Part shown: positions 1-64,000 of the stretch, one piece after another
Position numbering within the stretch: position 1 is the first letter of the stretch
How the letters are laid out: every line of letters starts with the position of its first letter
NCBI RefSeq assembly: GCF_001467625.1
Contig: NZ_LNYB01000081.1
Span: 1 to 64,000 of the forward strand
DNA: 64,000 nucleotides
From: Legionella feeleii
GTDB taxonomy: Bacteria; Pseudomonadota; Gammaproteobacteria; Legionellales; Legionellaceae
Direction: 5' to 3'
Made by a program: the position numbers and the translations under genes
The notes under the pieces: generated by a model
Seen by the model: the letters and a program-made list of their open reading frames with translations, nothing else
What the model was told of the DNA's origin: nothing
Databases searched by the model: none

Positions 1-54
1 GATATGACCGTTGTGACTCCATTTTTATCTCGTCCATTGCTCTCGCTGCCATTG

Positions 55-915
55 CTATTTGGGCATAATTAAATGGTGATTGAACCTAGCCAAAATCACC
101 GTATTTCCATTGATGCAGGCTATAGCAGTGAAACCTTCAGGTAAATTGATGCGTTTTACATTCTGATCCTGCAATTGCACAGCAATACCCCCAGCTATCA
201 AGGGTGCTTTAACAACATTTCTTTTTACTTTAGGATTTTGCACCACAAAAACACCCTGTGCTCCTTCGCCGAGTTTTACACTTTGTAAAAATGCACCAAT
301 ACCACCCGTGTCATCAACAGATGAACTATCGGCATGATGAAGAACAAATTGATTATCTTTTTTACGTCTCGCCAACACTGGATTACAAGGACCGAAACTC
401 TGGGAAAATACATGGTGGCCTGTTCGAGTTCCATTCACTTCAACCTCATTACCGCGACCACTCTGTAATCGAAGTTGTCTAATTACTCCCCTCACTGTAA
501 CCCAGTCATTGTTCGCTCGATCCACTTTTTGATTATCATCAAGTTGGAGAAGATTTAGTTTCTCTACATCAAAGCCGTATCTTATTTGACTAGGCGTGGC
601 AGAAACCAAGCCTTTATCCTCAATAAAATAGGCAACCCTCCCTTTTCCACTTCCCAGCAGGATAATTGCATCACGACCAGCTTTTATTATTTCGTCAATT
701 TTTTCGCTAAGATTTTCATGATCTTTAAAAAGATAAAGTTCGTAATCAGGCGTTACTAAACTTTGTTCTACTAAGATAATCGGAATATAAACAAAGGATT
801 CAGACATCCCTAATGCCAAATTCCCACCTTCAGAATCCTGACTTAGGATCTCCCCACTTGCAGAGGGTGAGCGGCTCAGGATAACAATCTTTGGTAAATT
901 GCTTTTTGCAGCCAT
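55..915 (-). CDS. hypothetical protein, 286 aa
   Basis: I do not recognise the family. The protein has no signal peptide and no obvious membrane segment, so it is probably cytoplasmic or a translocated substrate. The middle third is rich in Arg/Gly/Asn, and the C-terminal third is beta-rich with alternating Val and Ile. The ATG is preceded by a GAAGAG ribosome-binding site. The gene stands alone: the next gene on this strand, TerC, ends about 70 bp upstream of its start. Nothing else useful can be read from the 54 bases between its stop codon and the window edge. The gene is probably real because the frame is long and codon use matches its neighbours. Confidence 0.7.
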   Translation of the reverse strand: MAAKSNLPKIVILSRSPSASGEILSQDSEGGNLALGMSESFVYIPIILVEQSLVTPDYELYLFKDHENLSEKIDEIIKAGRDAIILLGSGKGRVAYFIEDKGLVSATPSQIRYGFDVEKLNLLQLDDNQKVDRANNDWVTVRGVIRQLRLQSGRGNEVEVNGTRTGHHVFSQSFGPCNPVLARRKKDNQFVLHHADSSSVDDTGGIGAFLQSVKLGEGAQGVFVVQNPKVKRNVVKAPLIAGGIAVQLQDQNVKRINLPEGFTAIACINGNTVILARFNHHLIMPK

Positions 916-985
916 ATAACTCTTCTATTAATCCTATTAATGTCTATTATATGCCACCCAATAGATAAATAATGATCTGATTGTT

Positions 986-1945
986 TTATTTCCCCTCTTT
1001 CCTTTTGGCGGTCTGCTGTAAACTAAGCACAATACTACCCGCCAAAGTAATAACGACTACCCCAAGGGCAATATAGATAGGCATCTTGAACCAATAACTC
1101 AACAACATTTTAAATCCAATAAATACCAGAATCAGTGCAATGCCATATTTAAGTAAATGAAAGCGTTCGGCTATATTAGCCAATAAAAAATAAAGAGCAC
1201 GTAAGCCCATAATGGCAAAAATGTTCGATGTAAAGACAATGAACGGATCGTTTGTAATGGCAAAAATGGCGGGAAGACTGTCTAAAGCAAAAATTAAATC
1301 ACTAACCTCAATCAATACCAACGCTAAAAACAAAGGGGTTGCGTAAAGCAAATTACCTTGTCTTATAAAGAATTTTTCCTCATGAAAGGAAGGACTGACT
1401 CGCAGATAAGTTCTCATCCAACGTAAAACCCAATTTTCCGTAAAATCAAATTTTTGTTCAGAAAAGATAAACATTTTAATACCGGTTGCTATCAAAATCA
1501 GACCAAAGAGATATAGAATCCAATGGAATTGTTCTACCAGAAAAACACCCAACAAAATGATACCCAAACGCATGATAATTGCGCCCATGACTCCATATAA
1601 TAAAACCCGGCGCTGGTATTCGTGAGGAACTGCAAAGTAATTGAAAATCATGATAAAAATAAACATGTTATCAATTGAAAGTGACTCTTCAATTAAATAA
1701 CCAGTTAAAAATTCCATCGCTTTTTGATGAGCGATAACGACACCTGCTGTATGAATTAAATACCACCAGAGAAACAAATTAAATAACAAGGCCAGGGATA
1801 TCCAGATTGAACTCCAGGTAAGTGCCTCTTTAATTGAGATACGGTGTGCTTTCTTCCTGCCTAATAAAAAAATATCAAGGGCTAATACCAGGCTCACTAA
1901 GAGAAAAAATCCCAACCACATCCACCATTCGCTGATCGAATGCAT
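986..1945 (-). CDS. TerC/Alx family integral membrane protein
   Basis: Members of the TerC family are polytopic inner-membrane proteins linked to tellurite resistance or to Mn2+ export and metal homeostasis. Here about eight hydrophobic helices are visible. The acidic family signatures LSIDNMF (first half) and VEVSDLIFALDS (second half) are present; their Asp residues are thought to bind metal. The length, 319 aa, is normal. I chose the ATG at 1945 rather than an upstream one because a GGGGGGAG Shine-Dalgarno sequence sits a few bases before it and the protein then begins directly with a membrane helix. The substrate cannot be told from sequence. Confidence 0.9.
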   Translation of the reverse strand: MHSISEWWMWLGFFLLVSLVLALDIFLLGRKKAHRISIKEALTWSSIWISLALLFNLFLWWYLIHTAGVVIAHQKAMEFLTGYLIEESLSIDNMFIFIMIFNYFAVPHEYQRRVLLYGVMGAIIMRLGIILLGVFLVEQFHWILYLFGLILIATGIKMFIFSEQKFDFTENWVLRWMRTYLRVSPSFHEEKFFIRQGNLLYATPLFLALVLIEVSDLIFALDSLPAIFAITNDPFIVFTSNIFAIMGLRALYFLLANIAERFHLLKYGIALILVFIGFKMLLSYWFKMPIYIALGVVVITLAGSIVLSLQQTAKRKEGK

Positions 1946-2014
1946 TATCTCCCCCCGAAGCCAAGCCTGATCCCTTAACAGGGACATGTTATGAAAGTTT
2001 AGCAACAAACTCGT

Positions 2015-2653
2015 TCAGCCAGAGGTATGCCAGGATAACCAGTAGTCATGTAAGGCTTGGATATTACCAGAGCATAATAGAGGCATCGCGGGGGTCAATC
2101 GCTCTAAAGGCCAATCCCACCATGCCATGGCCAATAAAATATCAATAGTTTGATCACTAAAACGCTTTCGAATAAGTTTTGCCGGATTACCTCCAACAAT
2201 AGCGTAGGGTTCAACATTTTTAGTGACTACAGCGCGGCTGGCAATAATCGCCCCATGACCAATCTGAATGCCGGGCATAATCAATGCTTCGGTACCAATC
2301 CAAACATCACTTCCAATAACAGTATTCCCTGCTGCCTGGTAGCCATCTATTGCGCCGCCCAATTCACTTTCATCAAGGTAAAAAAATGGAAAGGTACTAA
2401 TCCAGTCTGTGCGATGTCCCTGATTACCGGCCATCATAAATGCAACGCCACTTCCAATCGAGCAGAAGCTCCCGATAATAAGCTTGTCTACCTCTTCACA
2501 GTCAGGCATGAGATAACGGGCACAATCATCAAAGCTATGTCCATGGTAATAACCAGAATAGTAGCTATAAGGGCCCACACTAATATTGGGATTAGTCACT
2601 TGTTGTGCCAACGGCACACCCTTAAAAGGGGAATCAAAATAATTTTTTGACAT
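2015..2653 (-). CDS. CatB-type xenobiotic O-acetyltransferase (left-handed beta helix)
   Basis: The protein resembles the CatB/Vat hexapeptide acyltransferases, which move acetyl from acetyl-CoA to chloramphenicol, streptogramin A or unknown hydroxyl acceptors. About 212 aa matches that family. Hexapeptide-repeat motifs such as [16 protein letters not shown] and GAIIAS are seen at roughly residues 110-145, followed by the family's VGGNPAK turn. The His-containing loop (GNQGHRTDW) near residue 80 is where the catalytic His lies in CatB enzymes. It ends 69 bp upstream of the TerC start and is probably a separate unit. Whether it confers resistance or acts on a cell metabolite is unknown. Confidence 0.85.
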
Positions 2654-2680
2654 AATCAATACACGATAACCTTGAATGCT

Positions 2681-3376
2681 TTACCAATCGATTATACTAC
2701 CATCATAGCTTAGTAGTACTTCAGCATGGCTATGTTGCTTATGTTTTGCAATGACTTTTAACATACTGGCGACGCTGGTTTGTGCATCGATTGGTGCATC
2801 TGGGCCTCCTAAACGGGTTTTTACCCAACCAGGATGCAATAGCATCACATGAATACCTTCATTAGCCACATCCAAAGCGAAGGCACGCATAGCACAATTC
2901 AATGCAGCCTTGCTTGTGCGATAGGCATAACTACGTCCTCGCTGGTTATCACTGATACTCCCCATACGCGAACTAATGTTAATGATTAATTTCTCCTTCC
3001 CCTTACCTAATTGTGGTAACAAGGCATCCGCAACTTTCAATGCACCAAAACAATTGATCGCCATTACCTGTAAAAAATTATCACGGTCTATATTGCCAAC
3101 AGTCACTCCTTGAGCACCACTAATACCGGCATTATTAATAAGCCAATCGAGAGGTTGATTACTTAATTTTTTAGCCAAGGCCAAAATCGTTTCGTCCTTG
3201 GCAAGGTCTAATTGGCAAACAACGATATTTTTTCTTTCTACTGCCAAGTGTTGTAATTCATCGGCTTGTTCTGGCAGTCGGCAAGCAGCAAAAATATAGC
3301 TGTCCAGCTCACTTAATTGCCTGACAAATTCCAATCCCAGGCCCCGGTTAGCACCAGTAATCAATATATTTTTCAT
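2681..3376 (-). CDS. short-chain dehydrogenase/reductase (C-factor-like)
   Basis: This is a classical SDR of 231 aa with an N-terminal Rossmann nucleotide-binding motif (TGANRGLG, residues 7-14), the structural NNAG motif near residue 86, a catalytic Ser in NISS and the YxxxK active site (YRTSK, about residue 152). The short length and overall pattern resemble the CsgA/C-factor-like SDRs. Coenzyme preference is probably NADP(H) because a basic residue follows the glycine-rich loop, which is inference. It is divergent from another SDR at 3544; the 167 bp between them must hold both promoters, but I cannot pick convincing boxes. Confidence 0.88.
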   Translation of the reverse strand: MKNILITGANRGLGLEFVRQLSELDSYIFAACRLPEQADELQHLAVERKNIVVCQLDLAKDETILALAKKLSNQPLDWLINNAGISGAQGVTVGNIDRDNFLQVMAINCFGALKVADALLPQLGKGKEKLIINISSRMGSISDNQRGRSYAYRTSKAALNCAMRAFALDVANEGIHVMLLHPGWVKTRLGGPDAPIDAQTSVASMLKVIAKHKQHSHAEVLLSYDGSIIDW

Positions 3377-3543
3377 CCTATTAAATACCCAGCTCTAGAG
3401 AGAAATGTTGTCTCAAATCAAAACATGCCTTGTACCAAACTGCAATGACTACCTGATCGAAATACGCCGTTCTGTTTGTCATGAAAGCCAGTTTTTTATA
3501 AGATAAAATCTCAATCTCACCTGAATAGTGAATCTAAAATCTC

Positions 3544-4395
3544 ATGCAACAAAAAACTATCCTGATAACTGGTTGTTCCACTGGCATTGGCCATGATGCT
3601 GCACTTGCCCTAGCCAAGCGAGGGCACCGTGTTATTGCCTCCTGCCGCAAAGAGGACGATGTCCAAAAACTTACAGCGCTTGGACTTGAAGCCGTTCGTA
3701 TGGATATGGATGACACCACTTCCATTGAAGCGGCATTCGCAGAAGTCCTGGCAAAAACTGGCGGGCGCCTGGATGTGCTTATCAATAATGCAGGTTATGG
3801 CCAAGCAGGCGCTTTGGAAGATATCCCGCGGGCAGCCTTGCGTAGTCAATTTGAAACCAACGTTTTTGGCCTGTTAGATCTTACTCGCCTGGCTATCCCC
3901 CTCATGCGTAAGCAAGGCCAGGGACGCATTATCAATATCAGTTCCATTCTGGGGGTTATCAGTTTGCCTTTTCGTGGTGCTTACAATGCATCGAAATATG
4001 CCGTAGAAGGTTTAAGTGATACGCTGCGTCTTGAACTTCAATCGTCCGGCATTCGGGTAATCACTGTAGAACCTGGCCCAATCGAAAGCCGATTCAGGGA
4101 TAGCAGCATTGATAATTCTCTGCAAAAAATTGATAAGGAGCATAGTTACTTTCGAGCTCAATATCAGCAGATGCTTGGTAATTACCGCCAGCAAAAAACC
4201 GATTCTCCCTTCACCCTGGGTACTGATGCTGTTATTAAGAAACTGGTTCACGCCATTGAAGCAAAAAATCCGCGCGCCAAATACCGTGTCACGTTTCCTG
4301 CCCATCTTTTTGTATGGCTCAAACGGCTACTCAGTGTCAAAATGCTTGATCGCTTCCTCATTTATTTGTCCCGAAAAGAGTTAGGTTCAAACTGA
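3544..4395 (+). CDS. SDR family oxidoreductase
   Basis: This 283-aa classical SDR has the TGCSTGIG cofactor loop at residues 9-16, an NNAG motif near residue 88, the catalytic Ser in NISS and YNASK near residue 155. The C-terminal extension of about 60 residues is basic and amphipathic (FVWLKRLL), as in SDRs that act on lipids or steroids at membranes, so a hydrophobic substrate is possible. The ATG has no strong ribosome-binding site but is the first in the frame. It is divergently arranged with the SDR at 2681-3376, and the two are only distantly similar. Confidence 0.88.
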   Translation: MQQKTILITGCSTGIGHDAALALAKRGHRVIASCRKEDDVQKLTALGLEAVRMDMDDTTSIEAAFAEVLAKTGGRLDVLINNAGYGQAGALEDIPRAALRSQFETNVFGLLDLTRLAIPLMRKQGQGRIINISSILGVISLPFRGAYNASKYAVEGLSDTLRLELQSSGIRVITVEPGPIESRFRDSSIDNSLQKIDKEHSYFRAQYQQMLGNYRQQKTDSPFTLGTDAVIKKLVHAIEAKNPRAKYRVTFPAHLFVWLKRLLSVKMLDRFLIYLSRKELGSN

Positions 4396-4431
4396 AGGCA
4401 TGGCTTACCTTTCGGCGTTTAGGAGTTTTTT

Positions 4432-4973
4432 ATGAAACTGTTGCCCACCTCAGCTCTGTTTTTTGTTGCTATCTCTTGTTTTGCAAGTGAAAACGACACT
4501 CAAGCTTACGCAGATTATTGTCTTGAATCAGGGGGGCAAGTAGAAGAGATGCCTGCACAATTTGATGGGCCTTTTGGGCAGGTGCACGGTAGCAGTAGAC
4601 AGTTCTGTACCTTTAACATAGATAAGGGCTTTGTTGTGGTTGGTTTAGAATCATTTGCCTCGGCCAAACCCAATATCGCTGCTACCTAATTAAAAAGCTG
4701 CCTGCTATTTCTTTTGATTCACCTTTGTTTAAAGGTAAGTACAATAATCCTTCTTTAAATTTTTGTAACAATATAGGCGGCTCAAGTATTCCATTTACAG
4801 TTATCTCTGGCGGCTTTGCTAATGAATTAGGCCAAAGTGATATTTGTGTATTTGGTGATGCGTCGATGGTTAGCGCCTGGTCCTTAATTTATATCGCTAA
4901 TGGCAGAATCGGCTATGAACTTGTCAGAGAAAAGATTAAGGCGGAACCCCTTCATCTTAGAATACCGATTTAA
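4432..4973 (+). pseudogene. small Cys-containing secreted protein, broken by a frameshift
   Basis: The first frame (4432-4689) encodes a signal peptide ending near CFAS and a Cys-containing domain. It stops just after PNIAAT. The +1-shifted frame continues without a gap from about 4683 (YLIKKLPAISF) to 4973 and contains matching Cys residues (NFCNN and SDICVFGD). Joining the two gives one protein of about 180 aa with a continuous pattern, so a single-base loss near 4684-4690 is the simplest reading. The ATG has a good GGAG site. The intact protein was probably periplasmic and its function is unknown. A sequencing error is possible. Confidence 0.7.
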
Positions 4974-4989
4974 TCCATCGATAGACAAC

Positions 4990-5014
4990 AGCAGATGTTG
5001 TAACAACATCTGCT
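4990..5014. terminator. bidirectional intrinsic terminator
   Basis: A near-perfect inverted repeat (AGCAGATGTT paired with AACATCTGCT, loop about 5 nt) lies between two converging genes. On the + strand a T-run (ATTTTT) follows within about 15 bases. Position and structure fit a shared transcription terminator. Confidence 0.65.
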
Positions 5015-5034
5015 AACAATAATGATTTTTCTAA

Positions 5035-5541
5035 CTAACCTAGATGGGCTGCATTATCGGTACGTACAAAAATTTGAGTGAAATAGAGTTTACCTTTACT
5101 GTCGCGGGCCAAGCCTATGCCTGTCAAATTATAACGTCCTTCAATGTTGCGACGATGCCCTGGGCTGGTTAACCATTGTTCAACAACTATTTTTGCATCT
5201 CTGTAATTATAAGCAACATTTTCTGCACCACCATGACATTGTTGAATATTGTCAAAAATGCGCTTAATACGCTTACTGAAATACTGATGGCCAAAGGGGA
5301 CACGGTGAGTTGCCATATCACGGCTATGACGTTCTGCTTCTTGCGAAATAAGCTTATTCATTTTAAGAGGAGGCAAACCACGTTTTTGACGGTATTGATT
5401 CACATACACCAGTATTTTTTTCTGGTTCTCTGCATCGATAGCAGCATAATTCGTCTTTGCTACCGCATAAGCCTGAGGCAAAATACTTATTGCTAGGGCA
5501 ACAACAAGAAAGCTCTTCACTAGTTTTTTTATCTTTTTCAT
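5035..5541 (-). CDS. secreted CAP/SCP-domain protein (YkwD-like)
   Basis: The first 26 residues are a clear Sec signal peptide ending in AYA. The rest is a CAP domain: the first conserved His in EAERHSRDMA (about residue 80), then HQYFSKR, the GGAENVAYN motif (about residue 115) and SPGHRRNI with the second conserved His, ending in YFTQIFV. Bacterial YkwD-like proteins are secreted and of uncertain biochemical role; peptidoglycan or lipid binding has been suggested for related proteins. The protein is complete at 168 aa. A GTGAG motif precedes the ATG. Confidence 0.88.
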   Translation of the reverse strand: MKKIKKLVKSFLVVALAISILPQAYAVAKTNYAAIDAENQKKILVYVNQYRQKRGLPPLKMNKLISQEAERHSRDMATHRVPFGHQYFSKRIKRIFDNIQQCHGGAENVAYNYRDAKIVVEQWLTSPGHRRNIEGRYNLTGIGLARDSKGKLYFTQIFVRTDNAAHLG

Positions 5542-5709
5542 AATCTCACTCTTATTCTGCTAATACAGTTTAAACTCTGCTGTAATTTTATGCAGCGCAA
5601 TAGTGTTACAAAAAGAGCTCTGTTGTCCAGAATTAAGCGACTTTTCGATCAAATTTAGATCTTATTGTCAATAAATACACCCAATGATTTACCTACCTGT
5701 TGTCCTTAG

Positions 5710-6567
5710 TCAAAGCAAGGCTACATTCTCAATTTGCTCCAATTCATCAACACTCAGGGTGAAATCACCAATCGCTAAATCCTCACGCATATGTTGCTGA
5801 TCAGTTGTTCCTGTCAAAGGCAACATTTTCATTTGGAGTGCGAAACGAAAAATGAGCTGAGCCATATTTTTTTGATATTTCTGGGCTATGGAACGCAACC
5901 AAGGCTGTGAAAAATACTGATAATTGGCAGTCAGTAAAGAAAAACCTTGATAAATGAGTCCGTGCTCTCTACAAAAAGCCCTGATTCCCTTATCCCATTG
6001 TTTTACCGCAAAACACCGGTTCTGGACAAAAGTGGGTTTTACTGTCGAGTAAGTATAAAATTCTTCTAATTGCTTAAGAGTCACATTTGAAATTCCCAGG
6101 AATTTGATTTTTTTGGCCCGCCACAATGCTTCCATAGCATGCCAAACTTCCCAATCCCCAGTACTTAGACTATCGGACAATAAAGGCCCATGAAGAATAT
6201 AAGAATCAATATAATCGGTTTGTAAATGCTCCAGTGAACTGCGAAAAGATTGCTGAACCTGTAACTCATAAGAGTCCATTTCGTTATATGGTTTGCGGTG
6301 ATCCTGGCCATCGGCAAATGTAAATTTTGTCTGCAGAAATAAATCCTGACGCGTTTTTTCACTGCCCGCTAAAAATACTTGAATCGCTTTACCAACGCCT
6401 TCTTCATAATAATGTTTGCGCTGATTAGCTGTATCAATACCAGTAAATCCTGTCTTAAGAGCGGTAATAACCAAATTTTCGGTTGCCTCTTCCTTCCAGG
6501 CAGTACCATATAAAAACGCTGGGAAAATCTGACTATCTTGCTTGTGTTCGCCTTTTTCACCTGACAT
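5710..6567 (-). CDS. aldo/keto reductase
   Basis: An AKR TIM-barrel oxidoreductase of 285 aa. The catalytic tetrad can be placed: Asp in GIDTAN (about residue 43), Tyr in the following HYYEEGVG, Lys in FLQTKFT and His in YILHGP. The C-terminal NADPH-binding segment carries LPLTGTT. The family reduces aldehydes and ketones with NADPH; the substrate is unknown. An AAGGAAG site precedes the ATG. It is a single gene with a long upstream gap on its strand. It is not close to the second AKR of the window (38730-39635), which belongs to another subgroup. Confidence 0.88.
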   Translation of the reverse strand: MSGEKGEHKQDSQIFPAFLYGTAWKEEATENLVITALKTGFTGIDTANQRKHYYEEGVGKAIQVFLAGSEKTRQDLFLQTKFTFADGQDHRKPYNEMDSYELQVQQSFRSSLEHLQTDYIDSYILHGPLLSDSLSTGDWEVWHAMEALWRAKKIKFLGISNVTLKQLEEFYTYSTVKPTFVQNRCFAVKQWDKGIRAFCREHGLIYQGFSLLTANYQYFSQPWLRSIAQKYQKNMAQLIFRFALQMKMLPLTGTTDQQHMREDLAIGDFTLSVDELEQIENVALL

Positions 6568-6668
6568 AAATTTTCTTCCTTATTGATCCAATAGACTACA
6601 CAAAAGCGCCCTTGCATTTCTATCTTGAATACTATCTAATAAAATCATCATTATCGACGGAGAAAGGA

Positions 6669-7151
6669 ATGTCTGTAAGTAATGAATGCCTCAGTTTACT
6701 CAATAAATTAGTCAGCGGCTATCAACAAGAAACCAGCGACAAAAATCATACTGAAATTTACTCAACCTTAGCTGAATTGCTTGAAAGGATCACTAGCAAT
6801 CAAGCGACGCTTACTGATGCAAAAGTGATTTCTTATTTATCAGCTTCATTTGTGTTTTTAATCAGGACTAATCCAAGATTCGCTGCTTGCTGCGAGGCTT
6901 TTTTTCTTGCTTATCAAAAAGTCAAATCATTAGATTCTTTGGTTAATAGCCAGTTTCAGATAAAAACAGAATTGGATTCATGGCCAGCAGTCAAAGAAGT
7001 CTCTCAGCCAGAATCACCTGTTCAACCTTATCAATCTGCTTTTTTCACTGAATTACAACTTGAGATTGCCAGGCGTGCCAAGCACAAGATTGTAGAAACA
7101 ACGACGGAAGCAGAAAAGCAAAGCCAAACATATAGCAGCAATCCTTGTTAA
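6669..7151 (+). CDS. hypothetical protein, 160 aa
   Basis: The family is not recognised. I set the start at the ATG preceded by GGAGAAAGG rather than an upstream codon in the same frame. The protein looks all-helical, with an N-terminal half rich in Leu and Ser and a polar, Glu/Thr/Ser-rich C-terminal tail. Tails of that type are common on Dot/Icm substrates, but this is weak evidence. There is no signal peptide and no membrane helix. It is followed at 98 bp by another orphan on the same strand. Confidence 0.65.
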   Translation: MSVSNECLSLLNKLVSGYQQETSDKNHTEIYSTLAELLERITSNQATLTDAKVISYLSASFVFLIRTNPRFAACCEAFFLAYQKVKSLDSLVNSQFQIKTELDSWPAVKEVSQPESPVQPYQSAFFTELQLEIARRAKHKIVETTTEAEKQSQTYSSNPC

Positions 7152-7248
7152 GCCTCTTGCGCCATTCACAGTTACAGCTCTTTGGTTTCTATCCCAATGA
7201 GCTTTATTCCTTTATAATTTCTGGCTTTAACCCTTTATTTGCCTGCCG

Positions 7249-8088
7249 ATGACTCTTATTGTAAATTTATCTTCCATTCATTCTTTGTATCCCATCTCCA
7301 CAAGCGTGCGAGCTTTTGCCCAGCTTTGCAATAATTACTCTACAGGCTGTTTAACCTGTTGTCCGAGTTTTTTTCAGTCAGGAACCAATTTTGCGTGGGT
7401 TATGTACCAATATCATACTCAGTACAAAGCATTAATCGAACCCTATAAACTTGGCAAAATTACGAGCCGACAATTCTTAGCTAATTTGCTAACCATTTTT
7501 GATTTTCTTGATGATGATGATTTTGTCTGTAACATGAGTGATTCAGTAAAAATTGCTGGCTGCTCCTATAAAGAAGCCAATTTGGCTCTGCTAGAAAATG
7601 CGTGGAATGCAATCATTGGCTTGGAGGATGATAGAGTAGCCCGCTTTGCTACCCTCGCCGAACGAGCTGCGGAAGAACCAGTCTATTTAATATCCAATAC
7701 CAATGAATTAAATGTAAACAAAATAATTCAACTCTTACAAAGCAAGAATCCCGAAATTCATTTTTATCCAATCGATCTTGATGTGGTAGATGATAAACGG
7801 CCTATTGAGATAGCACCCAATATCTTTCTTTGTTTATCCTATCGCTATCAGCTTTTTAAAACAGACTCTCAAAACCGCGCGGCAACAAATTCTAATTCCA
7901 CCATGTCTTTACTACGATATCTGGTTGAAGAGCAGTTACCTGTCAGCAATAGAGAAAGTATTCACGTTATCAGTCAGTATCCAGCTGATTTGGAAGAGGC
8001 GATAAAATTAGGCATTGCTCCTGCCAATACTCACCAGGATAGCAACTATTTCCCCGCACCAACGCTGACAACCCTGGAAATAGATTGA
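7249..8088 (+). CDS. HAD-like protein, probably catalytically inactive, 279 aa
   Basis: The central part looks like a subfamily-I haloacid dehalogenase fold: a cap segment with an ENAWNAIIG pattern (about residues 119-127) and the motif-II-like strand VYLISNTNE (about residue 148), as in YjjG/sugar phosphatase relatives. However, where the catalytic DxD should be, at the very N-terminus, the protein reads LIVNLSS. The nucleophile Asp is therefore missing. The C-terminal 80 residues match nothing I know. It may be a binding protein, a decoy or an effector. The assignment is inferred from motif pattern only. Confidence 0.6.
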   Translation: MTLIVNLSSIHSLYPISTSVRAFAQLCNNYSTGCLTCCPSFFQSGTNFAWVMYQYHTQYKALIEPYKLGKITSRQFLANLLTIFDFLDDDDFVCNMSDSVKIAGCSYKEANLALLENAWNAIIGLEDDRVARFATLAERAAEEPVYLISNTNELNVNKIIQLLQSKNPEIHFYPIDLDVVDDKRPIEIAPNIFLCLSYRYQLFKTDSQNRAATNSNSTMSLLRYLVEEQLPVSNRESIHVISQYPADLEEAIKLGIAPANTHQDSNYFPAPTLTTLEID

Positions 8089-8094
8089 GAAAAA

Positions 8095-8130
8095 CCAGCT
8101 TTGCTAACTTTCTAAAAAGTGCTTAGCTGG
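8095..8130. terminator. possible terminator hairpin
   Basis: CCAGCT and AGCTGG pair across about 24 bases between two converging genes. The stem is short and the loop long, so this is only a weak candidate. Confidence 0.25.
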
Positions 8131-8164
8131 CTTATGATTGTTAAAATATAATAAAAAATAAAGA

Positions 8165-8509
8165 TTAGGATGTAGTTTTCTTGGCCCTTGGCTTAGGCGC
8201 AGCCTTAACTACTGTTGTTTCTTCTACAGCGCATGCTTCGCTTTTTTTACAGCAGCAATGAGCAAATAAATTGTAGAGCCAGGCTAGAATAACACCACCA
8301 ATGAAAGCATCTATAAAACCGATTATGCCGCCAATCACACTGCCCAACACCGAGGGTTGATAACCTACATACAAAGAGCCCATCGCAGCTACAAAAGGCT
8401 GGCCATAACTAGAATAATAGGCGATGATACCCATCAGAAAAATAGATATGCCCCACAAAATCCCCAAAGCCAATCCTAAAGCCATTGGACTTAACCTGCA
8501 GTTAGTCAT
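8165..8509 (-). CDS. small membrane protein annotated as holin-like in related genomes
   Basis: The 114-aa product has two hydrophobic segments (ALGLALGILWGISIFLMG, and a Gly/Ile-rich segment followed by FIGGVILAWLYNLF), then a Cys cluster (CCCKK) and a Lys/Ala-rich tail. Proteins of this pattern are labelled bacteriophage holin in Legionella-type genomes, but nothing phage-related is nearby, so lytic function is doubtful. I chose the ATG at 8509, with GGGAG a few bases upstream. The longer frame would add a polar extension without a ribosome-binding site. Confidence 0.7.
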   Translation of the reverse strand: MTNCRLSPMALGLALGILWGISIFLMGIIAYYSSYGQPFVAAMGSLYVGYQPSVLGSVIGGIIGFIDAFIGGVILAWLYNLFAHCCCKKSEACAVEETTVVKAAPKPRAKKTTS

Positions 8510-8631
8510 AACAATCTCCCTATTATGAGACCTTGGTGTAATTTCATTACAGTCTCGCTGTAACTTCTTATCATCATTGCAAAAATAGTGCAACGATTCA
8601 AGCAAAGTCATGAATCCAATTTTTCTGGGAT

Positions 8632-10125
8632 TTAGCGAAAGGCTGGGTCCCAGAAACTACGCAACTTACGACTATGCAATTGTTCTCCACCTCGTTCACG
8701 CATTAATTCCAATGCTCTAATACCAATTTTTAAATGTTGATTGACAGTCTTTTCATAAAAATGGCGGGTTATACCAATTAATTTGATTTCCCCATGCAAA
8801 GGCTTATCCGATACACACAATAAAGTCCCATAGGGAACGCGATAACGAAAACCATTGGTTGCTACTGTCGCACTTTCCATATCCAAGGCAATTGCCCGAC
8901 TCTGATTCAAATGCAACAAAGGAATACGATGATTACGCAACTCCCAATTACGGTCATTGACTGAGGCAACTGTGCCAGTACGCATGATACGCTTCAATTC
9001 ATAGCCATTGAGTTGGGTACAATCAGTAACGGCATCCTGCAATGCCAACTGTACCTCAGCCAAAGAAGGAATCGGCACCCACAAGGGCAGCTCCTCATCC
9101 AAAACATGATCATCACGAACATAGGCATGCGCCAAAACATAATCACCAATTCGTTGTACAGCCGACAAACCAGCACAGTGACCTAGCATCAGCCAGACAT
9201 GCGGACGCAGAACAGCGACATGATCAGTAATTGTTTTTGCATTGGAAGGACCCACACCAATATTAATCAAGGTAATACCAGATCCATCTGCTCGCAATAA
9301 ATGATAGGCAGGCATTTGTGGCTGGCGTAGTGGTGCAATGCCATTTTGCACACGATCAATCAGTGAGTCAGGCAAATTAGTATTCCAGGTCATCACATTA
9401 CCAGGCTCAACAAAAGCCGTGTATTGTTGTCGATAGGCACGCAGATCGGGATCAGGTGTTGCCTGCATTAACTCTCGCCCAATCCGGATAAATTCATCAA
9501 CATAAAACGCATAATTGGTGAACAAGATATAAGACTGAAAAAATTCCGGTGAAGTCGCCGTATAATGCTTCAAGCGATGGAGGGAATAGTCAATGCGAAG
9601 GGCGGAAAAAAGGGCGAGGGGGTCCATACCATCAACTTTTTCGTAAGTTCCGTTAACGATACGATCATCTATTGTAGTCAGATCGGGTACGTCAAATATA
9701 TCGGGTAACTGTTCTATCCTATCTGGTTCGATTAAATCCCGCCCAACATCCAATCCCTCAGGGAAGGCAAAATGTACTGGAATTGCTACCTCACTGAGTC
9801 CAACTGACAAAGGCACATCATGATGAGCAACTAATGCTCTAAATTGGTTAAGTAAATATTCTTTATATAGCAAAGGCCTCGTCAAGGTAGTTTGATAGCA
9901 ACCTGGTCCTGTGACAAAACCAAAGGAATGACGCGCGTCGACATTCGTACGTACTGTTGTCTTAATACGCACAAAAGGGTAATAAGCCCTAACTCGTTTA
10001 GTGAGGTCCTCGCCGTTAACAAAACGCTTGAATGCCTCGCGGAGTAACGCGGTCTGGTTTTCATAAATTTCGCCCACGCGCTCGACCGCTTGCTGTGGAT
10101 CATTATATTGTTTTATTGAAAACAT
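8632..10125 (-). CDS. amn: AMP nucleosidase
   Basis: AMP nucleosidase hydrolyses AMP to adenine and ribose 5-phosphate and so tunes adenylate levels in the cytoplasm. At 497 aa it has the usual length. It shows the N-terminal AMN domain (VRAYYPFVRIKT, GYxT-like segments in the first 170 residues) and a C-terminal nucleoside-phosphorylase fold with GVGPSNAKT, HCAGL and LDMESATVATNGFRYR. The Glu in DMES is the conserved ribose/base-contacting position of the PNP superfamily. It is a monocistronic-looking gene convergent with the upstream orphan pair. Confidence 0.93.
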   Translation of the reverse strand: MFSIKQYNDPQQAVERVGEIYENQTALLREAFKRFVNGEDLTKRVRAYYPFVRIKTTVRTNVDARHSFGFVTGPGCYQTTLTRPLLYKEYLLNQFRALVAHHDVPLSVGLSEVAIPVHFAFPEGLDVGRDLIEPDRIEQLPDIFDVPDLTTIDDRIVNGTYEKVDGMDPLALFSALRIDYSLHRLKHYTATSPEFFQSYILFTNYAFYVDEFIRIGRELMQATPDPDLRAYRQQYTAFVEPGNVMTWNTNLPDSLIDRVQNGIAPLRQPQMPAYHLLRADGSGITLINIGVGPSNAKTITDHVAVLRPHVWLMLGHCAGLSAVQRIGDYVLAHAYVRDDHVLDEELPLWVPIPSLAEVQLALQDAVTDCTQLNGYELKRIMRTGTVASVNDRNWELRNHRIPLLHLNQSRAIALDMESATVATNGFRYRVPYGTLLCVSDKPLHGEIKLIGITRHFYEKTVNQHLKIGIRALELMRERGGEQLHSRKLRSFWDPAFR

Positions 10126-10284
10126 GAATTATCTATAATCCCTAAAGCAAAATAATTCGATAATTTTAGTGTAGCCTCCTTTATACAAAATTGTACTAAA
10201 CTTAGCAGGTGAGATCCTGCAAAAGAAGCAATAGCTTACAGGATAAACAGCTATTCGGACTAAATTGATAGGTTCTATAGGGAA

Positions 10285-11010
10285 ATGAATAAAATAAAGA
10301 AAATGCTATCAATTATTGCGTTGAGCTATTTAATGCAAATTGCTGTTGTTTACGCAACAATTAAAGTCGGGAATCCTGTTTATAGACCCCCTTTTGTGTT
10401 CAATCAGGAAGAAGGATTCGATATTGATTTGATGAAACTTCTCTGCCAGAAAATAAAGGAAGATTGCGAATTCCATTCCATGGAATTCGATAATTTATAT
10501 ATCGCGTTGAATGAAGGAAAACTTGATCTGGCTATCGGTGGAATCACTATATCCCAAGCCAGGAAAGCTACTTATATTTTCAGCTTACCTTATATGGAAA
10601 GCCATGGGCAATTTATAGCTTTAAAGAGCAGCGGCTTGAAATCGATCAGTGATTTAAAAGGAAAAAAAATAGGGGCGGTAAGAGGCTCTGATTATGAAGA
10701 TTTCCTGGTCAATCATTATGGTTTAGAATTCCAAATCGCTTTGTATGAGGGACCTGTTGCTTTAATTGCCAGCCTAAATCAAGGGGATACTGATGCCATA
10801 TTTTCAGATAGTATCTCAATGAAATATTGGCGACAAACCAGTGATGGAGTGCTGGTCAATGTGGGCGACCCGATGCCTGTAGGGAGCGGTTTTGCCATCA
10901 TGGCATTGCCACAAAACGCTGATTTAATTAAATCAATCAATCAACAATTACTAAAAATAGAAAAAGATGGTACCTACATTAAGCTTTATAATAACTATCT
11001 CACCGATTAA
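10285..11010 (+). CDS. periplasmic amino-acid-binding protein (arginine/ArtJ-like)
   Basis: The product is a family-3 extracellular solute-binding protein of 241 aa. A signal peptide covers about residues 1-24 and ends VYA. The family pattern follows: GFDIDLMKLLC near residue 50, AIGGITIS..R..TYIFSLPY at about residues 85-105, and ISDLKGKKIGAVRGSDYE near residue 130. Such proteins deliver polar amino acids, often arginine or lysine, to an ABC importer. No permease or ATPase gene is adjacent, so it either works with a remote transporter or acts alone. AGGGAA precedes the ATG closely. Confidence 0.88.
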   Translation: MNKIKKMLSIIALSYLMQIAVVYATIKVGNPVYRPPFVFNQEEGFDIDLMKLLCQKIKEDCEFHSMEFDNLYIALNEGKLDLAIGGITISQARKATYIFSLPYMESHGQFIALKSSGLKSISDLKGKKIGAVRGSDYEDFLVNHYGLEFQIALYEGPVALIASLNQGDTDAIFSDSISMKYWRQTSDGVLVNVGDPMPVGSGFAIMALPQNADLIKSINQQLLKIEKDGTYIKLYNNYLTD

Positions 11011-11117
11011 AAAATAACCCTCTTCCTCTTTATCCATCCTTAAGGCTATAAGCAAAATTCCAGCCCTACTGCAATTAATATTTTTTTAAGTTTATTAATC
11101 TAAACTAAAACTATCCC

Positions 11118-12470
11118 ATGATTTTTGAGTTCTTGAAAGTGACCATAGCAACATTAAGCAAAACACTGGATGGATTTAATGCTTATATTAAGGGTGGATC
11201 AACTTTTAAAGACTTAAAAGCACGTATGAAATTTTACGATAACAAGCTTGTAAAGCTAAATACGGATTTTCATACCATCACCATTTCAGATTCAGAGGAA
11301 GATAGTTCCCCTGAATATAAGGAAATCATCAAAAAACTAAAGGCACTGCTAACAAACCTGAATATACCGCAAAGTCACTGGGACAGGTATTTAAAATCAA
11401 GTTTGACCGTTTACGATTTCTTTGCTGAATTAAAAAAAGAAAAAAATATGCTCCAGGCCGGAGATATTCTCGATTTGATTGATGAAAAGACTGCCTATGG
11501 GAAAATGGAGCTTGCTGTAGGCGGAGCCTTGATACTTTCAATATTAGCCAATTTATATATGACTCCCGTCATGGCTGGCACCATAGACGTCATAAAAGGA
11601 TTCCTGGCGTCAGCGACCGGGATACCCATTCTTGGTGCAGTTTATACTGGTTTTGCCGCCGTCTACGCAATGTATCAAAATCATTTTGATAAGAAACGAT
11701 CCCTCTTTAACCGCATCCGTGATAATGCGTTCCTATTCACTAATACAGCAATTAACATCGCTGCCTACGCGATTTGGATAGCTTCTGCAACGGTTATGTC
11801 ACCGATTGTAGCCAGTTTATTCGTAGCTGCTTCTGCTGTAGATGTGTTTAAAGAAATGTTTGCTGCAGCACAAAATTATCTTGAATACAAAAACAGCCCT
11901 CCTATTGTCGGCAATGATTTACAAGCCGAACAAGAACTTTTGCGCCGTGAATCGAATTATATAAAACACCGAAACGCAGCAATCGTTAACCTTGTAGCTG
12001 CTGTTGTCCTGGTAGGTATTATGGCTGCCTGGTGTTTTGTACCAGGGGGGATTTTTGTAACACTTGCCGCAGTGGCCGCCATTGTGACTGTCTATGCTGT
12101 TAAGACTGCTATTCTTAAATACAATGAATCGACTATGCGTGACCGCTTGCAAACTGGTTTAAAAACCTTAGAAGAAACCCATGAGGAAAAAGCAGAAGTT
12201 GAGGCTGGCAACGATCTTGACATGAGCCCTCATCATGAAATCAGTACTGGCTTAACTCAGGTTTTAACTCACACTGTAGATTCAACACTAACTACTGTTA
12301 CAGTCTCGAGAAGTGATAATAATGAAGAGCCTTCCAAATTGCACGTCAGTGGAGGAGCATCATTTTTCAATCATGAACATGGGCACCATGAAACCACCAC
12401 ACCGGCCTCTGATGTAAAATCAAAAAAGGATGGAGCGATTCCACCCTCTTCTATTCCCACCACTAATTAA
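11118..12470 (+). CDS. multi-pass membrane orphan, candidate Dot/Icm substrate, 450 aa
   Basis: I do not recognise the family. Residues 1-120 are soluble, helical and Lys/Glu-rich with an acidic patch (SDSEEDSS). Four or five hydrophobic segments follow between about residues 133 and 330, in two pairs separated by a charged linker (LQAEQELLRRESNYIKHR). The last 110 residues are polar, rich in Thr, His and Glu. There is no cleavable signal peptide. A large central hydrophobic region with a polar tail resembles effectors that insert in host membranes; that is inference. The stop is 142 bp from the convergent rtcB. Confidence 0.6.
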   Translation: MIFEFLKVTIATLSKTLDGFNAYIKGGSTFKDLKARMKFYDNKLVKLNTDFHTITISDSEEDSSPEYKEIIKKLKALLTNLNIPQSHWDRYLKSSLTVYDFFAELKKEKNMLQAGDILDLIDEKTAYGKMELAVGGALILSILANLYMTPVMAGTIDVIKGFLASATGIPILGAVYTGFAAVYAMYQNHFDKKRSLFNRIRDNAFLFTNTAINIAAYAIWIASATVMSPIVASLFVAASAVDVFKEMFAAAQNYLEYKNSPPIVGNDLQAEQELLRRESNYIKHRNAAIVNLVAAVVLVGIMAAWCFVPGGIFVTLAAVAAIVTVYAVKTAILKYNESTMRDRLQTGLKTLEETHEEKAEVEAGNDLDMSPHHEISTGLTQVLTHTVDSTLTTVTVSRSDNNEEPSKLHVSGGASFFNHEHGHHETTTPASDVKSKKDGAIPPSSIPTTN

Positions 12471-12612
12471 TAGATTTCTTTTGAAATCCCTACTGCCATG
12501 GAGAATTGTTTCGTCGAGACGCTACGGTGCTGGAATCCTCCTATCTGACGTGCAAGCTGCCGGTTCGAAAGCACTTCAAACTACCCTCTTAAGGGGTGAT
12601 TTCATTAATTTT

Positions 12613-14034
12613 TTATCCTTTTACGCAGGCCAATGGCTTTAAAAAAGCGACTCTCCTGGCCAAACCGGCAAATTCTGTTGCTTCAACGACTTTATCAACA
12701 TCCTTATAAGCACCTGGTGCTTCTTCAGCAACCCCACGCATCGAATGACTCCGGATATAAATACTTTGTCGTGCCAGTTCATGAATTAACGCTTTTCCCT
12801 GCCATTGTTTCAGTGCTTGCCTGCGGCTCATCTGGCGCCCGGCACCGTGGCAAGCGGAAGCAAAAGCATGATTTAAATCCTCGGCATTACCGGCCAAGAT
12901 GTAAGAACCTGTTCCCATACTGCCGCCGATACAAACCGGCTGCCCCACCTCATTATAACGTTTGGGTAAAGAGGGGTGTCTTGGTCCAAATGCCCTGGTT
13001 GCTCCTTTACGGTGGATGTAAATTTCTTTTTTTCTCCCTTTAACCAAATGGGTTTCCCGTTTACACGTGTTATGTGACACATCAAACAAGGTTTCAAGGC
13101 GAGCATCTGCCAAAATATTGCTAAAGGCATCGCGCGTTAAATGGGTAATAATTTGGCGGTTAGCAAGCGCACAATTCACACCACAAACCATGGCACCAAG
13201 ATATCGTTGACCTTCCGCCGATAAGATAGGGGCACAAGCCAGTTCTCGATCGGGTAACTTAATCCCCAATCCTTTAGCTGCCTTGGCAAGAGAAATCAGA
13301 TAATCCGAGCCAATTTGATGTCCCAAACCTCGTGATCCACAATGGATGGCAACAATAATTTGATTCTCAGCTAGACCGAAGGCTTTGGCTGCAAGTTCAT
13401 CATAAATTTTTTTAACCACCTGAATTTCCAGATAGTGATTACCAAAGCCCAGAGTTCCCATTTCCTTTAATTGGCGTTTTTTGGCCAATTCAGAAACACT
13501 CTCAGGATGAGCCCCTGCCATTATTCCTTTTTCTTCAATGTAATCCAAATCGTCGTGAAAACCATAACCTTGATCGACTGCCCACTTTGCCCCTCCACGC
13601 ATCACGTTATGGAGTTCTAAAATAGATAAAGAAATCTTTCCCTGAGAACCCACGCCAGAAGGAACAGAAACAAACAGCTGCTCAGCCAAATCCTCTATAT
13701 AAGGAAGAATATCATTGATAAAAAGATTGCTGCGTAAACAGCGTATACCACAAGAAATATCGAAACCAACACCACCTGCAGAGATAATGCCACCCTCATC
13801 GGCATCAAAAGCAGCGACGCCACCGATCGGAAAACCATAACCCCAATGCGCGTCAGGCATTGTCATGGCAGCCCCTACCAAACCAGGCAGACTCGCCACA
13901 TTCATGATTTGTTGCCGGACTTTTTCATCCATTGCGACAATAAGCTCCCTGGAACCAAACATCATCACTGAATCGGGTTTTTCCAGGGGAACCCAGCGGT
14001 ACTCATCGATTTGCTTTAATCCCTTTATATCCAT
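12613..14034 (-). CDS. rtcB: RNA-splicing ligase RtcB
   Basis: RtcB joins 2',3'-cyclic phosphate or 3'-phosphate RNA ends to 5'-OH ends using GTP and Mn2+, and repairs cleaved tRNA and rRNA. The 473-aa protein carries the family motifs in order: MPDAHWGYG, GGVGFDISCG (metal ligands), FGNHYLEIQ, HCGSRGLGHQ, IHRKGATRAFGP, GSMGTGSYI and CHGAGRQMSR. His396 in the HGAGR motif corresponds to the guanylylated His of the family. It follows the archease gene by 29 bp. Archease accelerates RtcB guanylylation, so the two form a functional pair. Confidence 0.95.
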   Translation of the reverse strand: MDIKGLKQIDEYRWVPLEKPDSVMMFGSRELIVAMDEKVRQQIMNVASLPGLVGAAMTMPDAHWGYGFPIGGVAAFDADEGGIISAGGVGFDISCGIRCLRSNLFINDILPYIEDLAEQLFVSVPSGVGSQGKISLSILELHNVMRGGAKWAVDQGYGFHDDLDYIEEKGIMAGAHPESVSELAKKRQLKEMGTLGFGNHYLEIQVVKKIYDELAAKAFGLAENQIIVAIHCGSRGLGHQIGSDYLISLAKAAKGLGIKLPDRELACAPILSAEGQRYLGAMVCGVNCALANRQIITHLTRDAFSNILADARLETLFDVSHNTCKRETHLVKGRKKEIYIHRKGATRAFGPRHPSLPKRYNEVGQPVCIGGSMGTGSYILAGNAEDLNHAFASACHGAGRQMSRRQALKQWQGKALIHELARQSIYIRSHSMRGVAEEAPGAYKDVDKVVEATEFAGLARRVAFLKPLACVKG

Positions 14035-14063
14035 CTCACTTGTTATCCTTCACCTGGCCAGAC

Positions 14064-14477
14064 TTAAACATCAACAACACATTTAGCCTGCCACAAATCG
14101 TCTTTTTGTTTTACTGATAATAGGGTCAAGGTAGCGCCTTTCACTTCAATGCCGCGCTCAATCCCTGCATGCCAACTTTCTCCTCGCGCTTTACCTTGCC
14201 AGAAAAAGCCGGTTTTCTTGAGTTCAAATTCTGCCAATATTAAATTATTAGCCTGTGCTTGGCCAATGAGCAAATTGAGCCAGGTCACAAAAGCCAATTC
14301 AATGTCTTCTTCTGTAAATTCAACATTGATTTCATGGCTTGGATGTACAGCGGATAAATCAGCCATTAAAGCAAACATGGCTTTTGCAGCATCAGCAAAA
14401 CAAGCTTCCATTGAAGTCCCATAGCCTATAATGCCTACATCAGCGTCATGCTCAAAATAATTGTCCTTCCTTGACAT
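14064..14477 (-). CDS. archease
   Basis: Archease is a small cofactor that promotes guanylylation of RtcB and allows multiple turnover. The 137-aa protein shows the typical start, HDADVGIIGYG, followed by SMEACFADAAKAMFALM, a central WLNLLIGQAQ helix and the final VKGATLTLLSVK strand. The acidic metal-binding positions near the N-terminus (Asp in HDADVG) are present. AAGGATAATC precedes the ATG. It lies 29 bp upstream of rtcB and only 10 bp downstream of the licA-like gene, so all three are probably co-transcribed. Confidence 0.93.
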   Translation of the reverse strand: MSRKDNYFEHDADVGIIGYGTSMEACFADAAKAMFALMADLSAVHPSHEINVEFTEEDIELAFVTWLNLLIGQAQANNLILAEFELKKTGFFWQGKARGESWHAGIERGIEVKGATLTLLSVKQKDDLWQAKCVVDV

Positions 14478-14487
14478 GATTATCCTT

Positions 14488-15654
14488 CTAAAAAGGGCGA
14501 TTGCTATTAAACGATGAATCTAAAGTATCTGCTTCGATAAACTTTATAGCCCATGCAAAGTCTTCGGAAGCTAAAAAAACTTTGGTTTTCTCGTAACAGG
14601 ATTGAGCCAAATCCTGATACGCTTTGAGCTCACAGACATCCGTCTTATTCGCTATTTGTGTCCATGACCAAAGCGTAATCCACCACTCTACCACTGGCTT
14701 ATACATTGCGCACCAAGCCAGGATTGCATCATTCAGGTCAGCAAAATAGGCGGCAAGTAATAATGTTTCCTGTTTTTCATCATATTTGGCATTGGATACA
14801 AAATAAACCACATCCATAAGGCCATCATTATTGCCGGAATACTCCCAGTCAATTAATTTCAAACCCGCCTGTAAACCGGAGAACGATGGAATCTCTGCAT
14901 TTTCTACCCATAGAAAATTACTGGGTGTCGGATCATTGTGGCAGGGAACCATCTTGATGCGATATTGTCTGAATAAAGACTCTATCTTGACCATTATCCC
15001 GCCAATAGCATCAATATCCATAGGTAAAACAACCTGACCACCGGCGATTAATTTTTTTAATAACTCGGTATTACGAGAAAATACATCAATGGTATTCTGA
15101 AAAGCATCTGATTGGTGTAATCGTTTTAAAGTCAAGCCAATTGCTTGAATGACTTGTGGATTTGCCAACAGTTTGTTATTCAATGGCTGACTATTTTCAA
15201 GATAACGGGTTAATTGCAAACCGCCTTCTTCATCAAAAAAATCAATATCAACATTCAGGCATAAATCAGTTGCCTGCTTGGCATTATGGGCTTCATCCTG
15301 GCGTTTGATAAAAGCAGAAGAGCCTTTGCCAGCAATGCGTAAAGCCCATTTATAGGTCTCTACTTTGGCTTTACGATTGACTACATCGAGCTCTACCAGG
15401 GAGGTACCATTGGTCATCCCTCCAGAGAGAGGTTTGCTTATTATTCTCGGTAAACGATGGTCACACAGTTGCGGAATACGCTGCATGGTAGGTAACAAGG
15501 CCAGAGTATGCTCTGTGGTTTTGATCACTGATCGCCACTCTTTGCTCACCAAGGTTAAGTTTTGCCTTTCTTTGGGTTTTAAAAAGCTGAGTATATAGAC
15601 ACATAAGCCCTCATCCAGAGGCAAACTATCACCACCAAAAAACCTTAATTTCAT
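14488..15654 (-). CDS. licA: F-box plus choline-kinase-like effector (LicA type)
   Basis: Residues 11-45 form an F-box (LPLDEGLCVYILSFL, then the VSKEW turn), the eukaryotic SKP1-binding motif of SCF ubiquitin ligases. The rest is a LicA/choline-kinase-like fold: SGGMTNGTS loop near residue 78, Brenner motif HNDPTPSN with Asp241 as the expected catalytic base, and IDWEYSG with Asp269 as the Mg2+ ligand. L. pneumophila LicA is a described F-box-containing translocated substrate with this architecture, so I use that symbol. The start at 15654 is chosen for its GGAGAGCG site. It sits 10 bp before archease, in an otherwise tRNA-related gene run. Confidence 0.85.
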   Translation of the reverse strand: MKLRFFGGDSLPLDEGLCVYILSFLKPKERQNLTLVSKEWRSVIKTTEHTLALLPTMQRIPQLCDHRLPRIISKPLSGGMTNGTSLVELDVVNRKAKVETYKWALRIAGKGSSAFIKRQDEAHNAKQATDLCLNVDIDFFDEEGGLQLTRYLENSQPLNNKLLANPQVIQAIGLTLKRLHQSDAFQNTIDVFSRNTELLKKLIAGGQVVLPMDIDAIGGIMVKIESLFRQYRIKMVPCHNDPTPSNFLWVENAEIPSFSGLQAGLKLIDWEYSGNNDGLMDVVYFVSNAKYDEKQETLLLAAYFADLNDAILAWCAMYKPVVEWWITLWSWTQIANKTDVCELKAYQDLAQSCYEKTKVFLASEDFAWAIKFIEADTLDSSFNSNRPF

Positions 15655-15690
15655 GTAACGCTCTCCACGCCTAATGTGCATGTCTCTTTA

Positions 15691-16314
15691 TTAACCAGGC
15701 GCGTTAACCATAGCCTTTGACTTGCTACGTAAAATTAATTTCAGAATCAAACCATACAACGGCACAAACGAAATTAGACTGATTAGCAATTTAAAAATCA
15801 AATCAACCGTAGCAATTTCAAGCCAATGGGTACTTAAAAAGACATTGCCACTCTGATAAAAAGCAATAAAGAAGAAACAATAGGTATCAAACAGATTACC
15901 GAAAATAGTCGATACTGCAGGTGCAACCCACCATTTTGCCTGCTGGCGCAAGCGCTGAAAAACTTTGATATCCAGCAGCTGGCCTGCCACATAGGCGCAA
16001 AAACTGGCGAACGCGATACGCAAAACCAAATTATTGTAGGCTAATAAAACACCATGTGCATACCAATTCGAAATCAAATAGGAAGATAGAAGTCCCGGTA
16101 TCATGGCCGCAAAAATTGTCTTTCTCGCGCTCTCTGGCCCTAATAATCGTGTGGTTAAATCAGTAAGAATAAAAATCAAAGGGTAACTAAAGGCCCCCCA
16201 GGTCGTCCGGAATCCCCAGAGTACAAAAGGATACTGAACCAAGGTATTACTTAAACAAATAATAACAACGTGAGCTAATACCAACCAATTATTTTTGCCA
16301 GGATTAGAAGCCAT
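15691..16314 (-). CDS. yhhQ: queuosine precursor transporter YhhQ
   Basis: YhhQ family proteins import 7-cyano- or 7-aminomethyl-7-deazaguanine for salvage synthesis of queuosine in tRNA. The 207-aa protein has about six membrane helices and the family hallmark FSYPLIFILTDLTTR near residue 40, then a Gly/Leu-rich helix and a C-terminal cluster of charged residues. The gene is 36 bp upstream of the licA-like gene, on the same strand, and heads the yhhQ-licA-archease-rtcB run. No queuosine synthesis genes are visible in the window. Confidence 0.92.
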   Translation of the reverse strand: MASNPGKNNWLVLAHVVIICLSNTLVQYPFVLWGFRTTWGAFSYPLIFILTDLTTRLLGPESARKTIFAAMIPGLLSSYLISNWYAHGVLLAYNNLVLRIAFASFCAYVAGQLLDIKVFQRLRQQAKWWVAPAVSTIFGNLFDTYCFFFIAFYQSGNVFLSTHWLEIATVDLIFKLLISLISFVPLYGLILKLILRSKSKAMVNAPG

Positions 16315-16490
16315 AATAGTCTGTTTAAAAATAGTTCATTATGCCATCGTTAAGCTAACCATTTCAATCCGTCTTCTCCTGTCTAATGATTTTTACAATA
16401 CTTAACAATTTTGTTACAATTTCCCCCTCAGCTAATACGACTTATGCTGATAAAAAATGGACCAACTTTTGATTAGATTAAGGAAAATAT

Positions 16491-16922
16491 ATGCCCGGTT
16501 TTTTTGACAACCTCCGAAATTGGGTCGCTATGCGCGCTCCCTATACCTCTACCGCTGGGCACCGCAATGCACAGCGTACGAATGCAGTGACTCAAATCGC
16601 TGGCCAAGGGTTGGAGTCTTTAAATAGTACAGCGGTCATTCCGACTAAATTTGCTCAATTTTTAACCTCTGGTTATGCCTTGTTTCGCCATGATACGCAT
16701 GTCAGTGAAAAACTAATCCACACCATTCAACTTCTGCTGGCTGGTGCGCATACTGGCTTAGCGATTGCTCTACTCTTTCAAGAAGGTGATTGCGACGAAT
16801 TGACCTCTAACGTTTGTAAAGCAGTTACTCTCTGCGAATTTTTATATCAAGGCACCTTAATCGTAGGCTGGGTACCCAGTGAGTTATCCAAAGATCCGCC
16901 CCCTGCTCCCGCGCCTGTCTAG
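16491..16922 (+). CDS. hypothetical protein, 143 aa
   Basis: The family is not recognised. The start is supported by AAGGAAAATAT before the ATG. Residues 85-105 form one hydrophobic helix (LLLAGAHTGLAIALLF), followed by four Cys/acidic positions (EGDCDELTSNVCKAVTLC) and a Pro-rich end (PPPAPAPV). It may be a small membrane-associated protein. It is divergent from yhhQ; the 176-bp gap must contain promoters for both. Confidence 0.6.
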   Translation: MPGFFDNLRNWVAMRAPYTSTAGHRNAQRTNAVTQIAGQGLESLNSTAVIPTKFAQFLTSGYALFRHDTHVSEKLIHTIQLLLAGAHTGLAIALLFQEGDCDELTSNVCKAVTLCEFLYQGTLIVGWVPSELSKDPPPAPAPV

Positions 16923-16948
16923 ACAAGGATAGCTACAGTTTTGCCAAG

Positions 16949-16973
16949 GCATGTTGACTATTTGTCAACATGC
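16949..16973. repeat. 10-bp perfect inverted repeat, loop 5
   Basis: GCATGTTGAC and its exact complement flank TATTT just downstream of the preceding gene. No T-run follows on the + strand, so it may be a terminator of weak type, an mRNA-stabilising hairpin or a protein-binding dyad. Confidence 0.45.
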
Positions 16974-17289
16974 CCCTAACGTCTTGCCAGGAGACTCAAA
17001 ATCAACGATTAATTCCTGCCACCAAACTTGGGTGAGCAAACATAACATCACGCAACCGGTATTGGGCAACCGATAGCTAGACTCATTTATTGGCAAGGAA
17101 CGACCATACTCAAGACAGTCTTCACTATATTTGCTGTTTTTTTATGCTATTAAATGCAATTTTGCTGATAAAATAGTCACTGCGGTTATTTTGACCGCTA
17201 AATGAATGCTATTCCATTAAGGCAGGCTAAGAAATTACCATTCTGTCTGCTAATCTTTAAATCGAACCATTTTAAGGGGATTTCCTTTT
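16974..17289. other. gene-free stretch
   Basis: No convincing ORF or RNA gene is seen. The AAGGGG motif at about 17274-17279 lies some 10 bases before the next ATG and probably serves as its ribosome-binding site. The rest presumably holds that gene's promoter. Confidence 0.4.
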
Positions 17290-18261
17290 ATGTCCACTAT
17301 TCTGCGCATTTTTGATTTCGATAAAACCATTAGTATCGAACATACCATGCATAACCCTGCTCTCTATCATCCGGAATCCAATACCAAAAGTGGTTTGCAA
17401 AAAACAGTTGTCCATAATGATCAGGAAATCTGTGCCATTGCTACCTTTCATAAAGATCCCGAGTATGTTCTCTCTTATCTGCTTCCCGTGCTTGGTTTAA
17501 CAGAAAACGATATCACACGTTGCGAACTTGAATCCTTGACAGACCATCAACTGACGAAAGTGTACTTAAAAAACTGCAAATACCCTCTAATCATTTCCAC
17601 ACCCCTAACCGATGACTATAAAGCGCACCTTCTTGCTCTTGCATGGAGTGGCAAGAATACACAGATTAGAGACATTATCAGCCAACTTCCTCCCTGTGAT
17701 GAGTATCATTTTTATGATGACACTGAAAAAAACTACTCCACCGCAACCCTGCTGGACACTCTACACTGCTATTGGGTAGAGGAAGATAATGTTGAATTTA
17801 AAATCTCTAAAACAAGCAAACCAACTCCGATGGGAGAGTTGAAAACCAGGCTTCAAGTTTACCTCGAACACCATCGGGTAAAAGAAGCGGAAGAAGAAAA
17901 GCAATCAGAATCCTTCCATGCTCTGTCTTTATTTGCGCCCACATCTGACAGTAAAAACAATAATCAGCAAAAAGAGGAGAACGATAGCGTTGCAACTTCG
18001 AGCTCAACGACTCACCCACAAATCAGTGCGGCAACAGCCTTATTGAAATTTTTAGATTTCGGCCCGGCTCTCGGGAACGCCGAATTGGAGCAACTGCAAG
18101 AAGGAATGCTTGCCGTTGTCCTTAGTGATTGGGAACGCAACACCGAACGGTCACTGATGGATTTTATTAGTAATCTGGTGAAGCAACGCGCGGAAGTCGC
18201 AGCAGTTGACTACCTTTCTGATGATGACCATTATGAACCCCTGCCGTGGTTTAAGGGCTAG
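17290..18261 (+). CDS. HAD-like phosphatase-fold orphan, candidate effector, 323 aa
   Basis: The first strand reads RIFDFDKTIS, giving the HAD DxD nucleophile/acid pair Asp9 and Asp11. A motif-II-like strand (PLIISTP, about residue 103) and a motif-IV-like YHFYDDTEKN with Asp143/Asp144 follow, so the catalytic acid residues are all in place. Residues 200-245 form a low-complexity, Glu/Ser/Asn-rich linker, and the C-terminal 80 residues are helical. The combination of an intact HAD domain and a long polar linker with a unique tail is typical of effector candidates; a substrate cannot be named. It converges on the efflux operon. Confidence 0.65.
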   Translation: MSTILRIFDFDKTISIEHTMHNPALYHPESNTKSGLQKTVVHNDQEICAIATFHKDPEYVLSYLLPVLGLTENDITRCELESLTDHQLTKVYLKNCKYPLIISTPLTDDYKAHLLALAWSGKNTQIRDIISQLPPCDEYHFYDDTEKNYSTATLLDTLHCYWVEEDNVEFKISKTSKPTPMGELKTRLQVYLEHHRVKEAEEEKQSESFHALSLFAPTSDSKNNNQQKEENDSVATSSSTTHPQISAATALLKFLDFGPALGNAELEQLQEGMLAVVLSDWERNTERSLMDFISNLVKQRAEVAAVDYLSDDDHYEPLPWFKG

Positions 18262-18304
18262 CGCTTTAACTGATTTCCTTTCGGGTCTGCTGGCATTTCG
18301 CCAG

Positions 18305-18343
18305 CTTGAGTCGCAACGCGTTAATTTAACGCTGCGACTCAAG
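18305..18343. terminator. bidirectional terminator hairpin
   Basis: CTTGAGTCGCA pairs perfectly with TGCGACTCAAG, and GCGTT/AACGC extends the stem past a 2-nt bulge, giving 16 base pairs. It lies between converging genes (stops at 18261 and 18364), fitting a shared terminator, although T-runs are weak. Confidence 0.6.
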
Positions 18344-18363
18344 ATAGTAGAAATGGCCAAACC

Positions 18364-19557
18364 CTATTCGCTGCGCAAAGAAACCATCGGTTCAAGTTTT
18401 GCTGCGCGTCTTGCCGGGTAAAAACCAAAAAAGATACCTGTAGCAACTGATACAGCAAAACCTGCCAGCGGTGGCATGAAGAAAAACGTAAAATGCCATT
18501 GACTGAAATAGGCAACACCCCGGGTAAAAATCAATCCCAGGATAACACCCAGAACACCGCCCAGGAAAGACAACATGACGGACTCAATTAAAAAAAGGGC
18601 TTGAATTTCACTGTTCTTTGCGCCTACCGCTTTGCGGATACCAATTTCTTTTTTACGCTCACTCACAGAAACTAACATCACGTTCATAACCCCAATTCCA
18701 CCGACAAGCAGCGAAATACCACCAATGACGGCTAATAATAAAGTAAAAATCCGGCCTTGATTTTCCATACTCGCAATAATTTGCTTGGCACTGCGGGGAA
18801 AGATATTTAATTTGGGTGCCTGGGCAGTAAGAATTTGCTTAATTTGGGCGATTACCTCGTCAATAGGGCTATCTGGTTGCAACATTACAACCGCATTATT
18901 AATTTTGCTGTCTTTAGACACTAAGGGCATACCAGCAATAGGGATAATCGCTGACTGATTAATGTCCTCGTTAAAAAAACCATTCTCTTTCCAGGGTTTC
19001 GCCACCCCAATGATGGTATACAGTGTTTGCCCGATGCGTAATTGTTTACCAATCGGATTATCGAGACTAACCTCTTGTAATTGACGGGCCAGGCCATCAC
19101 CTATCACACAAAAATGCTCGAACGACTCAACAAAAGAGACAAAATGGCCGTGAGCCAGTTTGATATGAATAGTAGCAGCTAATGATTCATCCGCCCCAAT
19201 GACTGCTCCCTGCAGAATTTTTCCTTGGAAACTTAAGGGCTGGTAAGCCGTACTGTAAGGCGCAATTTGCAAGATTGCAGGAATCCGATCTGGTAATTGC
19301 CGCCACAGTTCTATCGGTATCTGGCTCTCATTACTATGTGTTTTGTCCTGCGTTTTCTGATAAACAGAGATTGCCAATAAATCGGTGCCCAGTGCTTTAA
19401 ATTGCTCCAGGGCTTTTTCTGTTGCCAATTGGCCACAACTTATCAAGGCTACTACTGCCGCAGTACCAACCAGGATACCCAAGACAGCAAGAAACGATCT
19501 TAATTTTGATGACGATAAATTAACCAACGCTTGTTGAAAATGGCTGAATAAAGTCAT
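18364..19557 (-). CDS. MacB-type ABC transporter permease
   Basis: The 397-aa protein has the MacB/FtsX layout: an N-terminal membrane helix (about 17-40), a large periplasmic domain (about 45-270), then three C-terminal helices with the SERKKEIGIRKAVGA coupling motif near residue 305. Such permeases use cytoplasmic ATP hydrolysis to drive mechanotransmission rather than direct membrane passage, pushing substrates from the periplasm through TolC. Its ATG overlaps the stop of the ATPase gene (ATGA), indicating translational coupling. In E. coli MacB the ATPase is fused; here it is split. Confidence 0.92.
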   Translation of the reverse strand: MTLFSHFQQALVNLSSSKLRSFLAVLGILVGTAAVVALISCGQLATEKALEQFKALGTDLLAISVYQKTQDKTHSNESQIPIELWRQLPDRIPAILQIAPYSTAYQPLSFQGKILQGAVIGADESLAATIHIKLAHGHFVSFVESFEHFCVIGDGLARQLQEVSLDNPIGKQLRIGQTLYTIIGVAKPWKENGFFNEDINQSAIIPIAGMPLVSKDSKINNAVVMLQPDSPIDEVIAQIKQILTAQAPKLNIFPRSAKQIIASMENQGRIFTLLLAVIGGISLLVGGIGVMNVMLVSVSERKKEIGIRKAVGAKNSEIQALFLIESVMLSFLGGVLGVILGLIFTRGVAYFSQWHFTFFFMPPLAGFAVSVATGIFFGFYPARRAAKLEPMVSLRSE

Positions 19558-20243
19558 TGCCTGGATTCCGCAATAATTTTTCCATCAGCCAGGGTGATCC
19601 GTCTCGCACACTGGGCTGCTATTTGTTCATCATGCGTTACCATGATAATAGTTCGCCCTTCACGATGCAGTGCTAAAAACAAATTCATGACCTCCGAACC
19701 GGTACGTGAATCAAGCGCCCCCGTAGGTTCATCGGCTAAAATGACGCGAGGCTCCCCAACTAGCGCGCGCGCGATGGCAACACGCTGCTGCTGCCCACCC
19801 GATAACTGCGTCGGCCGATGTTCGGCAAAACTGTCCATGCCCACACGAGTCAAGGCACTCATAACGCGTTCATTCAATTCACCAGTCGCCATCTGACGAT
19901 AAATTAAGGGCAAAGCGACATTCTGCCTTGCATTAAAACGAGGTAACAAATTAAATTGCTGGAATACAAAGCCGATACTCTGATTACGCAAAACAGCTAA
20001 ATCATTTGCTGTTAAACCAGCCACGTCTCGTTCATGAAGTAAGTAATGACCACTATCCGCTTTATCCAACAAACCAATAATATTCATTAGTGTGGATTTT
20101 CCAGAGCCTGATGCACCAACAATGGCGACTAACTCCCCCTCTTGCACCGTCAGGGAAATATCTTTTAGTACTTGGGAGCAGGCGTCGCCAATTTGATAGG
20201 TCTTTGTTATATCACGCAATGCGATTAATGACTTTTCAGTCAT
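19554..20243 (-). CDS. MacB/LolD-type ABC transporter ATP-binding protein
   Basis: A complete nucleotide-binding domain of about 229 aa. Walker A is GASGSGKST near residue 40, the Q-loop is FQQFNLL, the signature is LSGGQQQR, Walker B is VILADEPTGALD and the H-loop is MVTHD. These are features of the LolD/MacB subfamily. I chose the ATG at 20243, which overlaps the adaptor gene's stop by 8 bases (ATGACTGA), with a G-rich stretch upstream. It energises the permease encoded immediately downstream. Confidence 0.92.
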   Translation of the reverse strand: MTEKSLIALRDITKTYQIGDACSQVLKDISLTVQEGELVAIVGASGSGKSTLMNIIGLLDKADSGHYLLHERDVAGLTANDLAVLRNQSIGFVFQQFNLLPRFNARQNVALPLIYRQMATGELNERVMSALTRVGMDSFAEHRPTQLSGGQQQRVAIARALVGEPRVILADEPTGALDSRTGSEVMNLFLALHREGRTIIMVTHDEQIAAQCARRITLADGKIIAESRQ

Positions 20244-21384
20244 AGGCCACCACATCCCCTGCTTTTAAACCAGAAGCAATCACGACTTTATCCGCCTGAG
20301 CCGAGCCGGTGGATACAATACGGTTGGTTAAGGAGCCATTGCTGGCGAGTATTTTAACGACCGAATTACCTTTTTCTTGTTTCACCGCAACAATAGGAAC
20401 CAATAATTGCTCGTTACCAGTAATAGGTAACTCAACAGAAGCACTCATGCCAACTTTGACCCAACGGCGTTGTTCTTCACTCAGGTTTTTAACCTCCACC
20501 ACGGCACTGAAAGAGGGTAAAGCCCCGCCATTATTTGACGCTTGTACATTGACCGCCACTAACTCTCCCTTTAAAACTTGTTTCCCCAGAGCAACCCCGG
20601 TGATGTTCGCGGTCATACCGGTATGAATTTTATCAATATCAATTTCAGGCACATCAATTTCGATACTTACCCCGGTTAAATCGCCCACCAAGGCTAACAC
20701 CTGGCCGGATTTAACGGCTGCACCGACCATTAACCGGGCTGACTTATCTTCACTGGCCTTGGGCGGGTAAAGCAAGACGCCATCCGTTGGCGCCTTTAAA
20801 TGAATCAAATTATGTTTTGAACCCAGGGCTTGTTTTACTTTAGCAAAATCAGCAATATTGAGCGCTGATAGATTTTTGGCTACCGCTTCACCGTTATCCA
20901 TTTTCTCTAACATTTCACTCAGCTTACGCGTTGACTGCATCAGACTTACCCTTGCCGTATCCAAACTGGATTTTTCACTTAAATAGTTGTTTTTGGATAG
21001 CAATCCCGCATCCCAAAGCTCTTCGGTACCAATGAATTTTGCCTTGGCAACGGTGAAATTATCCTTAGCCTTTAAATACTCGGTAAGCGTGTCATTGTAT
21101 TGTCTTTGCAGATCCGTGGAGTTCAAGGTCACAACGACTGCGCCTTTTTTTACTAATTGGCCATAATGATAGTGCATGGTTTCTACAATAGCATCCATCG
21201 GACTGGTCAAGGTACTTTCCTGTATAGGCTGGATAGTCCCGTTAAAATACAAGGTTTTTTGCACCGGCTCTGTTTTGACAACATAAGTCTGCAACGTACT
21301 TTTTTTCTCTTCTTTATGATTGCTGCACGCCATTAATAAGCTGGCCATCAGAACCAAAAAGAATAAATAGAACCTGTTTTTCAT
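20236..21384 (-). CDS. MacA-like periplasmic adaptor lipoprotein
   Basis: A membrane-fusion protein of 382 aa. The N-terminus carries a lipoprotein signal with lipobox LMAC (Cys about residue 20), so it is likely anchored by lipid. After it come a biotinyl-lipoyl half-motif (TLTSPMDAIVETM), a coiled-coil hairpin of about 90 residues, the second lipoyl half (LIHLKAPTDGVLL), and beta-barrel and membrane-proximal domains. It links the ABC pair to the outer-membrane channel encoded upstream. Its ATG overlaps the TolC-like gene stop (ATGA). Confidence 0.92.
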   Translation of the reverse strand: MKNRFYLFFLVLMASLLMACSNHKEEKKSTLQTYVVKTEPVQKTLYFNGTIQPIQESTLTSPMDAIVETMHYHYGQLVKKGAVVVTLNSTDLQRQYNDTLTEYLKAKDNFTVAKAKFIGTEELWDAGLLSKNNYLSEKSSLDTARVSLMQSTRKLSEMLEKMDNGEAVAKNLSALNIADFAKVKQALGSKHNLIHLKAPTDGVLLYPPKASEDKSARLMVGAAVKSGQVLALVGDLTGVSIEIDVPEIDIDKIHTGMTANITGVALGKQVLKGELVAVNVQASNNGGALPSFSAVVEVKNLSEEQRRWVKVGMSASVELPITGNEQLLVPIVAVKQEKGNSVVKILASNGSLTNRIVSTGSAQADKVVIASGLKAGDVVAYD

Positions 21385-23015
21385 TCGCCATACCTAAGTT
21401 TAATTTGCCAATGATCAAGCGTCGTTCCCAGTATACGCTGTAGGGCTGACAACTGGTTAAGATACGCAACTTTGGCAACGATTAAGCCAATTTGTGCCTG
21501 AATAAGTTGATTTTGAGTATTATTAACATCAAGCGCGCTGGCAATACCAGCTTGCTGCTTTTTCTTTTCCAGCGCATACGATTGGGCTGCCAATTTAACC
21601 TGCTTTTCAGCCAATTGGTATCGTTTCGCCAGACTTTGGATCGCATTAATTGTATTCGTAATCGTTGTTTCCAGCCCTCGCTTCGTTGCGATAAGGGCAA
21701 GGCGATCTTTTTCCAATTTGACCTTGGCCGTAATGAGTTGGCTGCGACGATTAACATCATTAAGAGGGACCGTCAGCGTAACCCGTGCCGACTCGGTTAG
21801 ATTGCGGCCACTATAAATACCACGGAAGCCGCTATTATTCGCATCCACCTCAGTGACCGCGCCACTTTGTACATTGGCACCTAGATCAAGCTGCCAAAGC
21901 TGTTGGTTTTTCGCCACCTCATAAGCTCTCTCATCGGCACGAAGGACCATTTTCTGGGCTAAATATTGCGTATTATGATTGAGTGCCAAGTCAATAGATT
22001 CCTTCAGATCGGGCACAACGATTCGATCCACGGTCACGTCGCTTGGCACCGATAACCGCATCTGTGGATCAAGACCTATGGTTTGCAGCAAATCTTGTGC
22101 TGCTGTTTTAAAATCATTCTCTGCCTGCTCTACCATCAAACTCAACGATTCAATCTGGTAGGCCTGCTGAATGTTACCGGTGGGCTCCAGTTGCCCAGCC
22201 TCTATTTTTTTCTCATTAAACTCATAGGATTTACGGGCCTCTTTCAATTGTAGACGTTGGGTTTGCAAGGTATTGCCGCTTAAAATTAATGCCCGATAAG
22301 CGATAATCACCTGGGTGATCTGATCAATGACTGCTTGTTGCAAATTCAATTTATTAAGCCATTCATTGTCAATGGCATCCAGCAAATTGGCCTCGTTGGC
22401 CGCCTTGCCAAAACCGCGTAATAAAGGTTGCGTAAAGGAAAAATTGAGTACCGGTGTAAAACTGTTGTAATTGGAAACGTTGTTATCCATATTCAATGAC
22501 AGCTGTGAGCCCAGCCTGGTTTTCAAATTGACTTCCGGGGTAGCCAAAGAACTGTTATTTGTTTTACTACCCACACCACTATAGCGGCTTCGCTCCACGA
22601 CCGCTGAGCCGGCCAGTGCATACTGCAATTCGAATTCATTATGAGCCAGGCGTAATTGATAGCGTTGGATAATGCGATCCAATTCCGCATTTTGGATATT
22701 CGGGTTATAGCGCAAGGCAAGCAAAATCGCTTCGCGCAAACCCAGGCGCTGTGGTTTTTTGTGCCGTGATTCGGGTGAAGCCGGTAAATCCACCCAATTA
22801 TCCAGCATGTATTCAGGATTTTTAATGGCTTGCCGCAAGCGCTCACCAGCCTGCTCTACCCGCAAGGCTTCATCCTGGGGCTTATCTACCCAACGATAAA
22901 GCGAGGGTGTCTCACTTGCTTTAGGGACTGAGGCAGCCGAGAGCTCACCAACCCAGAGGCTGCCTATCAGGCAACTCCAGGTTAGCAGTCTCCTGCAATT
23001 TAGTGAAAACAACAC
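21381..23015 (-). CDS. TolC-family outer-membrane channel
   Basis: First gene of the efflux operon, 544 aa, starting at GTG behind a G-rich stretch. Residues 1-28 are a signal peptide. Two internal repeats of long alpha-helical hairpins follow, with TolC-family landmarks: LREAILLALRYNPNIQNAE near residue 93, FTQPLLRG near residue 195 and the second-repeat QAGIASALDVNNTQNQL near residue 488. The N-terminal 90 residues, before the first helix, are longer than in E. coli TolC. The order channel-adaptor-ATPase-permease with overlapping starts implies one transcript. Confidence 0.92.
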   Translation of the reverse strand: MLFSLNCRRLLTWSCLIGSLWVGELSAASVPKASETPSLYRWVDKPQDEALRVEQAGERLRQAIKNPEYMLDNWVDLPASPESRHKKPQRLGLREAILLALRYNPNIQNAELDRIIQRYQLRLAHNEFELQYALAGSAVVERSRYSGVGSKTNNSSLATPEVNLKTRLGSQLSLNMDNNVSNYNSFTPVLNFSFTQPLLRGFGKAANEANLLDAIDNEWLNKLNLQQAVIDQITQVIIAYRALILSGNTLQTQRLQLKEARKSYEFNEKKIEAGQLEPTGNIQQAYQIESLSLMVEQAENDFKTAAQDLLQTIGLDPQMRLSVPSDVTVDRIVVPDLKESIDLALNHNTQYLAQKMVLRADERAYEVAKNQQLWQLDLGANVQSGAVTEVDANNSGFRGIYSGRNLTESARVTLTVPLNDVNRRSQLITAKVKLEKDRLALIATKRGLETTITNTINAIQSLAKRYQLAEKQVKLAAQSYALEKKKQQAGIASALDVNNTQNQLIQAQIGLIVAKVAYLNQLSALQRILGTTLDHWQIKLRYGE

Positions 23016-23138
23016 CGAGCCCCAACCCTACAAAGATTCATGGCTAAAATTAAACCATATATTCACTGAATACAGAAGAGGCCCAGGGAATTAATCACTG
23101 CGAAATCCTCTGTTTTATAACATTTCCTCTTGTAATCC

Positions 23139-25247
23139 TTAGGGAACAGGATAAGTCGCCGTACGGGTGCAACGGACAGCGAGGAAGGGGAAATTAAATA
23201 TATAGTACTCTGCCTGCACCCCTGTACTGAAGTGCTGGGCCATCGCATAATTCAGATCAGCCTGATTAGAAGTCCAATAGGGATTGGTCGTTTGAAAATT
23301 GCCCAAACTTATACCTGAACTATCGACATTAAGTAAGTTAGTGTAGATAGCATTGAGCTGATTAATTGCCGGCAAATACCAAGTGGTCACTCCCGATCCA
23401 CCAAACTCCGTGCAATTATTAGCGGCATAATCATCATTACCATAAGTTTGTATAATGAGCTGAGTATTTTGAGCCCCATTGTTAGGATCAGTCGCGCCAG
23501 TATAAAGATTCAAAACAGAACCCCAAATGTCGACAAAATTGTCAGCAGGGGTAACCAGGTTCATTGTCTGAGCGCCTGTGTCAACCATAAATACAATGTC
23601 ATGTGAACTGCCACTTGTAAAGCCCATGGCAATTTCCAGTGGATTGGCAATTGGAGAGGTAGTCGTGATTGGAAGCACGGCGGGTATAAAAGGGGTGTCT
23701 GAACTAAAGAGCAACTGACAAGTGTTTCCCGGGCCTGGGCTCGGCGCCAGGTTAGCACACTGGCTATCGTCCAGGTTCACTGTTCCAACCCAGCTGGCAG
23801 GAAGAGTCGCTGAAATGCCGGTAACGTTGCCTATCGTAGAGGTATTCGTTAAAGTCACTGCAGTCTGTACCGCACCGTTGTTATCGATAGAAACAAGTGG
23901 TCCTAATGGGCTTACTGTCACAACGGGATCAGTCACAATTTGGACAACAATAGGGATGGTATTGGTATTGTTCCCTCCTATATTCACCGTTGCGGTTTGT
24001 GGCGTGTTTCCCCCAAAGGTTATATCACAGCTATTTTGCGGTGGCAGACCAGCAGGACATGTAGAAACAGCGGTCATGCCCGCAGGGACAACTGGATTAA
24101 CATTGAGGCCGTTTGCATTGAGTCCACCCGGCGGTTGCGTATTGGTTATCTGCAACACTTGTGTATCATTGGCCACGTATTGCAGCGTCGGCGTGGGGGG
24201 GGTCTGGGCTGGGGGAGATGTCGTAATAATGACCGGCGCCACGGTTACATTCACAGTCGCTGGAGGATTTGACGTATTCGTCCCGGTAATCGTAATGGGA
24301 GTACTGGCTACCGAAACCGCTGAAGTGACAGTAATGGTGCAAGTGGCATTTGGTGCAAGCGTGGGCGTACAAGTATTGCTGACCAGCGTAATCGGAGCAA
24401 CCAAATTAGGCGCCACATTAAGCGCAACAACAGGGGAAGTATTTTGTACTGTAATCACGCCATTAGCTCCCACCGTAAATTGCAGGTTTGTCGGCGTAGC
24501 AGTCAGCGTGGCGAAAACGGCCTGCAGTGTTATCGTCTCCTGGTTGGTATTCGTACCACCAATGATGACCCCTGTGGGTGCGACCGCAACAGCCGAGGTA
24601 AAAATGATCGTACAACTGCTTCCAGGCGCTAACTGCACCCCGCAACTGTTACTACTTACAGTAAGTGGGCTTCCCAGTGGAATTTGAGCGGCGATATTCT
24701 GTGCAAAAGCGCTTGCCGACGTATTGGTCACGGTGATTATAGCCGTACCCCCCACAGAAAAAGTTCTCATATTGGGGGAGGCATCAATCGTCGCTGAAAC
24801 CGACGGCGTTACCGTGACGCGTAAGACGTCGTTATCTTTGGGTTTTGAACATAAAAAAGGATCGGGGCGGAGATCGGTCGCGCTTCTGGTCTTACAGACT
24901 ACCGGCCCATAAAACAGTGGGCGGGGTATCTCACTGCCGAAAAGCTGCAAACGGAGCAAACACGATTGTCCCACAGCCAAAGGAAAGGGATAGGGGCAAG
25001 CACCAGCCCCGCCAGTGAGCTGAATGATTCCAGAAATGGGTTGCATGACCAGCGTACGGTTAAAAATAGAGGTATTGGTAACCCGGTAGGTTGCAAATCC
25101 AGTTCCATTGGCAGTAATCTGCGTAGGTGCCTTGACAACAGGTTCGATATTAAATACAGGCCGCGAATCATTCGCCTGGGCCGTGATGGAAAATCCCAAC
25201 GACAAAGCGATGGTTAATCGTTTGAATAAACTTACTATTTTCATCAT
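23139..25247 (-). CDS. large secreted beta-repeat protein with C-terminal DUF1566/Lcl-like domain
   Basis: After a signal peptide (about residues 1-25 ending AQA) come several tandem Ig-like, Thr/Val/Pro-rich repeats of roughly 80-100 residues. Each has a Cys-x(n)-LAPxxxC-TI signature (for example LAPGSSCTI and LAPNATCTI), so disulfides in a secreted protein are likely. The last 150 residues (GSGVTTWYLPAINQLNAIY, then NPYWTSNQ and AVRCTR) match the DUF1566/Lcl C-terminal pattern found on bacterial surface proteins. The start is at 25247 or 25244. It follows the outer-membrane barrel gene by 27 bp and is probably in its operon. Confidence 0.8.
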   Translation of the reverse strand: MMKIVSLFKRLTIALSLGFSITAQANDSRPVFNIEPVVKAPTQITANGTGFATYRVTNTSIFNRTLVMQPISGIIQLTGGAGACPYPFPLAVGQSCLLRLQLFGSEIPRPLFYGPVVCKTRSATDLRPDPFLCSKPKDNDVLRVTVTPSVSATIDASPNMRTFSVGGTAIITVTNTSASAFAQNIAAQIPLGSPLTVSSNSCGVQLAPGSSCTIIFTSAVAVAPTGVIIGGTNTNQETITLQAVFATLTATPTNLQFTVGANGVITVQNTSPVVALNVAPNLVAPITLVSNTCTPTLAPNATCTITVTSAVSVASTPITITGTNTSNPPATVNVTVAPVIITTSPPAQTPPTPTLQYVANDTQVLQITNTQPPGGLNANGLNVNPVVPAGMTAVSTCPAGLPPQNSCDITFGGNTPQTATVNIGGNNTNTIPIVVQIVTDPVVTVSPLGPLVSIDNNGAVQTAVTLTNTSTIGNVTGISATLPASWVGTVNLDDSQCANLAPSPGPGNTCQLLFSSDTPFIPAVLPITTTSPIANPLEIAMGFTSGSSHDIVFMVDTGAQTMNLVTPADNFVDIWGSVLNLYTGATDPNNGAQNTQLIIQTYGNDDYAANNCTEFGGSGVTTWYLPAINQLNAIYTNLLNVDSSGISLGNFQTTNPYWTSNQADLNYAMAQHFSTGVQAEYYIFNFPFLAVRCTRTATYPVP

Positions 25248-25274
25248 CAAACCCAATCCTTGAAAAAACAATCC

Positions 25275-26025
25275 TTAACACAAATAGGTCAAACTTAATT
25301 GAAATTGGGAGCTGGTGATATTATTAATACTCGGCCCAGTTCCCATCGTTTGCCCGGGCGCACGTCCTAATTCACTCTTACCCCAACCCATCCATTCGTA
25401 GCCAATGCCAGCCCACCAATTAGGTGCGAAGGGCATTTGTATCCCCGCACCCAAGGTATAACTGAAACTATTGGTGCTTGTTGTCTGGAACGATGGCGCG
25501 GGTACCGCTTGTTGAATTCGTGGCGTAATAGAGTAGGAAGAGGCCTTGTTACGACCATAACCTAGACTGCCGCTTATGTAAGGGACGATCTCGTAATCAA
25601 AGTCGAGGTTAAGCAACAATTTACCTTTCAAAGCAACATGCATATGCTGCACTTTGTAGCTATAGGCAAAGTCATTGTAGAAGGAGTTCCCATCTTCATA
25701 AACATCACCATCCAGTGATGAGGATGACGTTCCTGCAAAAGCCAATCCCAATTGGCCTTGCAATTTGGAATTCAGTACTCTTTGCATGCCAAAAAATAAT
25801 TCAGCAGCAACGATTGTCTCCTTGTCACGGTCAGCCGTATAGGTTTTAAACACATCCGATTGCAAATAAATGGTTTGCGTTTGCCCAGCTTTCATCCATG
25901 CAGGTCCAGCACTTGCAGTGATAACCCAGGCCGAATCACCATCCCAGTACTCATCGCCCATGACTCCCGCGGTAGCACCGGCCGATACGATACAACCCAA
26001 CAGCTTGCAATTTCTTTAAAGTCAT
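25275..26025 (-). pseudogene. outer-membrane beta-barrel protein with a frameshift in the signal peptide
   Basis: The mature part (about 230 aa) is an eight-strand-type barrel: alternating hydrophobic residues, aromatic girdles, YTLGAGIQMPF, WWAGIGYEWMGWG and a terminal strand ending in LTYLC. The natural start appears to be the ATG at 26025, which has GGGATG upstream and encodes MTLKKLQA, but that frame runs out. The barrel frame is offset by one base from about 26000 on and carries LGCIVSAGATAGVMGD, the second half of the signal peptide. There is no in-frame ATG before residue 14 of that frame. A one-base insertion (or two-base loss) at 25998-26003 explains both. A sequencing error is possible. 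Confidence 0.7.
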
Positions 26026-26138
26026 TACACATCCCGGTATTTATTATTTTTTTAATGTCGTCATAGGAACTGTTGATGACATTTCCGCCTGATTAGCTAA
26101 CTTACCGCATTTAAAACAACTTTTCCACGCTCTTATGT

Positions 26139-26224
26139 GTGCTTATGACTAGATTTTCGAGCACCGCAGCGGAGCATCAGCAAGTATGTGAGCTGCGAAG
26201 CAAAAAAAATTCAGTCATAAGCGC
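26139..26224. repeat. MITE/REP-like palindromic element
   Basis: GCTTATGACT at 26141-26150 and its exact complement at 26213-26222 bound an 82-bp segment whose interior contains further complementary GC-rich pieces (GCAGCGGAGC and GCTGCGAAGC). It sits between the OMP and ubiquinone genes and encodes nothing. The structure suggests a small interspersed palindromic element. Confidence 0.45.
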
Positions 26225-26249
26225 CAGGATAGTAGATAGGTCAGCACCC

Positions 26250-27428
26250 CTAATAGTCCAACGGTTTTCCTACTGCTTGCGCAATAAACAGGCGCTTTAG
26301 CGGCGAGCAATGATTGGAAATACGCAAACCCAAACCGCGAAGGGCAATCATAGGACTAAAAGGGCTGGTAAACAGAGTTTTCAAACCATCCATCATGGCA
26401 ATCACCTGCCAAACAGCATACTTGCGTTGACGTTGGTAAGCCCCTAGCGCTCTTGATGAAGTTAACGCGCCTTTTCCCCTATCAGTCAGACAGGCCAACC
26501 AGGCAGAGACATCCGCCAAACCCACATTAAGACCAAGGCCTGCAAGCGGGTGAATAGTATGTGCAGCATCACCTAATAAAAGCCAGTGCTTCCCACTGTA
26601 TTGTTTCGCATGACGCATACTCAACGGAAACTGATATCGCGCTCCCTGTACTTTTACCTGCCCCAATTTATTAGCAAAGGCCTGTGTTAATTCCTGACTG
26701 AACGCGTCATCATCAAGAGCCATCAATCGCTTTGCAACATGGGGTATCGTTGACCAGACAATAGAGCATTGCCGCTCATCGATCAGGGGAAGAAAAGCTA
26801 AAGGGCCGTCAGCATTAAAGACTTGATAAGCCGTTTTTTGATGTTTTTTCTCTGTACTTACCGAAGCAACAATGGCCTGATGATGGTAAGACCAACTCGT
26901 CAAAGGCACTTTCAGTAATTGGCGGCAAGGGGAATTGCCACCATCAGCAACCATCAACAATTGAGCTTGCCAGGATTTACCAGCGCAGCTGACTGTAATT
27001 GAATCCCCTTGTTGTTTCACTGCCGTGACCGCATTGTCTGGAAATAGGGTAACGTTGCTCTGTTTGGCTATTTCTTGCAATAAGGCCTGTTTAAGTATCG
27101 ATTCCTCCAGAATCGTCCCTAGCTGCTGTGCCGCAATCATACGTGCATCAAATTCAATATGGGCTCCGTTTCCAGCATCCCAGACATACATCCGTTGGTA
27201 AGGCGATACACGCGTTTGATCTAATTGCGGCCAAACCCCAAGCTGCTGCAATAAATCCTGGGATGCCTGGTTAATCGCATAAACACGACTATCCGGTTTT
27301 GCTGCGTTAACCGCCATAGTACCGGCATCCACCACAGCAGTAGAGAATCCTTGCTGAGCCATTGCCAAAGCAGCCGTTAAACCAACGACTCCCCCACCAA
27401 TAACAACCACATCAAATTGCTGGTTCAT
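26250..27428 (-). CDS. UbiH/UbiF/VisC family FAD-dependent hydroxylase
   Basis: A class-A flavoprotein monooxygenase of ubiquinone synthesis, about 392 aa. It shows the N-terminal GxGxxG dinucleotide motif (VIGGGVVGLTAA), the DG motif (LLMVADGGNSPCR, about residue 165) and the GDAAHTIHPLAGLGLNVGL motif near residue 290, which binds FAD ribityl. By pairing with ubiH it is most likely the UbiF- or UbiI-type enzyme; the exact ring position cannot be assigned. I start at the ATG overlapping the ubiH stop (ATGA). Confidence 0.9.
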   Translation of the reverse strand: MNQQFDVVVIGGGVVGLTAALAMAQQGFSTAVVDAGTMAVNAAKPDSRVYAINQASQDLLQQLGVWPQLDQTRVSPYQRMYVWDAGNGAHIEFDARMIAAQQLGTILEESILKQALLQEIAKQSNVTLFPDNAVTAVKQQGDSITVSCAGKSWQAQLLMVADGGNSPCRQLLKVPLTSWSYHHQAIVASVSTEKKHQKTAYQVFNADGPLAFLPLIDERQCSIVWSTIPHVAKRLMALDDDAFSQELTQAFANKLGQVKVQGARYQFPLSMRHAKQYSGKHWLLLGDAAHTIHPLAGLGLNVGLADVSAWLACLTDRGKGALTSSRALGAYQRQRKYAVWQVIAMMDGLKTLFTSPFSPMIALRGLGLRISNHCSPLKRLFIAQAVGKPLDY

Positions 27429-28627
27429 CAAGACTCCTTCGATTCCAGAGCGATCCCACAAACCAAATCCGGCGTTACTCCTGCAAAACCGCGTGTGTAG
27501 CGAGTTAAGATTTTTTTTAATAGTGCACTGTTATCCATCGCAATGAGGCCTAAATTGCGAGCCAAAGCGATCCCTGGCAAACGGCTGGTGAAAAGACTAA
27601 CCAAACCATCCGTCAAGCGGATTATCGCTGTTTGATCATGGCGCCTCATCGCCTGATAACGCTGTAACATCTTGTCATTCAGGCCATCTTCAATAATGCA
27701 TTGGGCCAAAGTCGCCACATCGCGCAAACCCAGATTAAACCCTTGTCCTGCCACTGGATGCAAGGTGTGGGCAGCATTGCCGACAAAGACTAAAGGCCAG
27801 GCAATTTGCTCTGGCATAAATACCTGGCGTAATGGATAAATAGCTCGCTTACCCAGTTTTAAAAAACGTCCCAAGCGGTAACCAAAAGCCTGTTGTAAAG
27901 CCGTTAAAAAGGCAGTTTCATTAAGCGTCATCAGACGTTTTGCTTCTTCGGGTGGCAAAGTCCAAACTAGGGCAGCACGATTATCAGTCATCGGTAATAA
28001 GGCTAAAGGCCCAGAGGAAGTAAAACGCTCATAAGCCTGTTCTCGATGGGCTCTGGCCAAACCAATATTGGCGACAATCGCCTGCTGGCCATACTCTTTT
28101 AGCTTCACTCTCAAGCCACTAAAACGGCGTACCGCTGATTCAGCGCCATCTGCAGCAACAATTAACTTGGCCTGAACAGTGCACTCACCAGCAGCACTGC
28201 TAATAGTTGCCAGCCCTTCTTGCCTCGCCAATGCAGTCAGCTTGGCAGGCGCTAAAATCTCTGCCCCTTTTAATAATTCATGCAAGGCGCGATTAATAGA
28301 CTGCATTTCCACGACATAGCCTAAAGGATGGGTTACCTCGCCTTGCAAGCGCGCGGCACCAAAACGATACTGATCGGACACATGAATTGTAGTGATAGGC
28401 GTTGCGTCTTTCAGCAAAAGCGGCCAAATCGCTAACAGTTGTAAAATCCGCACACTGGCTGGAGAAAGCGCTAAAGTGCGCGCATCAAAATCACTGTTTA
28501 CTTTGTTGCTAAAAGGGTTCGCATCAACCAATAATGTGCTATACCCTTTGTTTGCCAAAGCAAGCATTAATGTGGCTCCAGTCAATCCGCCACCAACAAT
28601 TAGAATATCAACCTGTTTATCAGCCAC
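27428..28627 (-). CDS. ubiH: 2-octaprenyl-6-methoxyphenol hydroxylase UbiH
   Basis: The 399-aa FAD monooxygenase shows IVGGGLTGATLMLALA at the N-terminus, LIVAADGAESAVR near residue 160 and GNAAHTLHPVAGQGFNLGLRDV near residue 285, the UbiH form of the FAD motif. It adds a hydroxyl to the ubiquinone ring at the membrane. The start is GTG, with GAGG nine bases upstream, and overlaps the pepP stop by eight bases. The gene order ygfB-pepP-ubiH-ubi(F/I) is the classical gammaproteobacterial one, which supports the name. Confidence 0.93.
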   Translation of the reverse strand: MADKQVDILIVGGGLTGATLMLALANKGYSTLLVDANPFSNKVNSDFDARTLALSPASVRILQLLAIWPLLLKDATPITTIHVSDQYRFGAARLQGEVTHPLGYVVEMQSINRALHELLKGAEILAPAKLTALARQEGLATISSAAGECTVQAKLIVAADGAESAVRRFSGLRVKLKEYGQQAIVANIGLARAHREQAYERFTSSGPLALLPMTDNRAALVWTLPPEEAKRLMTLNETAFLTALQQAFGYRLGRFLKLGKRAIYPLRQVFMPEQIAWPLVFVGNAAHTLHPVAGQGFNLGLRDVATLAQCIIEDGLNDKMLQRYQAMRRHDQTAIIRLTDGLVSLFTSRLPGIALARNLGLIAMDNSALLKKILTRYTRGFAGVTPDLVCGIALESKES

Positions 28628-29927
28628 GCATTAACGCCTCAATCTCAGTTATTTCTGTCGGCAGAGCAGCCGTTAAATTCTCATAACCATCTTCGGTTAC
28701 AAGAATATCATCTTCTATTCGCACACCAATATTCCACCAGCGTTGCTCAACCCCGTCCATTCCAGCACTGATATACAAGCCTGGCTCTACGGTAAGCACC
28801 ATCCCTGCCTGCAAGGGACGCCATTGACCCTCGATTTTATAGTGACCGCAATCATGGACATCCAAACCTAGCCAATGCCCGGAATTATGCATGTAGAAAG
28901 GCTTATACGCTTCTTGATGGATTAGCTCATCCACCTGCCCTTTTAGCAGGCCTAATTCACACAAGCCACTGGTCAAAATACGAACCATCCTTTGCTGAAT
29001 TTCATTCCAGGCTACTCCTGGTTTAATGCAAGCGATTCCGGCTTTCTGGGCCTTAAGGACTAACTCATAAATGGCCCGTTGCTCTGGGTTAAAGCGGCCA
29101 TTGACAGGGAAAGTTCGGGTGACATCAGAAGCATAATTACTGAATTCACCGCCAGCATCAATCAACACCAAATGACCGTCACGCAATGGCTGATTATTCT
29201 CGGTGTAATGAAGAATACAGGTATTTGCACCACCACCAACGATTGGATCATAAGCAACAGCCCGGCAACCTTGACGACTAAATTCATAAAGCAATTCTGC
29301 TTCCAATTGATATTCATAGGCAATCTGGCTACAAACCTGCATTGCACGTTTGTGAGCGGCAACGGAAATATCAGCAGCCCGACGCATCAATGCGATCTCT
29401 GCTGTTGTTTTGATTAAACGCATTTCGCTTAGTACAGGCTCCAAATCACACAAGGCTTCCGGTGCTTTAACGCCTCGTCTTACTTGTCCTTTTAAGGTTT
29501 GTAAGGCTTGTAAAACATGTTTTTCATAAGCTGGATAACGACCGATAGCGTAGTAAACGGCTGTCTTGCCTGTCAGAAACGCTGGTAAATGCTCAGCTAG
29601 CGTCTCTATGGCATAAGCGGCAGTCATATTGAGTTCTTTACAGGCTCCTTCTTGACCCAAACGCTTGCCAGTCCACTGCTCCTGGGCAGGGTTACGGGGA
29701 CGGTTAAATAAATAATTTTCATTGTTTTCACCGGCCACGATCAATAACAGGGCTTCCGGCTCATTAAACCCCGTTAAATAGTAAAAATAACTATCCTGGC
29801 GAAAGCGGTAATGCGCATCGCCATTCCGTATGACCTCATCAGCGGCAGGGATAATTGCAATAGCGCCACTGGGTAATTTTTGCGCTAATCTTCGCCGTCT
29901 TTCCTGATATTCTTGCTGACTAATCAT
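28620..29927 (-). CDS. pepP: Xaa-Pro aminopeptidase PepP
   Basis: A dinuclear Mn2+ peptidase of the creatinase (M24B) fold, 435 aa, that removes N-terminal residues before proline. The N-terminal domain (GDAHYRFRQDSYFYYLTG) is typical. The metal ligands are visible in order: Asp in LIDAGGE, Asp in ASDVTRTFP, His in HNSGHWLGLDVHD, Glu in LTVEPGLY and Glu in RIEDDILVT. AAGGATATTGAG precedes the ATG. It lies between ygfB and ubiH, as in other gammaproteobacteria. Confidence 0.95.
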   Translation of the reverse strand: MISQQEYQERRRRLAQKLPSGAIAIIPAADEVIRNGDAHYRFRQDSYFYYLTGFNEPEALLLIVAGENNENYLFNRPRNPAQEQWTGKRLGQEGACKELNMTAAYAIETLAEHLPAFLTGKTAVYYAIGRYPAYEKHVLQALQTLKGQVRRGVKAPEALCDLEPVLSEMRLIKTTAEIALMRRAADISVAAHKRAMQVCSQIAYEYQLEAELLYEFSRQGCRAVAYDPIVGGGANTCILHYTENNQPLRDGHLVLIDAGGEFSNYASDVTRTFPVNGRFNPEQRAIYELVLKAQKAGIACIKPGVAWNEIQQRMVRILTSGLCELGLLKGQVDELIHQEAYKPFYMHNSGHWLGLDVHDCGHYKIEGQWRPLQAGMVLTVEPGLYISAGMDGVEQRWWNIGVRIEDDILVTEDGYENLTAALPTEITEIEALMRG

Positions 29928-29954
29928 CTCAATATCCTTTCAAGAATTCTTCAA

Positions 29955-30539
29955 TTAATGGGTGGTATTGGAAGAATCACGACCTTCATGATTGGCGAGT
30001 AAATCACCGTACAAGCGCAAAACGGCCATACGTGCGTATTCACTGACCTCCATCAATGCCTTTTCGTCCTCTTCATCAATCTGTAACGACTCATAATCCA
30101 ATTGTGCAAATTCCAGCAAATGCTGTAACGCCTCCTGCGATTCATCTTCTTGCAATTGTTCATAGCTGATACCAGCCATCGTCATACCTTGCGTAAACCC
30201 TTCGCACCACTCGCTAAAAGCTTGGGCACGATCAACAAGGGACTCATGCTCATCAGGCAGCATTAATTGAAATTCAAAATCAAAATTGGCAAGTTGTTGC
30301 TGGCTCAGTGAATAAACATCGAACATGGCAAGCGCTGCAGCCCGGGTCGATTCATTGCGTTTATAATTAACCATTAACGCACGCAAATAAGCTTCACCCT
30401 CAGCGATCGCACCTGCACAAAGATAACCACACATCACACCATGCAACTCACTGCTGGAAATAGGTAGCCCTAAAACAGAAATAGTATCCACGAATGATTG
30501 ATATGTAGGAAGGTGTATGGGATTATTTTCAGCAGACAT
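29955..30539 (-). CDS. ygfB: UPF0149 family protein YgfB
   Basis: A 194-aa all-helical YecA/YgfB protein. Family landmarks are SSELHGVMCGYLCAG near residue 30, FSEWCEGFTQGM near residue 115 and the acidic segment near residue 155 (LQIDEEDEKALMEVSEYARM). YgfB homologues have been reported to affect beta-lactam resistance in Pseudomonas; its molecular role is not settled. It is the first gene of the pepP-ubi run and divergent from zapA across 101 bp. Confidence 0.92.
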   Translation of the reverse strand: MSAENNPIHLPTYQSFVDTISVLGLPISSSELHGVMCGYLCAGAIAEGEAYLRALMVNYKRNESTRAAALAMFDVYSLSQQQLANFDFEFQLMLPDEHESLVDRAQAFSEWCEGFTQGMTMAGISYEQLQEDESQEALQHLLEFAQLDYESLQIDEEDEKALMEVSEYARMAVLRLYGDLLANHEGRDSSNTTH

Positions 30540-30640
30540 AATAAGCTCATTAGCATAAAATGACTAATAATAACTGATTTGCTCGGGCAAACCAAAATTG
30601 TTACCATTTAATAGTACGGGTCACTACAGGTTGCGATAAA

Positions 30641-30961
30641 ATGACAACTTCTAAATCATGCTCCATCAAGTTAATGAATAAATCCTATGAGATTAAATGC
30701 CCTGATAATGAGGTGGAGAATCTACAACAGGCAGCAGATAAGCTGAATGAAAGAATCGTTCATAACAAGAAAAAATTTAAACAACTGGACGACTTTCAAA
30801 CACTGCTCCTGGCAGCACTTCACGTCAGTCATGAATTGATCAGCTGCCAAAGACAGCAAGAACAGCAACGTTTGCAAGTTACTCAATTTATCAACTCCCT
30901 GGAAAATAAAATTCACCAGGTGGTTCATGGCAATATTAGCCAGGACCCGCAAACTGATTAG
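30641..30961 (+). CDS. zapA: cell division protein ZapA
   Basis: ZapA binds FtsZ and bundles protofilaments at midcell. The 106-aa protein starts with the beta-strand domain (SCSIKLMNKSYEIKCPDNE), then ENLQQAADKLNERI and a long C-terminal coiled coil (residues about 40-95, Gln-rich). Length and pattern are normal. It is divergent from ygfB and followed by the 6S RNA gene, which is the usual gammaproteobacterial arrangement. Confidence 0.93.
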   Translation: MTTSKSCSIKLMNKSYEIKCPDNEVENLQQAADKLNERIVHNKKKFKQLDDFQTLLLAALHVSHELISCQRQQEQQRLQVTQFINSLENKIHQVVHGNISQDPQTD

Positions 30962-31202
30962 CCTTGTTTTAAGCGTGTTGGTACCTGTTGATAGCGATTA
31001 GGTCTTTCGCTTATCGTTATTGATTTAATTCGGTTGGCTCCATCATTCAGGTGTTTAAACCAACATCCAGCACGCCGGACAGACGAGTCACCCGCAGCCT
31101 GCAATTGAAGTAAAAAACGACAACCAAGATTTTCTTCATCGAATACAACGAAAAGAATATGTAAATTCAGCGAAAGCCAGTTTATCTGAAAAGCAATAAT
31201 GC

Positions 31203-31208
31203 TATACT
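31203..31208 (+). promoter_or_regulatory. -10 box of the 6S RNA promoter
   Basis: TATACT lies about 8 bases before the inferred start of 6S RNA. A weak -35-like sequence (AGTTTA) is about 18 bases upstream. Confidence 0.5.
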
Positions 31209-31213
31209 GCAAC

Positions 31214-31370
31214 TAACCCGACAGCGAGTGATTTGTGAACCAATAATCACACTTAGGGGAGCGTTCTGTAGCCGGCGTTGTGCAAGCCCATTATAAAGTG
31301 GGAAGCCTGAACTGACTCATCTGCCCCCCACTTGAACCCCAGGGTTCAAAATCATAGCGGTCGGGCTCTC
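31214..31370 (+). ncRNA. ssrS: 6S RNA
   Basis: 6S RNA mimics an open promoter and binds sigma-70 RNA polymerase. The ends pair (CCCGAC at 31217 with GTCGGG at 31360-31365), and TGATTT/AAATCA extends the closing stem. The hallmark CTTGAACCCCAGGGTTCAA hairpin occurs at about 31331-31349, with the central bubble between the two halves. Its place right after zapA matches E. coli and Legionella. Exact ends are estimated from the pairing. The usual downstream ygfA gene is absent; a minus-strand orphan abuts instead. Confidence 0.88.
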
Positions 31371-32714
31371 TTATACCAGTTTATGGCCTGAGCCGTCGCC
31401 CTCGAACATATTCACCAACGCCCCTAAACGCCCCTGCTTTAAGGCAATAACCTCAAAAAAACCATATTTAATCGGAAAACCGGCTAAATCCTTACGTTTT
31501 TTCTCAGCAGCATTACATTTAGTCTTGCCGGAAGGGGCAAAAGGATTGGCAAATTTATCCTTGGGCCGCTCCTCTTCATACACGTACAGGCAAAAAGTAT
31601 ATAAAGCATCATGCACGAGATTAGCTTCTCTTTCCGTTAGACAGTTTATTTGCCGCCTAGTTTCTGCCGCAAAATCAAGTGCAGCCGAGTAAGAGCGATC
31701 TTGCAAGGTAGCAAACTCTTTGCGGAACAACTCGATAGTATGGTCAAGCAACTGATTCTCATCAAGAAGTTTTAATTGCCTGGATTGATAAATAAACGAG
31801 TATATCCAACGCGTATTATCAACGGCGTGAAGGAGCGCCATGCGTGCCGTTGGTATTAACGGAGCAAGGTCTTTTAAACACGCTTCATCCCTGAATGCCT
31901 TGGTGTCCACATAACAATTGTTCCGAGCAAAAAAAGCCTGCCAAACCGGGATATCGCTGCATAAGCTGGTAAAGATCGCCAACTCGGAGTTTCTTTCTTC
32001 GTCAGTAGTATGCAAACGGTAATAAATTAACGGGGGTATGAGGGCTAATTGCTCAACAGTACAACAACGGTGAAGCAAATAAAAAAGAGTGACCAGTATT
32101 GTGGTTTTTGCTTTGAGCTTCCCTACTTCATGCCCAAGTTGCAGACGTTCTATTTTGGCAATAGACGCGTTTAACTGGACCATCGGATAACCAGGACTCC
32201 CCCCTCTTTCCACATAACTTATCAGCCGGCCGGAACGTGTAAGCATAAACAGCAATTTATCGAGTTCTAACTGGCTCTGGCCTAAAGAAAGATATTGCCT
32301 GGCTAATACACGGAAAAGAATAGGATGATGATAGTCACTTTCTAACAGACCCGCACGGCTTAACTGTTTTTGCAAGTGCAGCCAGGGACTGACCTCCTCC
32401 CCTTTTTGCCAGCTTTCGTGTGCGATATTTTTAGCTACCCATGCCCAATACTGGTCCAGAATCAAACGAACCTCAACCATAAGTTCAGGGTAAACCGGAC
32501 TTTCGTCACTTAAATCCTGTAACAGGGCGCCCAATTGGAGTACTAAAGAAAATACTTCCCCACCCTCACCATCTCCCTCTAAAAATGCCCCTAATGCGTT
32601 TTCCTCTTTAAAGGCCTCTGACGGTGCGTCAAGCTGAGTAACGGATGCTACTCCATCTTGTTTTAATGCTTGTCTTAATTCACGCACCGCCTGTTTAAAT
32701 TCACCAATATTCAT
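31371..32714 (-). CDS. hypothetical protein, 447 aa, lineage-specific
   Basis: The family is not recognised. The protein appears all-helical with no signal peptide or membrane helix. It has an acidic N-terminal 60 residues (FLEGDGEGGE), a helical body and a Lys-rich segment (KTKCNAAEKKRKDL) near residue 405. Long helical orphans like this are common among Dot/Icm substrates. GGAG precedes the ATG. Its stop codon touches the 3' end of the 6S RNA gene, so the two transcripts converge with almost no spacer. Confidence 0.65.
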   Translation of the reverse strand: MNIGEFKQAVRELRQALKQDGVASVTQLDAPSEAFKEENALGAFLEGDGEGGEVFSLVLQLGALLQDLSDESPVYPELMVEVRLILDQYWAWVAKNIAHESWQKGEEVSPWLHLQKQLSRAGLLESDYHHPILFRVLARQYLSLGQSQLELDKLLFMLTRSGRLISYVERGGSPGYPMVQLNASIAKIERLQLGHEVGKLKAKTTILVTLFYLLHRCCTVEQLALIPPLIYYRLHTTDEERNSELAIFTSLCSDIPVWQAFFARNNCYVDTKAFRDEACLKDLAPLIPTARMALLHAVDNTRWIYSFIYQSRQLKLLDENQLLDHTIELFRKEFATLQDRSYSAALDFAAETRRQINCLTEREANLVHDALYTFCLYVYEEERPKDKFANPFAPSGKTKCNAAEKKRKDLAGFPIKYGFFEVIALKQGRLGALVNMFEGDGSGHKLV

Positions 32715-32835
32715 TTTTTCACTCCCTGAATAATGAACTTCTTAGCTACTGCAGAACGTCGTAAAGATAAAGCAAGGCCTATTACCTTAGCACGCCACGC
32801 GCTTAAGTTCAAATTTTGCCCTTGGGAGTTAATAT

Positions 32836-34827
32836 TTACCCGGCCTTAAGCTGTTCCTTGAGGAGTAACAACTCATCACGCACTTTCGCAGCCTGTTCAA
32901 ATTCCATATTTTTGGCGTGATTATGCATTTGTTTTTCCAGAATTTTTATTTGTTTTGCTAATTGTTCTGGCGTCATTAACAAATATGGCGCCTGGCGCTC
33001 AGCGAGCTCCATTTTACGTCGACTGCTATAGGCTCCTTCCATGATATCCGTGATGGATTTGTGAATTGTTTTGGGAGTAATACCATGTTTCAGGTTAAAT
33101 TCTTCCTGTTTACTACGCCGCCGCTCCGTTTCATCAATAGCACGTTGCATAGACCCTGTTATCTGTTCAGCATATAAAATAGCGCGTCCATTTATATTAC
33201 GGGCAGCTCGACCGATGGTTTGAATCAAGGAGCGATCAGAGCGCAAAAAACCCTCCTTGTCAGCATCAAGAATAGCGACTAAAGCAACTTCCGGCATATC
33301 CAGGCCTTCGCGTAAAAGGTTAATCCCCACCAGCACATCAAATTCTCCCAAACGGAGATCACGAATAATCTCCATTCGCTCCACTGTATCAATATCTGCA
33401 TGTAAATAACGTACCTTTACCCCATGTTCACGCAAATAATCCGTTAAATCTTCTGCCATACGTTTTGTTAGTGTCGTTACTAAAATACGCTCCCCTTGGG
33501 CGACGACTTGGCGAATTTCAGAGAGTAAATCATCAACCTGATTTTTAACTGGCCGGATAATAACCACCGGATCCACCAAGCCGGTAGGGCGTACGACCTG
33601 TTCAGCAATGTTGTCAGAATGATCACGCTCGAAGGGCCCGGGGGTCGCCGAGACATAGATAGTTTGCGGCGAGCGCTGCTCGAACTCTTCAAAACGCAGG
33701 GGACGATTGTCCAGGGCGGAAGGCAAGCGAAAACCATAAGCAACCAGAGTTTCCTTACGCGCCCTGTCTCCTCGATACATGCCGCCAATCTGAGGGACTG
33801 TCACATGCGATTCGTCAATGACAAGCAAGGCTTCCGGTGGCAAATAATCAAATAAGGTGGGTGGCGGTTCGCCAGCCTTACGACCAGATAAATAGCGGGA
33901 ATAATTTTCAATCCCCGAGCAATAACCTAATTCCAACATCATCTCAATATCAAACGCAGTGCGCTGTTGCAAACGTTGTGCTTCCAGTAACTTATCTTGG
34001 CTTGTGAATTCGGCAAGACGTTCCTGTAACTCTTCTTTGACCAAATCAATCGTTTGCAAAATTCGCTCACGCGGCGTGACATAATGGGTTTTAGGGAAAA
34101 TAGTGACTCGTGGTAAACGCTGCAAAACTTCACCAGTCAGTGGATCAAAACGGGAAATGTTTTCCACCTCTTCATCAAAAAGCTCGATACGAATAGCCTC
34201 TTTTTCAGAATCGGCAGGAAAGATATCAATGACATCCCCATGAACCCGAAATTGCCCACGTTCAAGCGAAACCTGACTGCGAACATATTGCATTTCAGCC
34301 AATCGTTTTAAAATCTTGCGTTGTTCGCATTGTTCTCCTCTAGAGAGATGTAATAACATACGCAGGTAAGAATCGGGATCACCTAAACCGTAAATGGCAG
34401 AAACCGTCGCGACAATAATGGCATCCTTGCGTTCGATTAGCGCTTTGGTGGCGGACAGGCGCATCTGTTCGATATGTTCATTAATGGAGGCGTCTTTTTC
34501 TATGAACGTGTCAGAAGCCGGGACATAAGCCTCTGGCTGATAATAATCATAGTAAGACACAAAGTATTCCACGGCATTGTCAGGGAAAAAGGTTTTGAAT
34601 TCGCCATAAAGTTGGGCTGCCAAAGTTTTATTCGGCGCCATAATAAGGGTTGGCCTTTTCATCGCCTGGATAACATGTGCAATGGTGTAGGTTTTACCTG
34701 ATCCGGTGACGCCTAGTAGAATTTGGCGGGCTAAACCAGATTCCAGGCCGTCAATCAGGGATGCTATGGCAGCAGGTTGATCACCGGCAGGCTGATAATT
34801 TGAGTAAACTTTGAATGTATTTTTCAT
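32836..34827 (-). CDS. uvrB: excinuclease ABC subunit B
   Basis: UvrB verifies DNA damage in nucleotide excision repair, loaded by UvrA and followed by UvrC. The protein of about 663 aa has Walker A (GVTGSGKT, about residue 39), the beta-hairpin [12 protein letters not shown], the helicase box DESHVT, the SATPGPFE segment, motif [11 protein letters not shown], and the C-terminal UVR motif ([15 protein letters not shown]). I start at MKNTFKV, matching E. coli UvrB length; the longer frame adds seven residues without support. Confidence 0.96.
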
Positions 34828-34913
34828 AGTGTAACTATAACCGATCAATCAGGTGTTGTGACAGTTTTTAAAACAAAACCAGTTGATCAGCAACAAAGCA
34901 CAGGAGTTTAAAA

Positions 34914-36092
34914 GTGAATATTGTACTGTCAGATCGCATACAACAGGTAAAACCGTCTCCTACCCTGGCGGTAGCAGCAAAAGCCGCTAAGATGCGAGCA
35001 GCAGGTTTGGATATTATTGGGTTGGGTACGGGTGAGCCCGACTTTGACACTCCGCAACATATTAAAGATGCGGCGATCGCTGCAATTAATGCCGGTTTTA
35101 CCAAATACACGGCGGTTGAGGGTATTGCTGAACTAAAGCAAGCGATTAAAGACAAATTCAAACGCGATAATAATTTGGATTATGAGTTAAACCAGATTCT
35201 CGTATCCGTCGGAGGCAAACAAAGTGTTTACAATTTATGCCAGGCACTGATTAACGAAGGTGATGAAGTCATCATTCCAGCACCTTACTGGGTGTCTTAT
35301 CCTGATATCGCGCTATTAGCTGGCGGTGTGCCCGTGTTTATTCCTTCAACGCCCGCCGCTCGCTTTAAAATTACTGCAGCGCAGCTCGAAGCAGCGATTA
35401 CACCCAAAACCAAATTACTTTTCTTAAACAGCCCATCTAATCCCTCCGGCGTAGCTTATAGCCTCGCTGAATTGAAGGCCTTGGGTGACGTATTAAAAAA
35501 ACATCCAAACGTGTTCATTGCCACTGACGACATGTATGAACACATCATTTGGACTCAACCTTTTGCCAATATTTTAAATGCCTGCCCGGAATTATATGAG
35601 CGTACTATTGTCTTAAATGGCGTTTCCAAGGCCTATGCGATGACCGGATGGCGAATTGGTTATGCTGGCGGCCCAGCACCGTTAATAGGGGCCATGGCTA
35701 CGGTACAATCCCAATCAACGTCTAACCCCTGTTCTATTGCCCAGAAAGCATCCGTAGCAGCGTTAAACGGCGGCGATGAAGAAGTGAAAAAAATGGTTGA
35801 AGCGTTCCGTCAACGCCACGATTACATTGTCAGCCGTTTATCTGATATTCCCGGGATAGAAGTGATTCCCGCTGATGGGACCTTTTACAGTTTCCCCAAC
35901 GTCCAGGCAATTATCGAAAAACGTGGTTATCAAAATGATGTTGAATTTGCGGAAAAGTTATTGCAGGAAGTTGGCGTAGCCTTGGTTCCCGGCTCTGCCT
36001 TTGGTAATGAGGGTTGCATCCGTCTCTCCTTTGCTACCAGCATGGATATCCTGCGTGACGCAATGGATCGTTTACAGCGTTTCTGTCGTTAA
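34914..36092 (+). CDS. aspartate aminotransferase (class I, PLP)
   Basis: A 392-aa fold-type I aminotransferase of the thermophilic-type AspAT subgroup (I-gamma). It has GLGTGEPDFDTP near residue 37, SVGGKQSVYNLC, APYWVSYPD, NSPSNPSG near residue 175 and the PLP-lysine motif VSKAYAMTGWRIGYAGG (Lys about residue 239). It interconverts aspartate and oxaloacetate in the cytoplasm. The start is GTG, backed by CAGGAG seven bases upstream. It is divergent from uvrB and ends about 105 bp before tRNA-Asn. Confidence 0.93.
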   Translation: MNIVLSDRIQQVKPSPTLAVAAKAAKMRAAGLDIIGLGTGEPDFDTPQHIKDAAIAAINAGFTKYTAVEGIAELKQAIKDKFKRDNNLDYELNQILVSVGGKQSVYNLCQALINEGDEVIIPAPYWVSYPDIALLAGGVPVFIPSTPAARFKITAAQLEAAITPKTKLLFLNSPSNPSGVAYSLAELKALGDVLKKHPNVFIATDDMYEHIIWTQPFANILNACPELYERTIVLNGVSKAYAMTGWRIGYAGGPAPLIGAMATVQSQSTSNPCSIAQKASVAALNGGDEEVKKMVEAFRQRHDYIVSRLSDIPGIEVIPADGTFYSFPNVQAIIEKRGYQNDVEFAEKLLQEVGVALVPGSAFGNEGCIRLSFATSMDILRDAMDRLQRFCR

Positions 36093-36198
36093 AACAAATA
36101 GGGTAATTCCCTGGGGATGAGCTTAAAAGGCAAAAAGTAAAAAATTGTCGTAAATCCCCTTGACCCACCAGCGGAATCGATTTAAGATTCCGCCTCAT

Positions 36199-36274
36199 TC
36201 CCCGGTAGCTCAGTCGGTAGAGCGGATGACTGTTAATCATTAGGTCGGCGGTTCGAGCCCGTCCCGGGGAGCCA
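36199..36274 (+). tRNA. tRNA-Asn (GTT)
   Basis: A complete 76-nt cloverleaf: acceptor TCCCCGG/CCGGGGA, D arm GCTCAGTCGGTAGAGC, anticodon loop CTGTTAA with anticodon GTT, T arm with GGTTCGAGCCC, discriminator G and encoded CCA. Its 3' end borders an AT-rich accessory island, as tRNA genes often do. I found no repeat of the 3' end downstream that would mark an attR site. Confidence 0.97.
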
Positions 36275-36277
36275 ATA

Positions 36278-36304
36278 GAATCAAGAAATTATGATGTTTG
36301 ATTC
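36278..36304 (+). terminator. possible terminator of tRNA-Asn
   Basis: GAATCAA pairs with TTGATTC across a 13-nt loop right after the CCA end, followed by an AT-rich stretch with TTTT. The stem is weak in GC, so the call is tentative. Confidence 0.35.
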
Positions 36305-36390
36305 AAAGCTTTTAATTTTCATGTAGAAGCAATGTAGAATTTTGGAAGCCTCATCATAGCCAACACGGATTATTTTTAAAGGAGTAAGAG

Positions 36391-36477
36391 ATGAAATTTA
36401 TCAATGTTGAAATTAACGAAACCCTAATGACTGAATTACTAAGCATGTGCTTTGAAATTCATTGTACAGTTGGTTAA
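36391..36477 (+). CDS. 28-residue peptide, candidate natural-product precursor or leader peptide
   Basis: The short ORF reads MKFINVEINETLMTELL at its start and SMCFEIHCTVG at its end. AAAGGAG lies six bases before the ATG, one of the best ribosome-binding sites in the window. The N-terminal part is acidic and amphipathic, like a short RiPP leader. The C-terminal part contains two Cys and one His. A hairpin follows 15 bases after the stop, then an exporter and putative oxidative enzymes. It could instead be a regulatory leader peptide, although it is not enriched in one amino acid. No homologue is known to me. Confidence 0.5.
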   Translation: MKFINVEINETLMTELLSMCFEIHCTVG

Positions 36478-36491
36478 TTAATTCATTTCAA

Positions 36492-36525
36492 TATTGTCGA
36501 TCAGAGAAAATTCTTTTCGACAATA
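36492..36525 (+). terminator. attenuator-like hairpin after the peptide ORF
   Basis: TATTGTCGA pairs exactly with TCGACAATA across a 16-nt loop. A T-rich stretch follows (CTCATTTTATATCTTT). Placed between a small ORF and the exporter gene, it could end most transcripts after the peptide, as in many peptide clusters, or be the switch of an attenuator. Confidence 0.5.
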
Positions 36526-36552
36526 CTCATTTTATATCTTTATGTGCTTAAG

Positions 36553-37455
36553 ATGCCTCTCAAATCAATCGTATCTATTTTATTTTCAATCTTTTTTCTT
36601 AGTCTAATCAGTCTATTTGTTAAGGTCACCTCAACAACTCACGTTTTCTTGGAAATATTCTTTTTTAAGTGTTTTTTTGGGTTACTACCTTTTTTGATTA
36701 TTTTGCCTTTCAAGCCAAAGATACTCTACACTAAGATAATTAAAGGCCATTTGATTCGAGCCTTAATGGTTTTTGCGAGTACGGGACTTTTATTTTTATC
36801 GATAACCCTTTTACCCATTACTGTTGTTTGCTCCATTTCTTATACCTCCCCCATTCTAACTATGTTACTAGGGGTGCTTTTATTAAAAGAAAAAATTCCC
36901 AAGTCTCATCTTGTGGCTATTGGGATTTGTTTCATAGGTATTTTAATTATTATCAACCCGCTTACCAATCAGTTTAACTATTTTGTAATAGTGCCTGTAT
37001 TACAGGTCTTGCTAGTAGCACTGAACAATGTGTTGCTAAAAAGGTTTGCTGTTACTGATAGCGAATTAACGATTATATTTTATAGCGCCTTATTTAACTT
37101 CTTTTTTGCTTTGCTGTTACCTATAAAATTTGTAATCCCAAACAATCTCAATTTATTGCTCTTTATGGCTATAGGAATATTATCTTCTGCTGTCATTCTT
37201 TTAAGAACTCGAGCTTATAAAAACACGGACCTTTCAAAACTCGCACTGTTTGAGTATACATCGATTGCATGGGCACTCCTTTATGACTATTTACTTGATT
37301 CAAAAAACTTAACTGCATCAACTATTGTAGGGGTGGGCATGATCGTGGCTAGCTGCTTTTATATTGCCTTCCTAAAACAAAGAAAAATAATTACAATTCA
37401 GCCAAATAATAAATTGTCGTTTAAGGAAAATACAAATGTTACAGAACAAATTTAA
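36553..37455 (+). CDS. EamA/DMT family transporter
   Basis: A drug/metabolite transporter of about 300 aa with ten predicted membrane helices, in two EamA halves. The first half has the family pattern SYTSPILTMLLGVLLLKEKIP near residues 96-118 and the second ends EYTSIAWALLYDYLLDS. Members export amino acids, metabolites or drugs from the cytoplasm. No strong ribosome-binding site is seen for the ATG at 36553 (GTG at 36544 is an alternative). The stop overlaps the next start by 20 bases. Context suggests that it exports the cluster product. Confidence 0.88.
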   Translation: MPLKSIVSILFSIFFLSLISLFVKVTSTTHVFLEIFFFKCFFGLLPFLIILPFKPKILYTKIIKGHLIRALMVFASTGLLFLSITLLPITVVCSISYTSPILTMLLGVLLLKEKIPKSHLVAIGICFIGILIIINPLTNQFNYFVIVPVLQVLLVALNNVLLKRFAVTDSELTIIFYSALFNFFFALLLPIKFVIPNNLNLLLFMAIGILSSAVILLRTRAYKNTDLSKLALFEYTSIAWALLYDYLLDSKNLTASTIVGVGMIVASCFYIAFLKQRKIITIQPNNKLSFKENTNVTEQI

Positions 37456-37927
37456 AACGGATGCGCTTTTCGATTTATTGCCTCATAAGATGGAAGAATA
37501 TTTTTACAGAAAATTAGTTGGTGAATCGCAGGAAGAAATAAGGGTTAAGTTAATTGAGTTTCTAAAATTCTGCTTATTATACCCTCAGGCAAAGTGTAAT
37601 ATTCCTTTTAATGACGAAATCGATGAAATTTGGCATTTGTGGATTCTTCAAACAAGACAGTATCAAGAGCTAATGGACAAACTTCCGACTAAAACCTTTA
37701 TACACCATACATCAAACGAATATACCACTGATGAAGAAATATTTGACCAAAAAAAAGAAGTAAACATGCAAGTGTCCTTTCTAGTTTCTTATGTCTACAA
37801 TTTCGGTGAGTTTACTGAAGAGACTGTTCATTTTTGGCCTATGGCAAATAAACTATATTATAAACACGATAATGATATGAATAAATTGAACCTGTTTCTG
37901 CGTGAACTTGCAGTCAATTACGCTTAG
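37436..37927 (+). CDS. GRDP-like (glycine-rich domain-containing) protein, 163 aa
   Basis: The segment DEIDEIWHLWILQTRQYQEL (Trp66, His67), followed by FIHHTSNE, matches the WH-x-HIL-x-T-x-x-Y pattern of the GRDP-like family (PF07173 type) as I recall it, here without the glycine-rich tail. The family's biochemical role is poorly known. It is helical and cytoplasmic. AAGGA lies nine bases before the ATG, which is inside the EamA gene. Only eight bases separate it from the oxygenase gene, so it is part of the same pathway, perhaps as an enzyme with metal-binding His residues or as a carrier. This function is inference. Confidence 0.7.
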   Translation: MLQNKFKTDALFDLLPHKMEEYFYRKLVGESQEEIRVKLIEFLKFCLLYPQAKCNIPFNDEIDEIWHLWILQTRQYQELMDKLPTKTFIHHTSNEYTTDEEIFDQKKEVNMQVSFLVSYVYNFGEFTEETVHFWPMANKLYYKHDNDMNKLNLFLRELAVNYA

Positions 37928-37935
37928 GGATCAGC

Positions 37936-38730
37936 ATGTTTGAGATGCAAGCTATTATTCCAGAAAATTGGGACTTACTCGATAAACCAATTAACGAAAC
38001 TAGTAGTTATAATAGCTGCCACTTTACAGAAGAGGAGTTAATCTCTAAGCCGGAGCCTGTGTTCGACAAATTAAACCAGCATGGTTTTTCTATAGTATCT
38101 TTAAAAACAGCAAAAACTTTAGAAGAAGCGACTTTATTACTCGATACATTGTTTGCAAATCGAATGTTACAATCGAGAATGATTGATAATTTTCATACCA
38201 TTATCACACCTGTTGCAGATTCAAAAAGAATTTTACATTCAGATAAAGCACAAACACTGCATGTAGATTGTGGTGATAATAATGTACAACCAGAAATAGT
38301 AATATTATATTGCATTGAAGCTGCAAAAAGTGGGGGAGAAAATCTCATAGTCCCTGTAAGTGCTATCCTTGCCTACTTGAATGCGTTAAATTTATCAGCC
38401 AATCAATTAGAAGCTCTTTATGATAAAAAAGCTATAACATATGAAAGAGGTGCCTCAACTCTCACTAGCTCTATAATGCACAAAGATAAAAATGGTACCT
38501 CTTGTATCAGCATCATGTATGCAGACCGCATTCGCTGTAAAACCAGCCTTCATGAAGCGCTTTTTAAAACAATTTTAGAGTTTGCTCATAGAGAAGAAAA
38601 TCAAATAAAGATCAAATTAAATGATGGAGACATTTTAATCATTAAGAATCATCAGGTACTTCATGGAAGAAGCAGATTCGAAGGCCAAAGAAAAATGGTA
38701 CGAATTTGGTACAAAGGAAGTTGTAAATAA
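37936..38730 (+). CDS. TauD/TfdA-like Fe(II)/2-oxoglutarate-dependent oxygenase
   Basis: A 264-aa member of the TauD/TfdA/CAS-like superfamily. The Fe ligands can be placed: His109 and Asp111 in LHVDCGD and the distal His243 in QVLHGRSRF. Arg256 in MVRIWY is the likely 2-oxoglutarate salt-bridge residue. These enzymes hydroxylate, desaturate or halogenate amino-acid-like substrates, free or on carriers. The gene has AGGGATC before the ATG, and its stop overlaps the next ATG (TAATG). All iron ligands are intact, so it should be active. Confidence 0.82.
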   Translation: MFEMQAIIPENWDLLDKPINETSSYNSCHFTEEELISKPEPVFDKLNQHGFSIVSLKTAKTLEEATLLLDTLFANRMLQSRMIDNFHTIITPVADSKRILHSDKAQTLHVDCGDNNVQPEIVILYCIEAAKSGGENLIVPVSAILAYLNALNLSANQLEALYDKKAITYERGASTLTSSIMHKDKNGTSCISIMYADRIRCKTSLHEALFKTILEFAHREENQIKIKLNDGDILIIKNHQVLHGRSRFEGQRKMVRIWYKGSCK

Positions 38731-39635
38731 TGCAACTCAGTAAAATTGGTTTTGGTAGTTTATCAATTAGTGGCCTTTGGGATGAGGTTAGCGAAAGCCA
38801 AGCTATCAACATTATCAACCATGCACTTGATAAAGGAATTAATTGGATTGATACCTCTCCTCTGTATGGTAACGGTCGTGCTGAAAAAATAATAGCGGAA
38901 GTCGCGAAAAATAGACGAGATGATTTTTTTATTGCAAATAAGTGTGGCCGAATAACTGCTGATAATGGACAAATAAAAACAGACATGAGCCCATCTACCT
39001 TGAAAAAAGAATTAGCCGATAGCTTAAACAAACTCAAAACTGCTAATATTGATTTATATCAGTGCCATGTAATTGATGCAAATATTCCTATTGAAGAGAC
39101 ATGGCAGGGCATGTCCGCACTTGTTAAAGAAGGGTTAGTTAAATATATTGGGGTATGTAACTATAATCTTTCTTCATTAAAAATAATCCAAAAAATTCAC
39201 CCGGTGTACTCAATTCAACTTCCTTTTAATATGGCTACGCATAAAACTGAGCCCGATTTAATAAGGTACTGCATTGAAAATAACATAAAAATTATCTCAT
39301 ATAGCCCCCTGCAATCAGGTTTATTATCAGGAGAATTTGACTTAAGCAAACTCAAAAAAAATGATAAGCGCCTTGCAAGAAAAGAGCTTTTCTCGGCTCA
39401 CAGCATAGAAAAACATCTTTATTTAGTAAATAAAATCAAACCCATTGCTTTAGAATTGAATATTCCATTCTCAACTCTCGCTATTAGCTGGGTTCTGCAA
39501 AATAAATTTATAAGCAATGTAATACTGGGTATGACGTCAATTCAACAATTAGATCAAAATATTCAAGCCTTAGCGATAAACTTTAAGCCCCCTGATCTCA
39601 AGCTAATATCACGATATATGGCAAGAATTTTTTAG
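38730..39635 (+). CDS. aldo/keto reductase, last gene of the putative pathway
   Basis: A 301-aa AKR close to the YdhF/general stress protein 69 type. The catalytic residues are in place: Asp and Tyr in WIDTSPLYGNGRAE (about residues 44-57), Lys in FFIANKCGR, and His in YQCHVID. The NADPH-binding end is SNVILGMTSIQQL. It overlaps the oxygenase gene (TAATG) and has AAAGGAAG upstream. In context it may reduce a carbonyl made by the oxygenase. It differs clearly from the AKR at 5710-6567. Confidence 0.87.
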   Translation: MQLSKIGFGSLSISGLWDEVSESQAINIINHALDKGINWIDTSPLYGNGRAEKIIAEVAKNRRDDFFIANKCGRITADNGQIKTDMSPSTLKKELADSLNKLKTANIDLYQCHVIDANIPIEETWQGMSALVKEGLVKYIGVCNYNLSSLKIIQKIHPVYSIQLPFNMATHKTEPDLIRYCIENNIKIISYSPLQSGLLSGEFDLSKLKKNDKRLARKELFSAHSIEKHLYLVNKIKPIALELNIPFSTLAISWVLQNKFISNVILGMTSIQQLDQNIQALAINFKPPDLKLISRYMARIF

Positions 39636-39660
39636 GACTGAGAAATATTTATAGGTAAAT

Positions 39661-39692
39661 AGTGTCGAATTGGTAAATGAAGACTCGACAAT
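39661..39692. repeat. hairpin resembling that at 36492-36525
   Basis: AGTGTCGA and TCGACAAT are separated by 16 nt, the same spacing and nearly the same arms as the hairpin upstream of the EamA gene. It lies 25 bases after the AKR stop, so it may end the operon. Confidence 0.45.
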
Positions 39693-39726
39693 GCCCCCGC
39701 AGTGATAAAAGGAGGCAAACCATATC

Positions 39727-39969
39727 CTATCTTATTGATTGTAAAAGTTTAAGCATCTCTAAATTTTGTTCTATTTTTTTATAATCTCCTTCAAAATTGA
39801 TGGTCTTTGGATTAAAAGAAACCAATATTTTTTGAAATTCATCTTCCTTGGCAGGCAGGTCAAGACTTACTTCAGTCCAAGTTGCGGGAAAGAGCTTCTT
39901 TACAATTGTGAATGTGTTCTGTTGGGGAACTGGTTTTTTCTTGGCATTGGCAACCCAGAATGCGCTCAT
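39727..39969 (-). CDS. small hypothetical protein, 80 aa
   Basis: The family is not recognised. The frame has an ATG but only a poor ribosome-binding site. The product is mixed charge with an amphipathic C-terminal helix (KKIEQNLEMLKLLQSI). It lies in debris between the island and the next gene and could be a remnant. Confidence 0.4.
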   Translation of the reverse strand: MSAFWVANAKKKPVPQQNTFTIVKKLFPATWTEVSLDLPAKEDEFQKILVSFNPKTINFEGDYKKIEQNLEMLKLLQSIR

Positions 39970-40000
39970 TTCAAAATCATAAATAACAAATGAATATGGA

Positions 40001-40327
40001 TTACCTAATAAAAGTGGGTATATCTATATCCATCATTGCCTTTAAAGCCATGGGGAAATTACCAAGATTCGTTTTTAAAACGCTTAAGCCTTTTGAGTCT
40101 TTTTGAAATTCGACTAGGTTATTTACCATTTTCAGTTCACCTAGACTATATAGCACATCTGAAATTATCTTATCATGTGCTTCCAACATACGTTTCATGT
40201 CTGATGTTTTTTTATCTATTTTGCTGATTTTATCATCTAATTTGGTTTGATTTGAAAAATGTTTGCTTACTTGGTCACATCCTGTGAGACCAATCAATAC
40301 AACCAGTAGTAAGAGTTTAAACTGCAT
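40001..40327 (-). CDS. small lipoprotein with coiled coil
   Basis: The 108-aa product starts with a lipoprotein signal (LLLVVLIGLTGC, lipobox LTGC, Cys about residue 17), followed by a helical, charged segment (LDDKISKIDKKTSDMKRML) that should form a coiled coil. I chose the ATG with GAGG eight bases upstream. No family is recognised. Small coiled-coil lipoproteins of this type occur near conjugation genes, and mobile-element remnants follow here, but this is only suggestive. Confidence 0.6.
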   Translation of the reverse strand: MQFKLLLLVVLIGLTGCDQVSKHFSNQTKLDDKISKIDKKTSDMKRMLEAHDKIISDVLYSLGELKMVNNLVEFQKDSKGLSVLKTNLGNFPMALKAMMDIDIPTFIR

Positions 40328-40449
40328 ATTTACAACCTCATTGGTATGGCGTATTAACAATTACTAAATTGACAGCAATTAATAAACTGAAAGAACGCCA
40401 TAATCTATACTTTTAACTCATATTTCGCATATAGAAACGGGAAAAGGGT

Positions 40450-40659
40450 CTACCACGAACGACCATTATTTACGTCGTTATTGTGATGACCTCCTGATGA
40501 GGCGAATGCGCTATTAGCCATTTGCTGTTGCTGCAATCGTTGTTGCTCTTGCTTATATGCTTGTTGCTGTCGTATTTGTTCTTGTTGTAAACGAGCTAAT
40601 TCCCCCTTTAAATGAACTCGAAAATCCAGTGTAAATTTAAATTGATTCTTTATTAATTT
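40450..40659 (-). pseudogene. Gln-rich C-terminal fragment without a start codon
   Basis: A 69-codon open frame with no ATG, GTG or TTG at its head reads LKGELARLQQEQIRQQQ and on through a Gln-rich helix to GRSW and a stop. A Gln-rich coil with a short polar end resembles the C-termini of conjugative transfer proteins. It looks like the surviving end of a longer gene lost from this site. Confidence 0.45.
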
Positions 40660-40837
40660 TTATGATCTGATTAAGCTGCTTTTTCCACTCTGTCATTTCC
40701 CGTGCCAAAGTCCTTATTTCAGCAGAGCGAGCACCATGCTTATAGGCATTCATCCGACTGATAGCTTTACCCTCGGAAGTTTTTACCCCTGCTGATTGCC
40801 AAGGTTTCCATCTAGCCCCATTTCTTTTACGCGCCAG
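40637..40837 (-). pseudogene. remnant of a small mobile-element-associated protein
   Basis: The frame encodes 66 residues with the motif VKTSEGKAISRMNAYKHGAR. KHG-motif small proteins of this form are widespread beside plasmid, phage and integrative-element genes. There is no standard start codon; a CTG at 40837 follows a stop directly. I read it as a decayed gene, or one with a mutated start. It overlaps the Gln-rich fragment in another frame, so both are probably relics of one element. Confidence 0.5.
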
Positions 40838-40864
40838 TTAGGCAAAGCCTCTAACCCCTTCAGC

Positions 40865-40885
40865 TATACTTGTTTGTACAAACAA
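40865..40885. promoter_or_regulatory. 16-bp palindrome next to a -10-like box
   Basis: TTGTTTGTACAAACAA (40870-40885) is a perfect palindrome. TATACT at 40865-40870 touches it on the upstream side, and the ATG of the next gene is 22 bases downstream. The geometry fits an operator for a dimeric regulator covering the transcription start. Confidence 0.45.
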
Positions 40886-40907
40886 TTACGTCAATAGATA
40901 GATTGAT

Positions 40908-42296
40908 ATGAAACTTAAAATCGTATTTTGCGAACCACCTGTGAAACACATTCAAGCTGCTGACGATGAAAAATTAATTGTCATTCAAAGTCCCTATAAG
41001 ATTATTCAGGCTGAATTAGGTGATACAAGAGAGTATGAAAAATTAGATGGCTCCAAAATGCCTGAAGATTTTACCTATGAACAATATTGCCATGAGATGA
41101 ATACCCTCATCCATACTGCTATCAGTGAAAGCAGTCTATCGGATCATAGTTACGATCAAATCACTATTGAGGGATTCAATCAACCTCCCAATTTTAAAAC
41201 AATCTGTTCTGAAATAGAAAAAAGACGGATACCCTGTGCTTCAAGCAGTAAAATTTTATTTGAAAACTGTTCTTTTGGGGGGAAACAATATACTGACTCA
41301 GTGAGTAGACTAGTTGGCTCCCTGCAAAATCACCATTTTGAACATCACCATGAACCATTAACTTTCGAAATAATTCTGACTGATCAACGTAAAACTCACC
41401 TATCCAAACATGATGAAGCGCGTCTTGCACTGTTGAAAGATGTGGTGGTATACCGAGGCAATGAGAATATTTCCCTGAAAACATTTAGGGATGATTCGCT
41501 AATTGGAGTGAAGAAGACTCCCTTAATAACAAGGTTAGAGGCGCCTACTTTTTTTTACCGCAACCCTATAAAAACGATGAATGGGCAAACCTCCGCTGAA
41601 ATGGTATTAAAAAACTTCTTCAGCCAGGAGGCACAGCAACAAAGTGATTTTACCTGTGGTCCAGCCACTGTAAAAATGGTTGCAGGTTATTTTGATTCCA
41701 TGCAAAGTCGAGGTTTTTATGGCGCTCCAGTAACCAATCAAGACGTATGGCATACAATCGCTCAAACCCCTGAAATGCTTCTTGCAGAGCAAGTAAATAC
41801 CTCAGAAGCAGAGGGCTCTGGTATTCCTGAAATCCGCAATGGATTGATAGAAATGGGCATTACTGTCTTTGATGATAATGGTTTGAGTGATAAAACCCAT
41901 GATGAAGAGACCTTAAGTGCCCATAAAGAATTGTTATGGAATAAAATCCATCAAATTGTGAAAATGGGTATCCCTGTCATTTTAAATATGCAAGATAGGG
42001 GTGGTTGTGGTCATTTTGAAGTAGTTATTGGTATTGAGGAGAGCCCGGAGGGAGAACACATCATTCTAGCCGAACCAGGAACGGCCTTGGTTGGTAATCT
42101 TGAGTTTGAGCATATTCCAAAAGATAAATTTATTGACCGATGGAAAAATATGAGTGGTGAATTTCACGGCCGATTTATGATTTTATCCCCTAATGAAGCC
42201 TCCAGCCATAAAATAGATACCATTCTCGCAGATGTACCTCACTATAAAAATGGGGAAGAAATGAACAGAAGAGCAGAGTCCACACCTGGCATCTGA
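40908..42296 (+). CDS. C39-like papain-fold protein, candidate effector, 462 aa
   Basis: Residues 1-200 match no family I know. Residues 235-430 look like a C39-type cysteine peptidase: DFTCGPATVKMVAGYF with the nucleophile Cys250, then GGCGHFEVVIGI with His369, and AEPGTA, where Glu389 takes the position usually held by Asp or Asn. Bacterial relatives cleave peptides; as an orphan with a large N-terminal domain and no signal peptide, it is a fair Dot/Icm substrate candidate. Expression may be governed by the palindrome just upstream. Activity is inferred. Confidence 0.68.
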   Translation: MKLKIVFCEPPVKHIQAADDEKLIVIQSPYKIIQAELGDTREYEKLDGSKMPEDFTYEQYCHEMNTLIHTAISESSLSDHSYDQITIEGFNQPPNFKTICSEIEKRRIPCASSSKILFENCSFGGKQYTDSVSRLVGSLQNHHFEHHHEPLTFEIILTDQRKTHLSKHDEARLALLKDVVVYRGNENISLKTFRDDSLIGVKKTPLITRLEAPTFFYRNPIKTMNGQTSAEMVLKNFFSQEAQQQSDFTCGPATVKMVAGYFDSMQSRGFYGAPVTNQDVWHTIAQTPEMLLAEQVNTSEAEGSGIPEIRNGLIEMGITVFDDNGLSDKTHDEETLSAHKELLWNKIHQIVKMGIPVILNMQDRGGCGHFEVVIGIEESPEGEHIILAEPGTALVGNLEFEHIPKDKFIDRWKNMSGEFHGRFMILSPNEASSHKIDTILADVPHYKNGEEMNRRAESTPGI

Positions 42297-42535
42297 GCTT
42301 ATGCAGGATAACAACTGAGGACTTTAGGTAGTTTAAAAAATAGCGCTGTCCTTGAGAACGAAAACCTTGGTTTCGCTACGCTTTATCAAGGCTACCAGCA
42401 TCATGTTTTCTATCGTCTACTTGGCAACGATCAGGACACTATTGTTTTTCCTAAAACGTACTCTTATTATTTGCACATAAAGAACATTCATAAGAGCATT
42501 CTTAGGATGTTAATGGTTTGAATCAGGGAGGAAGT

Positions 42536-43045
42536 ATGTTCTATAGGATTTTGTTTCTTTTAACCATTCCCTTTTTATCCTTTGCTGATCCCGCCCCCTT
42601 CGGTTTAGAAATCAATAAAACCACACTTCCAGAGGCCCGCAAACTATATTCATTAGCACTCGCCTCTAAAAACAAGGAAAGCAAAACAAAAACTTACCAG
42701 ATCGATACCAGAAAAATTAATTTCAAAGGATTACTCTCTCTTCAGGCTACCTTCAATGAAAAAGGGATCCTCGCAGCTGTCCATGGAACCATGGAAAAAA
42801 CAAATTTCGAAAGAATGTTAACGACTCTTGATAACAAATATGAATTAATAACAAAAGACGTTCCTCCGGCAGGTAACAAAGAAGCAAAACTTAAAGATCA
42901 CAATACCATTATTTTCATTGAAGCCCCTCATCTCAGTACACAAATGGCTTTTCTATACATGAATGAACAGATATGGAATAAAGCAATGGCTACAATTGCC
43001 AAGAATGGGAACAATCAAAAATTACAGGAAAAACGTCAGGCATAA
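42536..43045 (+). CDS. secreted hypothetical protein, 169 aa
   Basis: The start at 42536 has a textbook GGAGG nine bases upstream. Residues 1-18 are a Sec signal peptide (FLLTIPFLSFADP). The mature part is a mixed alpha/beta domain rich in Lys. Its role is unknown; it is probably a periplasmic protein. It is a single gene with 100-200 bp gaps on both sides. Confidence 0.7.
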   Translation: MFYRILFLLTIPFLSFADPAPFGLEINKTTLPEARKLYSLALASKNKESKTKTYQIDTRKINFKGLLSLQATFNEKGILAAVHGTMEKTNFERMLTTLDNKYELITKDVPPAGNKEAKLKDHNTIIFIEAPHLSTQMAFLYMNEQIWNKAMATIAKNGNNQKLQEKRQA

Positions 43046-43193
43046 TGTCATCAAGGTTTAGATAGTATGCCAATAACGGCTAAAGCTTTGTTTATCTTTT
43101 ATAAAATCTGTCAACAGTTGATTCCCCTCCTAATACTGGCTTAATATTCCTGCTGTATTATTGCGCGCATATTGATCTACTTAACGAATAATT

Positions 43194-44495
43194 ATGCAAG
43201 ACAATAGCCGTATGAAAGGCGAATTGCTATTAAGAAAGAATTTTTTGTTCTTTAAATCGTTTGAAACGATAAGAACACTAATCCTTATTAAAAATATTTT
43301 GGCTTTATACGGTGACAATATTAATGCCATGCATCATTTATCAACCGGCGAAAAACCGGAGTTAGTTAACCCATCTATTGCCATTTACAACTCCAATGAC
43401 TTTTCTTTTCATTTTTCTGATAAAGTCACTGCATTTTTTGCAACAACCGAGCCATTTGATGTTGTTAAATATAATAAATATTTATCCGACCTTTTAGACA
43501 GGCAATTGAGGGAAATTTTTGGATCAGCTGTAGTTACAGTACCTTATATACCAATGAGTAAGGAATTCGAACAAATAATTCATGCACTACAGGCGTTTCA
43601 AACCACGACTACTAGCAATCCTTTCCACAACTATAAAATCATAATTGTCAGCGAAAAAAACTATGTTGAGCTAGAGGAAATACCAGAAAAAGTAGTTTAC
43701 CTTTTTTTAGAAAAAGAAGGGAGGTACCAAGCTAAATTCTCATTAGCTGGTCAAAGAGTAGCTACCTCTTTTTATCAATCTACGGGTAGTGAATTGATCG
43801 ATGAGTTTGCTTTTTCTCTGGATGCAGCGGATATTGTTCTCGATTATGCTCTGAATGAGCGAGAGCGCGTTGTTGAAGCTGTGATCACCAGAGACCAAAT
43901 TACTAATTTGGTGGAGCATATCGACTGTGGGACTTTGGCCACGAATATTTTCAATTTATTAGCCGACTCGAAGAGGGAACTTGACACAGCAGGAAATCAT
44001 CTCGATTTTTCCTATTTACTGGAAACGTTGAATTCAACCCGGGATGAAGGAATCCCATTTTTCAATGTTGATGGCTTTGCAGGCCACGTCTTTACCATCC
44101 TGCCCGTCAATGATGAAATCGGCACTTCCGAGTATTGTATATTGCAATCAAATACTGCCAACGAATTACACCGGCATCATGCCTATAACGGTAAACAATG
44201 GGTTGAAAATAATAAAAGCGAACACGTTTATACCTTGGAAGCGCTCGTTAATCTGTTTAATGAATTTTATTCTGTGGATACTAAAGACGACCGAAAAATT
44301 GCAATCTACGAAGAACTTTTTTCATTGGCGCCCCTCAGTAAGGAGGAAAAGAAAGCCATTTTATCGAAAATTGAATCAGCACCCATCCATATTTATTTAT
44401 GCCATTATCAACCCCAAACCGTTTCCCATAAAATTTCCACCAGGTTATTGGACGTTCAGCCGGCTATAACTAATATCTTGGTTGTAGGCTATTAA
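43194..44495 (+). CDS. orphan with papain-like Cys/His pattern, candidate effector, 433 aa
   Basis: No family match is known to me. The second half has the spacing of a papain-like fold: a Cys at an N-cap of a helix (IDCGTLATNIF, Cys245), a His before a strand (GFAGHVFTI, His298), and ILQSN with Gln318/Asn320 on the next strand. The first 240 residues are mixed alpha/beta. There is no signal peptide. The Cys-His-Asn order suggests a cysteine protease or transglutaminase-like enzyme. The ATG has no strong ribosome-binding site, and a second ATG at 43212 is possible. Confidence 0.62.
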   Translation: MQDNSRMKGELLLRKNFLFFKSFETIRTLILIKNILALYGDNINAMHHLSTGEKPELVNPSIAIYNSNDFSFHFSDKVTAFFATTEPFDVVKYNKYLSDLLDRQLREIFGSAVVTVPYIPMSKEFEQIIHALQAFQTTTTSNPFHNYKIIIVSEKNYVELEEIPEKVVYLFLEKEGRYQAKFSLAGQRVATSFYQSTGSELIDEFAFSLDAADIVLDYALNERERVVEAVITRDQITNLVEHIDCGTLATNIFNLLADSKRELDTAGNHLDFSYLLETLNSTRDEGIPFFNVDGFAGHVFTILPVNDEIGTSEYCILQSNTANELHRHHAYNGKQWVENNKSEHVYTLEALVNLFNEFYSVDTKDDRKIAIYEELFSLAPLSKEEKKAILSKIESAPIHIYLCHYQPQTVSHKISTRLLDVQPAITNILVVGY

Positions 44496-44644
44496 GGAAG
44501 GCATTTAGCTCACGGCAACTATAGATAAGGAACCATCGTTTATGATGCACGCTCAAAGCTTCATGGCCTAATTGATTCTGAACACCAAAATACTAGATCA
44601 GGAATGGGCAATTAGGGTTACAATAACCACTAACTATTGGCTGT

Positions 44645-45571
44645 ATGGAGATGACGGTGACGAAGACCCCTGAGGGATTTGCTGAACAGCAAATTCTGAA
44701 AATCTCGATAGGTATGACCTTTTTTTTATCAATCACAGGGATCGTATTCGGCCTTCTATCTGGCTCATTGGCGATTGTGTTTGACGGCATGTTTGACATG
44801 ATTGATGCCTTCATGTCCATACTTGCTTTACTGGTTACCCGCCTTCTGACTAGTGAAGGCAATCGCCGCTTTCAATATGGCTATTGGCATGTTGAACCGA
44901 TGGTTCTGGTTTTTAATGGCAGCATTCTTATCCTGCTTTCGGCTTATGCACTAATCAACGCCATTGGCAGCTTCTTATCGGGTGGTCGCGAATTAAATTT
45001 TGATCTGGCTTTTTTTATTGCCTTATTAATGGCTGCTTTATCCATGTATATGTATTTTTATGTGCGCAAAAAAAACCAAATTGTTAATTCTGAATTTTTA
45101 AGACTCGACGCCCATAGCTGGCTTATGTCCGGCACCATTTCATTATCCCTTTTAATTGCATTTGGTATTGCTACTTTTATGGATGGGGGGCGATACCAGT
45201 ACCTTACTCCTTACGTTGATCCACTCGTGTTAGCCGTCCTTTCCATCTTTTTAATTTTTGTGCCCATGTCCACAGTAGCTAACGCCATGCGCGATATATT
45301 TCTCATCGCCCCTTTTGGGCTTGATGAAAAGGTAAGGCTTTTTCTAGATCAACTGGTTTTACGGTATGGCTTTAAAACTTACGCCAGTTATGTAGCCAAA
45401 ATAGGCCGTGCACAATTTATTGAAATACATATTGTTGTGCCTGCTAATTACCCTATCTCGAGTGTTGAGGAATTAGATGGGATTCGGCGCGAAATAGCAG
45501 ATGCTATGGGTGGAGATAGCCCACAACGCTGGATAACAATCGCCTTTACTACCAATGAAAATTGGATTTAA
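44645..45571 (+). CDS. cation diffusion facilitator family transporter
   Basis: A CDF/cation-efflux protein of 308 aa with about six membrane helices. The metal-site helix reads FDGMFDMIDAFMS near residue 45 with conserved Asp pairs, and the helix V site is LRLDAHSWLMSG. The cytoplasmic C-terminal domain ends the protein. Members exchange Zn2+, Fe2+ or Mn2+ for protons. It is 72 bp upstream of the MATE gene on the same strand and may share its promoter. Confidence 0.87.
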   Translation: MEMTVTKTPEGFAEQQILKISIGMTFFLSITGIVFGLLSGSLAIVFDGMFDMIDAFMSILALLVTRLLTSEGNRRFQYGYWHVEPMVLVFNGSILILLSAYALINAIGSFLSGGRELNFDLAFFIALLMAALSMYMYFYVRKKNQIVNSEFLRLDAHSWLMSGTISLSLLIAFGIATFMDGGRYQYLTPYVDPLVLAVLSIFLIFVPMSTVANAMRDIFLIAPFGLDEKVRLFLDQLVLRYGFKTYASYVAKIGRAQFIEIHIVVPANYPISSVEELDGIRREIADAMGGDSPQRWITIAFTTNENWI

Positions 45572-45643
45572 GCAATCCTTATAACCGTCGCTACGCTGCA
45601 CTGGTACCGAACCGTTAGCATCCAACTGCTCAGGAGGTAAAGT

Positions 45644-46996
45644 ATGTGGTCGAAGATCCTTAAAAATGATTTCTATCCTTTGCTTAAGTTGGCATCCCCA
45701 CTTGTCATATCGGGTCTGGTCAGTGCATCCATAGGATTTTTTGAAACCGTATTTCTCGCTCATTTAAGTCACGAGGCAATGGCCGCTGGCGCTCTCGTTA
45801 GTTGGCTCTTTGGTGTTTTTGTTGTCATCATCTACGGAACTCTGGGTTCTATTAATGTTTTGATAGCACACATGCATGGGGCACAAGATCGGGATGGAGT
45901 GGCCAAAGTTGTTCGCGATGGGCTACTACTGGCAGTGTTGCTTTCTATTCCGGCCATCTTTTTATTTTGGAACATGGCACCACTATTTCTATTCTTCGGA
46001 CAAAAGCCCTCATTGGCTTTGCTGGCAGAACCTTATTTACACGCATTGACCTGGGGACTATTACCTACTTTTATCGTTGTCGCGCTCTTTGAGTTTATTA
46101 TCGGCCTGGGGCATGGCCGTGTGGTGATGTTATTTACCACCTTATCCGTTTTGCTGGCCTTATTTTTTAGCTTTTCTCTCATTTTTGGACAATTCGGCAT
46201 GCCCGCTTTAGGCATTGCTGGTGCTGGTTGGGGGACCACTATCAGTTACTGGATCATGGCTTTCATTCTATCGACCTACGTCCTGGTAAATAAACGTTAC
46301 CAAGTTTATTTTAGCCCTGTCTTTACCCGCGAAAAGCCTGCTTTTATTTGGGAATTATTGAAAGTTGGATTCCCCATGGGCGTGATGTACTGCTTTGAAG
46401 TTGGCTTTTTCTTTGCCTTAACCTTGATCATGGGTTCCCTAAGCCCGCAATTACTCGCTGCCAACCAAATTGCCTTGCAATATATGGGGACACTCATGAG
46501 TGTTATTTTTTCTGTTGCCCAGGCGGTAACCGTTCGTATGGGACATCTAATTGGAGCCAATGAAATTGTTGCCGCAAAGCATGCCAATTACGCAGGTCTT
46601 TGCCTTTCAGTCAGCTTTATGAGTTTATTTGCTATCATTTATTGGCTATGGCCGAACCTATTAATTGCCATTGATTTGGATGTCAAAAACCCGCAAAACG
46701 CCCTCATAATCAATTACACAAAACAATTATTTGCAGTGAGTGCTGTATTTCAATTATTAGAAGCAACACGAATCACCTTATTTGGCGCTTTACGTGCTTT
46801 AAAAGATACCCATTTTACCTTAATTACTTCGATCATTAGCTTCTGGGGTATCGCCTTACCTGTTGGGTACTTACTGGCAACCCGATTCAATTTCGGTGGC
46901 GTTGGCCTATGGTCTGGAATGGCAATAGGGGCTGGGTTCAGTATGTCTTTGTTGCTATGGCGTTTTAACAAAAAAATAAAGGTGAGAATGGCTTGA
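45644..46996 (+). CDS. MATE family efflux transporter
   Basis: A 450-aa, twelve-helix exporter of the multidrug and toxin extrusion family, driven by Na+ or H+. It shows the N-terminal APLVISGLVSA-like helix, the internal repeat of two six-helix bundles and IALQYMGTLMSVIFSVAQA in the second half, in the position of the conserved MATE helix 8. CAGGAGG is an ideal ribosome-binding site. Substrate unknown. Confidence 0.9.
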   Translation: MWSKILKNDFYPLLKLASPLVISGLVSASIGFFETVFLAHLSHEAMAAGALVSWLFGVFVVIIYGTLGSINVLIAHMHGAQDRDGVAKVVRDGLLLAVLLSIPAIFLFWNMAPLFLFFGQKPSLALLAEPYLHALTWGLLPTFIVVALFEFIIGLGHGRVVMLFTTLSVLLALFFSFSLIFGQFGMPALGIAGAGWGTTISYWIMAFILSTYVLVNKRYQVYFSPVFTREKPAFIWELLKVGFPMGVMYCFEVGFFFALTLIMGSLSPQLLAANQIALQYMGTLMSVIFSVAQAVTVRMGHLIGANEIVAAKHANYAGLCLSVSFMSLFAIIYWLWPNLLIAIDLDVKNPQNALIINYTKQLFAVSAVFQLLEATRITLFGALRALKDTHFTLITSIISFWGIALPVGYLLATRFNFGGVGLWSGMAIGAGFSMSLLLWRFNKKIKVRMA

Positions 46997-47039
46997 GAAA
47001 ACTGGTTATACTTCACAACACCCTTTTTTATGATGTCAA

Positions 47040-47531
47040 ATGGACAAATTCGAGAAAATTATTCTGACCGAGTTAGCTGGTGAGCGTGTATTGCAGGTTA
47101 CCAGTAAATTAGCTGCAGAAGGTGTTATTCAACAGCGTGATAACTTCTGTTATTTAAAAATCAATGATGACTATATTCACCATACTCATCCCTTCCTGAA
47201 TGAATATGGCGTCATTGAAAAACCGGCCTATTTTATCCCACCTGACGATGTTGGCGCTCATATTTCCATTATTTATCCGGAAGAAGATAATGTGCCGCAA
47301 ACAATAGTCGGACAAATCCATTCTTTTTCAATTTGCGGATTACTGAAAGCTCAGTATGGCTCAAGAGAGTATTTTGCCCTTGCGGTGAGTTCGCCTTCCC
47401 TAACAGCTTTTCGCCAAACACATCATCTGGCAGAAAAACCAACATTTAAGGGCCAGGAAATTTTTTTCCACATTACGATTGGCGTCAGGGATTGTTTTGA
47501 AAATACGATTAACACGCCTTCGAGAAAATAA
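47040..47531 (+). CDS. putative 2H phosphoesterase-like protein, 163 aa
   Basis: Two HxS/T motifs, the signature of the 2H superfamily, are seen: AHISIIY (His74, Ser76) and FHITIGV (His144, Thr146), about 70 residues apart and each on a predicted strand. The family hydrolyses or ligates 2',5' and cyclic phosphodiesters in RNA or nucleotides. The N-terminal part is unlike known members, so the assignment rests on motifs and spacing. There is no signal peptide; cytoplasmic or translocated. Confidence 0.55.
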   Translation: MDKFEKIILTELAGERVLQVTSKLAAEGVIQQRDNFCYLKINDDYIHHTHPFLNEYGVIEKPAYFIPPDDVGAHISIIYPEEDNVPQTIVGQIHSFSICGLLKAQYGSREYFALAVSSPSLTAFRQTHHLAEKPTFKGQEIFFHITIGVRDCFENTINTPSRK

Positions 47532-47669
47532 AATGGTCAAAAATATCTTAGGGTTAGCTAGAAAATTACGAATATTTACTTACCTTAACTGACTAATAAT
47601 TCCCTAACCTGTATTATTTTGTTATAATAAGCACTCCAAAAGTCTACTTAATCAAAAAAGTACTTTTTT

Positions 47670-47813
47670 ATGCAAACCGAACGACATGAACAAATAGCTA
47701 AAATCGCTGCTAACTTCGCTACCTTGCAGGTAGAAGAAGCGCGTTCGGCCAATTCCACCTCTGATGAAATCGCCAGCCAGTTGAAAACCGAACTGGGTTG
47801 TCCCGCTGCCTAA
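47670..47813 (+). pseudogene. orphan 47-codon tail of a giant-protein paralogue
   Basis: The frame reads MQTERHEQIAKIAANF and ends GCPAA. It is closely similar, in protein and DNA, to the last 47 residues of the 1142-aa and 2382-aa proteins downstream (MQTERHKQIDKIAS). The sequence just before the ATG (CTTTTTT) also resembles theirs, but the membrane helix is absent. It is best explained as the remaining end of a deleted tandem copy. It could still be translated, though no good ribosome-binding site is seen. Confidence 0.6.
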
Positions 47814-47897
47814 CCTTTTTATTTTTTACATTTAAAAGAACCCGCACATAAAAAAGTATTGTGGGTGCGCTAAATTAATCGATAATTTGAGGTTTTT

Positions 47898-50800
47898 GTG
47901 GCTAATTTAATCCCTGAAGAATTATATCATTTACTCGTCGAAAAACAGGCTCTCATTCAAGACCCTATTGTGGTACCACACAATTACTCAAGTCTTAAGA
48001 CACAAACGATTCAGCAAGAACTTCGTGATGAAATTGAAGCGTTAATAAAACTCTTTGGAGAAGGGTTAGAGACTTTTCGCCAGGGTTTTTTAGACCGTTG
48101 TAAACACCGTGCTGAACAAAATGCCGGTACTTGTTTAAGCCTGTTTGCAATGCCTGATGGGGAATGCAATCAATTGTATTGGCAAATTGCCGAATGTCTA
48201 TTTGAGCCCAAGACCATGGGAGACATGTTGCGGCTGTTGCTTCCTGATAACACCATGTTGATTAGCTATGAAGTAACGGAGGAAAATCGCCAACAGTCTC
48301 TGCGCGAACGCGTAAAAAATCCAGTTTTTCATTTTGAAGCAAAAAATCTTGCCTGTTTAACCCAAGAACCTTCTCGTACTGCCTTGAGCCAATTTGCGGT
48401 AAGCGGCGGCCAGCTTTTTGATGTGACAGATCTCGTGCAATGGGAGTTTACTACCCATACCAAATTCTTTAACAGCTTCTCCCAACAATATCCAGAGTTA
48501 GCTGAAGCCCTCTATCAGCATAATGAAGCATTTAAAAAACTACGCCAACATTTATTGGCAGTAAGCAAAGGTCAATCACCACGAGAAGTGATTAAAGAAT
48601 TCATCCAGCAGCTTCTTTTAGGCGGTGAAACCTTAACCGGGGAAGCCTATGCCAGTCTTGAGGCACAAACAGCGGTAACCGATTTCTTTGGCTATTTGGA
48701 ATCGCTTCCTGACTCCCTGAAAGAGGGGCTATTAGAGTTAGAAACACCGTCTGACATTTCATTAGACTACGTGTGTGAGCATTTAAAAGCTGAAAACTGT
48801 GTGGAGCAGGCTGCTGCCTATTTACAAGAAATTTTAAATAACAAGGAGAATGCAGCTACTCTGGATACCAGACCGGATTTATCGCCCGAACAATTACAGG
48901 GTATTCACAAGTCCTATGGTAAGTCTCATGCTTTATCTTCAGTAAGTGATAGCCCAACAGCACTCCCACTAAACTATCTTAAGAAAAACCTGGAAGCATT
49001 GGTTATTGACGATATGCATGTCCTTTTAGATCTGCTCCTTGCCTTTCCTCCAGGCTATTACCCCATGTTATTCAAATATGCACAAATTTCCTGCGATGCC
49101 ACGTCACTGGGAGACATGATGGCAAGTGGGATTTTTTTAGGTGAGCAACTAACTGCCCTTAATCAAGCCTTTATTGATAATATGGAAAAATGTGGTGGTT
49201 TTTCTGTCTGTTTGCAATTTGCTCTACACTATAACAATGATGAGTTAGTTAAACATCTTTTCTCTTTATTGGCTCAAAAAGAGCAGCCCGCTATTTTTCT
49301 CATTGAGCAATTAGGTGGTTTTTCTGAAAGCGTGCGAATAGCTATAGCTCACAAAAATTATGACTTACTCAAACTAATTCTCACTTCGTTACCCCTTGAG
49401 GAACGCCTGGCTGCACTCGTTGAAGCTAAACTCGCTGACGGCACCCCTATGTTGGCTTTCGCCACAGTTAGAATGCCATCACAATTCCATTGGATTTTGG
49501 AGTTGTTGCCCGAAGAGCATCGTCTAACTGCAATTACCCTCACAGCAGGAAACCCCACGGTTTTATACTTGACAGCAGATCCTGAAACCATAGCTACCAC
49601 ATTAAGCTTATTGCCTGAGAAAGATCGCCTAACTGCACTTAGAGCGGAGACAAGGGGAAAAAGTGGCTTATGGCGAGGAGCCTTTCGTATCGAAGTATTC
49701 AAAGTAATCTTGGCGCTGTTACCCCCGGCTGATCGCTTGAATGCCGTTACTGAAAGAATATTCTCCGACCAAAATGCCCTTGAAATAACTTTGAGCAGGG
49801 AAGCCTTTAAAGAAATATTGAATTTGTTGCCTGACATCGTCCCACCTCCGGCAAACCCGACTCACTCAACCAAGCAAAACAAACAAATTGTGACGCTTTA
49901 TAATCGTATCCGGGATTTAAGGAACTATGGCTTGGAGTTATATAGCCAGGTTTATTCTAGAGACGCTGAGACAGCGGGTAAACAAATCATTTGCATAGCA
50001 ATCAGTCTCGCCATGTTTGCCAACCATTTTATTAACGCACAAACCAATGTTGAACAACAAACTGCACAAAGAAATTTTCTGGGAGAGTTGCAGCAAAATA
50101 TACGTATGCATGAACAAACATTTTTGCAGCGTCTTCTCATCAATATTGTCATTAGCGCATTTGCTTATGCGCTATGCTTATCAAAAGAATTGGGGGCTTT
50201 AGTAGAAGACGGACTCTTCAATAGTGAACAGCTGGCTCATCTAAATGAGACTATTGTTACCAATATTGAACAAGCAGGTGGTATTTCCACGGGCCTGCGC
50301 TTTGCCCTAACTTACAAAAACCATGAGTTGTTAAGACTTATTTTACTTTCATTGGCCCCAGAAGAACGCTTGGCTGTAATCAACGAGAAAAGCAGTGAAG
50401 GCAAAAGTGTTTTACATTTTGCTGCACATGACCTAGAAGCGTTAAAAGCTATTTTAATGTTGCTGCCCGAATCCGATCGCCTGGCTGCCGTTAATCAAAA
50501 GGATAACAACGGTGATTCTGTACTCCATCTTAACCCAGGACCGTTAAAAACTATTTTAATGTTACTGCCCGAATCCGATCGCCAGGCTGCCATCAATGAA
50601 AAGAATAACAACTTCGGTTACTCTGTAATCCATCTTGCTGCCAATAATGCAGAATCGCTAACAGCTATTTTAACGTCGATACCCGAATCTGCTCGTTTAA
50701 CTCTAGTTAATGAAAAAGCCAACAATGGTCGCACTGCTCTTCATTCTGCCGCCAATAAACCAGAAACGTTAGAAGCTATATTGAACTTGTTACCCGAAAT

Positions 50801-51326
50801 GATGCCTCAGGCCAACCCAAACTACTCGGCCAAAAGGAACGAACAAATTTCAATGCTATATAGCAATATTAATCAATTAAGAAGCTACGGCCGAAAATTA
50901 TATAATCAAGTTAATGATAAAAAGGCTGAAACAGAGGGTGAAAAAGCCGTTTGTTTAGCACTTACTCTTAATTATTTCGCCAACAAATTCATGAATACCC
51001 AAAACAATGAAGAACGACAAATCGCGCAAGAAGCATTTCAAAAAGAGCTGAAGCAAGGCATTCTCGATATGCACCACCGCGCACGTTGGAAACCTGTTCT
51101 CGCCAATATTATCATTGCAGCCACAGGCATTGGTCTGCTGGTCATTTTTGGGAAACTCTACTTAACCAAAAGCGCCTTTTTTATGCAAACCGAACGGCAT
51201 AAGCAAATAGATAAAATCGCCAGTCACTTTACTGCGTTGCTAACAGAAGAAGCGCCTTCGACTAATTCCACCGCCGATGAAATCGTCAGTCTCTTAAAAA
51301 CCAGTTTGAGTGGACCATCTGCTTAA
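47898..51326 (+). CDS. ankyrin-like repeat membrane protein, 1142 aa, candidate effector
   Basis: The start is GTG with GAGG eight bases upstream. Residues 1-400 form the family's N-terminal module (EGLETFRQGFLDRC, CLSLFAMPDGECNQLYW, REVIKEFIQQLLLGGETLTG). Residues about 480-650 hold four degenerate ankyrin-like units, 655-770 a decayed copy of the C-terminal domain including a former membrane helix, and 790-960 four clearer units (LPESDRLAAVNQK, HFAAHDLEAL). The C-terminal 170 residues carry a helix-rich domain, one membrane helix (about 1065-1087) and a charged tail. The internal relic suggests fusion of two genes. Dot/Icm export is inference. Confidence 0.78.
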   Translation: MANLIPEELYHLLVEKQALIQDPIVVPHNYSSLKTQTIQQELRDEIEALIKLFGEGLETFRQGFLDRCKHRAEQNAGTCLSLFAMPDGECNQLYWQIAECLFEPKTMGDMLRLLLPDNTMLISYEVTEENRQQSLRERVKNPVFHFEAKNLACLTQEPSRTALSQFAVSGGQLFDVTDLVQWEFTTHTKFFNSFSQQYPELAEALYQHNEAFKKLRQHLLAVSKGQSPREVIKEFIQQLLLGGETLTGEAYASLEAQTAVTDFFGYLESLPDSLKEGLLELETPSDISLDYVCEHLKAENCVEQAAAYLQEILNNKENAATLDTRPDLSPEQLQGIHKSYGKSHALSSVSDSPTALPLNYLKKNLEALVIDDMHVLLDLLLAFPPGYYPMLFKYAQISCDATSLGDMMASGIFLGEQLTALNQAFIDNMEKCGGFSVCLQFALHYNNDELVKHLFSLLAQKEQPAIFLIEQLGGFSESVRIAIAHKNYDLLKLILTSLPLEERLAALVEAKLADGTPMLAFATVRMPSQFHWILELLPEEHRLTAITLTAGNPTVLYLTADPETIATTLSLLPEKDRLTALRAETRGKSGLWRGAFRIEVFKVILALLPPADRLNAVTERIFSDQNALEITLSREAFKEILNLLPDIVPPPANPTHSTKQNKQIVTLYNRIRDLRNYGLELYSQVYSRDAETAGKQIICIAISLAMFANHFINAQTNVEQQTAQRNFLGELQQNIRMHEQTFLQRLLINIVISAFAYALCLSKELGALVEDGLFNSEQLAHLNETIVTNIEQAGGISTGLRFALTYKNHELLRLILLSLAPEERLAVINEKSSEGKSVLHFAAHDLEALKAILMLLPESDRLAAVNQKDNNGDSVLHLNPGPLKTILMLLPESDRQAAINEKNNNFGYSVIHLAANNAESLTAILTSIPESARLTLVNEKANNGRTALHSAANKPETLEAILNLLPEMMPQANPNYSAKRNEQISMLYSNINQLRSYGRKLYNQVNDKKAETEGEKAVCLALTLNYFANKFMNTQNNEERQIAQEAFQKELKQGILDMHHRARWKPVLANIIIAATGIGLLVIFGKLYLTKSAFFMQTERHKQIDKIASHFTALLTEEAPSTNSTADEIVSLLKTSLSGPSA

Positions 51327-51400
51327 GAGGTTATTTTTTTATTTACACTCGCAGTAAAAAACTGCCGGGGCACTCAACTAATCAATAATTTGAGGTTTTT

Positions 51401-54400
51401 GTGGCTAATTTAATCACTGAAGAATTCCATCATTTACTCGTCGAAAAACAACAATTAATACAAAATGGTGTTGAGCTAGTACACGATTATCCAAGCCTTA
51501 AGGCACAAACGATTCAGCAAGAACTTCACGACGAAATTGAAGCATTGGTAAAACTTCTTGGCGAGGGTTTGGAAACCTTTCGCCAAGGTTTTTTAGACCG
51601 TTGTAAACAGCGTGCTGAACAAAATGCCAATTCTTGTTTAAGCCTGTTTGCGATGCCTGACGGGGAATGCAACCAACTCTATTGGCACATTGCAGCGCGT
51701 CTATTTGAGCCTAAAACCATGGGAGACCTGTTAGGCATCTTAGCTCCTAACATCACTACTCTAGTCAGCTATGAGGTTGCTTCTGATGCCAATCAGGGTT
51801 CGTTACGCGAACGCGCCAAAAATCCGGTCTTCCATTTTGAAGAAAGAGACCTTAGCAGTTTAAACCAGGAACCATCGCGTGCTGCCTTAGGCGAACTTGC
51901 TGTTAGCGGCAATCACCTTTTTGAGGTGACTAACCTCGTGCAATTCGATTTTGCCACCCATGAAAAATTCTTTGATGCCTTCCAACAGCAGTACCCAGAA
52001 TTAGCCGCAACACTTTATCAGCATAATGAAGCCTTCAAAACGCTTCAAAAGAACTTAGTGATAGTCAGTAAAGGTCGATCACCACGAGAAGTCATTCAAG
52101 AGTTCATCCAACAGCTTCTTTTAGGCGGCGAAACCTTAACCGGGGAAACCTATGCCAGTCTCGAGGCTCAAAAAGCCGTAACCGATTTCTTTGGCTATTT
52201 GGAATCGCTTCCTGACTCCCTTAAACAAGCATTATTAGGGTTGAAAACCAAGAAAAGCTTTTCATTAAACGATGTTTGTGAACACCTAAGAAATGAAAAC
52301 TGTGTCGAGCAGGCTGCATCGTATTTAAAAGATATTCTAAATAATGAAGCCAATACAGTTAAGCTGGATACCCGACCTCATTTGTCGCCAGAACAGTTGC
52401 AAGCGATTCAACGGCCTTATGGAAGAATATACCCTTTACCCGCCGCCAGTACGAATACCACCACAACGCTCCCCATACACTACCTCGAAGAGAGTTTAAA
52501 CCAATTAGTCATCGATGATGAACAGGCTTATTTAAATCTTATTCTTGCCTTCCCCCCAAGCTACTACTCCCTACTATTCAAACATGCGCAAATTACCTGT
52601 GAGCCAGCTTTACCGGAAGAACTGGGTGAAATGATAGAGAATGGATTCTTTAATGAAGAACAACTGGCTGCCCTTAACCAAGCTATTGTTGACAATAGCG
52701 AGCGCTTGGGCGGTTTGTCCGAATGCCTGCAATTCGCCCTCTATAACAATTATGAATTAATAAAACTTATTTTAACGCCATTGCCTTCTAATGAACGCCT
52801 GGCGCCCTTCAAAATAAAATATCGCAAAGATGAAACGTTTTTGCACTTCTTGACGGAAGAACCAGAAGCATTAAGGACTGTTTTGCCTTTGCTACCTGAG
52901 TCGGAACGCTTGGCTTTAGTCAATGAAAAAGATGCAACAGGCAACAGTACTTTACACCTTGCTGCCAATAATCCAGAAGCCATAAAGGCTATCTTAACGT
53001 CATTACCTGAATCCGACCGTCTTGTGGCAGTCAGCACAAAAAACAGTAAACACAACTCCACACTCCATCTTGCTGCCAATAACCCGGGAGCGTTAAAAGC
53101 TATTTTAGACTCCCTCCCCGAATCCGATCGCCTGGCTGCAATCAACATAAAGAACAGCGACGGAGAACGCATACTCCATTGTGCCGCCGATAATTCAGAG
53201 GCGTTGAAAGTCATTTTGACCTCCTTACCCGAATCCGTGCGTTTAACTGCCGTGAAAAAGAAGAACGGTGAAGGTAACTCTAGCCTGCATTACGTGATCG
53301 ATAAGCGCGAAGCCTTGGAAACTATTTTAACTTTGCTGCCTGAAGATCAGCGCTGGGAAGCGGTCAAACAAAGAAACAGCAATAATGCCAGTCTTTTGCA
53401 TCGACTGGTCTATTATAAAAAAAATGCCTTAGGCGTGGTTTTTGGCTTATTACATGAGTCACACCGCTTGGCGGCAATTCAAGAAAAAAATCGCGCAGGC
53501 AACAGCCTCCTGCAAAGGCTTTTTTCTCAACCAGAAACCATTATCATGCTGTTGACTCTACTGCCTAAAGCCGACCGCTTTGCAGCAGTTACAGAGAAAG
53601 ACGATAGAGGCAATACCCTCTTGCATCGGGTAGAGGTACAAACCTTGGCAAGTCTTTTAGCGCTGTTACCGGAAACTGAGCGTCTTGCAGCACTCACCAT
53701 ACAAAACAAACGCGGTAACAGTGTTCTGCATACGATGCCTATTGATAATTGGGCAGCAATGGCAGCTGTTCTCACCGTTGTGCCAGAAGATAAGCGCCTG
53801 GCTGCACTCAGAGATAGAGACCATGAAGGCGAGCGGAGTTTACTGCTGCGAATCGCTGATGAGCCGAAAATTTTACAAGCCGTCTTAACTTTATTACCTG
53901 AGACCGATCGCCTCACCGCACTCCTTGAAGAAGACAGCGAAGACAATAAAATTTTATATGAATTCGCTGATAATTCAGAATCCTTGCAGGCTATTTTAGC
54001 TTTATTACCACCGCCCGATTATGAAATTGCTGTCAGGGAAATAGACTATTATAAGCAAACGACCTTATTTAATTTCCTTCAGGAAAAACGACGGCTACTA
54101 AAGGATATTGGGGTAGCCCATGATTACCCAAGCCTTAAGGCACAAACGATTCAGCAAGAACTTCACGACGAAATTGAAGCATTGGTAAAACTTCTTGGCG
54201 AGGGTTTGGAAACCTTTCGCCAAGGTTTTTTAGACCGTTGTAAACAGCGTGCTGAACAAAATGCCGGTACTTGTTTAAGCCTGTTTGCGATGCCTGACGG
54301 GGAATGCAATCAATTGTACTGGCACATTGCAGAGCGCTTATTTGAGCCTAAAACCATGGGAGACCTGTTAGGCATCTTAGCTCCTAACATCACTACCCTA

Positions 54401-57400
54401 ATCAGCTATGAGGTTGCTTCTGATGCCAATCAGGGTTCGTTACGCGAACGCGCCAAAAATCTGGTCTTCCATTTTGAAGAAAGAAACCTTAGCAGTTTAA
54501 AGCAGGAACCCGCTCGTGCTGCTTTAAGCGAACTCGCTGTTAGCGGCAATCAACTTTTTGAGGTGACTAACCTCGTGCAATTCGATTTTGTCACCCATGA
54601 AAAATTCTTTGATGCCTTCCAACAGCAATACCCAGAATTAACCGCAACACTTTATCAGCACAATGAAGCCTTCAAAACACTTCAAAAGAACCTAGTGGTA
54701 GTCAGAAAAGGGCAATCACCACGAGAAGTCATTCAAGAGTTCATCCAACAGCTTCTTTTAGGCGGCGAAACCTTAACCGGGGAAATCGAAGCCAGCCTCG
54801 AGGCTCAAAAAGCCGTAACCGATTTCTTTGGCTATTTGGAATCGCTTCCTAACGCCATTAAAGGAGCATTATTACTATTAGAAACTCAGTCAGGCACCTC
54901 ATTGACCGGTGTTTGCGAACATTTAAGAAATGAAACCTGTGTCGAGCTGGCTGCATCGTATTTAAAAGATATTCTAAAGAATGAAGCCAATGCAGTTACA
55001 CTGGATACCCGACCTCATTTGTCGCCAGAACAGTTGCAAGCGATTCAACGGCTTTATGGAAGAGCACGCCCTTTACCCGCCGCCAGTACGAATACCACCA
55101 CAACGCTACCCATACACTACCTGGAAGAAGGTTTAAAGCAATTAGTTATTGATGATGAACAGGCTTATTTAAATCTTTTACTTGCGCTTTCCCCAAGCTA
55201 CTACACGCTATTCCTCAAACAGGTGCAAACCTCCTGCGATCCTGATTTGCCGGGAGAGTTAGGCGAAATGATGAGGAGCGGACTCTTTAATAGGGAACAG
55301 TTCACAGCGCTTAACCAAGCCATTGTTGACAATAGGGAGCGATTTGGCGGCTTTGCCGAAAACCTGCGATTCGCCTTAAACTACAGCAATTATGAGTTAT
55401 TGGGACTTGTTCTAACTTCATTGTCCCCTGAGGAGCGCCTGGCGCAATTCAAAGTAACCTATGATGGAGACGACGGGTACAAATACACTCTCCTGCATAT
55501 GATGTCGGGCAAACCGGAAGCATTAGCGACTGCTTTAACCTTGCTCCCGGAGTCAGATCGCCTGGCTACAATCAATGAGGAAGACAGTGAAGGTAACAGT
55601 GTGTTACATCTTGCTGTTAACAACCCGGACGCGTTAAAAGCTATTTTAACCTCAATGCCCGAAACGGCTCGCCTGAAGGCCATCAACAAGAAAAACAGCG
55701 CAGGCAACTCTGTGCTCCATGTCGCTATTAATAGTCCCCGGGCATTGCAAACTATTTTGGATTTACTTTCTCCAGAAGAACAAACTGCCGTCAAGGAAGA
55801 AGAACTTTATAAGCGGATGGCCTTAGTTAATCTCCTCCAGGAAAAGCGTGCGTTATTACAGGATTTGGGGATAGCCCATGATTACCCAAGCCTCAGGGCA
55901 GAAGTGATCGAGCAAGAGCTTCACGTCCAAATTGAATCATTGCTAGAACTTCTATGTTACAGCAAGGATTTAGAAGCCTTTCGCCAGGTATTTTTAGTTC
56001 GCTGTAACTCCCGTGCTGAAGGAAATGCAGGGACGTGTTTAAGCTTGTTTGCAATGCCAGACGGAGAATGTAATCAACTCTATTGGCAAATTGCCGAACT
56101 TTTATTTAAGCCCAAGACCATGGGAGACATGTTAGGCATATTAGCCCCTAACGTTACCACGCTGGTCAACTATGAGGTTAATTCCGATGCAAGTCAGGAT
56201 TCATTGCGTGAACGCACAAGAAATCCTCTCTTTCGTTTCCAAGAAAAAAGTCTGGCCTGCTTAGAGCAGACTCCCTCCCGTGCTGCCTTGCGCGAATTGG
56301 CTGTTAGCGGCAGTCAACTCTTTGAGGTGGCCAATCTCATACAATTTGATTTTGCCACCCATGAAAAATTCTTTAATGCCTTCAAAACGCAATACCCAAA
56401 CTTAGCCGAAGCACTTTATCAACATAATGATGCCTTCAAAACACTGCAAAAAAATTTAGTGCTAGTCAGTAAGGGCCAGACACCTCGAGAAGTCATTAAT
56501 GAGTTCATTCAGCAGCTTCTTTCGGGAGGTGAAACCCTAACAGGAGAACCCTTTGCCAGTATCGATACACAAAAAGCAGTGACTGATTTTTTTGGCTATC
56601 TGGAATCGCTTCCAAACACGCTGAAGGAAGCATTATTAGAGTTGAAAACCAAAGAAGGTGTTCTTTTTTCATTAAATAATGTTTGTGAACATTTAAGAAG
56701 AGAAAACTGTGTCGAGCTGGCTGCATCCTATTTAAAAGATATTCTAAAGAATGAAGCCAATGCAGCTACACTGGATACCCGACCTCATTTGTCGCCAGAA
56801 CAGTTGCAAGCGACTCAACGGCTTTATGGGAGAACACGCCCTTTACCTGCCGCCGGTACTAATACAACCACGACACTACCCACATACTACCTTGAAGATA
56901 ATTTAAAACACTTAGTGATTAATGACGAACAGACTTATTTAAATCTTCTTCTTGCCTTTCCTCCAAGCTACTACACGCTACTATTCAAGCATGCACAAAT
57001 TTCATGCGAACCAGCTTTACCAGTAGAGCTCGGTTACATGATAGAAAATGGCCTCTTTAATAGCGAACAACTAACCGTCCTTAATCAAGCCATTGTTGAC
57101 AATAGGGAGCGATTGGGCGGCTTTTTCGAATGCCTGCAATTCGCCCTAAATTACAGCAATTATGAATTAGCGAAATTTATTCTAACCTCATTGCCCCCAG
57201 AACAGCGTGTAGCACGACTCACAGAAAAAGATGAGGTCGAAAACACACTTCTACATGCGGTAGCAAAACTACCCGAAATCTTAACGATTGCCTTGACCTT
57301 GTTACCTGAATCAGAGCGCTTGGCTATAATCAATGGCAAAGGCAGTAAAGGCAAGAGTGTTTTACAGCTTGCAGCCAAAAACCCCGATGCATTAAAAGCG

Positions 57401-58549
57401 ATTTTAATGTCGCTTCCTGAGTCAGACCGCCTCGCTGCTGTTAATGAAAAGAATGGTAATGGCGATTCGACACTCCATCTTGCAGCCAAAAACCCCGATG
57501 CATTAAAAACGATTTTAATGTCGCTTCCTGAGTCAGACCGCCTCGCTGCTGTTAATGAAAAAAATAGTAATGGCGATTCGACACTCCATCTTGCAGCCAA
57601 AAACCCCAAAGCCTTGGAGACTATTCTAACCGCCTTACCTGCCATTCAACGCTGGGATGCAGTCAACGAAGAAAATGGCAAGCACATCAATCTGTTGCGT
57701 CAAATTATTAACAAGAAAGACACTTTAGCGATGGTTTTTGGCCTATTGCACGAATCACATCGCTTGCTGGCGAATAAAGTCAATAATCTCCTGATGGGTA
57801 CTATCTATTCTTCAGAAACCTTAACCACCCTATTGGCCTTAATACCCGAAACCGAGCGCTTAGCAGCACTTAAAGACGATAGAGGCAATATTATCCTGCC
57901 TGATTTATACGCACGATACAGCGCTAATTGGACAAATATTTTACCGTTATTGCCGAATAGTGACCTCCTTGAATTCTTTACTGCAAAGGGAGGCGATTAT
58001 CAAAATATCCTCGAGCGAATAACTACAGAAGAAGAATTTGTCACCCTATTGGCTTTATTACCAGAAGCAGTACCCTTAACCAGCTCAGCTTATTCTGCTA
58101 AAAAGAATGCACAAATTTCACTGCTGTATAGCCATATTAACCAATTAAGAAGCTACGGCGGAGAATTATATGATCATCTTATTGACAAAGAGGCCGAGAA
58201 AGAAGGTAAAAAAGCCATTGTTTTAGCACTCAATCTCAATCATTTTGCCAACAAATTTATTTATGCGCAAAATAACGAGGAACGACAAGTCGCGAAAATG
58301 GCGTTTGAAAAAGAACTGCGAAAAGGCATGCTCGATATGCAACACCGGGCACTTTGGAAGCCTATTCTGGCTAACATCGTCCTTGCTGCTACAGGCCTAG
58401 GCTTGTTGATGATTGTAGGGAAAGTATGTTTAACCGGAAGCGCTTTTTTTATGCAAACCGAACGCCATAAGCAAATCGATAAAATCGCCAGTAATTTTAC
58501 TGCGTTACAGATAGAAGAGGAAACGCCTTTGGTGAGTGCTTCCATTTAA
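51401..58549 (+). CDS. giant ankyrin-like repeat protein with three fused modules, 2382 aa
   Basis: The GTG start and its surroundings (TTTGAGGTTTTTGTGGCTAA) duplicate those of the preceding gene. Three N-terminal-type modules begin near residues 1, 890 and 1475; each contains the motifs FRQxFL, SLFAMPDGECNQLYW and PREVI. They are followed by about 12, 4 and 9 repeat units of LPESxRLAAV...LHLAA type. The protein ends with the family's helical domain, a membrane helix (about 2321-2343) and the MQTERHKQIDKIA tail. No catalytic motif is seen, so scaffolding or host-protein binding is likely. It is probably the longest ORF of the region. Confidence 0.8.
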   Translation: MANLITEEFHHLLVEKQQLIQNGVELVHDYPSLKAQTIQQELHDEIEALVKLLGEGLETFRQGFLDRCKQRAEQNANSCLSLFAMPDGECNQLYWHIAARLFEPKTMGDLLGILAPNITTLVSYEVASDANQGSLRERAKNPVFHFEERDLSSLNQEPSRAALGELAVSGNHLFEVTNLVQFDFATHEKFFDAFQQQYPELAATLYQHNEAFKTLQKNLVIVSKGRSPREVIQEFIQQLLLGGETLTGETYASLEAQKAVTDFFGYLESLPDSLKQALLGLKTKKSFSLNDVCEHLRNENCVEQAASYLKDILNNEANTVKLDTRPHLSPEQLQAIQRPYGRIYPLPAASTNTTTTLPIHYLEESLNQLVIDDEQAYLNLILAFPPSYYSLLFKHAQITCEPALPEELGEMIENGFFNEEQLAALNQAIVDNSERLGGLSECLQFALYNNYELIKLILTPLPSNERLAPFKIKYRKDETFLHFLTEEPEALRTVLPLLPESERLALVNEKDATGNSTLHLAANNPEAIKAILTSLPESDRLVAVSTKNSKHNSTLHLAANNPGALKAILDSLPESDRLAAINIKNSDGERILHCAADNSEALKVILTSLPESVRLTAVKKKNGEGNSSLHYVIDKREALETILTLLPEDQRWEAVKQRNSNNASLLHRLVYYKKNALGVVFGLLHESHRLAAIQEKNRAGNSLLQRLFSQPETIIMLLTLLPKADRFAAVTEKDDRGNTLLHRVEVQTLASLLALLPETERLAALTIQNKRGNSVLHTMPIDNWAAMAAVLTVVPEDKRLAALRDRDHEGERSLLLRIADEPKILQAVLTLLPETDRLTALLEEDSEDNKILYEFADNSESLQAILALLPPPDYEIAVREIDYYKQTTLFNFLQEKRRLLKDIGVAHDYPSLKAQTIQQELHDEIEALVKLLGEGLETFRQGFLDRCKQRAEQNAGTCLSLFAMPDGECNQLYWHIAERLFEPKTMGDLLGILAPNITTLISYEVASDANQGSLRERAKNLVFHFEERNLSSLKQEPARAALSELAVSGNQLFEVTNLVQFDFVTHEKFFDAFQQQYPELTATLYQHNEAFKTLQKNLVVVRKGQSPREVIQEFIQQLLLGGETLTGEIEASLEAQKAVTDFFGYLESLPNAIKGALLLLETQSGTSLTGVCEHLRNETCVELAASYLKDILKNEANAVTLDTRPHLSPEQLQAIQRLYGRARPLPAASTNTTTTLPIHYLEEGLKQLVIDDEQAYLNLLLALSPSYYTLFLKQVQTSCDPDLPGELGEMMRSGLFNREQFTALNQAIVDNRERFGGFAENLRFALNYSNYELLGLVLTSLSPEERLAQFKVTYDGDDGYKYTLLHMMSGKPEALATALTLLPESDRLATINEEDSEGNSVLHLAVNNPDALKAILTSMPETARLKAINKKNSAGNSVLHVAINSPRALQTILDLLSPEEQTAVKEEELYKRMALVNLLQEKRALLQDLGIAHDYPSLRAEVIEQELHVQIESLLELLCYSKDLEAFRQVFLVRCNSRAEGNAGTCLSLFAMPDGECNQLYWQIAELLFKPKTMGDMLGILAPNVTTLVNYEVNSDASQDSLRERTRNPLFRFQEKSLACLEQTPSRAALRELAVSGSQLFEVANLIQFDFATHEKFFNAFKTQYPNLAEALYQHNDAFKTLQKNLVLVSKGQTPREVINEFIQQLLSGGETLTGEPFASIDTQKAVTDFFGYLESLPNTLKEALLELKTKEGVLFSLNNVCEHLRRENCVELAASYLKDILKNEANAATLDTRPHLSPEQLQATQRLYGRTRPLPAAGTNTTTTLPTYYLEDNLKHLVINDEQTYLNLLLAFPPSYYTLLFKHAQISCEPALPVELGYMIENGLFNSEQLTVLNQAIVDNRERLGGFFECLQFALNYSNYELAKFILTSLPPEQRVARLTEKDEVENTLLHAVAKLPEILTIALTLLPESERLAIINGKGSKGKSVLQLAAKNPDALKAILMSLPESDRLAAVNEKNGNGDSTLHLAAKNPDALKTILMSLPESDRLAAVNEKNSNGDSTLHLAAKNPKALETILTALPAIQRWDAVNEENGKHINLLRQIINKKDTLAMVFGLLHESHRLLANKVNNLLMGTIYSSETLTTLLALIPETERLAALKDDRGNIILPDLYARYSANWTNILPLLPNSDLLEFFTAKGGDYQNILERITTEEEFVTLLALLPEAVPLTSSAYSAKKNAQISLLYSHINQLRSYGGELYDHLIDKEAEKEGKKAIVLALNLNHFANKFIYAQNNEERQVAKMAFEKELRKGMLDMQHRALWKPILANIVLAATGLGLLMIVGKVCLTGSAFFMQTERHKQIDKIASNFTALQIEEETPLVSASI
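54070..55130 (+). repeat. second copy of the N-terminal module
   Basis: This stretch repeats 51440-52500 at DNA level: the run after CATGATTA matches almost base for base for several hundred bases. It begins where LFNFLQEKRRLLKD aligns with the protein's own N-terminus. Confidence 0.8.
55826..56900 (+). repeat. third, more diverged copy of the N-terminal module
   Basis: It starts at VNLLQEKRALLQDLG and includes the same landmarks (SLFAMPDGECNQLYW, PKTMGDMLGILAPN). Divergence is higher at the N-terminal end, indicating an older duplication than copies one and two. Confidence 0.75.
57368..57612 (+). repeat. 111-bp tandem repeats (37 codons)
   Basis: CTTGCAGCCAAAAACCCC recurs at 57368, 57479 and 57590, exactly 111 bases apart. 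The first two units are almost identical at DNA level, so this duplication is recent. Each unit encodes LAAKNPDALK followed by the LPESDRLAAVNEKN segment. Confidence 0.85.
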
Positions 58550-58570
58550 GTCTATCACTAAAAATCCCTC

Positions 58571-58675
58571 TTCAATTGTCACCCCGAACAAAGAGAAAAA
58601 TCTCCTGGGCCCTCAGGAGATTCTCCCGCTACGTTCAAGAGGATGATGTGGAGGGAACCCAAGATGACACATGGA
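58571..58675. repeat. interspersed palindromic repeat, copy 1
   Basis: The segment opens GTCACCCCGAACAAAGAG and closes near AAGATGACA. At its centre ATCTCCTG/CAGGAGAT forms an 8-bp stem (58600-58621), followed by TTCTCCCGCTACGTTCA. Elements of this plan are scattered in Legionella-type genomes. It may also terminate the giant gene. Confidence 0.55.
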
Positions 58676-58699
58676 ATACGCATCAAATCTCATACATCA

Positions 58700-59353
58700 T
58701 TATTTGCAATCACCGGGCTTCACAGAGGCCCGGCCTAATTCAGCGCCGTTTTTATCATCATAAATAGCAGAAAAAATGATCCCTTGCTTAACGTAACGAC
58801 TTAAATCCTTGTCGCTGCAAATTTCTTTTATTAATTCGGGTTTGATGTTTTCGTTAAAGTAATTCAGATCAACCTCTGATTTATCCGCCTTCAGTAACCG
58901 ATAGCTGTAGGTAATTGTTTTGTTATCAAATGAAATCGCGTAAATTTCGGTGTCGGAGTCAATTTTACTCGGTAAGCCTTTCTTTAGCTGAGTGACTTCC
59001 ATTTTAATTTTATCGGACAAGCTAGCCCTGAAGAATAAATTTGCTAATAAAACCGCTTTCACAATAAGTAGAACAGCACCCGGTATAACTGCCAATTTGG
59101 CAAGCCATCGCCAGAGTCTACGCCCCTTGTATTTATTACTACTTCGCCAAATTGCAACATAAATTAAAGGGAAATAAATAAAGGGGAAAATAAGATAGAG
59201 ATAAAAAAACCACTCCATATGAGAGGTTGTTGCCAATTGAAAGTAGTATTTCTCGATTACCTTCCCTATACCATTATAAATAATCTCGGGGATTACTCCA
59301 AAAACCCAATAGGTAATAACCAGCCGAATATTCCCTTTTAGTAATTCCCGCAT
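58700..59353 (-). CDS. membrane hypothetical protein, 217 aa
   Basis: Three hydrophobic helices lie in the first 115 residues (VITYWVFGVIPEIIY, FFYLYLIFPFIYFPLIYVAIW, AVIPGAVLLIVKAVLLANLFF). A soluble C-terminal domain of about 100 residues with a single Cys near the middle and another near the end (KEICSDKD, KPGDCK) follows. The C-terminal domain resembles that of the protein at 60435-61016 in plan, not clearly in sequence. The family is not recognised. Confidence 0.65.
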   Translation of the reverse strand: MRELLKGNIRLVITYWVFGVIPEIIYNGIGKVIEKYYFQLATTSHMEWFFYLYLIFPFIYFPLIYVAIWRSSNKYKGRRLWRWLAKLAVIPGAVLLIVKAVLLANLFFRASLSDKIKMEVTQLKKGLPSKIDSDTEIYAISFDNKTITYSYRLLKADKSEVDLNYFNENIKPELIKEICSDKDLSRYVKQGIIFSAIYDDKNGAELGRASVKPGDCK

Positions 59354-59424
59354 CGTTTAAAGCCCCTTGGATTCGTTTATTTATTGTAGCCAAAATCAAT
59401 ATCGTTTTCGTATCAAGCCTGGCC

Positions 59425-59652
59425 TTATTGCTCCAGCATTTCAATAATTAAATGATTCACTTCCACCTCGTTGTGAAAAGCATTTTCCACCATTTCTCGC
59501 GAATACTCTTTTTGGCTTGGCAGCATGATGAAAACCTCGCGTCGAGGATTATAGAGGGCATGTATTACACCATATTCAAAGGTATTTATGGTATCGGCTT
59601 GCGGAGAACATTTGTTTTTTAGCCACCTTTTAAAGTTTTCATGCTCGGTCAT
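59425..59652 (-). CDS. small hypothetical protein, 75 aa
   Basis: The ATG is preceded by AAGGAAAG, a good ribosome-binding site. The product is acidic and mixed alpha/beta (NTFEYGVIHALYNPRREVFI) with a C-terminal amphipathic helix ending LIIEMLEQ. The family is not recognised. Its start is divergent from that of the DUF1993 gene across 122 bp. Confidence 0.55.
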   Translation of the reverse strand: MTEHENFKRWLKNKCSPQADTINTFEYGVIHALYNPRREVFIMLPSQKEYSREMVENAFHNEVEVNHLIIEMLEQ

Positions 59653-59774
59653 TATCTTTCCTTGAATTAGAGCTACAAACTAAATATAGAATAAAGGCAA
59701 GCAGTTGGCACTTGAAGTAATCTGTGATAAAAATTTTGTCGATTAATATTGTTCCAATTTTATTAAGGAAAAAA

Positions 59775-60293
59775 ATGAAACCGGCTATTTCAATGTACAA
59801 TGCTTCAGTTCCAGTTTTTAAACAATTACTGAATTCATTAAATACCATTCTGGATAAGGCTCAAACTCACCTGGTCAGTGGTGAAATAGCAGCTGATTCC
59901 CTGCTGCAGGCAAACCTCTTTCCAGATATGTTTAATTTTACTCGCCAAATTCAAATCGCAACTGATTTTGCCAAGGGAGTTGTTGCCCGTTTAGCGGGGG
60001 TGGAGGTGCCTGTTTATGACGATAATGAAGATAGCTTTGAAGCCTTACAGGCACGCATTGAAAAAACCCTGAAATTTATCGCTGCGATTAAACCCGAACA
60101 GCTTAATGGTAGTGAAGAAAAAGAAATCACCATTCGCCCCGGCACCCCTAAAGAAAGAACCTTTAACGGCCAAACCTATCTCTTACACTATGGTCTGCCG
60201 CAATTTTTCTTTCACGTGACAACAGCCTATGGCATCTTAAGAAATCAAGGTGTGGAAATAGGAAAAATGGATTACATGGGAAGAATTCCGTAG
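59775..60293 (+). CDS. DUF1993 family protein
   Basis: The 172-aa product starts MKPAISMYNASVPVFKQLL, the typical opening of DUF1993, a DinB-like four-helix bundle family. Other landmarks are LFPDMFNFTRQIQIATDFAKG near residue 50 and LPQFFFHVTTAYGILRNQGVEIGK near the end. The function of the family is unknown. I placed the start at the ATG with AAGGAAA upstream, removing 17 unsupported residues. Confidence 0.85.
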   Translation: MKPAISMYNASVPVFKQLLNSLNTILDKAQTHLVSGEIAADSLLQANLFPDMFNFTRQIQIATDFAKGVVARLAGVEVPVYDDNEDSFEALQARIEKTLKFIAAIKPEQLNGSEEKEITIRPGTPKERTFNGQTYLLHYGLPQFFFHVTTAYGILRNQGVEIGKMDYMGRIP

Positions 60294-60352
60294 TCCCGGT
60301 TTATTTATATTCACTGGCTAATTAAAGATAGATAGAGTGATTGATACATCCT

Positions 60353-60430
60353 TTTTTCACCGAATCAGTGAAGAATCTCCCGGGAATTAGGAGATCTCCC
60401 ACTGCGTTTGAAATGGCGAGGGAGTTACAA
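60353..60430. repeat. interspersed palindromic repeat, degenerate copy 2
   Basis: TTCACCGAATCAGTGAAGAATCTC, then CGGGAATTAGGAGATCTCCC and a GCGTTTGAAATGG end, follows the plan of the element at 58571-58675. It supplies the region just before the next gene's start and may affect its expression. Confidence 0.45.
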
Positions 60431-60434
60431 GTCT

Positions 60435-61016
60435 ATGTACCATTTTTATCGCACCTTTTTAATTACAGTGATTTGGCTTTCCCTATTGGCCGTACCCTAT
60501 ATGCTCGTTGCTTATGCCTGTTATGCAGGTCTGTGTGGTGGCTCCGCAGCAACAAAAATTAGAAACGAGCATCCGCACTATATTTCAATCATCGGTTATT
60601 CTATCTGGCTCTACCCACTGATCGCGCTTTATGCGCTCTACCACTCTCGCAAACTGGCGGAATATGCTTATCGTTCTACAACCATCTTATGGCTTCCTTT
60701 ACTTTGCCTGCTTCCTTTTATTTACGTAATGCATCAAACCAGTTCGATAGAGACTAAGGAGACGCAGCAGCGGGAAGCTTACTATCGTGCCCAACCTAAC
60801 GATTTCGTCTGCGCTCCGGGGAAATTTATCCGTTTTGATCCCTTACAACCTGAACACACCTATTTTTTTACGGGAACCCCCGATGGGAAAGGATCAACTG
60901 TCTCTTATTTTTATAAAACTGACGAGTTAAACGCGTTTTTAAAAAACAACAAGATAGATGGTTCGCAATGTAAAAATCAAAAAGGAATTCCATTCAGCAA
61001 TTTTATCAAACCCTAA
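60435..61016 (+). CDS. membrane hypothetical protein, 193 aa
   Basis: I chose the ATG with GGGAG about ten bases upstream. Three hydrophobic segments are seen (TVIWLSLLAVPYMLVAYAC, IGYSIWLYPLIALYALY, ILWLPLLCLLPFIYVM) within the first 100 residues, then a soluble domain (FVCAPGKFIRFDPLQ, ending SQCKNQKGIPF) with two Cys likely paired in the periplasm. The family is not recognised. It is not in an operon with the ABC gene; a strong inverted repeat lies between. Confidence 0.62.
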   Translation: MYHFYRTFLITVIWLSLLAVPYMLVAYACYAGLCGGSAATKIRNEHPHYISIIGYSIWLYPLIALYALYHSRKLAEYAYRSTTILWLPLLCLLPFIYVMHQTSSIETKETQQREAYYRAQPNDFVCAPGKFIRFDPLQPEHTYFFTGTPDGKGSTVSYFYKTDELNAFLKNNKIDGSQCKNQKGIPFSNFIKP

Positions 61017-61118
61017 AGCGTGGGGCTCAGCAGAATACCCTGCATAAAGGATGTCCGGTAAATAAACCCTGGTTTTTTGCTTATACTTCCAATTAGACTT
61101 AAGTTTTTGTTACCGTTA

Positions 61119-61175
61119 ACCCTGGCGTTCGGGCAGAGATGGCGCATAGCGCATACCAAGCCCGAACGCCAGGGT
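61119..61175. repeat. 16-bp perfect inverted repeat
   Basis: ACCCTGGCGTTCGGGC and its exact complement flank 25 bases that contain a smaller GCGC dyad. It is GC-rich in an AT-rich spacer, without a following T-run. It may be a REP-like element or an mRNA end structure. Confidence 0.6.
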
Positions 61176-61218
61176 GAGTAATTTAGACCATTTAAACTGC
61201 TCTTGCCCTCAGGTCATT

Positions 61219-63003
61219 ATGAAAAATAATACACAGCAATCACTCACTCAATTTATCGTTAGTCTTTTAAAGCCCTATAAAAGTTATCTGGCCATTTTTG
61301 CCTTTGTCGCCCTCGTTTGGGCAATAACAAATACCCTGCTGCCTTATATTCTTAAGATCATTATTGATAAGGCGGTGGCAACGGCTGGCGATCGCTCATC
61401 CTTTGCTCTAATTCAACCTTACATTTTTTTATATATCGCAGTATGGATAGGCCTATGCCTTGATATGCGCCTCCTGGATTGGGTCAAAATGAAACTGTTC
61501 CCCAATCTTCGCCAGGACACCATGGAAAAGATGTTTGCGTACTTAAACCAGCATTCTCACCAATATTTCCAAAACAATTTTGCTGGTAGTTTAATTAATA
61601 AAATTTCCGATATGCAGGGTGGAATTATTGAAATTCTTACTACTCTCGATGATATGTATGCCCAATTATTAGGCCTTATCATCGCTATCACTACCTTACT
61701 GCTCATTCATCCTGTCTTCGCCTTCATTTTGATTGCCTGGGTTATCAGTTTTCTACTCATCACTTTTTTATTTTTAAAACCGATTGAAAAGCTTTCCCAT
61801 GTCTTTGCCGAAGCACGTAGTTCTGTAGTGGGTAAAATGGTAGATAGCATCAGTAATATTGTGAATATTCGTTTGTTCGCCAAACATGCTTATGAAAACA
61901 GTTATATCAGCAGAGCCATTGTTGACACGGTACAAAAAGACAGGAAGATGCAGGCGAAGATCATCCACATGAGAATTTATTGGGATATCAGTATCGTTGC
62001 CTTATTAGGCTTCAATCTTTGGTTGCTGGGGCGGATGTACAGCCAAAATCTGGTAACGGTAGGCGATTTTAGTTTTATTATTAGCCTATCCATCAGTATA
62101 TTATGGAATCTCTGGTTTATTGCCGGTCAATTCGTTGCCTTTTCCGAGCAAATCGGTAAATGCAAACAGGCCCTTTCTATCATTAATGCCGTTCATGACA
62201 TTGTAGACGTTAAGGATGCAAAACCCCTGGTTGTTCATCAGGGTGAAATCCAATTTGAAAATGTCAGCTTTCATTATGATAAAGGATCGCGTCTTTTTAA
62301 AAATAAGACGATTGTGCTTCATCCTGGTGAAAAGGTAGGTCTTGTTGGTTTTTCAGGAAGCGGTAAAAGTACTTTTGTAAACCTCATTTTAAGACTATTT
62401 GCGGTTGAATCCGGTCGGATAACCATTGATCAGCAAAATATTAGTGAGGTAACGCAAGAGTCATTGCGAGAAAACATCGCGTTAATTCCCCAGGATATTT
62501 CCTTGTTTCACCGTACGCTAATGGAAAATATTCGCTATGGGCGCTCGGGTGCAAGCGATGACGAGGTCATTGCTGCCTCGGAAAAAGCCCACTGCCATGA
62601 GTTCATTAGCCAGCTCGATGAAGGATATCAATCGATGGTGGGAGAGCGGGGCATCAAATTATCCGGCGGGCAACGCCAGCGCATTGCGATTGCAAGGGCA
62701 ATATTAAAAAATGCACCCATTCTCATTTTAGACGAAGCCACTTCAGCACTTGATTCGGTAACCGAAAAATACATTCAGGATGCCTTACACCGTTTGATGG
62801 AAGGAAAAACGACCCTTGTTATTGCTCATCGCTTATCCACTCTCTCTGCAATGGATAGAATCCTGGTCTTTGATAATGGCCAGATTATTGAAGATGGAAC
62901 TCATCAAGAGTTAATCGGGCTAAAAGGACATTATGCCAAAATGTGGCAAATGCAGGCCGGGGGTTTTCTGCCAGAATATTCAAGCGAACCGGTGGAGAAA
63001 TAA
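61219..63003 (+). CDS. ABC transporter half-molecule (permease fused to ATPase)
   Basis: A 594-aa exporter of the MsbA/multidrug type: six membrane helices in residues 1-310 and a nucleotide-binding domain from about residue 335. Walker A is GFSGSGKST, the Q-loop lies in ALIPQDI, the signature is LSGGQRQR, Walker B is ILILDEATSALD and the H-loop is IAHRLS. It should work as a homodimer. I start at the ATG at 61219 (AGG upstream) rather than the GTG at 61174, which falls within the inverted repeat. Substrate unknown. Confidence 0.93.
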   Translation: MKNNTQQSLTQFIVSLLKPYKSYLAIFAFVALVWAITNTLLPYILKIIIDKAVATAGDRSSFALIQPYIFLYIAVWIGLCLDMRLLDWVKMKLFPNLRQDTMEKMFAYLNQHSHQYFQNNFAGSLINKISDMQGGIIEILTTLDDMYAQLLGLIIAITTLLLIHPVFAFILIAWVISFLLITFLFLKPIEKLSHVFAEARSSVVGKMVDSISNIVNIRLFAKHAYENSYISRAIVDTVQKDRKMQAKIIHMRIYWDISIVALLGFNLWLLGRMYSQNLVTVGDFSFIISLSISILWNLWFIAGQFVAFSEQIGKCKQALSIINAVHDIVDVKDAKPLVVHQGEIQFENVSFHYDKGSRLFKNKTIVLHPGEKVGLVGFSGSGKSTFVNLILRLFAVESGRITIDQQNISEVTQESLRENIALIPQDISLFHRTLMENIRYGRSGASDDEVIAASEKAHCHEFISQLDEGYQSMVGERGIKLSGGQRQRIAIARAILKNAPILILDEATSALDSVTEKYIQDALHRLMEGKTTLVIAHRLSTLSAMDRILVFDNGQIIEDGTHQELIGLKGHYAKMWQMQAGGFLPEYSSEPVEK

Positions 63004-63022
63004 CCAAGGCGGATTCCGTATA

Positions 63023-63037
63023 CCCCGCTTGGCGGGG
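63023..63037. terminator. short GC hairpin between convergent genes
   Basis: CCCCGC/GCGGGG with a 3-nt loop lies between stops at 63003 and 63055. It is probably a shared terminator, although T-runs are weak. Confidence 0.5.
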
Positions 63038-63054
63038 AATAAGTGGACTAAAAA

Positions 63055-63321
63055 TTAGGAGTTGGTAGAACCAAGACCATTAAAACTCGATTGCTGTTGC
63101 TCATCGTCATCAGAGTCTTGAACTTCGACAAACGGTGCAATAAAACCTGACTGGCTCAACGCTTTTGTTGGCGCACTGGAAACCTCTTGGAAGAAATTAG
63201 TTTTTCTTTGAAACGTGTCGGAAAGAGAAACGCCAATAACAACCAAAACTCTTGAAATGGTTGCAAGAAAACTATAAAAAACAGATTTAATTTGTGCACC
63301 CGGCAATACGTCCGTTTGCAC
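63055..63321 (-). CDS. possible small protein, 88 aa
   Basis: The frame starts at GTG with no clear ribosome-binding site; shorter starts are possible. It has one hydrophobic helix (SVFYSFLATISRVLVVIGVSL) and an acidic, Gln-rich end (DSDDDEQQQSS). It lies only 32 bp from the lipoprotein gene on the same strand. It may be real, but evidence is thin. Confidence 0.35.
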   Translation of the reverse strand: MQTDVLPGAQIKSVFYSFLATISRVLVVIGVSLSDTFQRKTNFFQEVSSAPTKALSQSGFIAPFVEVQDSDDDEQQQSSFNGLGSTNS

Positions 63322-63353
63322 CGGACAGTTGCGGGAGCACAGGAAAAATTAGA

Positions 63354-63830
63354 TTAATTTTCCTTAAACTTGGTTATCAACCATTTTTGAGAGGAATCAC
63401 TATCCTTAGGCACGGGTTCTACAACAATCGTTTGGACCAACGGCGGGTTAAAGGGGCCGCTCGAAGTAGCCCATTGATAAGTAATTTGAAATTGCCAGAC
63501 CGTCTTCTCTTTTGACGTCTCTTTAATTTTATAAGAAGTAATCCAGGGACTGGATGTTCCAGATACCCAATAAGGCCAATTGTCTTTGTAGTTATTTTTC
63601 AGGGGCGGAGAAAACAACATAAATTGCACAGCTCCATTGCGATCTTTATTAGCCTGCGCAAATAAGGCAGCGACGTTAGCTGGGCTATCAGGTGCCAAGG
63701 CTTTTTCCAGCATTGCAATGCGAGCAGCATCAGACTCCGACTGCGAAACAGCCCCGGCAGCATTAACTGGGAAACAAGAAGCTAAAATAACCGTGCAGAA
63801 AAATATGAAGGGCAATTTTGAAGTTTGCAT
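63354..63830 (-). CDS. lipoprotein, hypothetical, 158 aa
   Basis: The start at 63830 follows AGGGAT. The signal ends in the lipobox LASC (Cys about residue 19), so the mature protein is probably lipidated. The first mature 45 residues are helical and Ala-rich (DAARIAMLEKALA). The rest is beta-rich and resembles a DotD/IcmL-like periplasmic fold (NYKDNWPYWVSGTSSPW, VVEPV), as seen in IcmL/DotI C-terminal domains: this similarity is tentative. No membrane helix besides the signal is present. Confidence 0.65.
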   Translation of the reverse strand: MQTSKLPFIFFCTVILASCFPVNAAGAVSQSESDAARIAMLEKALAPDSPANVAALFAQANKDRNGAVQFMLFSPPLKNNYKDNWPYWVSGTSSPWITSYKIKETSKEKTVWQFQITYQWATSSGPFNPPLVQTIVVEPVPKDSDSSQKWLITKFKEN

Positions 63831-64000
63831 AATGATCCCTGGCAAAAACATTAAAATTGTCCACCGAGTTTATCCGTTTAATGATGGCTATTCTACCGAT
63901 ATTTCTGTATTAATTACGGGATTATGATCAAGGTGCTGCAATCCTTCGCATTACCTCAACTGCAGTGGGAAATCGCTGAAGATTGAACACTGCGCTAGTT

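What the first reader, a model, noticed from the sequence alone, without database searches (positions are those of the whole stretch)
36391..39635. Candidate new peptide-derived natural-product cluster beside tRNA-Asn
A 28-codon ORF with a very strong ribosome-binding site is followed by a hairpin and four coupled genes: EamA exporter, GRDP-like protein, TauD-like oxygenase with intact Fe ligands (His109, Asp111, His243), and AKR. The last four overlap or are 8 bases apart. The peptide ends in a Cys/His-rich segment (CFEIHC). The set precursor + exporter + oxygenase + reductase is what a minimal RiPP cluster would look like, but no known RiPP class uses this enzyme set that I can recall. The alternative is a small-molecule pathway with a leader peptide.
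Basis: partly seen in the sequence, partly recalled or inferred. Interest (0 to 1): 0.8.

Follow-up and report, generated by a model that had tools for sequence, protein, structure and literature searches.

The report
Possible new modified-peptide gene cluster
A five-gene cluster on a variable stretch of a bacterial chromosome probably makes a small product from a 28-residue peptide with an unusual set of enzymes, which would be a new variant of ribosomal peptide natural products if the peptide is shown to be made and modified.

Summary
The anatomy is as reported: a 28-codon ORF with a strong ribosome-binding site, a hairpin, then EamA, GRDP-like, TauD-like and AKR genes packed as one operon, in an AT-rich, species-specific island beside tRNA-Asn. 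The best evidence is indirect. The four best-scoring TauD relatives in the family (26-30% identical) lie in MNIO-type RiPP clusters of other genomes. Each begins with a 25-29-residue peptide followed by a hairpin. The window peptide aligns with those four at M1, E7, I8, E10, C20 and C25, the CxxxxC; 123 of 20,000 shuffles score as high. A profile-HMM test of the same idea failed. No MNIO, protease or peptide ABC exporter was found among the operon proteins. Best reading: a RiPP or carrier-peptide pathway with a new enzyme set, whose small product leaves through EamA. Rival: a small-molecule or sugar pathway with an unrelated translated leader. Novelty: new variant of a known kind, confidence about 0.5.

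The parts
36199..36274 (+). tRNA-Asn (GTT), island boundary
   Evidence: ARAGORN and Rfam RF00005; its last ~50 bases recur downstream in 7 of 20 fetched genus loci, not in this window at up to 3 mismatches (25-base pattern)
36275..42515 (.). species-specific island that holds the operon
   Evidence: in the 19.5 kb fetched from the closest relative G121 (96% identical up to 36275) the match resumes only at 42516; GC 33.2% in the operon versus 42% for the window
36379..36384 (+). AAGGAG ribosome-binding site, 6 nt before the start
36391..36477 (+). 28-codon ORF, candidate precursor or carrier peptide
36448..36465 (+). CFEIHC, the CxxxxC segment aligned with CNSVGC/CNSVAC of the MNIO-cluster peptides
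36492..36525 (+). hairpin between the ORF and EamA; no terminator-like U run
36544..37455 (+). EamA-family transporter (GTG 36544 or ATG 36553)
   Evidence: PF00892 E 6.2e-22; best-scoring relative in 134 family genomes 23% identical
37436..37927 (+). GRDP-like all-helical protein, possible metal site D63/H67/H90/H91 (inference)
37936..38730 (+). TauD-like Fe(II)/2-oxoglutarate oxygenase, ligands H109 D111 H243
   Evidence: PF02668 E 1.2e-21, alignment A3
38730..39635 (+). aldo/keto reductase with tetrad D41 Y46 K71 H113 (tetrad motif recalled)
   Evidence: PF00248 E 1.8e-70, positions

Best explanation
The operon is a ribosomal-peptide pathway. The 28-residue peptide is translated in excess from its strong site, and a hairpin separates it from the exporter and enzyme genes. 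The N-terminal part (about residues 1-19) serves as the recognition stretch and the C-terminal C-F-E-I-H-C-T-V-G is modified. The TauD-like oxygenase hydroxylates or oxidises a residue of that segment. The aldo/keto reductase acts on a resulting carbonyl. The GRDP-like protein, a helical protein with a conserved His/Asp set, is a partner or second metalloenzyme. Host proteases free a small product, which EamA exports. Shown: gene order, ribosome-binding site, hairpin, intact catalytic residues, and the best-scoring family TauDs lying in MNIO clusters with a similar peptide at the front. Inferred: translation, homology of the peptide, every chemical step, and export of a small product rather than a peptide.
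For: Of 143 family genomes, 12 besides the own one hold a TauD relative. The four best-scoring (G058, G120, G073, G122; 26-30%) lie in clusters whose G058 copy has MNIO (PF05114), GNAT, PhyH and ABC genes; MNIO, GNAT, PhyH and X1 occur in all four. Each starts with a 25-29-aa Cys peptide and a hairpin of z -3.0 to -4.7, as the window does. The aligned peptides share M1 E7 I8 E10 C20 C25 (the L033 peptide was given without its four extra N-terminal residues). Ungapped BLOSUM score: 36 of 2000 shuffles reach it, and the window ORF ranks first of 598 small ORFs, though only just (28.75; next 28.5 and 28.0). Start-anchored: 123 of 20,000 shuffles; of 15,208 ORFs of 20-40 aa in 829,881 bases, 8 reach it: the 4 peptides (by construction), the window ORF and 3 without a ribosome-binding site. 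In G187 a GRDP-like gene with a Cys/His tail directly precedes a TauD gene. The three TauDs labelled sugar-cluster split from the other twelve at 100/100.
Against: A profile HMM of the four peptides does not find the window peptide (score -1.3; 3276 of 4376 scored shuffles do as well). The four peptides are near-identical, so they count as little more than one comparison. The window TauD is a long branch, left out of the 96/99 clade of the MNIO-cluster and G049 TauDs. No MNIO, protease, PqqD-like domain or peptide ABC exporter is among the Pfam or NCBIfam hits of the operon proteins. The one MNIO found in the own genome lies in what reads, by eye, as a bufferin-like operon on another contig. 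Apart from the window, G187 is the only same-strand GRDP-TauD neighbour pair seen in the searches of 369 class genomes (a few GRDP hits were not fetched). In G049 the two lie 1.3 kb apart on opposite strands.
Confidence: 0.5

Rival explanations
1. A small-molecule or sugar-modifying pathway: TauD and AKR act in sequence on an amino acid, sugar or lipid, and EamA exports it. The small ORF is a translated leader that affects expression, unrelated to the product.
For: In G030 (L037) a TauD is directly followed by a Pfam-confirmed AKR inside a cluster with sugar transferase, DegT aminotransferase and epimerase. EamA proteins mostly export amino acids and small metabolites (recalled). A Nostoc TauD relative lies beside a P450, panD and a very large SDR-annotated gene that I read as a polyketide synthase.
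Against: The sugar-cluster TauDs are separated from the window TauD at 100/100, and the G030 AKR was not hit by the window AKR at E 1e-3. None of the nine proteins scanned between 34914 and 42296 is a glycosyltransferase. The ORF has no run of three or more of one amino acid, and no terminator-like site was found (shuffles give 1.9 on average), so it does not look like an ordinary attenuator.
Confidence: 0.33
2. The small ORF is a chance or decayed ORF in an AT-rich integration scar, and the four genes are an unrelated imported operon.
For: In 20 genus loci the best match to the ORF is E 0.39. In 143 family genomes, beyond the four MNIO-cluster peptides and itself, only weak hits of E 0.03 or worse. 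The region is variable between species.
Against: Ribosome-binding site, spacing and hairpin are each rare by chance, and the start-anchored similarity to the RiPP peptides is reached by no other ORF of the window.
Confidence: 0.17

Closest known systems
MNIO (DUF692, PF05114) RiPP clusters, e.g. bufferins, methanobactins, pearlins (PMC12452194, passages and section 17 read)
   Same: Short Cys peptide at the front; the four best-scoring TauDs lie in such clusters; CxxxxC spacing
   Different: No MNIO or MNIO partner found in the window operon. The published 'CxxxxC' precursors carry signal peptides; this peptide is 28 aa. The words TauD, PhyH, GNAT and acetyltransferase do not occur in that paper's main text.
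Pearlins, amino-acid products built on a carrier peptide (PMC9303977, passages read)
   Same: Small carrier peptide plus tailoring enzymes plus a transporter; product is amino-acid sized
   Different: No PEARL ligase, DUF692 enzyme or protease found here; the window has Fe/2OG and AKR enzymes instead
HEXXH/alpha-ketoglutarate RiPP enzymes, pfl/pos clusters (PMC12636437, passages read)
   Same: 2-oxoglutarate-dependent iron chemistry on a ribosomal peptide; no protease found in the cluster
   Different: TauD family rather than HEXXH; no MNIO-nitroreductase; peptide differs
TauD-AKR pair in a polysaccharide-type cluster (G030, L037)
   Same: TauD directly followed by AKR
   Different: Different TauD clade and divergent AKR; sugar genes around it

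Membership tests
RiPP (ribosomally made, modified peptide) | genetically encoded precursor peptide | tested here: inconclusive
   ORF with strong site and similarity to MNIO-cluster peptides, but the HMM test failed and translation is not shown
RiPP (ribosomally made, modified peptide) | post-translational modification of that peptide | not testable with these tools
   needs mass spectrometry
RiPP (ribosomally made, modified peptide) | modifying enzymes encoded beside it | tested here: inconclusive
   TauD and AKR with intact residues are there; their substrate is unknown
MNIO-type RiPP cluster | MNIO enzyme (PF05114) in the cluster | tested here: not met
   no hit to L031's MNIO in the window; the one own-genome MNIO is on contig C82
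Pearlin | PEARL aminoacyl-tRNA ligase and releasing protease | tested here: not met
   neither among Pfam/NCBIfam hits of the operon proteins
TauD/TfdA Fe(II)/2OG oxygenases | HxD...H iron triad and distal Arg | tested here: met
   H109, D111, H243, R256 invariant in 10 sequences; PF02668 E 1.2e-21
GRDP-like (PF07173) | profile score over the curated cut-off | tested here: not met
   no hit at E 0.1 or in the own-genome search at E 1 (whose control genomes also rang nowhere)
GRDP-like (PF07173) | shared D..WH...Y...HH pattern | tested here: met
   32-sequence alignment; L029 relative passes the cut-off
GRDP-like (PF07173) | fold | tested here: inconclusive
   model pLDDT 80.5; best two viral matches E 0.045 (ubiquitin-like domain protein) and E 0.095 (named GRDP-like, probability 0.99), none at E 0.001; no solved structure matches
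Aldo/keto reductase | PF00248 profile and Asp-Tyr-Lys-His tetrad | tested here: met
   E 1.8e-70; D41 Y46 K71 H113 (motif recalled)
Amino-acid leader-peptide attenuator | run of regulatory codons and a U-run terminator | tested here: not met
   no run of three or more in the 28 codons (by eye); 0 terminator-like sites in 36200-39800

The most novel reading that the evidence does not exclude
A new RiPP or carrier-peptide class: a 28-residue CxxxxC peptide, distantly related to MNIO-cluster precursors, is tailored without any MNIO by a TauD-family oxygenase, an aldo/keto reductase and a GRDP-like metalloprotein, and the small product is exported by an EamA transporter.
Probability: 0.38. Interest if true: 0.75.

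Novelty: new variant of a known kind. Interest (0 to 1): 0.55.

Why it matters
If true, it adds a ribosomal-peptide pathway built on TauD and AKR chemistry, gives a first functional context to the little-studied GRDP-like family, and suggests that MNIO-type precursors can pass to other enzyme sets on variable islands. It also gives a search handle (TauD plus short CxxxxC peptide plus hairpin) for clusters that enzyme-based mining may miss.

Tried and rejected
Orthologue hunts: TauD in genome contigs, 10 pattern stretches, none a relative. GRDP in genome contigs, 87 stretches, 1 weak Flavobacterium locus in which no ORF was hit by the window GRDP. TauD in plasmids, 1 record, Nostoc; GRDP in plasmids, none. 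TauD and the peptides in viral contigs, none confirmed. TauD in 369 class genomes, 19 besides the own, best E 2.8e-10; in 398 phylum genomes, 16 besides the own, best E 7.1e-10. AKR in 46 relatives, best-scoring hits 31-35%. X1 and X2 of the MNIO clusters in plasmids, none; their PhyH and MNIO match 45 and 353 plasmid records, as broad families do (not followed).

HMM comparison of the peptide with the four MNIO-cluster peptides failed and is reported as evidence against. The BLOSUM tests were made after that failure, so they are not a fresh, pre-planned test.

No attachment copy of the tRNA end is claimed in the window: the 25-base pattern recurs nowhere at up to 3 mismatches.

Fold search of the GRDP-like model against solved structures: none at E 0.001, best E 4.0. 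A single-sequence model was poor (pLDDT 46.9) and was dropped.

L218 (G544): the 267-aa gene after TauD looked like an AKR by eye but has no Pfam hit and does not align with the window AKR, so it is not counted. L038's neighbour was not scanned; its 'sugar' label rests on its likeness to L037.
Full report
What is there. The window carries, after a tRNA-Asn gene at 36199-36274, a 28-codon ORF at 36391-36477 with AAGGAG six bases upstream, a hairpin at 36492-36525, and four genes on the + strand: EamA transporter, GRDP-like protein, TauD-like oxygenase and aldo/keto reductase. The junctions are an overlap of 20 nt, a gap of 8 nt and one shared base, which fits one transcription unit.

Is the small ORF more than chance? 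Four ATG ORFs of 20-60 codons in the 64 kb have AAGGAG at 4-9 bases; the other three overlap ORFs of at least 100 aa. A Markov version of the 278-base gap yields such a + strand ORF at frequency 0.001 (2000 runs). The hairpin has z about -4 for the 66-base stretch and -2.56 for a 75-base one, against 5 of 400 random 66-mers at z -3 or lower. No terminator-like site was found by the consensus scan.

Where it lies. The closest relative, G121, is 96% identical up to the end of the tRNA; in the 19.5 kb fetched, its match to the window resumes only at 42516. Between these points it has different DNA, with a 50-base copy of the tRNA end. Such downstream copies appear in 7 of the 20 genus loci fetched. 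The operon is 33% GC against 42% for the window. None of the four proteins showed a close relative. Best-scoring hits: TauD 30% in 143 family genomes; EamA 23% in 134 (listed hits 20-27%); AKR 31-35% in 46 relatives; GRDP-like only E 5.6e-6 or worse, in 7 of 369 class genomes other than its own. I infer that the operon was imported; no counterpart was found in the genomes searched.

The clue. Of the family's TauD relatives, the four best-scoring (G058, G120, G073, G122) lie in one cluster type. In G058 its genes are GNAT, an unknown protein X1, MNIO (PF05114), PhyH, an unknown X2 with a sub-threshold match to a HExxH peptide hydroxylase (E 0.18), TauD, ABC transporter genes and others. MNIO, GNAT, PhyH and X1 occur in all four, X2 in two. 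MNIO enzymes act in RiPP pathways (PMC12452194; passages and section 17 read). Each of the four clusters begins with a peptide of 25-29 residues and then a hairpin of 8-13 pairs with z -3.0 to -4.7. That is the same order as in the window: peptide, hairpin, the rest.

The peptide comparison. The window peptide and the four others align with one internal gap near the start and share M1, E7, I8, E10, C20 and C25. Results for and against: a profile HMM of the four does not recognise it (score -1.3; 3276 of 4376 scored shuffles do as well). An ungapped BLOSUM score is reached by 36 of 2000 shuffles, and the peptide ranks first of 598 small ORFs of the window, but barely (28.75 against 28.5 and 28.0). 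Anchored at the start, 123 of 20,000 shuffles reach it. Of 15,208 ORFs of 20-40 aa in 829,881 bases (window and fetched loci over 4,500 bases), 8 reach it: the four peptides, which match by construction, the window peptide, and three without a ribosome-binding site. Of 264 with such a site, four reach it, three of them MNIO-cluster peptides. The similarity is suggestive, not proof: the BLOSUM tests came after the HMM failure, and the four peptides are near copies of one another.

The GRDP-like protein. It has no GRDP hit of its own in Pfam. Thirty-one relatives share D63, W66, H67, Y76, H90 and H91 with it; one of seven scanned passes the PF07173 cut-off. The model from that alignment is all-helical, pLDDT 80.5. 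It matches no solved structure. Its best viral matches are weak: E 0.045 to a ubiquitin-like domain protein and E 0.095 to a protein named GRDP-like. The conserved His/Asp set suggests a metal site (inference). In G187 a GRDP-like gene with a Cys/His-rich tail directly precedes a TauD gene; apart from the window it is the only same-strand neighbour pair seen in the searches of 369 class genomes (a few GRDP hits were not fetched).

The main rival. In G030 a TauD is directly followed by an AKR inside a sugar or surface-polysaccharide type cluster, so the pair alone does not mean a peptide substrate. Those TauDs form a separate clade at 100/100, and the G030 AKR is not recognised by the window AKR at E 1e-3. 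The window TauD sits on a long branch, left out of the 96/99 clade that holds the MNIO-cluster and G049 TauDs.

How it probably works (inference). The peptide is made in excess, its N-terminal part is the recognition stretch, TauD oxidises a residue of CFEIHCTVG, AKR acts on a carbonyl, the GRDP-like protein assists, and EamA exports a small product after trimming by host proteases. A carrier-peptide logic with a transporter is known from pearlins (PMC9303977, passages read). Features of known pathways that were not found here are an MNIO, a PEARL ligase, a protease and a peptide exporter.

Literature. Searches of the held library with RiPP, TauD, EamA, AKR, GRDP, MNIO, GNAT and Legionella terms listed no paper whose title or abstract start describes this enzyme set. 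Some lists were capped (15 of 35, 10 of 77), and subscription journals are mostly not held. The four-genome MNIO cluster did not appear in the passages of PMC12452194 that I read.

Verdict. On checking, several figures were mended (stem lengths, identities, capped lists, the narrow lead); none required a change of odds.

Noticed in passing
L031, L032, L033, L034 (G058, G120, G073, G122): An MNIO RiPP cluster not met in what I read: 25-29-aa peptide ending CNSV[GA]CP, GNAT, X1, MNIO, PhyH, TauD, ABC genes; mobile-element genes nearby in three (integrase in L034, ArdA, SSB and a transposase in L032, an rve integrase-core gene in L031).
   Followed up: partly
window 36226-36275 and genus loci L069, L072, L075, L077, L080, L083, L085: tRNA-Asn looks like an island site in the genus; the last ~50 bases of the tRNA recur about 6-12 kb downstream in 7 of 20 loci.
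   Followed up: partly
L231 (G000:C82:113500-119500): The own genome has what reads by eye as a bufferin-like operon: 89-aa Cys-rich peptide with a signal-like start, MNIO, 261-aa partner.
   Followed up: partly
L155:4391-5851: A GRDP-like domain fused to a TIGR04222 domain (E 8.1e-40); TIGR04222 proteins are reported among MNIO-associated putative precursors (PMC12452194, passage).
   Followed up: no
G000:C81:172164-172517: A second, divergent GRDP-like gene in the own genome.
   Followed up: no
window 40908-42296: 462-aa protein with weak Peptidase_C39_2 and C70 matches (E 0.0011 and 0.0098, below cut-offs), in the same island.
   Followed up: no
window 39727-40360, - strand: Two adjacent short ORFs, the upstream one lipoprotein-like by eye, possibly pieces of one gene.
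   Followed up: no
L037:6868-8558: TauD-AKR pair in a cluster with sugar transferase, DegT aminotransferase, epimerase and KAS III-like genes.
   Followed up: partly
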